Source of the DNA: Parerythrobacter sp.
GTDB lineage: Bacteria > Pseudomonadota > Alphaproteobacteria > Sphingomonadales > Sphingomonadaceae
Assembly (NCBI GenBank): GCA_028289565.1
Contig: JANQPE010000130.1
Coordinates: 1-38,289 of the forward strand
DNA: 38,289 bases
Reading direction: 5' to 3'
Shown here: in pieces, positions 1 to 38,289 of the stretch
How positions within the stretch are numbered: the stretch's first letter is position 1
Layout of the letters: each line of letters begins with the position of its first letter
The notes under the pieces: model-generated
Databases searched by the model: none
What the model was told of the DNA's origin: nothing
The model's input: the letters and a program-made list of their open reading frames with translations, nothing else
Translations under genes and position numbers: made by a program

Positions 1-407
1 AAATCCATCAGCCGGCCTGGCGTCGCGATCAGCACGTCGACACCCTCGTCGAGCGCCCTGACCTGGTCGCCCATCTGCACGCCACCGATCAAGAGCGCCA
101 TGTTGAGATCGTGGTTCTTGCCGTATTTCTCGAAATTCTCCGCCACTTGGGCAGCCAGCTCGCGGGTGGGTTCGAGGATCAGCGAACGCGGCATGCGCGC
201 GCGACGTCGGCCCGCCGAAAGGATGTCGATCATCGGCAGCACGAAGCCGGCCGTCTTGCCGGTGCCCGTCTGTGCGATGCCGATAATATCCTTCATCATC
301 AGGACCGGCGGGATCGCCTCGGCCTGGATCGCGGTCGGTTCGGTATAGCCTGCGGCATCAACCGCTTTCAGAAGTTCGGGAGAAAGGCCGAGGTCGGCAA
401 AGGTCAT
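1..407 (-). CDS. DEAD/DEAH-box RNA helicase, N-terminal part (C-terminus runs off the window)
   Basis: Reverse-strand translation from the ATG at 407 gives MTFADLGLSPELLKAVDAAGYTEPTAIQAEAIPPVLMMKDIIGIAQTGTGKTAGFVLPMID..., with Q-motif and Walker A (AQTGTGKT). Confidence 0.93.
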   Translation of the reverse strand, partial: MTFADLGLSPELLKAVDAAGYTEPTAIQAEAIPPVLMMKDIIGIAQTGTGKTAGFVLPMIDILSAGRRRARMPRSLILEPTRELAAQVAENFEKYGKNHDLNMALLIGGVQMGDQVRALDEGVDVLIATPGRLMD

Positions 408-533
408 CGGGTCAAGAATGTCCGGGTTGGGCGCTTGGGCGCCAATTCAGCGCAGGCTTTCGCACTTGCACAATCGCCGCGCCCTTTGCGCGGCACTGTC
501 GGGAAAGTCAAGAAACCGCCACTGAAAAACCGT

Positions 534-1106
534 TCAGTTGTTGACGGCTACCAACTGGCGCAGGCGGTCGATCTCGCAATTGGCCCCGGTGCGTGAACGG
601 ATCTTGTCGCGATCGACGCACAATTTCCCGTCCTTGCTCTTTTCGACATAGAAGCCCGAATAGAAATCGCGCGCGCTGCAAGCTTTCTCCAGCCGGGCAG
701 TCATCAGGCGCTGATCGCGCATGAACAGCATCAGCCGGTTGCCACTGGTCGGTTGCACGGCCGCGATGCCTGCAACCTGCAGACACTTGCCGATTTTGCG
801 TTCGGTCATCTGCTGTCGCGGGTCTTGCCGGGGAACGATGTTCGAAGCCATGTCCTGTCGCCGAACCCGGCTTTGCGGTGCAACACGTATGATCACGCGA
901 CGCTCTATCCGGACCTGATTGTTGACCGGATCGCGAACCACCGTCTCGAATGAAAGGATGTCGCTATCCGCCGACATCCGGATCTGTTCCTCGCCTGCTT
1001 CACGCGGCAAAAGCCGGTTCGCATCGTCGCCATTGCCGGTGCCGATGTCGACGACAGCGGGCAGCAGCAACGCGAAAGGTGCAATAAAGACGGTCAGGCT
1101 GGGCAT
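534..1106 (-). CDS. Hypothetical protein, probably exported
   Basis: ORF 534..1175; internal start MPSLTVFIAPFALLLPAVVD looks like a signal/anchor segment. No family recognised. Confidence 0.55.
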   Translation of the reverse strand: MPSLTVFIAPFALLLPAVVDIGTGNGDDANRLLPREAGEEQIRMSADSDILSFETVVRDPVNNQVRIERRVIIRVAPQSRVRRQDMASNIVPRQDPRQQMTERKIGKCLQVAGIAAVQPTSGNRLMLFMRDQRLMTARLEKACSARDFYSGFYVEKSKDGKLCVDRDKIRSRTGANCEIDRLRQLVAVNN

Positions 1107-1259
1107 GGCTTTGCGGTCGAGAGCTCCCATCGGCCGTGCGAAAGCGATCCGCGGGGCCTTGTTCGGTTGCCCCACCTAGCGCAAACGGTTGAATGGAGGC
1201 TTAATCCGTATTCGCGGCAAAGCAAGTGTGGCGTCCGGTTGCCGGGCTGTGCCATAGGC

Positions 1260-2717
1260 ATGGCAATGAGCACGAACAAGACGGACGAGTTTCTGCACCG
1301 AGCCACCGCACTGTTGGGCAAATCGGGGTTCACCCGCGATCCCGATCTGATGGCGCCATGGCTGACTGACTGGCGAGGTCGCTATTCGGGCCGGGCGCTG
1401 GCGATGGCCTCCCCCGCCAATGTCGACGAGGTTTCGCAGCTCGTTCGAATCTGCGGAGACTGCGATATCGCAATCGTCCCGCAAGGCGGAAACAGTGGGA
1501 TGTCGGGTGGCGCCACGCCCGATGAGACCGGGGATGCCATCCTGCTTTCCTTGCGCCGCATGAACACGATACGGACAATCGACTTCGACCAGAGCCGGGC
1601 GGTATGCGAAGCAGGTGTAATCCTGCAAACCCTCCATGAAGCCGCAGCGAAGGAGCGTCTGCGTTTTCCCCTCACATTGGGTGGCAAGGGATCGGCAACC
1701 ATCGGCGGGTTGATTTCGACCAATGCAGGCGGAACCCAAGTACTGCGTCATGGCACCATGCGCGCGCAAGTGCTAGGCGTGGAAGCGGTCATGTCCGATG
1801 GCGGGATTTTCGATAGCCTGACACCGCTCAAGAAAGACAATCGCGGTTTCGACCTGAAACAATTGTTGATCGGCTCGGAAGGAACGCTCGGGATCGTTAC
1901 CGCGGCAACGCTTCGCCTGCTCCCCGAAGTGGGCGCTACGTCCGTTCTGTGGGCCGGGCTGGATTCGGTTGCCGATGCGCGCCGGCTGCTGATCCATTTC
2001 GAGAAAGAGGCAGGAGACGTACTGGAAGGTTTCGAAATACTCCCTGCGCACAGCCTGACCGCCGTGCTCGATTACTTGCCCGATGCGCGCAGCCCACTTG
2101 CCGGCTCGCATAAATGGCATGCGCTGATCGAACTTGTTTCGGAAAAGAGCGACGGCGCACTCCTGGAGCGAGGCGAACGCATTCTCGGCGATGCTTTCGA
2201 AGCTGGCCTGATCGAGGATGCAACCATCGCGGCAAGCGAAACCCAGGCCGAGGCCTTTTGGCTCTTGCGCGATTCCATCGCCCCGGCCGAACGGGCGATT
2301 GGCCCGGCCATGCAGCACGATATTTCCGTGCCGGTGGAAAGCATGGCAAGTTTTGTCGAAACCGCCGTGCCACTGGTCGAACAACGCTTCGCGGGAACAT
2401 CCGCCATCGCCTTCGGCCATCTTGGAGATGGAAACATCCATTTCCATGTCCTCGCTCCCCCGGATACCCAAGGTGGTGCGTGGGAAGAGGAACAAGGCAA
2501 GGCGATCAGTGCATTCGTCCACGATCTCGTCACCGAATGGGGTGGATCGATCAGCGCCGAGCACGGCATCGGCCAGATGAAGCGCGACGAACTGGGTCGG
2601 CTCGGCGATCCGGTATCGCTGGCGCTGATGCGCAAGATCAAGAATGCACTCGATCCGCTGGGCCTGCTTAATCCGGGCAAGCTCGTGCCGCTTGCACCCG
2701 ACGCTTCGAGTCACTAA
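1260..2717 (+). CDS. FAD-binding oxidoreductase, GlcD/D-lactate dehydrogenase-like (FAD_binding_4 plus FAD-oxidase C)
   Basis: Motifs PQGGNSGMSGGA, GGLISTNAGG, GSEGTLGIVTAATLRLLP and C-terminal GHLGDGNIHFHV / SAEHGIGQMKR. Start set to MAMSTNKTDEF. Confidence 0.92.
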   Translation: MAMSTNKTDEFLHRATALLGKSGFTRDPDLMAPWLTDWRGRYSGRALAMASPANVDEVSQLVRICGDCDIAIVPQGGNSGMSGGATPDETGDAILLSLRRMNTIRTIDFDQSRAVCEAGVILQTLHEAAAKERLRFPLTLGGKGSATIGGLISTNAGGTQVLRHGTMRAQVLGVEAVMSDGGIFDSLTPLKKDNRGFDLKQLLIGSEGTLGIVTAATLRLLPEVGATSVLWAGLDSVADARRLLIHFEKEAGDVLEGFEILPAHSLTAVLDYLPDARSPLAGSHKWHALIELVSEKSDGALLERGERILGDAFEAGLIEDATIAASETQAEAFWLLRDSIAPAERAIGPAMQHDISVPVESMASFVETAVPLVEQRFAGTSAIAFGHLGDGNIHFHVLAPPDTQGGAWEEEQGKAISAFVHDLVTEWGGSISAEHGIGQMKRDELGRLGDPVSLALMRKIKNALDPLGLLNPGKLVPLAPDASSH

Positions 2718-2783
2718 AGCGCGCGCTTCACGCGCGGCACATGCCGACGCCGACCGACATTCCTAGCGATCCGGAGAAATTCC

Positions 2784-3566
2784 ATGGCCAGCGCGCCGCA
2801 ACCTACCCTGCCCCTGCTCTATAACGACCTGATGCCGCTGAACAGCCGCGACCACGGCAAATGGCATAGCAAGCCGATGGATACGGCCGAATGGTTGATC
2901 GGGCAGCATGCCATCCCGATCACCGTGGACGAGTTCGTCCAGGCCCAGCGCGATTTCCCGATCGTATTTTCTTCGGGCGACAACCCGCTGCCACTTGCGC
3001 TGATGGGCCTCAACGAAGGCGTCAACACCTTTGTCGACGAAAAGGGAAAAGTCACCGAGCCCGTCTACCTGCCGGCCTATATCCGCCGCTATCCGTTCAT
3101 GCTTGCCAAGCTCAACAAGGATGGCGACGAGCTATCCTTGTGCTTCGACCCTACCAGCGATGTGATCGGCGAATTCAAAGATGGCGAGCCACTGTTTACC
3201 GAAGAAGGCGAGGCCACCGAGGCAACCAAGCGGGTGCTCGAATTCTGCGAGCAATTCGAACAGGCCGGCCAACGCACCAAGGCGTTCATCGACCAGTTGA
3301 AAGAGCACGACCTGCTCATGGACGGTGAAATCGCCATTTCCATGCAGGAAAATCCCGATAATCCCTATGTCTATCGCGGTTTCCAAATGGTCGATCAGGA
3401 AAAGCTGCGTGATATGCGCGGAGACATCCTGCGGACCTGGAACCAGAACGGCATTATGCCGCTGATCAATGCCCATATGTTCTCGCTTGACCTGATGCGC
3501 ATGATTTTTGCGCGTCAGCAGCAGCAGGGCAAGGGTCCGCAAATCGTCGCCGAACAGGCGAGTTAG
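2784..3566 (+). CDS. SapC family protein
   Basis: 260-aa ORF with SapC-like sequence (LYNDLMPLNSRDHGKW..., YLPAYIRRYPFML, YRGFQMVDQEKL). Confidence 0.88.
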   Translation: MASAPQPTLPLLYNDLMPLNSRDHGKWHSKPMDTAEWLIGQHAIPITVDEFVQAQRDFPIVFSSGDNPLPLALMGLNEGVNTFVDEKGKVTEPVYLPAYIRRYPFMLAKLNKDGDELSLCFDPTSDVIGEFKDGEPLFTEEGEATEATKRVLEFCEQFEQAGQRTKAFIDQLKEHDLLMDGEIAISMQENPDNPYVYRGFQMVDQEKLRDMRGDILRTWNQNGIMPLINAHMFSLDLMRMIFARQQQQGKGPQIVAEQAS

Positions 3567-3588
3567 ACACTTCCGGACAAAATCGACT

Positions 3589-3620
3589 TCAGGTGCGGAT
3601 CGGACTTGATTCGCACCTGA
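3589..3620 (+). terminator. Stem-loop downstream of sapC
   Basis: TCAGGTGCG-GATC / GGACTT / GATT-CGCACCTGA, 9 perfect bp plus 4 with a wobble; no clear U-tract. Confidence 0.5.
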
Positions 3621-3639
3621 GGCCACCTATCTTGGACAT

Positions 3640-3743
3640 GCCGATGCGGCACTCCCCCTCATAGCCCGCTTCGGCCGGTGCATTTCGGTGCACCGCCTCC
3701 CTGAACCTTGGCCACCTCGCGCATCAGCGCGAGGTGGTTTTTT
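3640..3743 (+). ncRNA. Candidate small RNA
   Basis: Possible promoter TTGATT (3606-3611), 16 nt, TATCTT (3628-3633); perfect hairpin CGGTGCA/TGCACCG (3676-3695); C-rich loops CUCCCCCUC and CCUCCCU; ends in a strong intrinsic terminator. No supportable ORF. Confidence 0.4.
3712..3743 (+). terminator. Rho-independent terminator
   Basis: CCACCTCGCGC ATCA GCGCGAGGTGG TTTTTT: 11-bp perfect stem, tetraloop and T6. Confidence 0.9.
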
Positions 3744-4689
3744 ATTCTGCCGCTAGCGGCAGGGTTCCGCCACGGGCAATGCCCATGGCGATATCGCCCA
3801 TTTCGCGTATGAGTCCGATCAGGAGCTTGGCCACGCTCGGCAACCTCGCACTCGGTTCCGCCAGGCGCGCGTCGAGATAGAGCGAACGGCATATTTCGAG
3901 CTGTATCCCATGAATTCCGCGGGCCGGAGCAGCATGGCGATCGAGGATGTAACCTCCCGCGTAAGGCCGGTTATGCGCTGCCCGGCGCTCATGCGAAGCG
4001 AAATAGGCGAACGCCCCGGCGACCAGAGCATCGTCGCACGATGCGCCGAAACGATCCCCGATTACGAACTCTGCCGGCATATCTTCCGGAAACCGCGGCC
4101 TGAGCGGCGGCATGGAATGGAAATCGAGCAGCACTGCCGCTCCCCAACGGTCACGAAGCGATTCCAGCGCCCGACCGAGCGCCAGATGATATGGGTGATG
4201 GATGGTTTCCACACGCTCCTTGAGCTCGCTGTATGAGAGCCGCGAACTCCAGATCTCGCCAAGCCCGCCCAACCGGCGTGGAACAAGGCCCAGCCCACTG
4301 CGCGAACGACGATTGAGCAGAGAATTGCGTCGCTCTTGCGGGCCGCCCTGGGCAATCATTGCCCAATCGATATCGTCACCGGCCCGATTGAGATCGAGCA
4401 TGGCGCGCGGGGCATGGGCAACCAGCAGTCCGGCCCCTGTCTCAAGGGCAACCCGTGTAGCAAGATCGTCGACATGGCGATCCTCGAGCCTCAGCGCGCT
4501 GTATTCGGCATCGCGCATGCGCTGCAAGACGGGCTCGGGGTATTCCCGACCGGCATGCGGAGCCGCAATCAGTATCGGAATCGGCGCGTCGTCCGGCATG
4601 GTCAAGGTGAATGCAGGGCTGTTGGTGCCGGGTATTCTGCCACCGGCACTTTCCATTACCTCCCGGGAATCCGTCTCCATTCTGGCCAT
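3742..4689 (-). CDS. N-formylglutamate amidohydrolase family protein
   Basis: PILIAAPHAGREYP, DRHVDDLA, LLVAHAPRAMLDLNRA, LLDFHSMPP motifs. Confidence 0.9.
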   Translation of the reverse strand: MARMETDSREVMESAGGRIPGTNSPAFTLTMPDDAPIPILIAAPHAGREYPEPVLQRMRDAEYSALRLEDRHVDDLATRVALETGAGLLVAHAPRAMLDLNRAGDDIDWAMIAQGGPQERRNSLLNRRSRSGLGLVPRRLGGLGEIWSSRLSYSELKERVETIHHPYHLALGRALESLRDRWGAAVLLDFHSMPPLRPRFPEDMPAEFVIGDRFGASCDDALVAGAFAYFASHERRAAHNRPYAGGYILDRHAAPARGIHGIQLEICRSLYLDARLAEPSARLPSVAKLLIGLIREMGDIAMGIARGGTLPLAAE

Positions 4690-4784
4690 CGGGCCGTGCT
4701 GGACCGGAAAATACCCTGTGTCAAAGCAGGGCAGGTTCGTCGGTACGAAAGATTTCTTAAGCCAATTGCGCTATCGGGGGTTTC

Positions 4785-5174
4785 ATGAACGAGAGTAGCG
4801 CATTGCGGATCCTCCTTGCCGAGGATGAAGAAGCCATGCGCGGCTATATCAGCCGTGCGCTTGAGAATGCCGGATACGAGGTCGTCTCCGTCGATCGCGG
4901 GACGGAAGCCCTGCCGCTGTTGAACGAGCAGCAATTCGACCTGCTCCTGTCCGACATTGTCATGCCGGAGATGGACGGGATCGAGCTGGCCCAGCACTGC
5001 AACGAAATCAGCCCGCGCACAAAGGTAATGTTCATTACCGGATTCGCCGCAGTCACGCTCAAGGCCAGTCGTGAACAACCGCAAGCCAAGGTGCTCTCCA
5101 AACCGTTTCACCTGCGCGATCTGGTGCTCGAAGTAGAACGCGTTTTCGAAGACCAGACCGCCGCGTCGCTCTGA
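4785..5174 (+). CDS. cpdR: Single-domain response regulator, CpdR-like
   Basis: 129-aa receiver domain only: ILLAEDEEAMRGYISRALENAGYEV...LLLSDIVMPEMDGIELA...MFITGFAAVTL...LSKPFHLRDLV. Confidence 0.85.
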   Translation: MNESSALRILLAEDEEAMRGYISRALENAGYEVVSVDRGTEALPLLNEQQFDLLLSDIVMPEMDGIELAQHCNEISPRTKVMFITGFAAVTLKASREQPQAKVLSKPFHLRDLVLEVERVFEDQTAASL

Positions 5175-5265
5175 TATCGCAAGGCTCTTGCGCGCTGTTG
5201 AGCGTATCGCTAAATGGCGCGCCTTGCCGCATGGGGAACACCCCGTGCAACGCATACGATGGTGC

Positions 5266-5340
5266 GGGCGTATAGCTCAGTGGTAGAGCACTGTATTGAC
5301 ATTGCAGGGGTCGGAAGTTCAACTCTTCCTACGCCCACCA
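5266..5340 (+). tRNA. tRNA-Val (GAC), CCA encoded
   Basis: Acceptor GGGCGTA...TACGCCC, D-loop GCTCAGTGGTAGAGC, anticodon stem-loop CTGTA-TTGACAT-TGCAG, T-arm GGAAG-TTCAACT-CTTCC, then ACCA. Confidence 0.95.
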
Positions 5341-5356
5341 TCGAAACAGGAAACGC

Positions 5357-5384
5357 AAAAGGCGCCGCGGCAACGGCGCCTTTT
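5357..5384 (+). terminator. Rho-independent terminator after tRNA-Val
   Basis: AAAAGGCGCCG CGGCAA CGGCGCCTTTT. Confidence 0.85.
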
Positions 5385-5544
5385 CTGCATCGGTCATCAT
5401 CCCGGAACTCGATCCGGGATCGTTTGGAAGCCCGTCATGTTCCGGCAGGCTTTTCATTTGCCATGCGTTCCCTTGCGCCTTGCCCACCCTCTGCTAAAGC
5501 GCGCGCAACGTTTTCATACCGACATTCCAGACAACAGGGCAGAC

Positions 5545-6765
5545 ATGCAGAAAATTCAGGTCAAGAATCCGGTCGTTGAACTCGACGGCGACGAAATGAC
5601 GAAGATCATCTGGCAATGGATTCGCGAACGGCTGATTTTGCCCTATCTCGATATCGATCTGAAATATTACGACCTGTCGATTGAAAAGCGCGACGAGACC
5701 GACGACCAGATCACTATCGATGCCGCCAATGCGATCAAAGAGCATGGGGTCGGGGTGAAATGCGCGACCATTACGCCCGACGAAGCGCGCGTCGAAGAAT
5801 TCGACCTGAAAAAAATGTGGCGTTCGCCCAACGGGACGATCCGCAACATCCTTGGTGGAGTCGTTTTCCGTGAACCGATCGTGATCGACAACGTACCGCG
5901 CCTCGTACCCGGCTGGACCGATCCGATCGTGGTCGGGCGCCATGCTTTCGGGGATCAATACCGCGCCACCGACACGCTCATCCCGGGCGCCGGCAAGCTG
6001 CGTCTGGTCTTCGAAGGCGAAGACGGTCGGAAGATCGACCTCGACGTCTACGAGTTCCAGTCAAGCGGCGTTGCGATGGCCATGTACAATCTCGACGATT
6101 CGATTCGCGATTTCGCACGCGCATCGATGAATTACGGCCTCAACCGCGGCTGGCCGGTTTACCTGTCGACCAAGAACACGATCATGAAGGCCTATGACGG
6201 TCGCTTCAAGGACCTGTTCCAGGAGGTGTTCGATACCGAATTCGCCGACAAGTTCGAAAAAGCCGGCATTACCTACGAACATCGCCTGATCGACGACATG
6301 GTCGCTGCCGCGCTCAAGTGGAACGGCAAGTTCGTATGGGCCTGCAAGAACTATGACGGCGATGTACAGTCGGATACGGTTGCGCAGGGATTCGGCTCGC
6401 TGGGCCTGATGACTTCGGTGCTGATGACGCCCGACGGCAACACCGTGGAAGCCGAAGCGGCGCATGGTACAGTGACCCGCCACTATCGCCAGCATCAGGA
6501 AGGCAAGGCGACTTCCACCAACCCCATAGCCAGCATCTTCGCCTGGACCCGGGGCCTGATGTATCGCGGCAAGTTCGACGACACACCCGACGTCGTGAAA
6601 TTCGCCGAAACGCTCGAACGCATTTGCATCGAGACGGTCGAAAGCGGCAAGATGACCAAGGATCTCGCCCTTCTGATCGGCCCTCAGCAGAACTGGCTTA
6701 CTACCGAGCAATTCTTCGAAGCGATCGTAACCAATCTCGAAACCGAGATGGCCGGCTGGGCATAG
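5545..6765 (+). CDS. icd: NADP-dependent isocitrate dehydrogenase
   Basis: [44 protein letters not shown]... matches the dimeric NADP-IDH family; the track ORF is over-extended upstream. Confidence 0.96.
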
Positions 6766-6841
6766 CCCGCAGGCCGACCGGGGTAGAGGATAATCCCGAT
6801 CGCGTGATGACATAGGCCCCGGGCGCGAGTAGTCTGCGCCC

Positions 6842-8602
6842 ATGGCGGGCGAACTTTCTCCATCACCGATGCTGTCCGACGCCCTGGTCATCCTGGGCGC
6901 TGCCGGCATAGTGATCCCGGTCTTCACCCGTTTCAAGATCACCCCTGTCATCGGGTTCATTCTCATCGGCATAGCCGTAGGTCCCTACGGACTCGGCAAA
7001 CATGTCTACGAATATGACTGGTTAGGCCATATAACCATCAGCGATCCCGAGGGACTCGAACCGTTCGCCGAGTTCGGGATCATCCTCCTGCTCTTCACAA
7101 TTGGTCTTGAATTGTCCTTCAACCGATTGTGGCAATTGCGAAAACTGGTTTTTGGGCTAGGCGCGCTGGAGCTGATCATCATCGGGACCTCCATTGCCAT
7201 GGTCCTGGCAATGATGGGGCAATACTGGGCCGGTGCCATCGGTCTCGGTCTTGCGCTGGCCTTCTCGTCAACCGCCATCGTGCTGCCGATCTCGGGGACC
7301 AAGACCCCGGTCGGACGCGCGGCGCTGTCGATGTTGCTGTTCGAGGATATCATGATCGTGCCGGTCATTTTCATGCTCGGCGCCATGGCCCCTCACGCCC
7401 AGGCGGAAGGCTGGGAGGGACTGCTCGGTACGTTATGGCAAGGCGGCCTCGTGGTGATGGCATTGCTGGTTATCGGTCGCTTCGCCCTGCCCAGATTGTT
7501 CGCGCAGGCGGCACGCACCAAGAGCCCCGAACTGTTTCTCGCCGCGACCATGCTGGTAGTTATCGGCGCCAGCCTGGCGACGGCAGCGGTCGGGCTATCG
7601 CCTATCGTTGGCGCCCTGATCGCGGGCCTCCTGATTGCCGAAACCGAATATCACGCCGAAATCGAAGCAATAATGGAGCCGTTCAAGGGCCTCGCACTGG
7701 GCGTGTTCCTGATTACAGTGGGCATGTCGATCGATCTTTCGACTATCTGGGCCAACCTCGGTTCCATCCTACTTGCCGTGGTGCTGGTCCTTACATTCAA
7801 GGCCATAGTCACCGGCTTGTTGCTACGCCTGATGGGAGCGCGACGCAGCACGGCAACGGAAACCGGCATCCTGATGGCCAGCCCTTCGGAAACGACCCTG
7901 ATCGTGATGGCGGCCGCCAGTTCCGCACTGCTGATCCAGCCAGGCACCGCGCAGTTCTGGCAGATCGTCACCGCGATAGGCCTGACGATCACCCCGTTGC
8001 TGGCAATGCTCGGGCGGACGATTGCACGACGGGTCGAACCGGTCCCCGAACTGCCCGAAGACGACCGCGACGACCCGCGGGTTATTCTTGTCGGAATCGG
8101 TCGCGTGGGGCGCCTGATCGCGCAAATGCTCGATGCCCACGACCGGCCTTATGTCGCAATCGATTCGGATGCGGATCTCATCGAACGGGCCAAGCGCGAT
8201 GGCTATCGCGCGACGTTCGGCGATGCAGTGCGCGGTGATGCCCTCAGCCGCCTCGGTATCGAAACCGCACCTGCCATAGTGCTAACCATGGACGAACCGG
8301 TGCTGGCTCAGCGGATGGTTACCAAGTTCCGCAAGGAGCATCCCGACCTGCTGATCGTTGCCCGCGCCCGCGACAGCGCTCATGCTGCGGCGCTGTATCG
8401 TGCAGGAGCGAGCCATGCCGTCCCCGAGACACTGGAAAGTTCGCTCCAGCTATCCGAGGCGGTCCTGGCGGACATCGGTGTTCCAATGGGACCCGTGATC
8501 GCATCCATTCACGAGAAGCGAGACCAGTTCCGGGCGAAGATCGAAGAGGAAGGCGCACTCGATTACAAACCGAAACTGCGCACGAGTACTGTCGAAGGAT
8601 AA
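6842..8602 (+). CDS. Monovalent cation:proton antiporter-2 (CPA2/KefB-like) with TrkA-N domain
   Basis: Multi-TM N-terminal half (FTRFKITPVIGFILIGIAVGPYGLG..., AFSSTAIVLPI) and Rossmann domain ILVGIGRVGRLIAQMLDAHDRPYVAIDSD. Confidence 0.92.
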   Translation: MAGELSPSPMLSDALVILGAAGIVIPVFTRFKITPVIGFILIGIAVGPYGLGKHVYEYDWLGHITISDPEGLEPFAEFGIILLLFTIGLELSFNRLWQLRKLVFGLGALELIIIGTSIAMVLAMMGQYWAGAIGLGLALAFSSTAIVLPISGTKTPVGRAALSMLLFEDIMIVPVIFMLGAMAPHAQAEGWEGLLGTLWQGGLVVMALLVIGRFALPRLFAQAARTKSPELFLAATMLVVIGASLATAAVGLSPIVGALIAGLLIAETEYHAEIEAIMEPFKGLALGVFLITVGMSIDLSTIWANLGSILLAVVLVLTFKAIVTGLLLRLMGARRSTATETGILMASPSETTLIVMAAASSALLIQPGTAQFWQIVTAIGLTITPLLAMLGRTIARRVEPVPELPEDDRDDPRVILVGIGRVGRLIAQMLDAHDRPYVAIDSDADLIERAKRDGYRATFGDAVRGDALSRLGIETAPAIVLTMDEPVLAQRMVTKFRKEHPDLLIVARARDSAHAAALYRAGASHAVPETLESSLQLSEAVLADIGVPMGPVIASIHEKRDQFRAKIEEEGALDYKPKLRTSTVEG

Positions 8603-8619
8603 CCCGAAAACCGATTCGA

Positions 8620-11268
8620 TTATCCCTTTATGGCTGCCCTCACTGCTGCGAAGGCTTCATCGGTTTTAGATCCGTCCGGGCCACCGCCCTGAGCCATGTC
8701 GGAGCGCCCCCCGCCACCTTTCCCGCCCAATGCTTCTACACCCTTGCGGACGAGGTCTATGGCGTCGAAACGGTCGGTCAGATCATCGGTAACTGCGACA
8801 GCAAAGGCAGCTCTGCCATCGTTGACCGCGCAGATTGCGGCAACACCCGAACCCATCCGCTTTTTTGCCTCGTCGAGCAAACTTCTCAATTCTTTCGGAT
8901 TCAGCCCCTCCAGAACCTGACCCGAGAACTTCACGCCGCCGATTTCTTCATCGGCCGGGCCGGGTGCGGCGCCGCCGCCAAGGGCAATTTGTTTTTTCGC
9001 GTCGGCCAGTTCTTTCTCCAGCCGCTTGCGCTCCTCGGTCAAGGCCGCGACACGATCGACAACGTCTTCCGGTGCCGCCTTGATTGTGCCGGCAACCGCC
9101 TTGAGCGCTTCCTCGCGTCCGACGAGCCATTGCCGCGCCTCTTCGCCGGTAAATGCTTCGATCCGGCGGATGCCAGAAGAGACCGCACTTTCCGAGACGA
9201 TCCGGAAAATACCGATATCGCCCGTCGCCTTTACATGAGTACCGCCGCATAACTCGACCGAGTATTTGCGCCCACCTTCACCCTTCCGACCCATCGACAG
9301 CACGCGCACTTCGTCGCCGTACTTCTCTCCGAACAGCGCCAATGCTCCGGCCTCGACTGCATCGTCCGGACTCATCAACCGCGTTGCCACCGGATCGTTG
9401 GCGCGGATCTCGGCATTCACTTCTGCCTCTATGGCGGAAATATCCTCGGCGGATAGCGGCCTGGGATGCGAAAAATCGAACCGCAACCGGTCGTCCGCCA
9501 CCAGCGAGCCTTTCTGTGTGACATGATCGCCCAGGCGGTTGCGCAAGGCGGCATGGACGAGATGTGTCGCCGAATGGTTGGCGCGAATACGATCGCGGCG
9601 GGTAGCATCGACTGCAAGATGGATCGTATCTCCCTTGGCGACCCGACCGGTTATTACGGTTCCACAATGCGCATGGAGTCGGCCGAGTGGTTTGGATGTA
9701 TCGCGAATCTCGATCTGCAAGCCATCGGGTGTCGAGATCGTGCCAATATCGCCGGTCTGTCCACCGCTTTCGCCATAAAAGGGCGTCTGGTTGGCAAGGA
9801 CAACGAGTTCGTCTCCCTCGCCCGCATTCTCGACTTCGGTTCCGTCCCTGACGAGGGCGACAACCGTCCCTTCCCCCTCGGTCGATGCGTACCCGGTAAA
9901 TTCGGTAGCTCCTTCGCGTTCGGCGATATCAAACCAGACTTCGCTATCAGTCGCCTCGCCCGAACCTTTCCAGGCAGCCCGCGCGGCGGCTTTCTGCCGT
10001 TCCATCGCCGCATCGAACCCGACACGATCGACTCCGATGCCGCGCGCGCGCAGCGCATCTTCTGTCAGATCATAAGGAAAGCCGTAGGTATCGTAGAGTT
10101 TGAACGCGGTCTCGCCATCGAGCCGGTCGCCCTCTCCCATCGGCCCGGTTGCTTCATCGAGCAGACGCAAGCCTTTTTCGAGAGTCTTGCGGAACTGCGT
10201 TTCTTCACGCTCCAGCACCTCCTCAATCAGTGCCTGCCCGCGTTGCAACTCGGGATAAGCCTGTCCCATTTCGGCCACCAGCGCAGGCACCATGCGGTAC
10301 ATAAGCGGCTTGTCCGCCCCTAGAAGATGGGCATGACGCATTGCACGGCGCATGATGCGCCGCAGCACATAACCGCGGCCCTCGTTCGACGGCAACACGC
10401 CGTCCGCGAGCAGGAACCCGGTCGAGCGCAAGTGATCGGCTATCACGCGATGGCTGGCCTGGTGCTCGCCCTTGGCGGCTACACCTGTGAAACCTTCCGA
10501 AGCGGCGATAAGGCCCTTGAAGGTATCCGTATCGTAATTGTCGTGTACGCCCTGCATGACCGCAGCGATGCGCTCCAGGCCCATGCCGGTATCAATCGAC
10601 GGGCTCGGAAGCTCGCTTCGAGAACCGTTCGCCGATTGCTCGAACTGCATGAAGACCAGGTTCCAGATCTCAATGAACCTGTCGCCGTCCTCGTCCGGAG
10701 TTCCGGGAGGACCACCGGGGATATGTTCCCCGTGGTCATAGAAAATCTCGCTGCATGGACCGCATGGGCCGGTTTCACCCATCGACCAGAAATTGTCATG
10801 CGTGGCGATGCGAATGATGCGATCTTCCGGCAGATTGGAAATTTTGCGCCACAGCTCGAACGCTTCATCGTCGGTGTGATAGATGGTTGCCGTCAGCTTG
10901 TCGGCGGCCAGGCCCCACTCTTTCGTCAGTAGCGTCCATGCATGGAGGATCGCCTGTTCCTTGAAATAATCCCCGAAAGAGAAATTTCCGAGCATTTCGA
11001 AAAAGGTATGATGCCTCGCGGTATATCCGACATTATCCAGATCGTTATGCTTGCCGCCCGCACGGACGCATTTCTGGCTGCTGGCGGCCATCGGTCCGGG
11101 CGGTGTTTCCAGACCGGTGAAGACGTTCTTGAACGGAACCATGCCCGCATTCACGAACATCAGCGTAGGATCGTTATAAGGCACCAGCGGTGCGCTCGGC
11201 ACGACCTCGTGGCCGTTGCCTGCAAAATAGTCGAGAAAACTGCGCCGTATATCGTTGGTCGATTGCAT
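8620..11268 (-). CDS. alaS: Alanine--tRNA ligase
   Basis: 882 aa; [62 protein letters not shown]. Confidence 0.98.
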
Positions 11269-11330
11269 GGCTGCGAGTTAGGACTTTGCCACGCCAGCTA
11301 CAAGCCAGATAAATCCGCGTGAAAGGGCTA

Positions 11331-12158
11331 TCACCTCTTGTGCGCGCTGATTATCCACGCAGAAGCCCTGAATGCCACCAGATTGCGATCGACGTTTTTT
11401 CCGAGGAAACGCCGCAACCTGCCGACGAAGTTTGCCCGCTCGTCCTCCGACAGCTCCGCCGCCGCCCGGGCAGCCGGGCCAATCGCAAGGAAATAGGATA
11501 GCGCATCCTCGGCCGGTGCCTCACCCGCTCCGGCGATAAAAGCATAGTCGACCGGTTCGAATAAAATCTCGGTCCAGCCAGCCTCGGACAGGATACCTCG
11601 CACTTGTACCTGGTCCGCAAACGCAAAGGGGCCGGGTTCGAGTGACGATGGCGGTTGTGACCATCCTGCCGGCAGCAAATCGATGACACGGTCGGCCCAT
11701 GGATTTTCCGACAGATCCCGAAAGCAGCTAAACACAAGCCGGGCATCGTCACTCGCGATCGTTGCAAGATGCCGGAACGCGGCGACCGGATCGTTGAAGA
11801 ACATCACGCCATGGCGCGACACCAGCAGATCAGGCACGAAGCCGCGGTCGGGATGCCAGCTCGCCACATCGGCGCATTCGAACGATACATTGGCGAGACG
11901 TTCGCCGCGCTGACAAGCAATTTCCACCAGTTCGGAACTAACATCCACGCCCCGGATTTCGCTGCCGGTATGGCCTCGCGCCAGCGCAAGGGAAATTTCC
12001 CCCGCCCCGCAGCCGACATCCAGCGCATTGGTAAAAGGTCGCGAACTGACCTGTCCCAGCAAGCGGTCCGTAAGCCCACCGAAACTGCGATCGGTGCGGC
12101 GCCATTCATCCGCCCATTTGCGCCCTACACGCCCTTGCCATTCGGCCAGATCTGTCAA
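11331..12158 (-). CDS. Class I SAM-dependent methyltransferase
   Basis: ALDVGCGAGEISLALARGH motif I and Methyltransf_25-like organisation. Confidence 0.88.
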   Translation of the reverse strand: MTDLAEWQGRVGRKWADEWRRTDRSFGGLTDRLLGQVSSRPFTNALDVGCGAGEISLALARGHTGSEIRGVDVSSELVEIACQRGERLANVSFECADVASWHPDRGFVPDLLVSRHGVMFFNDPVAAFRHLATIASDDARLVFSCFRDLSENPWADRVIDLLPAGWSQPPSSLEPGPFAFADQVQVRGILSEAGWTEILFEPVDYAFIAGAGEAPAEDALSYFLAIGPAARAAAELSEDERANFVGRLRRFLGKNVDRNLVAFRASAWIISAHKR

Positions 12159-12386
12159 TCAACTCTCCATTCACAGGTTCGGCGACATGTCCGAAACATG
12201 CACACCTCGCGCCAGATGATTCACGAAGCTTCCTCAACCGAGACAGCCCTTCACCCGAACTGCATGCACCCCCTATTCCACTTCGCCGGCCAGCGCAAAA
12301 CCCCGAGGCCGCGATGTCGTTACTGCAGTCCGGGATTGCAAACCGTTCCACCGTCATGCGCATGGCACGCTGAATTGCAGGCAAAG

Positions 12387-12427
12387 AAAAACCGGCACGG
12401 GCCTGGGGAGACGCTCGCGCCGGTTTT
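12387..12427 (-). terminator. Bidirectional-type terminator downstream of recA
   Basis: AAAACCGGC (12388-12396) pairs with GCCGGTTTT (12419-12427). Confidence 0.7.
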
Positions 12428-12473
12428 CCATTTTTCCGGGCGCCCTTTTCGCACCCGCTTGAGGCTATGCGTG

Positions 12474-13532
12474 TCAGGCGTCCGCGTCCGGGCCCGTCAT
12501 CATTTCCTCGGCGACTTCGTCGGTGCGGCCGCGAATGGCGGCTTCCAACTTGTCGCAAACTTCACGATTTTCGCGCAAGTACGTCTTGGCGTTTTCACGT
12601 CCCTGTCCGATCCGTATGCTGTCATGGGAGAACCAGCTCCCCGATTTCTCGACCAGGCCAGCTTTCACGCCCAGGTCAAGAATCTCGCCGATCTTGGAGA
12701 TGCCTTCGCCATACATGATGTCGAATTCGACCTGCTTGAAAGGCGGTGCGACCTTGTTCTTGACCACTTTCACCCGGGTCGAGTTGCCAATGATCTCGTC
12801 GCGATCCTTGATCTGGCCGGTACGGCGGATATCGAGCCGGACCGAGGCGTAGAATTTCAGCGCATTACCGCCCGTCGTCACTTCCGGATTGCCATACATC
12901 ACGCCAATCTTCATCCGTAGCTGGTTGATGAAGATCACCATGCATTTGGAGCGATTGATCGACCCGGTCAGCTTGCGCAGGCTCTGGCTCATCAGCCGTG
13001 CCTGCAGACCGACATGGCTGTCGCCCATCTCACCCTCGATCTCGGCCCGCGGGACCAGCGCGGCAACCGAATCGACCACCAGCACGTCCACCGCATTGGA
13101 ACGGACCAGCGTATCGGTAATCTCGAGCGCCTGCTCGCCCGTATCGGGCTGCGACACGATCAACTCGTCGATATCGACACCCAACGCCTTGGCATAGACC
13201 GGGTCGAGCGCATGCTCGGCATCGACGAAAGCGGCGGTACCGCCATTCTTCTGCGCTTCGGCGATGACATGCAGCGCGAGCGTGGTCTTGCCCGAGCTTT
13301 CCGGCCCGTAAACCTCGATAACCCGCCCCTTGGGAAGGCCACCGATCCCGAGCGCGATATCCAGGCCGAGCGACCCGGTGGAAATCGATTCGATCTCCAT
13401 CGCCTCTTTCGACCCGAGCTTCATCGCCGAACCCTTGCCGAATGCGCGGTCTATCTGTGCCAGCGCGGCATCGAGCGCCTTTTGACGGTCCACGTTGCTT
13501 TCCTTCTCAACCAGTTTCAGTGCCGTCGCCAT
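12474..13532 (-). CDS. recA: Recombinase RecA
   Basis: 352 aa; [68 protein letters not shown]. Confidence 0.99.
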
Positions 13533-13616
13533 CGCACGACCTCCTTCGCTTGCCTAGGGGCTGATGCCCGTTATCGACTATCGATCGGAAGATCATGTAT
13601 CCTATTTGTTCTCATG

Positions 13617-13631
13617 GAACAAGGGGGGAAC
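13617..13631 (-). promoter_or_regulatory. Alphaproteobacterial LexA (SOS) box upstream of recA
   Basis: GAAC-AAGGGGG-GAAC on +, i.e. GTTC-N7-GTTC on the recA strand, about 85 bp upstream of the start codon. Confidence 0.85.
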
Positions 13632-13691
13632 GAAATTTTTCGAAAGGCTGCTTCTTTCCGCTTCGCCCAAGATAATTCCACACCCCTTTTT

Positions 13692-13717
13692 GTCATGCCA
13701 GCGAAAGCTGGGGTGAC
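13692..13717. repeat. Short dispersed palindromic repeat (GTCATNCCAGCGAAAGCTGGGNTGAC type)
   Basis: GTCATGCCAGCGAAAGCTGGGGTGAC; related copies at 31762 and, inside rlmN, at 26800. Confidence 0.65.
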
Positions 13718-13786
13718 GAGTGAGGCAGGAAGAGTGACGATACCTTAGGCGAAGGGGATAAACGCCATGTACGCATTGCCCCCGGA

Positions 13787-15418
13787 TCAATCGCCCAGCG
13801 CCTCTTTCGGCTTGCGGATTTTCCAGTCGAAACTGCGAGTGGAATTCGCGGCTACGACAAATTCGACAACCCGCCGCCCGTCTTTCACGAGCGGCTTGAG
13901 CCGTGGCCAGCGTACTTCCCACTCGCCCGGCCAGCCGAGCACCATGCGCACCCGTACGGGGTTGGAATTCGCATTGCTGAGCCGGGCACGCATTCTCGTC
14001 CATTCGCGCCTGTTTTCATCCGGGTTGCTTTCACCAGCGATCGCGCATTGCGCGAAAACCTGCGCGCTGGTGCCCATTTCCAGTTCGATATCCTGCCCGA
14101 CCGCATAATCGCGCAGGCTTGGTTCGCCGACGAGCTGGGGGCCGAACGAACCCGGTTCGAAAACCGCCAGCCCTCCCATCGGCAGGGCGGCGCCCAGCCC
14201 CTTCTTTTCCTCGTTCCTGATCACCAGTAGCATTTGCATCGGCTCGAGACCGCCCGAATCGTCATCCGCATCGAAGTAATCGTAGGGGTCGCATTCGGCG
14301 CGATAGAGGAACTCGGCTTCGACCTCGTCCTTATTCAGGAATGCGACCTGCTTGAGGCCCCTGGCCGCAACGGTGACCGGCTCCGGCACGCGATAGAGCT
14401 TGAGGTCACCGAGATCTTCTTCACCAGCCATCATCCGCTCGAGAACCTGTTCCTGCCGCACCCGGGAACCGGTGACCATGATCACCCCGTCGGCCATCGC
14501 CTCCGCGGCCACCGGTGGCGCAAGGAAGAGCGGCGGCGGTGGCGGTGGGTGATTCAATGGTGAACCCGCCGCCGTGCTGCCGAGCGGATAGCAGGTCAAC
14601 CGCAACGGCCTGGCGACCGGCGGATCGGACAGGTCCTCGAAATCGCTTTCGACATTGATCGTGCCCGCAACCGCCAGCAGATCCGCATCGGGAAACGATT
14701 GGCTGTTATCGTTGAGGATCGTGAGCCAGCTCATCAGTTGCATGGCGAACTTGCCCGTGCCGTCCCCGCGTTGCAGCGTGCCGACGTAATTCGCCTGCCA
14801 GTCGAATCCCCAGGCGAGATAGGTCAGGGTGACGGTGTGCGTCCCGCCCGCCTCGTCGCTGGTGTCAATGGAGAATACCGGCTTGGCCGACAGCCCGCGC
14901 GGTATGCGTTCGTAAGCCAGTTTTTCGGGCAAGCCCGAGCAGCGGACCGCCTCGAACCCGTCCTGCGTCTGGAGCACCAGGCCGCCATCCGCGCGGGTGC
15001 GGACGATCGCCTGCTCCGACCGCGCCTGCCCGCTCGCCGGGTTGGTCCTGGTGATCGTCACCCGGTTGCCGAGCGCGCCGTTTACCAGCGCGGCGGGAGA
15101 GAGCAGTTCGGCATTGCGGTTTTTCTCGATCGTCCCGCCCGGCAGGCCGGTGACGATCGCACTGACCGCGACCATCCCTTCGGCCACGCCTTCGAAACGG
15201 ATCGTGCTTTCCCCCGGCGGCAGGGTAACAGTGCGCATCTCGCTGATCATCGCGAAGCCCCGCGGCCAGTCGCGATCCATTTCCTGCCCTTCACCGCGGT
15301 TCGGATCGCGATAGACCGTCACCGACAGGTCTTGCGGCGTGGAAGCATCGACTATCTCACGCGCTTCGACCGCGGCTCCGAAAACCAGCAGGGCAAGAAG
15401 AAATGCGGCCAACCGCAT
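13787..15418 (-). CDS. DUF4139 domain-containing exported protein
   Basis: N-terminal signal sequence MRLAAFLLALLVFGAAVEA; VTVYRDPNRGEGQ, LTYLAWGFDWQANYVGTL, C-terminal RSFDWKIRKPKEALGD; paralogous to the neighbouring ORF. Confidence 0.82.
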   Translation of the reverse strand: MRLAAFLLALLVFGAAVEAREIVDASTPQDLSVTVYRDPNRGEGQEMDRDWPRGFAMISEMRTVTLPPGESTIRFEGVAEGMVAVSAIVTGLPGGTIEKNRNAELLSPAALVNGALGNRVTITRTNPASGQARSEQAIVRTRADGGLVLQTQDGFEAVRCSGLPEKLAYERIPRGLSAKPVFSIDTSDEAGGTHTVTLTYLAWGFDWQANYVGTLQRGDGTGKFAMQLMSWLTILNDNSQSFPDADLLAVAGTINVESDFEDLSDPPVARPLRLTCYPLGSTAAGSPLNHPPPPPPLFLAPPVAAEAMADGVIMVTGSRVRQEQVLERMMAGEEDLGDLKLYRVPEPVTVAARGLKQVAFLNKDEVEAEFLYRAECDPYDYFDADDDSGGLEPMQMLLVIRNEEKKGLGAALPMGGLAVFEPGSFGPQLVGEPSLRDYAVGQDIELEMGTSAQVFAQCAIAGESNPDENRREWTRMRARLSNANSNPVRVRMVLGWPGEWEVRWPRLKPLVKDGRRVVEFVVAANSTRSFDWKIRKPKEALGD

Positions 15419-15552
15419 TATCCGCTCTCTCTCGATATGAAATCCAATGCATCATTGTGACCAAAGCGAAGCAACTCATGGTGCGACGCAACGGATTGCC
15501 ACGTCGCCTGCGGCTCCTCGCGATGATGACTATCGATACGCATCACTGAATC

Positions 15553-17055
15553 TCAGTAACGGGTTTCGTAGGTAACGCGGATCACGCGCCTGCCCTCGGC
15601 AGACACGGGCACGACCCATTTACGCCGATCGGCATTGAGTTGCTCGCCGGGGAGATCCTCGCTGACGATACGGTAATCGAGCGACCACCAGCCACGGCTG
15701 AGGCCGGCTTGGACGAGATCCACCTCGACCGGCGCCGCTTTCGCATTGGTGAACGTATAGCGCATGGTGGTGCGGTAGTATTTCTTCGGACGTTCCACCT
15801 CGACCTGTTTGACGACCTCACCGTCACGGATCACACGATAGCGTGCACTCCGTTCCCACTGCTCAGCGGTGATCGTCTCGCGCTTCTCGACCTCCGCCTG
15901 GGTGTAGATGTCGAATGCCTCGCCGGTCGCAAGCGCCAATTCGCTGCCCATCGGTGTGTGCCCGATGCTGTTTTCGCCGATAAACTGGGGTGTGCCGCGC
16001 CGGTCACGCTGGTAAAAGCGGACCGTACCGGATGGCAGGGCATCGCCAAGCCCCTGGTCGCGCGAGGTCGAGAACGCGATCTGGCTGGACACTGCCAGGG
16101 GCTGGCTGTCGTTCTGCATCCAGTTGACGGTGCGGCGATAGACCTTGCGCGCGGGCACGCTCTGCACATCCAGGAAATTGACCTGCTTGGTCTGGTTGTT
16201 AGCGATCGTGGTCCGGGCGCCGATCGGATAGAGATAGAATTCGCCGACTTGCTCGCGGCCCGAATTCTCGGTGCCGGGCCGGACGAGATTGCGGTTGCCG
16301 CCTCGCCTGTTTCGACCTGGCCCGGCTGCGTTGGGATTACCGGCGATCAGCAATGTATCGGCATTGTGGAAGGTGGTGCCGGTCTGGTTGGTCAACGTGA
16401 CCCAGCCCTGCATGTCGATCGTGCCCTTGCTCTCGTCGTAAAGCGAAACATAATCGGCCGACCACCCGAGACCCGGCGTGAGGTAGCGGATCGAGGCCGG
16501 GCGCGTACCGGCGCGATTGCTGTCGACAGTCACCGAAAGCGTCGGACGGGCGCGCAGGTTCGGCGGAACGCGGTCGAAGATCGCGCGGACAGGCAGCCCG
16601 TCGTCGCGCAGGACCTCGATCCGGTTGCCGATCCTCACAACCACCCCGCCTGCGGTAGACAGAACGGTCGCCCGCTCGCGCGTTTCCTGGCCCGTCGCCG
16701 GATTGGTCCTGATCAGTGTGATGGTCTGGCCGATGGCCTTTTCCATCAGCTTGGTCGGAGTGAGCAGGTCGAAATCGAAATTCTGTTCCACGATAGCGGC
16801 ATTCGCGGCTGCGAAGCTCAACGTTTCCGGGCGGATACGCGCCGAAACATCGGGGAACGCGATCCGGCTGCGGCCGCGGGATATCGGCAGTTGGCGGATG
16901 TCCTGCACTAACGCCTGGCCATTGTTGTAGATGGTAACCGAAACATCGCCCTGCGCCGTTGCCTCGGGATCAGCGGGCGCGGACTGGGCCAGGGTGCCGC
17001 CTCCGGCAAGGGCCAGCAGGGAAATCGCGGTGAAGTGGATTGGCAGCTTGGTCAT
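15553..17055 (-). CDS. DUF4139 domain-containing exported protein
   Basis: Signal sequence; DVSVTIYNNGQALVQDIRQLPISRGRSRIAFPDVSARIRPETLSF; RYLTPGLGWSADYVSLYD. Confidence 0.85.
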   Translation of the reverse strand: MTKLPIHFTAISLLALAGGGTLAQSAPADPEATAQGDVSVTIYNNGQALVQDIRQLPISRGRSRIAFPDVSARIRPETLSFAAANAAIVEQNFDFDLLTPTKLMEKAIGQTITLIRTNPATGQETRERATVLSTAGGVVVRIGNRIEVLRDDGLPVRAIFDRVPPNLRARPTLSVTVDSNRAGTRPASIRYLTPGLGWSADYVSLYDESKGTIDMQGWVTLTNQTGTTFHNADTLLIAGNPNAAGPGRNRRGGNRNLVRPGTENSGREQVGEFYLYPIGARTTIANNQTKQVNFLDVQSVPARKVYRRTVNWMQNDSQPLAVSSQIAFSTSRDQGLGDALPSGTVRFYQRDRRGTPQFIGENSIGHTPMGSELALATGEAFDIYTQAEVEKRETITAEQWERSARYRVIRDGEVVKQVEVERPKKYYRTTMRYTFTNAKAAPVEVDLVQAGLSRGWWSLDYRIVSEDLPGEQLNADRRKWVVPVSAEGRRVIRVTYETRY

Positions 17056-17126
17056 TGGCAGTCCTCCCCAATAATCGTCCCGAACCTATCGGTGCAGCCT
17101 GTATCGCTACTGAATGTGACTTCGTA

Positions 17127-19592
17127 TCATTTGCTCGAGTGCGCGAGTACCTCTCCGACCTTCTCGCCGATCTGCTGCACGCTGAAAGGCTTGGAAATGA
17201 AATGCATGGCTTCGACGTCGATTTCGCTGCGTAGCTGTTCTTCGGCATAGCCGGACATGAACAACACCGGAAGGTTGGGCCTTGCATTGCGGATGGCACG
17301 CACCATCGCCGGGCCGTCCATCCCGGGCATCACGACATCGGACACGACAAGGTCGAATTCGCCATCGTTGGCGATCGCCGCCAGGCCTTCTTCCCCGTCG
17401 GCCGCAGTAACAACGGAATAGCCGGCGCGGGACAGGGCACGTTCGGCCACGGTACGGACCATGTCTTCGTCCTCGACGACCAATATCCTCCCGCCTCCGG
17501 ACCATTCGCTTGTGGCTTTCGCAGGTTCGGGTGACTTGTTTCGCGGCATTTCGCCCCGGTGGACCGGGAAATAGATGGTGAAACGCGCTCCCTCGGGCTC
17601 GCCGTCCGGGCCAGCGATGTTATCGGCAAAGATGAAACCGCCCGACTGCTTGACGATGCCATAGACGGTCGACAGGCCGAGGCCAGTGCCCTTCCCCTGG
17701 TCCTTGGTGGTGAAGAACGGTTCGAAGATCTTGCCGAGGAGTTCCTGCGGGATACCCCCGCCGGTATCCTGCACGATCAACACGGTATAATCGTCGGGCG
17801 GGATGATATCGGAACCCATCTTGCGGATATCGGCGGCGGTTACCCGGCGCGTCGCGAGTGTCAGCTTGCTCTTGCCCTTGCCCTTACTGTCGCCGCGTCC
17901 GTTTCGCGGACGAGACTGGATCGCGTCGCGCGCGTTGACGGCGAGGTTGACGATCACCTGCTCCAATTGCTGCGGATCGGCACGCACCAGGCCAAGATCG
18001 CGATCGTGGCGAACCTTGAATTCGATCTTCTCGCCCAACAAGCGCTTGAGAAGCTGGCTAACTTCGCTGATCACGTCGGGCAGTTGCAGGACTTCGGGGC
18101 GCAAGGTCTGCTGGCGGCTGAAAGCGAGCAATTGCCGCGTCAGGCTGGCAGCACGGTTCGAGTTGGCCCGGATCTGCTGGATATCATCGTAATCGCTGTC
18201 ACCGGGAATATGGCGCAACAGCATCAGGTCGCAATAGCCGATGATCGCCGTCAGCACGTTGTTGAAATCATGCGCCACACCGCCCGCCAACTGGCCGACA
18301 GCCTGCATCTTGGTCGCCTGGGCGACCTGGTGCTTGAGCTTCGTTTCCTCGCTCGAATCCGCCAGGCTGAGCAGCACGGCCGCCTCGCCCAGTCCGCGTA
18401 CCCCGGCCAAGCCGAGCGAAACCGGTTCTTCCGGCCGGAAGCGAAGACGGATCGCGAGATCGCCGCTCGGAGCGGGGCCTCTGCCGAAACGCCGTACCGT
18501 ATCCGACAATGCCCCCTTATCTTCCTTCACCACCAGGTCCGAAGGAAATGGCGGCAAGGCCTTGCCTTCCAGGCCTACCGCGCGCAGGAATGCGTCGTTG
18601 CCGAACAGGAAACGGCCATCGCGATCCGTCATCGCGAGACCGAGTGGGAGTGCCCCGAGCAGAGCCTCCAACTGCGGAGTCGCCGTACCGCCATCGCCTT
18701 CCCAGCCGCCACCGATCCCGGCACTGCTGTCAATCAGCAGCATCAGCGAAGCCGCATCGTCGGGTAGCGCGGCGTTTCCTCCCATTTCGGCGAGCGGCAC
18801 CTGGACGAGCATTTGCGGGCTGCCCCGCTTCCCTTCGCGAGCGAAGTAAATCCGCTCGCGTGCATCGGAACGTAGCTGGGCGACGAATTCCTGGCCAGCC
18901 AGAGTCGCTTCGCGATCGCCCATTGCCCGCTCGGCAAAGCCGGGAGCGACAGCACGGATCGTGCCCTCGGGTTCGACCACGGCAGCCTCGATCCCGGCTG
19001 CCGACAGCATGCCACCCAACGGCCCCGCGAGCCAATCGCCAAGCATGGTACCGGGATCTTCCGTCATCTGGGGGCTGAACCTCCAGACGAGGTGGTCGTC
19101 TCCGCGTCCGGCCCGTTCGGCCGAAGCCTGCCATGCATGCGGGCCGTCATCCGTTTCGAGAGGCCCTGCTTCCGCCTGCCCGTCGCGCCATGCCTCGCGC
19201 GTGGCGCGCGAGAGGCGTTCGAGCGAGGCACGGTCGAGCGGCAGGTTGGGTGGCGAATGGGAAACACCGAACCATTCGGCAAACGCAGTATTGGCGCAGA
19301 CGAGGCGATTGGCCCGATCGGTGATTGCAACGCCAAGGTCCGGCTGCTCGATCGCAACGACCGTCACTGACCAGTCGGCTGTCGGAAATTCTTCCACCTT
19401 CGAAGAAGTACGGAACCTGACCAGCAGCAGCCCCATGGTCATCAGCGCGGCAAGGCCGACGCCATAGCCGAGCGTCAGAACGGGTTCGCGGGTCACCAGC
19501 CACAGCAAGGATACGCTTGCCGCAAGGGCCAGCAGCAAGCCGATTGCCAGCATGCCCTGCGTCCTGTCTGCGCCAACGATCCGTCCCATCAT
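17127..19592 (-). CDS. cckA: Hybrid sensor histidine kinase CckA
   Basis: Two TM segments, PAS-like regions, H-box [22 protein letters not shown], ATPase [19 protein letters not shown]-terminal receiver [16 protein letters not shown]...[16 protein letters not shown]...[15 protein letters not shown]. Confidence 0.93.
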
Positions 19593-20179
19593 CCCTCGCT
19601 GGTCTCCAGCCTCCGGCCATGCCCCGCATCCATCCGGCCGAGGCGCCGCTTGCGTTTACGCATGACCAGCATGCGCCAGACCAGGCTCGAAAGAAGGTAG
19701 CCTGTCGCCGCGGACAGGATGGACATGACGACGAATCCAAACGCAGTGACCCCGGCACCGTTGACCCACCACATCACATCCGCCCAGCGCCCGCTTTGCA
19801 TTTCCGCCTGCGCCGCGCCTCCGGTAGCCTGATCCACTTTCAGGACAAAGCGCCCCACACGATTGGCGACGAACAGCCAGAACGGGATCGTGAAAGGGTT
19901 GGTAACGAACGTCACCAGCGCCGACAGCGGCACGTTGGCTCGTGCCGGAAGGGCGAGGAAAGCGGCCAGGAAGATCTGTCCGACGGGCACGATAAAGGCC
20001 GCGAACAAGCCGAGTGCGACGCCTCGCGGGACGGAGCGGCGGGTAAAACGCCACAATTCCGGAGTGAGGAAGCGATGTGCTATCGGAGCAAGATACTTGT
20101 TCTTTGCCATCTCTTCGCGCGACGGCATGTATTTGCGGATCAAGTCCGCGAGGAAAGTCTTGGATCGAATGTCGGTCAT
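19589..20179 (-). CDS. DUF2062 domain-containing protein
   Basis: SVPRGVALGLFAAFIVPVGQIFLAAFLALPARANVPLSALVTFVTNPFTIPFWLFVANRVG; ATGA overlap with cckA. Confidence 0.88.
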   Translation of the reverse strand: MTDIRSKTFLADLIRKYMPSREEMAKNKYLAPIAHRFLTPELWRFTRRSVPRGVALGLFAAFIVPVGQIFLAAFLALPARANVPLSALVTFVTNPFTIPFWLFVANRVGRFVLKVDQATGGAAQAEMQSGRWADVMWWVNGAGVTAFGFVVMSILSAATGYLLSSLVWRMLVMRKRKRRLGRMDAGHGRRLETSEG

Positions 20180-20309
20180 CGTATCCCAGCCGCATTGCGC
20201 GCCGCCGCACCGAAGCGCAAGGGCGGAAAGCGGGTTTTAGACGAGGTGGCCATGACAACCGACATGGGTAGCAAAAAGCCGATGGCCAGAGGCTGAATTC
20301 CGGACTCGC

Positions 20310-20792
20310 CTAACCTTGCTCGCGCATCACGCGCGCCTTGTCCCGCTTCCAGTCGCGATCCTTGATGTGCTGGCGCTTGTCATGTGCCTGTCTGCCCTTG
20401 GCCAGGGCCAGCTCGACCTTGGCCCTGCCCGTCCTGTTGAAGTAGATCGACAGCGGGACCAGCGTCATGCCCTTGCGCTCGACCGCGCCCAGCAACCGAT
20501 TGATCTCTCGCCCATGGAGCAACAGCTTTCGCGGGCGTCGCGGCTCGTGATTGTTACGGTTGCCATGGCTGAATTCGGGGATGTTGGCATTCACCAGCCA
20601 CACCTCGCCATCGCGAATCTCGGCATAGCTTTCCGCTATGCTCGCCTCGCCCGCCCGCAAGGCCTTTACTTCGGTTCCCTGCAGCGCCAGCCCGGCTTCG
20701 AACCTATCTTCGACATGATAATCGAACCGTGCGCGCCGGTTCTCGGCAACGGTCTTCTGCTTGTCGAAAGCCTCGGGTTTCGGGCGAGCCAT
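20310..20792 (-). CDS. smpB: SsrA-binding protein SmpB
   Basis: [57 protein letters not shown]...GKRQAHDKR-like tail ([24 protein letters not shown]). Confidence 0.97.
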
Positions 20793-20840
20793 GATGGCAC
20801 GGCCTCTAGGCTCTTGGCCGGAAAAGCGAAAGAGGAGCCT

Positions 20841-22133
20841 TCACAAGTCCGAAGGCAGGGTCGGCTCGCTGAGTATTTCGATCATCCGCGCCCAGCGTGC
20901 ATCCTGGCTTGGCCCGACGGCTTCGACCGACCGGCGCACCATGTCGCGGCCCAGCCCGTAATTGATGATGTAGCTGCGATAGGTATCGATGAATTCGAGC
21001 GATTGCGCCGCGCGCTCGGGTGAAACGAACTGATAGCGCTGGAGCAGTCCTTTTGCTGCCTCGGCATCGATATCGCCAGCCAGATATTGCGAGGCGATAG
21101 TGTAGCGAGCCGGGCCGAGATCGCGCATCGCCTCGCGCAAGCGGGCGTAGGTTGCCAGTTCATCGGCCGGAATGCCTGCCAGTGGCGCGAGCACTTCGCT
21201 TTCGAAGCCCAGTTGCTCGTTGCCCGGAAAGGCCAGCTCGATCCCGTGATTGGCCGATCCCTCGGCAATCAGCGACTGCGGCGAGTAGAGCGGGTAGACG
21301 GAAAACTCGATCCAGCCGCGCTCGCCAACCAGTTTCTGCTCCAGCAGCGCATTGAACGCATGGTGCCCTGGATACCCTTCGTGGCAACCGAGATCGACTG
21401 CCCGGTCCAACCGCGTCGGCAGGTCGGTATTGATCTCGATCCGGCTGTGATAACCGCCCTTGTAGTAGTTGTAGCCGCTCCACGGCTTGTCGGTGACATA
21501 ACCGAGATCGAAACTCTCTCCTGTCGGCATGTCGAGATGGCGCAAGGTCCGCCGCTTGCACTCGGCGATCGCCGCATCGAATACCGGAGCGAGTTTCTCT
21601 TTCGGGACATTGAATTGCTTCTGATAGTCATCGATCCGTTGCCATGGCGCTCCTTCGCCGGGTACCAGCTTCTCGATCCGCGCGACCACAGGATCGAACG
21701 TGGACAGGTCGCGCAATTCGGGCCGGACGCCGAACAATCCCTCCGCTTCATCGACGAAGGACAGTTTCTCTCCGCGCATCATCCTCAGCCGCGTGCGGGC
21801 AGCTACCATCTGCGCGGCCAGGAACCGCGCCCGCCGTTCTTCGAGCGTATCACCTTCGACGCCATCATCGGCGAATTCCCGCGCCCGGATCGTGAGTGCA
21901 GCAACCCTGGCCTCAAGCAGAGGCAATGATTGCCCTGCGGCTTCGGAGCGGGCCTGTTCCTGCACTTTCGCAGGCCCGTAATAAGCATCGATATAACCCG
22001 TCTCCTTCTCGCCGATAGTGAGCTGGAGCAACAGGTAATCCTGCGCGATCGCATCTAGGCTGTCGCGCTTGGCCGGCATGGTGGCGCAGCCGGCCAAGAG
22101 GAGGACCAGAACACTACCGAATAGCTTTTGCAT
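20841..22133 (-). CDS. DUF885-like exported/lipoprotein metallopeptidase-family protein
   Basis: Lipobox-like LLLAGCATM; HEGYPGHHAFNALLE and EGSANHGIELAFP motifs. Confidence 0.8.
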   Translation of the reverse strand: MQKLFGSVLVLLLAGCATMPAKRDSLDAIAQDYLLLQLTIGEKETGYIDAYYGPAKVQEQARSEAAGQSLPLLEARVAALTIRAREFADDGVEGDTLEERRARFLAAQMVAARTRLRMMRGEKLSFVDEAEGLFGVRPELRDLSTFDPVVARIEKLVPGEGAPWQRIDDYQKQFNVPKEKLAPVFDAAIAECKRRTLRHLDMPTGESFDLGYVTDKPWSGYNYYKGGYHSRIEINTDLPTRLDRAVDLGCHEGYPGHHAFNALLEQKLVGERGWIEFSVYPLYSPQSLIAEGSANHGIELAFPGNEQLGFESEVLAPLAGIPADELATYARLREAMRDLGPARYTIASQYLAGDIDAEAAKGLLQRYQFVSPERAAQSLEFIDTYRSYIINYGLGRDMVRRSVEAVGPSQDARWARMIEILSEPTLPSDL

Positions 22134-22239
22134 GTTTTCCTCCTTGTTCGCCTCCCTTGCACAGGCAGGAGTCTAGACAACCTTAGCAAACAATTACCCT
22201 AATTCAGTCTCTCGACCAGACATCAACAGCTTATCCGGC

Positions 22240-22257
22240 CCCCTGCCTGCGCAGGGG
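22240..22257. repeat. Short palindrome, intergenic
   Basis: CCCCTGC CTGC GCAGGGG. Confidence 0.5.
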
Positions 22258-22283
22258 CGACGATCCAGAAAGGGTCACGATAT

Positions 22284-23165
22284 CTAAACTATCCCCGCAT
22301 GCTTCAGCGCCTCGTCCACCGCCTTGCGTGCATGGTCATTGGCCTTGCAAAGCGGCAGCCGTACCTCGTCGGTCAGCCAGTCATGGACCCGGCTCAAGGC
22401 GTATTTTACCGGCGCGGGCGAGGCATCCCCGAACATCGCATAGTGGAGCGGGTAGAGGCGATCGTTCAGTTCGCGCGCCTTGACCAGATCGTTGTCGGCG
22501 CACGCCTGCTGGAATTCGGCGCACAGCGCCGGAGCGACATTCGCCGTCACAGAGATACATCCCCTGCCGCCAGCCGCATTGAACGGCAGCGCCAGTTCGT
22601 CATTGCCCGAGAGCTGACAGAAATCACGCCCGATTCCCATGCGATGATCGGCAACGCGCGACAGGTCTTCGCTTGCATCCTTGATCGCAACGATACTGGC
22701 GGGAAAGCGGTTGGCGAGTTCCACCGTGGTCTCCGGCGCGATATCGGTCACCGTCCGGCCAGGTACGTTGTAAAGCACTATCGGCAGGTCGCAATTCTCC
22801 GCAAGGTGGCTGAAATGCGCCAGCAGCCCGGCCTGGCTCGGGCGGTTGTAATACGGTGCGACGCATAGCCCCGCGGCCGCCCCGGCTTTCTTGGAAAACT
22901 GCATGTGCAGCACCGCATTGCGGGTATCGTTGCTGCCGCACCCCGCAATGACTGGCACCCGCCCCTCGGCCTGCTCGATGCAGACTTCGATCACCCGATG
23001 GTGTTCGGCATTGGACAGCGTCGAGGCTTCGCCGGTCGTGCCGCAGGGCACCAGTGCCTTGCTTCCCTGGTCGATCTGCCAGTCGACCAGCCTTCTGAAA
23101 GCGTCCTCGTCAAACGTTCCGTCGCGAAAAGGAGTCACCAGAGCGGGAATCGAGCCCGTGAACAT
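22284..23165 (-). CDS. dapA: 4-hydroxy-tetrahydrodipicolinate synthase
   Basis: MFTGSIPALVTPFRDGTFDEDAFRRLVDWQIDQGSKALVPCGTTGEASTLSNAEH; YNRPSQAGLLAHF; LYNVPGRT; VAIKDAS. Confidence 0.97.
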   Translation of the reverse strand: MFTGSIPALVTPFRDGTFDEDAFRRLVDWQIDQGSKALVPCGTTGEASTLSNAEHHRVIEVCIEQAEGRVPVIAGCGSNDTRNAVLHMQFSKKAGAAAGLCVAPYYNRPSQAGLLAHFSHLAENCDLPIVLYNVPGRTVTDIAPETTVELANRFPASIVAIKDASEDLSRVADHRMGIGRDFCQLSGNDELALPFNAAGGRGCISVTANVAPALCAEFQQACADNDLVKARELNDRLYPLHYAMFGDASPAPVKYALSRVHDWLTDEVRLPLCKANDHARKAVDEALKHAGIV

Positions 23166-23264
23166 TTACCTTGTCCCTTCCATGGCCCCATAGCAAAACA
23201 CACTTGCATCTCTCGTACGCATGGGGAATTTCATTCAGCACCTGATAAGGAGCCCACCGACAAC

Positions 23265-25223
<1,959 letters not shown>

Positions 25224-25230
25224 GCGGGCG

Positions 25231-25710
25231 ATGAAACCGGCTTCCAACCCAATTACCCCGGTAGGTTACGCAGCGCTGAAGGCCCGCTACGACCACCTGC
25301 TTGGCACCGAACGGCCGGAAATCGTCGAAATCGTAAGCTGGGCCGCCGGCAATGGCGACCGCAGCGAGAACGGCGACTACATCTATGGCCGCAAACGGAT
25401 GCGTGAAATCGATCGCGAGCTAACGCATCTTTCGCGCCGGATGAAGGCTGCGCGGATCATCGATCCAACCGAACAGCCAGACAAGGATCGCGTTTTTTTC
25501 GGCGCGACCGTCACCCTGGCCGACCAGGACGACACCATACAGACCGTCACCCTGGTTGGCGATGACGAACAGGATGCCGCCGCCGGGAAAATCGGCTGGT
25601 CCAGCCCCATGGCCCGCACGCTCCGCGGTGCGGCTATCGGCGATTCGCGCACCGTGCGCTTGCCGTCGGGAGCAAAGGAATGGGAAGTGGTGGCGATCGG
25701 CTATGCCTAG
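25231..25710 (+). CDS. greB: Transcription elongation factor GreB
   Basis: ITPVGYAALKARYDHLLGTERPEIVEIVSWAAGNGDRSENGDYIYGRKRMREIDRELTHLSRRMKAA. Confidence 0.95.
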   Translation: MKPASNPITPVGYAALKARYDHLLGTERPEIVEIVSWAAGNGDRSENGDYIYGRKRMREIDRELTHLSRRMKAARIIDPTEQPDKDRVFFGATVTLADQDDTIQTVTLVGDDEQDAAAGKIGWSSPMARTLRGAAIGDSRTVRLPSGAKEWEVVAIGYA

Positions 25711-26197
25711 ATTCACCATGCCTGCCCTCTTCTTGCTCGTACTTGCCGTCCCCGCAACGGCCAGGGACAGTCTCGGCATATATTCCGACTGGGGCGCATT
25801 CCGCGATCCATCGGTGCCACGCTGCTACGCCATTGCCCAGCCGACCCCGAGCAGCCGGCAACGCGACTACCAGCCTTTTGCCAGTATCGGCACCTGGCCT
25901 CGGCGCAATATTCGCGGGCAAGTCCACCTGCGCCTGTCGCGCAAGATGGCCCAAAACCGCCCGATCGTCCTGCGCATCGGCAGCCGCAGCTTCGAACTTA
26001 TCGGCGGCGGCGGAGATGCCTGGGCACAAGGCAAGGCAATGGATGCGGCGATCGTCGCTGCCATGCGCTCGGCCCGAAGCATGACCGTGAGCGCCACCGA
26101 TGCGCGCGGGCGGCGTTTTTTCGATACCTACGATCTCGACGGTGCGGCGACAGCTATGGATGCAGCTACCGTCGGCTGCGCCCGCCCCGGGCGCTAG
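25703..26197 (+). CDS. Small exported protein (possibly invasion-associated locus B-like)
   Basis: ATG inside the greB stop region; signal sequence MPRFTMPALFLLVLAVPATA. Family assignment is weak. Confidence 0.7.
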   Translation: MPRFTMPALFLLVLAVPATARDSLGIYSDWGAFRDPSVPRCYAIAQPTPSSRQRDYQPFASIGTWPRRNIRGQVHLRLSRKMAQNRPIVLRIGSRSFELIGGGGDAWAQGKAMDAAIVAAMRSARSMTVSATDARGRRFFDTYDLDGAATAMDAATVGCARPGR

Positions 26198-26233
26198 CCA
26201 AAAGCACCCTCGCCGCCTATATCGCGCGCTCCC

Positions 26234-27556
26234 ATGGCCGACACCAACCTCATGCCTATCCCCGGACAGGTGGATCCGGTGCCCGTTGCGCGCGATATCA
26301 CGCCACGCCTTGACGGCCGCGTGGACCTGCTCGGCCTGCCCAAGGCCCGCATTCGCACGCTGTTCGAAGAGGCCGGGCTCGATCCCAAACAGGCCAAGCT
26401 GCGCGCCAAGCAGGTCTATCACTGGCTCTATCATCGCGGCGTGACCGATTTCGAGGCGATGACCGACCTCGCCAAGACAATGCGCCCGTGGATGGCGGAG
26501 CGGTTCGTGGCGGGGCGACCGCATGTGGTCGAAGCGCAGCATTCAACCGACGGCACGCGCAAGTGGCTGCTGCGGACCGAGGACGGCCACGATTTCGAAA
26601 TGGTCTTCATCCCCGATGCCGATCGCGGGACGCTGTGCGTTTCGAGCCAGGTCGGCTGCACGCTCAATTGTCGCTTCTGCCATACCGGGACGATGCGGCT
26701 GGTACGCAACCTCACGCCCGGCGAGATCGTCGGCCAGGTCATGCTGGCCCGCGACGCGCTGGGCGAATGGCCGAATGCCGCCACTATTCAAAAACCCCCG
26801 TCATCCCGCCGTAAGCCGGAGTCGGGTCCCGACACGTTCGAACAGACCGACAGCGATCCCGGCTTTCGCCAGGATGGCGATAATCACGACGAGGCGCGCG
26901 AAACCGAATATCGCGCCGATGGCCGGCTGCTGACCAATATCGTGATGATGGGCATGGGCGAGCCGCTCTACAATTTCGACAATGTCCGCGACGCGCTGCG
27001 CCTGGTGATGGACGGCGAAGGCCTGGCCCTGTCCAAGCGGCGGATCACGCTGTCGACCAGCGGCGTGGTGCCGATGATGGAGCGCTGCGGCGAGGAAATC
27101 GGCGTGAACCTCGCGGTATCGCTCCATGCGGTGACCAAGGAGATTCGCGACGAACTCGTACCGCTGAACAGGAAGTACGGCATCGAGGAACTGCTCGCGG
27201 CATGCGCTGCCTATCCCGGCTCCTCCAATGCACGCCGGATCACGTTCGAATACGTGATGCTCAAGGATACCAACGACAGCGACGAGCATGCACACGAACT
27301 GGTCCGGCTGATCAAGCGGTTCAGATTGCCCGCCAAGGTGAACCTGATCCCGTTCAATCCATGGCCCGACGCAGCTTACGAATGCTCCGATCCCGAGCGG
27401 ATAAAGAGCTTCTCCGACATAGTATTCGCAGCCGGAATTTCCGCACCCGTGCGCACACCGCGCGGGCGCGATATCGATGCCGCCTGCGGCCAACTCAAGA
27501 CCGCTGCCGAAAAGAAAAGTAGGGCGCAGCTCGACCGGGAAGCGATTGGAAAGTAA
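26234..27556 (+). CDS. rlmN: 23S rRNA (adenine2503-C2)-methyltransferase / tRNA A37 methyltransferase RlmN, with an in-frame insertion
   Basis: Radical-SAM motif [42 protein letters not shown]-terminal DIDAACGQL cysteine. Confidence 0.96.
26800..26878. repeat. Palindromic repeat element embedded in frame in rlmN
   Basis: Arms GTCATCCCGCCGTAAGCCGGAGTC (26800-26823) and GATCCCGGCTTTCGCCAGGATGGC (26855-26878) are imperfect inverted copies; internal perfect palindrome GTCGGG-T-CCCGAC (26821-26833). Confidence 0.75.
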
Positions 27557-27657
27557 TAGGCCAAGAAATTGCTTTCATATTAAATATAACCAGCACTTTT
27601 ACGCCATAATAATATGCTCTCATTGATATCTAAATCCATATCAGGGAGGTTTCGACT

Positions 27658-29067
27658 ATGCGCCGCGTACTTATAGTCATGGAAAATGAGGATGCATTGG
27701 TTGAAAGCGCATCCGACTCTGCTTCGCTGCAGGTTGACGATGAAACCGGCGACATCGATGTCGAGGCATATGGTTACGAATCCACGCGCTCGATAGCTTC
27801 CGCCAGCAAACAGGCGGCCGAATTGCCCGCCAACATGATGATCGACGACACATACCCTGCCGTTCCCATAGGCGATGGCAAAAGCGACCAGGGCTTCGCT
27901 GCGGTCGAACCCAGTGAATCCGCCAATTTCGTCGTCAGGGCCGTTGTCCCGGAAGAGATAGCGATGGAGGGCTATGTCAACGGCAAGCCGGTATATTCGG
28001 ATATCGATATCGCCGCCTTTCCGATATGCCCCGGCGACCCGGCTCATGGCGACGCCGATGATGTCCGCACCTTGCACAACATGGCAGCCGTTCATGCGCG
28101 GGGCCATCGGGGCGACAGGGTGGCAGTCGCGATCATGGATACGGGTATTTCAGCCGCCCATCTGACCGGACTGGGCCTTCCCAATTCAGCCGTCGACCGG
28201 TCGGTTCTCTGGAACCCGATAGAAATGATCGTCCGGCAGGGACGGGCAATCCCCGCCGGCGGACATCCGGCCGGCCATGGTACGATGTGCGCGTTCGACG
28301 CGCTTATAGCCGCTCCGGAGGCGCGGTTGCTCGATTATCCGATCATCTCGCAAATGGGTGGTGCCGGAGGCAGTTCGATCATGGCCGGCGCCTTGTCCGA
28401 TGCCCTCAAGGCCTATTCGGATCTGGAAGCGTTCTGGAGTGTTTCGTTCGGGCCGAACCGCCAGAATTACGATTCGCTGGTCGTCAACAACAGTTGGGGT
28501 GTCTACCATCCTGACTGGGATTTCGCCGAAGGGCATCCGGGCCGGTATATCGACAATCCCGATCATCCCTTCAATCAACGCGTGGCCAGCCTTGCCGCGC
28601 GTAACGTCGATATCGTCTTCGCGGCCGGGAACTGTGGTAGCGAGTGTCCTGCGAGCAAGTGCCATGGAGTCGTTACGCACAGTATCCGGGGAGCCAATGC
28701 CCACCACGATGTGCTCACCCTTGCCGGAGTCGACGTCTCCGGGGGACGGATCGGCTATTCCTCCGAAGGACCTCCCATTCCCGGCATGGGAGCGGACGAA
28801 AAACCCGATCTGGCATGCGCCACCCATTTCCAGGGATCAAACGTAGGCGGCTTTCCCGATAGCGGAACCTCAGCCGCCTGTCCCGTGGCGGCCGGGTGTG
28901 TCGCCGCATTGCGAAGCGGCATGCCACAGAATACGCTCGCTTCGTCAGCGATGTTCGACGCACTGCGCCAAACCACTCAAGAAGCCCAGGCCGGAAGCGA
29001 CTGGAACCCGCAGAACGGCTTCGGTATCGTTGACATGGATGCTGCGGCCAACCATCTCGGTATATGA
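27658..29067 (+). CDS. S8 family (subtilisin-like) serine peptidase without a signal peptide
   Basis: Catalytic Asp (VAIMDTGIS), His (GHGTMCAF), oxyanion Asn (FAAGN), Ser (SGTSAACPVAAG); SD AGGGAGGT upstream. Confidence 0.92.
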   Translation: MRRVLIVMENEDALVESASDSASLQVDDETGDIDVEAYGYESTRSIASASKQAAELPANMMIDDTYPAVPIGDGKSDQGFAAVEPSESANFVVRAVVPEEIAMEGYVNGKPVYSDIDIAAFPICPGDPAHGDADDVRTLHNMAAVHARGHRGDRVAVAIMDTGISAAHLTGLGLPNSAVDRSVLWNPIEMIVRQGRAIPAGGHPAGHGTMCAFDALIAAPEARLLDYPIISQMGGAGGSSIMAGALSDALKAYSDLEAFWSVSFGPNRQNYDSLVVNNSWGVYHPDWDFAEGHPGRYIDNPDHPFNQRVASLAARNVDIVFAAGNCGSECPASKCHGVVTHSIRGANAHHDVLTLAGVDVSGGRIGYSSEGPPIPGMGADEKPDLACATHFQGSNVGGFPDSGTSAACPVAAGCVAALRSGMPQNTLASSAMFDALRQTTQEAQAGSDWNPQNGFGIVDMDAAANHLGI

Positions 29068-29327
29068 CTATGTGCAAGGCCGAACACGATTGGATGCTGG
29101 TAACGGTAAAGTTGGCCGCCAATGCCGAGCTGTCGCATGCCGCGGCGAAGCTCGGTGTTTCGATGGAAAATCTCGATCCTGTCTACGGCCTGGTAACCGT
29201 CGACATCGAGCACCATGTCTTCGCCTGCAGAGTCGATGCGGCAGCTCTAGCCAAGGCTTTGCCCGATCAGGACTATTCACGTGAATTCAAAGGCCCGTTT
29301 TCGGATTCCAGGATCGATACATTCTAG
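29064..29327 (+). CDS. Small 87-aa protein translationally coupled to the S8 peptidase
   Basis: ATGA start/stop overlap at 29064-29067; compact sequence MTMCKAEHDWMLVTVKLAANAELSHAAAKLG...HVFACRVDAAALAKALPDQDYS; terminator directly downstream. Confidence 0.8.
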   Translation: MTMCKAEHDWMLVTVKLAANAELSHAAAKLGVSMENLDPVYGLVTVDIEHHVFACRVDAAALAKALPDQDYSREFKGPFSDSRIDTF

Positions 29328-29334
29328 ACAGGAT

Positions 29335-29359
29335 ATCGCCCCTCTGCAGGGGCGATTTT
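29335..29359 (+). terminator. Rho-independent terminator of the S8 peptidase cassette
   Basis: ATCGCCCCT CTGC AGGGGCGAT TTT, 9-bp perfect stem. Confidence 0.8.
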
Positions 29360-29535
29360 GGCTAGGGTATTTCCTATACAGGCCAAATATGGTCCAAGGG
29401 ACGAGCTGTGATTGTTTCTCCGGTTCCCTTCGTGCGCTGTTGCCCGCCCGCCGACGAGTCCTCTCCCGCCTGGCCGGCTTTTTTGTATCCAAGACAGTGT
29501 AACAGGTGGTCCATGTCTCGCGAATCGGGCACCTC

Positions 29536-30297
29536 ATGACCCGCCCGGCCGTTCTGATTACCGGCGGCGCGAAGCGAATCGGCGCGGCCATTTCGCGCCG
29601 TTTTTCCGAAGCCGGGTGGCATGTGGTCATTCACTTTCGCAACTCGGGGAAAGAAGCCGAGGCGCTCGCCTCCGTATTTCCCTCGGTCGAAACGGTCCGC
29701 TGCGATCTGGCCGATGGCGACGCTGCAGTGGCGATGATCGAACGGCTCGCGGCACGACTGGAGGACTGGCGCCTGCTGGTCAATTCGGCCTCGATCTTCG
29801 AATCCGATAATGTAACCACGCTCGACCTGGCGACGTACAACCGGGCAATGCAAGTCAACGCCCAGACGCCTGTCCGCATGGCGCAAGCCTATTTACACTC
29901 CGCTAAGGCGGAAGACGGCCGGCGCGTCATCAATATTACCGATCAGAAGCTGGAAAACCCCAATCCGGACTTCTTCGGCTATACGATGAGCAAGCATGCG
30001 CTTGCGGCAACGATACCGATGCTCGCAATGGGCGCGGCAGAACCGGAAGACCGTATTTACGGACTGGCCCCGGGCGCTATCCTGCCCAGCCATGACCAGA
30101 GCGAGGACGAAATCGAAATCTCGCACCGGCTCAACCTGCTCGGGCGCAAGACGGGTGCTCATGAAGTCGCCGAAGCCTGTATGTTTCTGTCGCAAGGCAG
30201 ATTGAAAAGCGGCGAGACCCTGTTCGTGGATAGCGGGCAGCACTTGCTCGATCAGCCCCGCGACGTCATCTATCTCGCCAGGGAGAGTTCCTCGTGA
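29536..30297 (+). CDS. SDR family oxidoreductase (pteridine reductase/FolM-like)
   Basis: AVLITGGAKRIGAAISRRFSEAGWHVVIHFRNS; NSASIF; YTMSKHAL; GLAPGAILP. Confidence 0.88.
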   Translation: MTRPAVLITGGAKRIGAAISRRFSEAGWHVVIHFRNSGKEAEALASVFPSVETVRCDLADGDAAVAMIERLAARLEDWRLLVNSASIFESDNVTTLDLATYNRAMQVNAQTPVRMAQAYLHSAKAEDGRRVINITDQKLENPNPDFFGYTMSKHALAATIPMLAMGAAEPEDRIYGLAPGAILPSHDQSEDEIEISHRLNLLGRKTGAHEVAEACMFLSQGRLKSGETLFVDSGQHLLDQPRDVIYLARESSS

Positions 30298-31004
30298 AAA
30301 AACACACCCTGTCCACGCGAATCTGGCACTGGCTCAATCTCGTCTGTGTCGCGATCCTGTTCATGTCCGGCCTCAACATCTCCAACGGTCATCGTCGGCT
30401 CTATTGGGGCGATTGGGGCTTCGCACCCGAGCACGCCTGGCTCGAAGTCCCCCGGTTTCCCGGCTGGATGACAATTCCCGACTATTACAGCCTCGCGCAG
30501 GCGCGCGACTGGCACAACCTGACCGCCTGGCCCTTCGCGCTCGGTCTGCTGTTCATGTGGGGCGCCATGCTCGCGAACCGGCATTTCAAACGCGACCTCG
30601 TGACATCACGCGAGGAATGGCGCTGGAGTGCAATCAAGGACGACGTGATCGAACACCTCAAGCTCAATTTCGAGCATGGGGACGGCAAGTACAATTTCCT
30701 TCAGAAACTCGCTTACGGGCTCGTGCTGGGCGTGTTCCTGCCGATGATGGTTTTCACCGGGATGGCGATGAGCCCGGGGATCGAGCCTGCGATGCCCTGG
30801 CTGGTCGATATCCTCGGCGGCAGGCAAAGCGCGCGCTCGCTGCATTTCATCTTCGCGTTTCTTACCTTCGGGTTCTTCGTGGTCCATATCGCACTGGTCC
30901 TGCTTTCGGGGCCTGCCGCGCAGATCTACGACATGATTACCGGCGGCGTGCTGGACGAACCGGATCCGGAAACCCCGCAGGAGAGCGAAGGAGAAACGAC
31001 ATGA
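30294..31004 (+). CDS. Cytochrome b/b6 (b561-type) membrane subunit
   Basis: GTG start; STRIWHWLNLVCVAILFMSGLNI, DWHNLTAWPFALGLLFMWGAML, LHFIFAFLTFGFFVVHIALVLL with TM-embedded histidines. Confidence 0.9.
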   Translation: MKKHTLSTRIWHWLNLVCVAILFMSGLNISNGHRRLYWGDWGFAPEHAWLEVPRFPGWMTIPDYYSLAQARDWHNLTAWPFALGLLFMWGAMLANRHFKRDLVTSREEWRWSAIKDDVIEHLKLNFEHGDGKYNFLQKLAYGLVLGVFLPMMVFTGMAMSPGIEPAMPWLVDILGGRQSARSLHFIFAFLTFGFFVVHIALVLLSGPAAQIYDMITGGVLDEPDPETPQESEGETT

Positions 31005-31753
31005 CCGGTTCCATCAAGCGTCGCGGCGTTCTTGCCGGAATGGGCGCCCTGTTCGTCGGCGCCTGCTCCAGGATCGCCGATACCGGTGCCGGGTCCTCGC
31101 TCCTGTCGGCTGCCGAAGACTGGCATCGCAAGGTGCACCGCCTGCTGGCGAGCCGCGAGGCACTCGCGCCCGAGTTCGCCAAGGCCGACATTTCGCCTTT
31201 CTTCCGCGGCAATGGCTCACAAACTGTCGATACCGAGGCCTATCGCGCATCGGAAGCCAACGGTTTTGCCGACTGGCGGCTCGAAGTGCGCGGGCTGGTC
31301 GATACGCCCCTGTCGCTCAGCATGGAGAATATCCGCCGTCTGCCACAACGCACGCAGATCACCCGTCACGACTGCGTGGAAGGATGGAGCGCGATAGGCG
31401 AATGGACCGGGCCGCAGCTATCGACGCTGCTCGACGCGGCAGGAGTCCGGGAAGAAGCGAAGTTCATTGTCTTTCACTGCGCCGACAATCTCAACGGGCA
31501 GGATTATTACGAGAGCGTCGACATGATCGACGCCTACCATGCGCAAACGATCATCGCGCATATGCTGAACGGCGAACCGCTCCCAGCCCGCAACGGTGCA
31601 CCGCTGCGCATGCGGATCGAGCGACAACTGGGCTACAAGCACGCCAAGTACCTGACCGCCATCGAAGCCGTGGCGAATCTGGAGGGGATCGGGGAAGGCA
31701 AAGGCGGTTACTGGGAAGACCGCGCCGGCTATCAGTGGTATGCCGGAATCTGA
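31001..31753 (+). CDS. Molybdopterin-dependent oxidoreductase (sulfite-oxidase/YedY-like fold)
   Basis: N-terminal RRGVLAGMGALFVGACS (Tat/lipobox-like); WRLEVRGLVDTPLSLSMENIRRLPQRTQITRHDCVEGWSAIGEWTGPQLSTLL; ATGA overlap with the cytochrome gene. Confidence 0.92.
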   Translation: MTGSIKRRGVLAGMGALFVGACSRIADTGAGSSLLSAAEDWHRKVHRLLASREALAPEFAKADISPFFRGNGSQTVDTEAYRASEANGFADWRLEVRGLVDTPLSLSMENIRRLPQRTQITRHDCVEGWSAIGEWTGPQLSTLLDAAGVREEAKFIVFHCADNLNGQDYYESVDMIDAYHAQTIIAHMLNGEPLPARNGAPLRMRIERQLGYKHAKYLTAIEAVANLEGIGEGKGGYWEDRAGYQWYAGI

Positions 31754-31761
31754 TTCGGGCC

Positions 31762-31787
31762 GTCATCCCTGCTTTCGCTGGGATGAC
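31762..31787. repeat. Dispersed palindromic repeat between convergent genes
   Basis: GTCATCCC TGCTTTCGCT GGGATGAC, 8-bp perfect outer stem. Confidence 0.65.
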
Positions 31788-31799
31788 AAGAACGGATGA

Positions 31800-32240
31800 T
31801 CATTCTTTCGGATAGAGTTCGTTCATCGTTTCCCAGTCGGTCGTGATCATCTCTTCGAGGACATCCAGGTCCACATCGGCCAGCTTGTTGATGTAGAGGC
31901 AGCTCTTGCCGCGCGTATGCTTGCCCAGCCTGGCCAGTTGCTCCTCGGTGCGCTGCGTGGTTTCTTCGTCGCAATAGCAGCCCATCAGATAAAGCGAATG
32001 CTTCGCCTTGCGCGGGGAAAATCCCGTGCGCAGGAAATGCACCTTGCGCCCGCTGTCATAAGTCGTGCGATATTCGCCATAGCCGATAATCGTCGGCCCC
32101 CACATCTTCGGCTCCTCTCCGGTCACTCGCCGGAACATCGCGTCGAGCACTTTCGCATCCTCGCATTTCGCATGTGGCTCGACGCCGGCGATGAAATCCG
32201 CGGGGTCGACATCGGTGATCTGCGTTTTCACTTCAGCCAT
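31800..32240 (-). CDS. DUF1801 domain-containing protein
   Basis: MWGPTIIGYGEYRTTYDSGRKVHFLRTGFSPRKAKHSLYLMG; start taken as MAEVKTQITD. Confidence 0.82.
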   Translation of the reverse strand: MAEVKTQITDVDPADFIAGVEPHAKCEDAKVLDAMFRRVTGEEPKMWGPTIIGYGEYRTTYDSGRKVHFLRTGFSPRKAKHSLYLMGCYCDEETTQRTEEQLARLGKHTRGKSCLYINKLADVDLDVLEEMITTDWETMNELYPKE

Positions 32241-32320
32241 GTCTATCTCCATTCCTCGATTGACAGAGTAGCGCGACAGCCGCACTCTGTCAGTAATTGG
32301 GTTTGGGGGAAGAACGTCAT

Positions 32321-33631
32321 ATGTATTTACTGGATAAGTTCCTGAGCAAGTCGATCAAGCGTGGACAATTGATCGTTACCAATCATGACGGCAAGGAATA
32401 CTCATATGGACCCGGTGGGGACTATCCACCCGAAGTCGGTGGCAAGCCCGGCCCCGTCCGTATTCGCCTGACCAACAAGAAGGCCGCCAACCATATCGTT
32501 CGCTACCCGCAACTCGGTGCGGGCGAAGCGTTCATGTGGGACTGGCTCCAGGTCGAGGAGCCGCACGACATTCGCGACATGATCCTGTTCGTGACCATGA
32601 ATGCCAAACAGTTGGGGGATGCCTCGCTCAAGCCCAAGGGATCGGTTCGCAAGGCGTTCCAGCGCGCTGTCGCAAAACTCGACGGGATCAATTTGCGTGG
32701 CTCCGCGCGCAAGAACGCCGAGCACACATACAACCTCACCCGCGAACTCTATGAACGCTTCCTCGACGAGGATCGCCAATACACCATGGCATACTATCGC
32801 GAGGATCCGGCCTCTACCTCGCTCGAAAAGGCGCAGATGGACAAGAAGGCGCATCTCGCGGCCAAGCTGTATGTGAAGCCCGGCATGAAAGTGCTCGATA
32901 TCGGCTGTGGCTGGGGCGGTTTCGCACTCTACCTCAACAAGATGTATGGCGTAGAGGTTCTCGGTGTTGCCCTCGCACCCGACCAGATCGCATTCTGCAA
33001 GGAGCGTGCGAAAGCGGCGGGTGTCGACGACAAGGTCAAGTTCGCGTTGATGGACTATCGCGATGTGGAAGGTGAATTCGACCGTATCTCCAGCATCGGC
33101 CTGCTCGAGCATGTCGGCACGATCCACTACCCGCAATTCTACGAGCATACCAATCGACTGCTCAAACCCGGCGGAGTCATGATCAGCCATTGCTGCGGCC
33201 GCTCCGGCCCTCCCGGGTTCACCGACGCGTGGACACGCAAATACATCTTCCCCGGCGGCTATATACCCGCACTGAGCGAGCTGGTGACGCAAAGCGAGCG
33301 CCATGGCTGGCAGGTAATGGACGTGGAGGCGATGCGTTTCCACTACTGCCACACGCTTGAGGAATGGTACAATCGCACCGTGATGCACAAGCGGGAAATC
33401 GTCGATATGTACGACGAGACCTTCTATCGCATGTGGCTGTTCTACCTCGCGGGCGCCGAGCAGAGCTTCCGCAACGGCACGATGGTCAACTGGCAATTGC
33501 AGTATGTGAAAGACCGCGCCGTCATCCCGATGACGCGCGAGTATATTCACGAGGAAAGCGCGCGCTTGCGGAGCATGGGCGAAGTCCCGGACTGGCGGTT
33601 CGATCCGGCGCTGAAGGAAGCGGCGGAGTGA
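32321..33631 (+). CDS. Cyclopropane-fatty-acyl-phospholipid synthase family methyltransferase
   Basis: LDIGCGWGGFALYLNKMYGVEVLGVALAPDQ; ISSIGLLEHVG; FYEHTNRLLKPGGVMISHCCGR. Confidence 0.93.
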   Translation: MYLLDKFLSKSIKRGQLIVTNHDGKEYSYGPGGDYPPEVGGKPGPVRIRLTNKKAANHIVRYPQLGAGEAFMWDWLQVEEPHDIRDMILFVTMNAKQLGDASLKPKGSVRKAFQRAVAKLDGINLRGSARKNAEHTYNLTRELYERFLDEDRQYTMAYYREDPASTSLEKAQMDKKAHLAAKLYVKPGMKVLDIGCGWGGFALYLNKMYGVEVLGVALAPDQIAFCKERAKAAGVDDKVKFALMDYRDVEGEFDRISSIGLLEHVGTIHYPQFYEHTNRLLKPGGVMISHCCGRSGPPGFTDAWTRKYIFPGGYIPALSELVTQSERHGWQVMDVEAMRFHYCHTLEEWYNRTVMHKREIVDMYDETFYRMWLFYLAGAEQSFRNGTMVNWQLQYVKDRAVIPMTREYIHEESARLRSMGEVPDWRFDPALKEAAE

Positions 33632-33822
33632 CCATGAAAGTTGGCACATAGCACCCGATACTCGGATGGTTTCGCCCTATAATTGGCTGCATGACGGCAT
33701 CTGTCGCCATGCAGCCGCGTTGGGCCGGGGATAGCCCCGCTTCGCCCGTCACAAGCGCTTTGCCGTTGCCGCACCGCTACCTCGCTGATACCGGCTCGTG
33801 CAAATGACGGAGTGCTGACAGA

Positions 33823-35037
33823 ATGTCCGACGTAAGACGTGTCGTCCTCGCCTATTCGGGCGGCCTCGATACCAGCGTGATCGCCAAGTGGCTCGAAACC
33901 GAGCGCGGCTGCGAAGTGGTGACCTTCACCGCCGATCTCGGCCAGGGCGAGGAGATCGAACCTGCGCGCGACAAGGCGCGGGCGATGGGTATTCCCGACG
34001 AGCACATCTTCATCGAAGACCTGCGCGAGGAATTCGCGCGCGATTTCGTCTTCCCGATGATGCGCGCCAATGCCCGCTACGAAGGCGATTACCTCCTCGG
34101 CACCAGCATCGCCCGACCGCTGATTTCGAAGCGGCTGGTCGAGATCGCGCACGAGACCGGCGCCGACGCGATCGCGCACGGCGCGACCGGCAAGGGCAAC
34201 GACCAGGTACGGTTCGAACTCAGCGCCTACGCGCTCGACCCCGATATCAAGGTGATCGCTCCATGGCGCGAATGGGATCTGAACAGCCGAACGGCACTGA
34301 TCGCCTGGGCCGAAGCACACCAGATCCAGGTTCCGCGGGACAAGCGTGGCGAAAGCCCGTTCTCGACCGACGCCAACCTGCTCCACACCTCGTCCGAGGG
34401 CAAGGTGCTGGAAGATCCGTGGGAGGAAACGCCGGATTACGTCTATTCGCGCACCGATCATCCCGAAGACGCGCCCGACGAGCCGGAATACATCACCATC
34501 GACTTCGAGCAGGGTGACGGCGTTGCCCTGAACGGAGAGACGATGAGTCCGGCAACGCTGCTGACCGCTCTCAACGAACTTGGCCGCAGGCACGGGATCG
34601 GCCGGCTCGACCTGGTCGAGAACCGCTTCGTCGGGATGAAGAGCCGCGGCATGTACGAGACGCCCGGCGGCGAGATCTATGCCCGCGCCCATCGCGCGAT
34701 CGAGCAGATCACGCTCGATCGCGGCGCGGCGCATCTGAAGGACGAGCTGATGCCGCGCTATGCCGAGCTGGTCTATAACGGCCTTTGGTTCAGTCCCGAG
34801 CGAGAAATGCTGCAGGCGGCAGTGGATCTGAGTCAGGAGAAGGTGCGCGGCACGGTGCGGCTGAAACTCTATAAAGGGACTGCCGGCGTGGTCGGAAGGA
34901 AATCGCCGGACAGCCTGTATTCCGAAGCCCACGTCACTTTCGAGGACGATGCGGGCGCCTATGACCAGAAGGACGCGGAAGGTTTCATCAAGCTCAACGC
35001 TCTTCGTTTGCGGCTGTTGGCCAAGCGCGATCGCTAG
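33823..35037 (+). CDS. argG: Argininosuccinate synthase
   Basis: [55 protein letters not shown]. Confidence 0.98.
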
Positions 35038-35054
35038 GCTTGCGACGAGACGTT

Positions 35055-35103
35055 GACTTATCCACTCTTGTCCACCGCTGAATCGGAACAAAGTGGATAA
35101 GTC
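35055..35103. promoter_or_regulatory. 12-bp perfect inverted repeat with three DnaA-box-like 9-mers
   Basis: GACTTATCCACT (35055-35066) and AGTGGATAAGTC (35092-35103); TTATCCACT at 35058 and, reversed, 35100-35092; TTGTCCACC at 35068-35076. Each has one or two mismatches to TTATNCACA. Confidence 0.45.
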
Positions 35104-35239
35104 GGGCTTGCCAGCCTTGAACGACTCGCTTCTTCGGCGCAGTCTTTGTTCATCGAGACGGCGAGGAAGCCTTTCCGATTGAAGGTCCAACGACTTGAAA
35201 ACGGACAGATTTCAAACCTGATCGACGTGGCGGCAACTG

Positions 35240-35612
35240 TCCGCGCGGTCTTTGAGGAATGCAGGCGGAAGGGTCAAACCGGAAGCAAGCAAACTGTTTG
35301 AGAAGAACGCGAAAGCAAGCCGACACGGGCCGGACGATCCGGTCGAAAGTCGAGATATCGCGAGGCGCAAGCCTGGCGGAATCGCTTGAGGCTATCGACC
35401 AACAGGAACGAAAGGCTGCGGGACCGGAAGGTACCGGAAAGGTCTTCGGACCGGAACGGTAACGGAAGGAACCGGATGCCGGTGCGAGCGCCGGTGACAG
35501 AAGCGGAGAACCGGTTTGCCGGGGAAACGTGAAAACATCGGATGCCAAGTGCTTTCTTCGGAAAGCCCACGCATCGGTGAGAGTGGGGTCGGCAGCAATG
35601 CCGGCCCCATTT
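35240..35612 (+). ncRNA. Candidate structured non-coding RNA between argG and rlpA
   Basis: No credible ORF; hairpins CCGGA-CGA-TCCGG, AGGC-GCAA-GCCT, GGTC-UUCG-GACC, ACCGG-AUG-CCGGU, GCUUUC-UUCG-GAAAGC nested in GAUGC/GCAUC, and a 12-pair GUGGGGUCGGCA-GCAA-UGCCGGCCCCAU. Strand is inferred from tetraloop sequence. Confidence 0.45.
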
Positions 35613-35633
35613 GCCTTGGGCAGCTCGCAGCTC

Positions 35634-35669
35634 GCCCAAAGCATGGCCCAAAGCACAGCCCAAAGCACA
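35634..35669. repeat. 12-bp tandem repeat, 3 copies
   Basis: GCCCAAAGCATG / GCCCAAAGCACA / GCCCAAAGCACA. Confidence 0.85.
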
Positions 35670-35838
35670 GGTGGAGCCGGCGGTGGATTCCCTCGTGAAT
35701 TCAAACGGCAAGAGCGCCTGCTTAGGTGATTGTGGAGAAACGGTTTTTCTCGTCAGAAACCCCAAATCGCAATTTTCCGCAACGGTTGCGGCCAATCGGT
35801 CGGGACTCGCGGCAGGTTGTGCCCGGCCCCTTCCCGCC

Positions 35839-36438
35839 ATGGCCCGCAATGCTGTAATTGCGCGGACCATGGATAGGGCGAATCCCTTCACCCCGCGCCG
35901 CATCCGCGGTGCGGCGGCCCTGGCCGCTGCATTGGTCATGCCGGTCGGTACGGGCGGAGCGGCTCTTGCCGATACCAGCCCCGCCGCCAGTACAGCCGGG
36001 ACCAGCCGGTTCGACACCAGCTTCGCCCGGTTCGAGCAACTGCCCCCGCCGCCACGGCCGGTTGCCGGCGCCGTCGATATCACGACCATCGATCCGCCGA
36101 TCGAGACCGAGAGGCAGCCCGAACCAGGCGCAAGCCGCGCTTCGCGTTCGCTTGGTACCGGGGTGGCTTCCTATTACGGGCGGCGTTTCCACGGGCGGCG
36201 CACGGCCAATGGCGAACGGTTCGACATGTATGCCATGACGGCCGCGCATAAGACCCTGCCCTTCGGCAGCCGCGTGCGAGTGACCAATCCGCGCAACGGC
36301 AAGTCGGTCATCGTCAGGATCAACGACCGCGGCCCGTTCGTACGCGGGCGGACCATCGACCTGTCGCGTGCCGCCGCCGGCAAGATCGGGATCATCGGCA
36401 GCGGTCATGGCCGGGTCACGCTCGAACTGCTGCGCTGA
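35839..36438 (+). CDS. rlpA: Septal ring lytic transglycosylase RlpA family protein
   Basis: GTGVASYYGRRFHGRRTANGERFDMYAMTAAHKTLPFGSRVRVTNPRNGKSVIVRINDRGPFVRGRTIDLSRAAA. Start may be 35839 or 35869. Confidence 0.92.
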   Translation: MARNAVIARTMDRANPFTPRRIRGAAALAAALVMPVGTGGAALADTSPAASTAGTSRFDTSFARFEQLPPPPRPVAGAVDITTIDPPIETERQPEPGASRASRSLGTGVASYYGRRFHGRRTANGERFDMYAMTAAHKTLPFGSRVRVTNPRNGKSVIVRINDRGPFVRGRTIDLSRAAAGKIGIIGSGHGRVTLELLR

Positions 36439-36566
36439 GCGTTCCGCATGGGCCCGGCGGGATAGAGTCCGCGGGCCTCGTCGAAAAGGGTGGGTGGGGT
36501 AACGCTATCCACCCCGGCACATCCCTGCTTGGCGGACGCGGGGCGCTGCGCTAAACCGCCGCGATT

Positions 36567-37193
36567 ATGGACGGTTTCGATATGGTTTTCCGCCTGTTCG
36601 GGCTGGTGCTCGGCATGGCGATCGCCGTCGTGCTGACGGGTTTCGCGCGGCTCGCCAAGGCGCGCTTCGCCCCACCCCGCTACGCCATCGGCAAGACCCC
36701 CGTCCGGCTGCATGTCGGCTGGCTGACTCCGCTGCTCGGCCTGCTGGTGCTGGTCGACCAGACAAGTTTCTGGATCACCGCCTACGAACTGCGCGACATC
36801 ATTCCCTTCGGCTATCTCACCCTGCTCGCCGTGCTGGCGGTGATCGGGTTGTATTTCGTCGTCGGGACGCTGGTGTTCCCCGACGATTTCGCCATCTGGC
36901 CCAACCTCGATGCGTGGTACGATCGCAGCGGCCGCTGGATCGCGGCGGGCATGCTGGCGGTCAACGCGATCACGCTCGCCTATATCCTGGCGCTGGTGAT
37001 GCGCGGTGCCGCGCTGCCCCCGCTCGACGGGCCGGGTGGACCGGTCCTGCTCGAGGCGCTGTTCCTGCCGCTGCTCGCCGGGCTGACAATAACCCGCAAG
37101 CGGCGCATCGCGCTGATCCTGCTTATCGCGCTCAACCTGGTCATGCTCGCCCGCGCGCTGTGGCCGCTTGGCGTGGCCGGAACACCGGGCTAG
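36567..37193 (+). CDS. Multi-pass integral membrane protein, unknown function
   Basis: 208 aa with about five to six hydrophobic segments. Confidence 0.75.
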   Translation: MDGFDMVFRLFGLVLGMAIAVVLTGFARLAKARFAPPRYAIGKTPVRLHVGWLTPLLGLLVLVDQTSFWITAYELRDIIPFGYLTLLAVLAVIGLYFVVGTLVFPDDFAIWPNLDAWYDRSGRWIAAGMLAVNAITLAYILALVMRGAALPPLDGPGGPVLLEALFLPLLAGLTITRKRRIALILLIALNLVMLARALWPLGVAGTPG

Positions 37194-37203
37194 GCTCCAC
37201 CCG

Positions 37204-38109
37204 ATGCGACGCGAAATAGACCATTTGCCCGCTGCCAAGCGACGCGAGCTGAGCCGCGCGGTCGACATCATCCTCTCTGAGTTCGACGATGCGGTGAAGC
37301 TCCTCACCACGCGCGAGACCAAGCGCGGCCGCATCCTCAAGATCATCCTGTTCGGTTCCTATGCGCGCGGCGGCTGGGTCGATGAACCGCATACGGCCAA
37401 GGGCTATGTCAGCGATTTCGACCTGCTGGTGGTGGTCGACCACGACCGGCTGACCGATTTCGCGACCTATTGGTACAAGGCGGAGGACCGCCTGATCCGC
37501 GATGAAGGCATCCGCCGCCCGGTCAATTTCATCGTCCACTCGATCGCCGATGTGAACGACAAGCTGACCCAGGGGCACTACTTCTTCTGCGATATCGTGG
37601 AGGAAGGCATCGTCCTCTACGAAGCGCAAAAAGCCACCCGCTTCGCCCCGCCCAGACCGCTGGGAAAGGAAGCCGCGAAAGAGGTCGCGAAGAAGCATTA
37701 CAAGCAGTGGATGGAAGCGGCGAAGGAGTTTCGCAGTGGCTACGAGCACGCGATGGACGACAGCTATCCAAAGAAAGCCGCGTTCGATTTGCACCAGACC
37801 GTCGAACGCCTCTACACCGCCCTGCTGCTGGTCCTGACCAACTACTCACCCGCCACACACAACATAAAGGCCCTGCGTTCTTTCTGTGAGGAACGCGACG
37901 CAAGACTAATCGACGCGTGGCCAAGAGAGAACAGGGATGATCGAAGGGCCTTTGAACGGCTGAAGCGGGCCTATGTGGAGGCGCGCTACTCCGAACACTA
38001 CGAGATCACCGAGGAAGAACTCGTGTGGTTAGGCGAACGGGTGGCTGTGCTGCGAGACCTTGTGGCGCAGGCATGTGAGGAGAGGGTGAAGGAGTTGGGT
38101 GGCGGCTGA
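37204..38109 (+). CDS. Fused nucleotidyltransferase (MNT) and HEPN domain protein
   Basis: ILFGSYARGGWVDEPHTAKGYVSDFDLLVVVD (GSx..DxD NTase motif) followed by a HEPN-like helical C-terminus (AFDLHQTVERLYTALLLVL...RAYVEARYSEHYEIT). Confidence 0.88.
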   Translation: MRREIDHLPAAKRRELSRAVDIILSEFDDAVKLLTTRETKRGRILKIILFGSYARGGWVDEPHTAKGYVSDFDLLVVVDHDRLTDFATYWYKAEDRLIRDEGIRRPVNFIVHSIADVNDKLTQGHYFFCDIVEEGIVLYEAQKATRFAPPRPLGKEAAKEVAKKHYKQWMEAAKEFRSGYEHAMDDSYPKKAAFDLHQTVERLYTALLLVLTNYSPATHNIKALRSFCEERDARLIDAWPRENRDDRRAFERLKRAYVEARYSEHYEITEEELVWLGERVAVLRDLVAQACEERVKELGGG

Positions 38110-38115
38110 CCGCGC

Positions 38116-38283
38116 TCACGCCGCATAGCGCCACGCCCCGCTATCGTCCTCCTCCTCCGGCGGGATCACCAGCCACCACCGCTCGACACCCGCTTCGAAG
38201 GCCGCCATCTGCCAGGCCTCGACCTCGTCCCTGTCGCCCAGCACGCCCGGCGCCGGGGCATCGGCCGGGCGATCCGCATCCAT
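38116..38283 (-). CDS. Small ORF, or the 3' end of a gene entering from the right
   Basis: Reverse translation MDADRPADAPAPGVLGDRDEVEAWQMAAFEAGVERWWLVIPPEEEDDSGAWRYAA*; could begin beyond the window. Confidence 0.4.
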   Translation of the reverse strand: MDADRPADAPAPGVLGDRDEVEAWQMAAFEAGVERWWLVIPPEEEDDSGAWRYAA

Positions 38284-38289
38284 CGCGCG

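Follow-up and report, generated by a model that had tools for sequence, protein, structure and literature searches.

The two-gene cassette and its surroundings

The stretch of DNA analysed here (38,289 nucleotides of a Parerythrobacter sp. contig; henceforth the window) contains two overlapping genes on the forward strand. The first, at 27658–29067 including the stop codon, encodes a leaderless S8 subtilase of 469 amino acids with a Pfam match, an AlphaFold2 model and homologues across many phyla. The second, at 29064–29327, encodes a protein of 87 amino acids which belongs to a family of 44 members and is homologous to the N-terminal, or cis, prodomain of the protease. The stop codon of the protease gene overlaps the start codon of the small gene in the sequence ATGA at 29064–29067. 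The coordinates and lengths of both reading frames and their overlap had been given in an earlier note on this DNA and proved to be exact. The note also ascribed to the pair its own AT-rich upstream region, and the GC content of the intergenic DNA upstream of the protease gene is indeed 34% against 61% for the whole window.

A hairpin with a short T-run lies 3′ of the second gene at 29335–29356 on the forward strand, and the segment 29325–29365 folded with −18.6 kcal/mol. A terminator had been placed at 29335. The hairpin found there is strong but its T-run amounts to four bases and the terminator scan did not score it, so the hairpin is regarded as a plausible terminator only.

An all-against-all comparison of open reading frames across the loci found no third gene conserved around the pair. 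In one close relative (L075), rlmN, an SDR gene and a cytochrome b gene are contiguous without the pair between them and thus the pair in the window occupies an otherwise empty site. The rlmN gene of the window (26234–27556) carries an in-frame insert of ∼33 residues (about residues 183–215; window positions 26780–26890) without a counterpart in most relatives, and two relatives align to rlmN without a break. In sequence the insert resembles a palindromic element of the dispersed, REP-like kind, and a stretch reading ‘VIPAFAGMT’ near 31750–31790 is similar to it.

The protease and its N-terminal domain

The protease matched Pfam Peptidase_S8 (PF00082) with an E-value of 4.5e-13 and a score of 49.6 bits, the gathering cut-off being 21.8. 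The Asp/His/Asn/Ser catalytic set read from the sequence in the earlier note was recovered in an alignment of 51 homologues: Asp161 (28138–28140) and His207 (28276–28278) are invariant, and the oxyanion-hole Asn325 (28630–28632) and the Ser405 of GTSAACP (28870–28872) are conserved in at least 90% of the rows, all four codons being on the forward strand. With this score and this set of residues the protein is assigned, from its sequence, to peptidase family S8. The nearest NCBIfam model was that for the T7SS mycosin, TIGR03921, but the score of 43.8 bits is far under the equivalog cut-off of 278.75 bits and this identity was rejected. The absence of a signal peptide was upheld by a hydropathy scan, crude in its choice of starts and not a trained predictor, which saw no such hydrophobic N-terminus in the window or in the family. 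The protease is probably cytoplasmic.

The AlphaFold2 model of the whole protease had a pLDDT of 87.9 and a pTM of 0.92. Residues encoded by 27658–28023 (forward strand) form a propeptide-like domain in the model, beginning with a strand at 2–9 and a helix at 12–22 and continuing to a strand at 90–97, a helix at 99–104 and strands at 110–114 and 117–119. The best PDB match of the model in Foldseek was 3whi, unautoprocessed pro-subtilisin E, and the fifth was 3afg (ProN-Tk-SP); another match, 8jmw, was set aside as it aligned to the catalytic domain only. As modelled, the N-terminus of the protease is a divergent cis prodomain of I9 topology preceding the catalytic domain. The earlier statement that there is no clearly recognisable I9 propeptide therefore holds for Pfam, which gave no I9 match at the N-terminus, but not for the structure.

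The junction between this domain and the catalytic domain contains the motif PVYSDIDIAAF (27988–28020, forward strand), which begins 50 residues ahead of Asp161, a spacing that is constant in relatives. The motif also matches a profile made solely from the tails of the small proteins. In the window protease, a proline follows the putative P1 residue of the cis domain, and cleavage of the domain would therefore be disfavoured. Intracellular subtilisins (ISPs) are defined by a short propeptide of 16–20 residues with a LIPY/F motif (PMC6220982); an ISP identity was rejected for the window protease since an N-terminal domain of ∼120 residues, not such a short propeptide, precedes the catalytic domain.

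The small protein and its C-terminal tail

Forty-four homologues of the small protein could be aligned across many phyla and, because of this conservation, the 87-codon frame is counted as a real gene. It matched no Pfam, NCBIfam or PADLOC family, and a Pfam I9/propeptide match was found for none of the 44 members. The AlphaFold2 model, built with the 44 homologues, predicts a folded β-α-β-β-α core at residues 10–65 (29091–29258, forward strand), mostly with pLDDT >90. The six-element β-α-β-β-α-β fold proposed from the sequence thus stands for its first five elements, which are confidently predicted, but not for the last strand, which together with the tail is unformed in the monomer model. 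A Foldseek search of the PDB with this model gave nothing at E<0.001 and no significant I9 match; the weak matches were mostly ferredoxin-like folds, and two subtilase entries, 3t41 (EpiP) and 8c4x_B, ranked high among them. The corresponding search of viral structures was uninformative. PDB entry 8vd6, a match to the small-protein profile, was discarded as a repeat protein in which one helix was matched.

The C-terminal tail, GPFSDSRIDTF in the window (29292–29324, forward strand), shows the strongest conservation in the family, with the consensus GPFSNPxIEPF, and has low pLDDT in the monomer model. The window protein terminates at the Phe of the tail and most relatives extend beyond it, typically with Gly-Pro-Pro.

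Homology of the small protein to the prodomain

A hidden Markov model built from the small proteins alone found matches in most partner proteases, located N-terminally and immediately ahead of the catalytic domain, at the same model positions. As an iterated model may have taken in protease N-termini, the test of homology was repeated without iteration. Sequence-level E-values went down to 3.5e-6 and scores for a single stretch up to 16 bits; shuffled sequences reached a maximum of 4.7 bits, so that the stronger protease matches lie above all shuffles and the weaker ones, in several relatives, at the shuffle level. Comparison of the small-protein family with the protease prodomain by hhalign gave a probability of 93.5% and an E-value of 2.3e-7, in an alignment that starts near residue 31 of the small protein and runs through its second half to the C-terminus.

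The motif [YF][SA][DN]xxIxP is common to the tail of the small protein and to the junction of propeptide and catalytic domain and, placed side by side, the tail GPFSNPxIEPF resembles the junction GVYADxxIEPx. When a profile made from the tail only was run against 50 proteases, it scored highest at the cis junction in 33, and as a rule the site preceded the catalytic Asp by exactly 50 residues. In the other 17 the top score fell within the catalytic domain on a conserved stretch, GNYSDNPNHPF, which was treated as a chance resemblance, mimicry being the alternative. Its counterpart in the window, GRYIDNPDHPF (28540–28572, protease residues 295–305), is highly conserved.

Judged by these comparisons, the small protein is a stand-alone relative of the cis prodomain. 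The idea in the earlier note of an I9 propeptide-like partner acting in trans is largely supported, by the homology to the cis prodomain, by the predicted core and by the co-occurrence described below, with two amendments. The protease keeps its divergent cis prodomain and so the small protein would duplicate rather than replace it. Secondly, given that no I9 model matched and that Foldseek returned nothing significant, the link to I9 rests mainly on the homology to the cis domain.

Distribution and co-occurrence of the pair

A profile made from three proteases was scanned over 84,980 species and gave 54 loci. One was a distant archaeal subtilase and three broke off within the protease or at its end, leaving 50 which could be evaluated. 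The partner was present at 43 of these (one of them, L032, with the partner cut by the contig end) and also in the window and in one further relative. In almost all cases it follows the protease on the same strand, at a spacing ranging from overlap to about 220 bp. The order is reversed in L044 and L046, where the partner is upstream; in L044 an ATGA overlap joins the stop of the partner to the start of the protease. The partner is therefore no read-through tail. An earlier scan of contigs with the single protease as query gave no matches.

Searches starting from the small protein led to the same pairing. Among 301 genomes of the same family the small protein was found in three and the protease in the same three, adjacent and in the same order but with different flanks. 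A blind search of 399 genomes of the phylum with the small-protein profile gave four matches, every one beside a protease. Thus the co-occurrence, which the note had proposed to survey, is conserved and the pair is a real, widespread two-gene module.

The hosts belong to about ten phyla (Alpha-, Gamma- and other Proteobacteria, Actinomycetota, Bacteroidota, Acidobacteriota, Nitrospirota, Nitrospinota, Gemmatimonadota, Chloroflexota, Verrucomicrobiota and Myxococcota), though many are metagenome-assembled genomes for which single taxon assignments may be wrong. Erythrobacter sp. NAP1 and Streptomyces griseoruber are cultured hosts of the pair. Phyla are intermixed with strong support in the protease tree, in keeping with horizontal transfer. 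The distances among proteases and among partners are correlated (Mantel r = 0.59, permutation null maximum 0.26), in part reflecting shared ancestry. The same pair was found by HMM on a Streptomyces akebiae plasmid; a plasmid search with the window's small protein as query gave no matches. Viral contigs yielded distant S8 proteins only, without the partner.

The seven proteases lacking an adjacent partner come from Devosia, Bradyrhizobium, Lysobacter, one gammaproteobacterial metagenome-assembled genome and three Nonomuraea (L031, L036 and L053). Two of these Nonomuraea genomes, G304 and G306, hold a second, paired protease (L068 and L067, respectively), and one small protein might serve two enzymes in such genomes.

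Proposed mode of action

The best explanation, which we hold to be fairly probable, is that the pair forms a mobile, self-contained cytoplasmic protease/inhibitor module in which the tail of the small protein lies in the active site. The subtilase is predicted to be made with its own N-terminal propeptide-like domain, and coupled translation would deliver the inhibitor together with the enzyme. The core of the small protein would pack against the catalytic domain at the site of the cis prodomain, and the tail, [YF][SA][DN]PxIEPF, would occupy the non-prime substrate sites as a cleaved propeptide does. In the propeptide of subtilisin BPN′ the P1 residue is Tyr77. Asp71 of the same propeptide caps helices (PMC6993865). 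By analogy, the conserved D/N of the tail would fall near the helix-capping Asp71, with Ile as P4 and Phe as P1; these residues stand six, three and zero residues from P1 in an ungapped alignment to BPN′ made by hand and not computed. The end of the window's small protein at this Phe would then mimic a processed propeptide. After processing or displacement of the cis domain, the protease would stay off until a signal removed the small protein. On this model the small protein is a likely inhibitor of the protease.

The coupled translation and the strict linkage of the two genes would also suit an assembly partner, and the small protein may instead act mainly as a foldase in trans with inhibition incidental, since I9 prodomains commonly both fold and inhibit, as established for subtilisins BPN′ and E (PMC6993865). 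However, the protease already has a cis prodomain, and the part of the partner that is most conserved is the tail, which enters the active site in known propeptides. We consider a mainly folding role rather unlikely, although a chaperone activity in trans would be compatible with the inhibitor model.

A patchy, mobile two-gene cassette with overlapping genes and a leaderless enzyme also recalls toxin-antitoxin or abortive-type systems, in which an unstable small protein would restrain a harmful protease that is freed under stress or infection. Against this, no PADLOC family was matched, a family member found no match in 50,697 phage records, the loci share no further gene and the cis prodomain would already limit activity. 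Such a role is decidedly unlikely, and membership of a known anti-phage defence system was ranked low.

PatA-type subtilases cleave precursor proteins to release a peptide. It is very improbable that the small protein is likewise a substrate whose tail is cut off as a signal or RiPP-like peptide. A leaderless subtilase does adjoin a small protein whose short C-terminal tail is left unpacked in the monomer model. However, the tail keeps its sequence in about ten phyla, whereas a core peptide or species-specific signal would vary; it recurs as a motif in the protease's own prodomain, and the neighbourhood has no conserved modifying enzyme or transporter.

The inhibitor model may be extended to a widespread but rare and horizontally moving cytoplasmic protease with two locks, a cis prodomain and a homologous trans prodomain, released by a signal, possibly serving as a suicide or stress switch and undescribed in bacteria. 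In this full form the proposal is tentative and rather doubtful.

Comparison with known systems

The closest analogue of the bacterial pair is Plasmodium SUB1-ProM, a stand-alone I9-type propeptide mimic that acts as an inhibitor of SUB1 and whose gene neighbours subtilase genes (PMC6993865). In both cases a free-standing propeptide-like protein accompanies a subtilase which also keeps its own propeptide, and a C-terminal tail is proposed to enter the active site. SUB1-ProM is eukaryotic, acts in the parasitophorous vacuole and is a proven inhibitor, whereas the pair described here is bacterial, leaderless and a two-gene unit, and its partner, a likely inhibitor, is related in sequence to the prodomain. 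Yeast PBI2, Pleurotus POIA1, Arabidopsis SPI-1 and Toxoplasma MIC5 are further small stand-alone inhibitors resembling subtilisin propeptides (PMC6993865). They are eukaryotic, while the bacterial partner has no Pfam I9 match and is gene-linked to its target.

A comparable bacterial case is Bacillus Isp1/IspA, an intracellular subtilase whose inhibitor, IPI (BsuPI, PF12690), is a separate protein, but IPI is Ig-like in fold and, in complete genomes, is not encoded near a subtilase gene (PMC3901451). The ISPs carry a propeptide of 18 residues in place of the whole prodomain of the window protease. In Serratia, protealysin and emfourin, also an intracellular protease and its small inhibitor, are encoded in a coupled gene arrangement. 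Protealysin is an M4 metalloprotease and its inhibitor is unrelated; membership of that system was rejected as the partner here is an S8 serine protease.

No description of a gene-linked I9-type pair in bacteria was found in the open-access PubMed Central literature. Fungi, plants and apicomplexan parasites are known to have stand-alone propeptide-like subtilase inhibitors, for which convergence has been given as the explanation (PMC6993865). A free partner which is homologous in sequence to the prodomain of its target and is linked to it in about ten phyla would make it possible to study directly how a cis propeptide becomes an inhibitor in trans, and suggests how bacteria may hold a subtilisin safe inside the cell. 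A likely function can now be named for the partner family, which is absent from Pfam and whose member on the S. akebiae plasmid carries the annotation ‘hypothetical protein’ in the RefSeq-based record that was checked.

Cysteine residues in the protease

Cysteines C124, C326, C330 and C335 are conserved in at least 90% of the proteases, and C211 and C408 are also present. The conserved residues lie at the propeptide junction and beside the oxyanion Asn in GNCGxxCPxGxC, and they are a possible redox or metal switch in a cytoplasmic protease. The window's protease is without the C-terminus of a long subclass (L014, L020, L024, L026, L034, L058 and others), which consists of a Pro-rich linker bearing D[IF]CRR[FY]PxLC motifs and ending in CxC, as in GGCGCGG, DCGCN and HPCKCTGT.

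Follow-up and report, generated by a model that had tools for sequence, protein, structure and literature searches.

The 38,289-nt stretch of Parerythrobacter sp. DNA analyzed here, referred to below as the window, contains argG at 33823-35037 on the + strand (Pfam Arginosuc_synth, PF00764/PF20979) and, on the other flank of an adjoining gap, rlpA (Pfam DPBB_1), with an in-frame ATG at 35839. The gap is not drifting spacer but holds the gene for a folded non-coding RNA of ~460 nt, and we consider it nearly certain that a structured RNA gene lies at this locus. Based on homology, covariation and the z-score of the minimum free energy (MFE), the proposed RNA runs from 35152 to 35613 on the + strand, with a predicted 5′ end; argG is its 5′ neighbor and lies outside the RNA unit. 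A preliminary description, made from the sequence of the window, had suggested an undescribed structured RNA at 35240-35612. Its location was correct, but its limits were not: the unit is wider, with a 5′ end at about 35151-35152. The RNA 5′ end, a global closing helix and an upstream promoter module, all described below, were absent from that account.

Coding potential, known RNAs and conservation of the gap

The gap had been described as lacking a supportable protein, and this view holds. In a comparison with 20 close relatives, each overlapping ORF is put out of frame by frameshifts in 15-20 of them, and no Pfam family was found above the cut-off for any of these ORFs. Protein-coding candidates, including minus-strand frames of 184 and 271 aa, were rejected on both grounds. 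When the window was searched against Rfam 15 at the gathering threshold, the sole match was a tRNA at 5266. A permissive scan of 34800-36000 returned only sub-threshold chance matches, and 14 related loci from the wider family had no Rfam match, so the database search that had been proposed as a check found no family for the RNA. The RNA resembles RNase P RNA, tmRNA and 6S RNA in being a large structured RNA with a global fold, but it had not been recognized as any of these, and rightly so, since all three are encoded elsewhere in the genome. Separate copies of RNase P RNA, alpha tmRNA and 6S RNA are present in G000 (C64, C34, and C33, respectively) and in eight other genomes, and these candidates were discarded. 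The papers searched contain no description of the RNA or of similar sphingomonad non-coding RNAs, and the parts of two genome-wide surveys of non-coding RNAs reached by our search terms do not mention it.

Comparison of the spacer with the DNA of relatives, also proposed earlier, yielded full-length homologs with 67-74% identity over ~580 bp, straight after argG in other genera. With the copy from the relative G016 as the query, matches were obtained in 135 of 401 family genomes and in 40 of 96 genera. A covariance model built on the 3′ domain of the RNA (R1) scored at least 77 bits in 116 of 401 Sphingomonadales genomes, the next best score falling to 45 bits. The element shares the strand of argG in ~90 fetched loci, where its terminator ends 520-810 nt past the argG stop. 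Contigs named in GTDB as Erythrobacteraceae (Erythrobacter, Qipengyuania, Altererythrobacter, Croceibacterium, Aurantiacibacter, Porphyrobacter, Pelagerythrobacter, and others) had argG just upstream in 73 of 80 cases, and the remaining seven elements lay near the edge of the fetched stretch. Wherever argG was in view, the Erythrobacteraceae element was directly 3′ of it on the same strand. The RNA is therefore conserved across the Erythrobacter group. In G010, G006, G014, G033, and G019, family members with a close argG, the element was not detected downstream of that gene and may have been lost, diverged or relocated. In a further genome (G008:C1:1402817-1404013), argG is in several pieces and has two in-frame TGA codons, which may reflect a pseudogene, an assembly error or recoding.

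Predicted fold of the RNA

The + strand of 35240-35616 folds far more stably than shuffled sequence, with an MFE of -159.1 kcal/mol vs. -136.8 ± 5.6 in shuffles (z = -3.95; 0 of 100 shuffles as good); this was the outcome of another check proposed in the preliminary description. For the - strand of the same interval, z was -0.69. An alignment of the 3′ domain from 68 sequences had 199 cells in which both bases had changed and the pair was kept; shuffles gave 56 such cells and slid partners no more than 46. Covariation over the whole element was assessed on a sequence-based alignment of 92 sequences using our own implementation of the test, not R-scape, with a G-test statistic and a null in which substitutions are reassigned over the tree. 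The two-set test was limited to the 135 pairs of a structure predicted with no covariation term; of these, 37 covary at E < 0.05 against this tree-based null, compared to 0 and 3 with slid partners. Covarying base pairs, which had been named beforehand as support for an RNA, are thus present. A test of all column pairs gave only one pair at E about 0.05, and the significance stems from the two-set test. Supported helices cover the RNA from 35156 to 35612, and the predicted fold is strongly supported by these comparisons.

All helices described here are on the + strand. The RNA is probably enclosed by a global closing helix, in which CAUC at 35151-35154 pairs with GAUG at 35475-35478 and, in the inner part, CGG at 35419-35421 pairs with CCG at 35472-35474. 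Both parts are paired in 43 of 43 sequences; the pairs are nearly invariant and so gain no support from covariation, and the helix is proposed from complementarity alone. It starts where the promoter predicts the RNA start, and it would explain the conservation of the CCGGAUG motif. Within it, the first part of the 5′ domain (35156-35222) consists of the helix 35156-35161/35217-35222 and the hairpin 35184-35187/35192-35195, and the pairs 35156:35222, 35159:35219, 35160:35218, 35177:35202, 35185:35194, and 35186:35193 covary. The second part (35226-35327) is built from the helix 35226-35234/35319-35327, the inner helix 35244-35253/35302-35311 and the hairpin 35271-35273/35278-35280, with covariation at 35228:35325, 35229:35324, 35250:35305, 35251:35304, and 35272:35279. 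The middle domain (35328-35417) contains the helices 35328-35333/35412-35417 and 35339-35351/35390-35406 together with a GCAA-capped hairpin at 35359-35378; here 35330:35415, 35349:35392, 35350:35391, and 35359:35378 covary. A UUCG hairpin, GGUC-UUCG-GACC, follows at 35441-35452 and has the covarying pair 35443:35450 (two-set E = 3e-5).

The 3′ domain is predicted to form a three-way junction (35479-35577) of P1 (35479-35486/35570-35577), P2 (35488-35496/35536-35545), and P3 (35551-35556/35561-35566). In addition to the pair counts given above for this domain, 35495:35537 (E = 2e-4) and 35553:35564 (E = 3e-5) covary, and double changes within the domain are most numerous in the P3 hairpin (35551-35566). 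The last element is a terminator-like stem with a GCAA loop at 35581-35612, paired in 100% of cells among 68 sequences and with four double-changed pairs. Its loop alternates between GNRA and UUCG types, with the closing pairs changing along with the loop, and its U tract is short (AUUUGCCU). The 3′ domain has an alternative fold, Alt B, that combines the hairpin CCGGYG-CGAG-CGCCGG with the pairing CACCGGGCG/CGCGCCGGUG. Alt B is compatible with 91% of cells vs. 89% for the three-way junction, which we nevertheless prefer because 35495:35537 covaries. In 35479-35577 and its homologs, two mutually exclusive folds are therefore both largely conserved (CCGGYGCGAGCGCCGG), and a conformational switch between them is possible.

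Every stem quoted in the preliminary description exists where it was placed, and the comparison with relatives separates those that belong to the conserved fold from those that do not. Three hairpins, GGUC-UUCG-GACC (35441-35452), GCUUUC-UUCG-GAAAGC (35551-35566) and the GCAA-capped stem at 35583-35610, are conserved and covary in relatives. The hairpin AGGC-GCAA-GCCU (35363-35374) was retained in part, its position being conserved and extended by the covarying pair 35359:35378, but its apex being weaker. The remaining four differ from the conserved fold: UUGAAA/UUUCAA (35195-35215) is not part of it; the bases of CCGGA-CGA-UCCGG (35330-35342) pair with 35395-35417 in the consensus; the CCGGAUG of ACCGG-AUG-CCGGU (35471-35483) has as its partners 35419-35421 and the 5′ end of the RNA (35151-35154); and GAUGC/GCAUC (35541-35575) competes with the three-way junction, whose pair 35495:35537 covaries. 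Nevertheless, the central suggestion of an undescribed structured RNA has been borne out by conservation over 40 of 96 genera, covariation, lack of an Rfam family and lack of a conserved reading frame. The outcomes that had been named as adverse to it, namely an absence of conservation or covariation and a match to Rfam, were looked for and did not occur.

Promoter-like module and similar units elsewhere

Upstream of the RNA, three DnaA-box-like sites are clustered at a fixed spacing. Site 1 (TTATCCACT; 35058-35066, + strand) is TTATCCAC in 72 of 92 homologs; as a background, 400 kb sampled from G016 contain TTATCCAC on either strand at 0.0125 per kb. Site 2 (TTGTCCACC; 35068-35076, + strand) lies 10 bp past site 1 and is of the TGTCCAC type at that spacing in 80 of 92 homologs. 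Site 3 (AGTGGATAA, the reverse of TTATCCACT; 35092-35100, - strand) is 34 bp from site 1 and occurs as GTGGA(T/A/C)AA in 88 of 92. Many of the sites are imperfect (TTTTCCAC, CCCTCCAC). The three sites are among the most conserved bases of the locus and can be regarded as putative DnaA boxes. Further downstream on the + strand is a -35-like hexamer, TTGAAC, at 35117-35122 (TTG in 90 of 92 homologs), separated by 17 bp from a -10-like hexamer, CAGTCT, at 35140-35145; CA(G/T/C)NNT and the 17-bp spacer are both conserved. The spacer starts with GACTC (35123-35127, + strand), an instance of GANTC and a predicted site for CcrM methylation and GcrA. GANTC is found at the aligned place in 71 of 92 homologs, about a quarter being without it, and 70 of 92 have the extended GcrA-type motif [AC]GA[AC]TC[AG]. 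Simple consensus scanners called neither a promoter nor a + strand terminator at the locus.

GcrA-activated promoters carry GANTC near their -35 and -10 elements. All 12 genomes tested encode GcrA (PF07750) and a CcrM-like RAMA protein (PF18755); in the present genome, the RAMA protein is an ORF of 374 aa and contains a DPPY motif. With a conserved GANTC of GcrA-type extension between -35 and -10, and with both proteins encoded, the module is a good candidate for a GcrA/CcrM promoter. The extended GANTC motif tied to GcrA activation is YGAKTCK (PMC7987155). As in GcrA/CcrM-dependent sigma70 promoters (PMC3667746, PMC7987155), the promoter GANTC at our locus matches YGAKTCK, here on the bottom strand, in a genome that encodes GcrA and CcrM; unlike them, it is joined with upstream DnaA-type boxes and is predicted to drive a large structured RNA. 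Judging from the sequence, the promoter as drawn, with its DnaA sites, -35, GANTC and -10, is very probably real, and control of RNA synthesis by DnaA and GcrA, suggested by conserved motifs and the presence of the regulator genes, is reasonably likely.

Weak matches to R1 in other Sphingomonadaceae genera consist of a TTATCCAC box, a GCGACTC motif and a like terminator. This wider-family terminator is of the type TGGGGGCTGGCAGC(A/G)ATGCCGGCCCCCATTT and lies about 350-800 bp past the module. Of 22 wider-family modules, 21 have a GANTC no more than 100 bp away from the box. Neighboring genes, named here from a reading of their translations, place the unit after argG in g30, next to a divergent gene for a UvrD-like helicase in g100 and beside nadA in g65. 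A strict pattern of the module was found in 56 of 401 genomes vs. 3 for the reversed control. Three pattern matches in other families of the order (G429, G443, and G462) were dismissed; they look like chance, with no matching RNA unit, and a coding sequence immediately follows in two of them and a small gene is nearby in the third. Tandem units were seen in G240 and G193, each copy with its own box, and L343 (G240:C57:22211-23022), L344 (G193:C2:1374616-1375417), and L345 (G278:C19) each hold two tandem promoter-terminator units of ~350-440 nt, implying duplication of what would be RNA genes. At L343-L362, the upstream array is TTATCCCCG-ATATCCCCG-TTATCCACA, i.e., three head-to-tail 9-mers comprising one strong and two weak DnaA-like boxes. 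The g100 loci beside the helicase gene (L305, L306, L312, L314, and L320) have the motifs GCGACGCCTGAGC and AAGAAGGGCCGC in common, and the RNA versions of g100 may form a subfamily of their own. The RNA body can be aligned only within Erythrobacteraceae and the genus g30; beyond these, only the module and the terminator are in common. When 7- and 8-mers shared between the RNA bodies of Erythrobacteraceae and distant genera were compared, only the terminator and common words were found. Common descent of the distant units' RNA bodies with the Erythrobacteraceae RNA is likely.

Interpretation and relation to known systems

Considered as a whole, the locus is best explained, with better than even confidence, as an independent, cell-cycle-controlled gene for a trans-acting structured RNA. 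RNA polymerase would start near 35152 (the A of AUCG) at the sigma70-like promoter TTGAAC-17 bp-CAGTCT and would stop past the GC-rich stem at 35581-35612, leaving a 3′ end just after CCCCAUUU. The 5′ end of the RNA would then pair with the CCGGAUG motif at 35472-35478, enclosing the 5′ domain, the middle domain and the UUCG hairpin, and the three-way junction and the terminator stem would follow past the enclosed domains. Binding of DnaA to the three upstream boxes would tie synthesis of the RNA to chromosome replication, and GcrA on the CcrM-methylated GANTC between -35 and -10 would provide a second tie. We can only guess that the RNA, once folded, regulates the cell cycle or growth in trans, via mRNA or protein partners; such a regulatory role is proposed by analogy with CcnA and EcpR1 and is put forward tentatively, at somewhat less than an even chance.

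Several other explanations were considered. GC-rich words pair easily, and some of the stems first quoted are not conserved, as would be the case if the locus were a short chance cluster of CCGG hairpins in a GC-rich spacer; given the z-score of -3.95, conservation across genera and covariation, this is scarcely credible. Equally little can be said for an RNA that sequesters CsrA/RsmA. The + strand is purine-rich, with an AT skew of up to 0.5 and repeated GGA/GGAA words, but CsrA (PF02599) was found in 0 of 12 genomes with positive controls, and a sponge of the CsrB/RsmZ type was ruled out for lack of CsrA/RsmA in these 12 genomes. The position of the element within Erythrobacteraceae, always 3′ of argG and on the same strand, would suit a structured 3′ UTR or a processed piece of the argG mRNA. 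This is improbable considering that a -35/-10 module is situated 80 bp past the argG stop, that the predicted start site is where the fold closes, and that like module-terminator units adjoin other genes elsewhere in the family.

The DnaA-type sites raise the question of whether the DNA is the key element and the transcript incidental, the locus being a DnaA-binding cluster that serves as a titration or reactivation site like datA or DARS. The most conserved bases include three such sites at fixed spacing, and the boxes persist where the RNA body diverges. However, DNA binding leaves compensatory pair changes over the next 460 nt unexplained, the boxes move with the RNA terminator to new loci and into tandem copies, and -35, GANTC and -10 stand at a fixed distance past the boxes; we judge this explanation unlikely. 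A DnaA-box cluster in a large intergenic region could also mark oriC, overlapped by the transcript in the manner of CcnA, which sits in the Caulobacter origin (PMC8959179). This is very improbable, because the origin of G016, located by GC skew (sampled in 20-kb pieces) and KOPS-like polarity, is near 0.5-0.6 Mb and the terminus near 1.9 Mb, with the locus at 2.22 Mb, and the origin of G226 is near 1.35 Mb, with the locus at 2.99 Mb. An oriC identity was rejected since skew places the origin elsewhere in both genomes. Measured from the origin, the RNA locus of G016 and G226 is at about three quarters of the distance to the terminus.

The gene for a cell-cycle-controlled structured RNA, which is the explanation we favor, can be compared with a few known systems. 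CcnA is a 182-nt cell-cycle non-coding RNA of Caulobacter crescentus that lies in oriC and has been attributed to CtrA (PMC8959179). Like CcnA, the RNA is an alphaproteobacterial non-coding RNA whose promoter has sites, here predicted, for master cell-cycle regulators; unlike CcnA, it is ~460 nt long, beside argG and away from the origin, the sequences having been compared only via the Rfam scans. By inspection, no CtrA site of the form TTAA-N7-TTAA, and no TTAA half-site, is present in 35038-35152, so that the RNA locus has neither the oriC position nor the CtrA promoter site of CcnA. EcpR1 is a stress-induced, trans-acting sRNA of Sinorhizobium meliloti tied to replication and the cell cycle (PMC4414408). 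EcpR1 shares with the present RNA an alphaproteobacterial host and a link, proposed here, to replication and cell-cycle control, but it belongs to another order, and the two are set side by side by description only. In its size of several hundred nt, its many covarying helices and its unclear function, the RNA resembles OLE, GOLLD and ROOL (PMC12286853); it differs from them in having no Rfam match to them, and in its taxa and context.

A broader possibility, which we advance as speculative, is that large structured RNAs timed to the cell cycle by DnaA and GcrA/CcrM are family-wide in Sphingomonadaceae and act as a core regulator of replication or division, the module having been kept through moves, tandem duplication and divergence. 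An RNA with many covarying helices that occurs in well over 100 species and is absent from Rfam constitutes a new RNA family, and its hosts are a large and ecologically important group of bacteria. A promoter that combines DnaA boxes with GANTC offers a testable link among chromosome replication, DNA methylation and a structured RNA. Since very few cell-cycle non-coding RNAs are known from alphaproteobacteria, this RNA would add a conserved and genetically tractable case beyond Caulobacter and the rhizobia.
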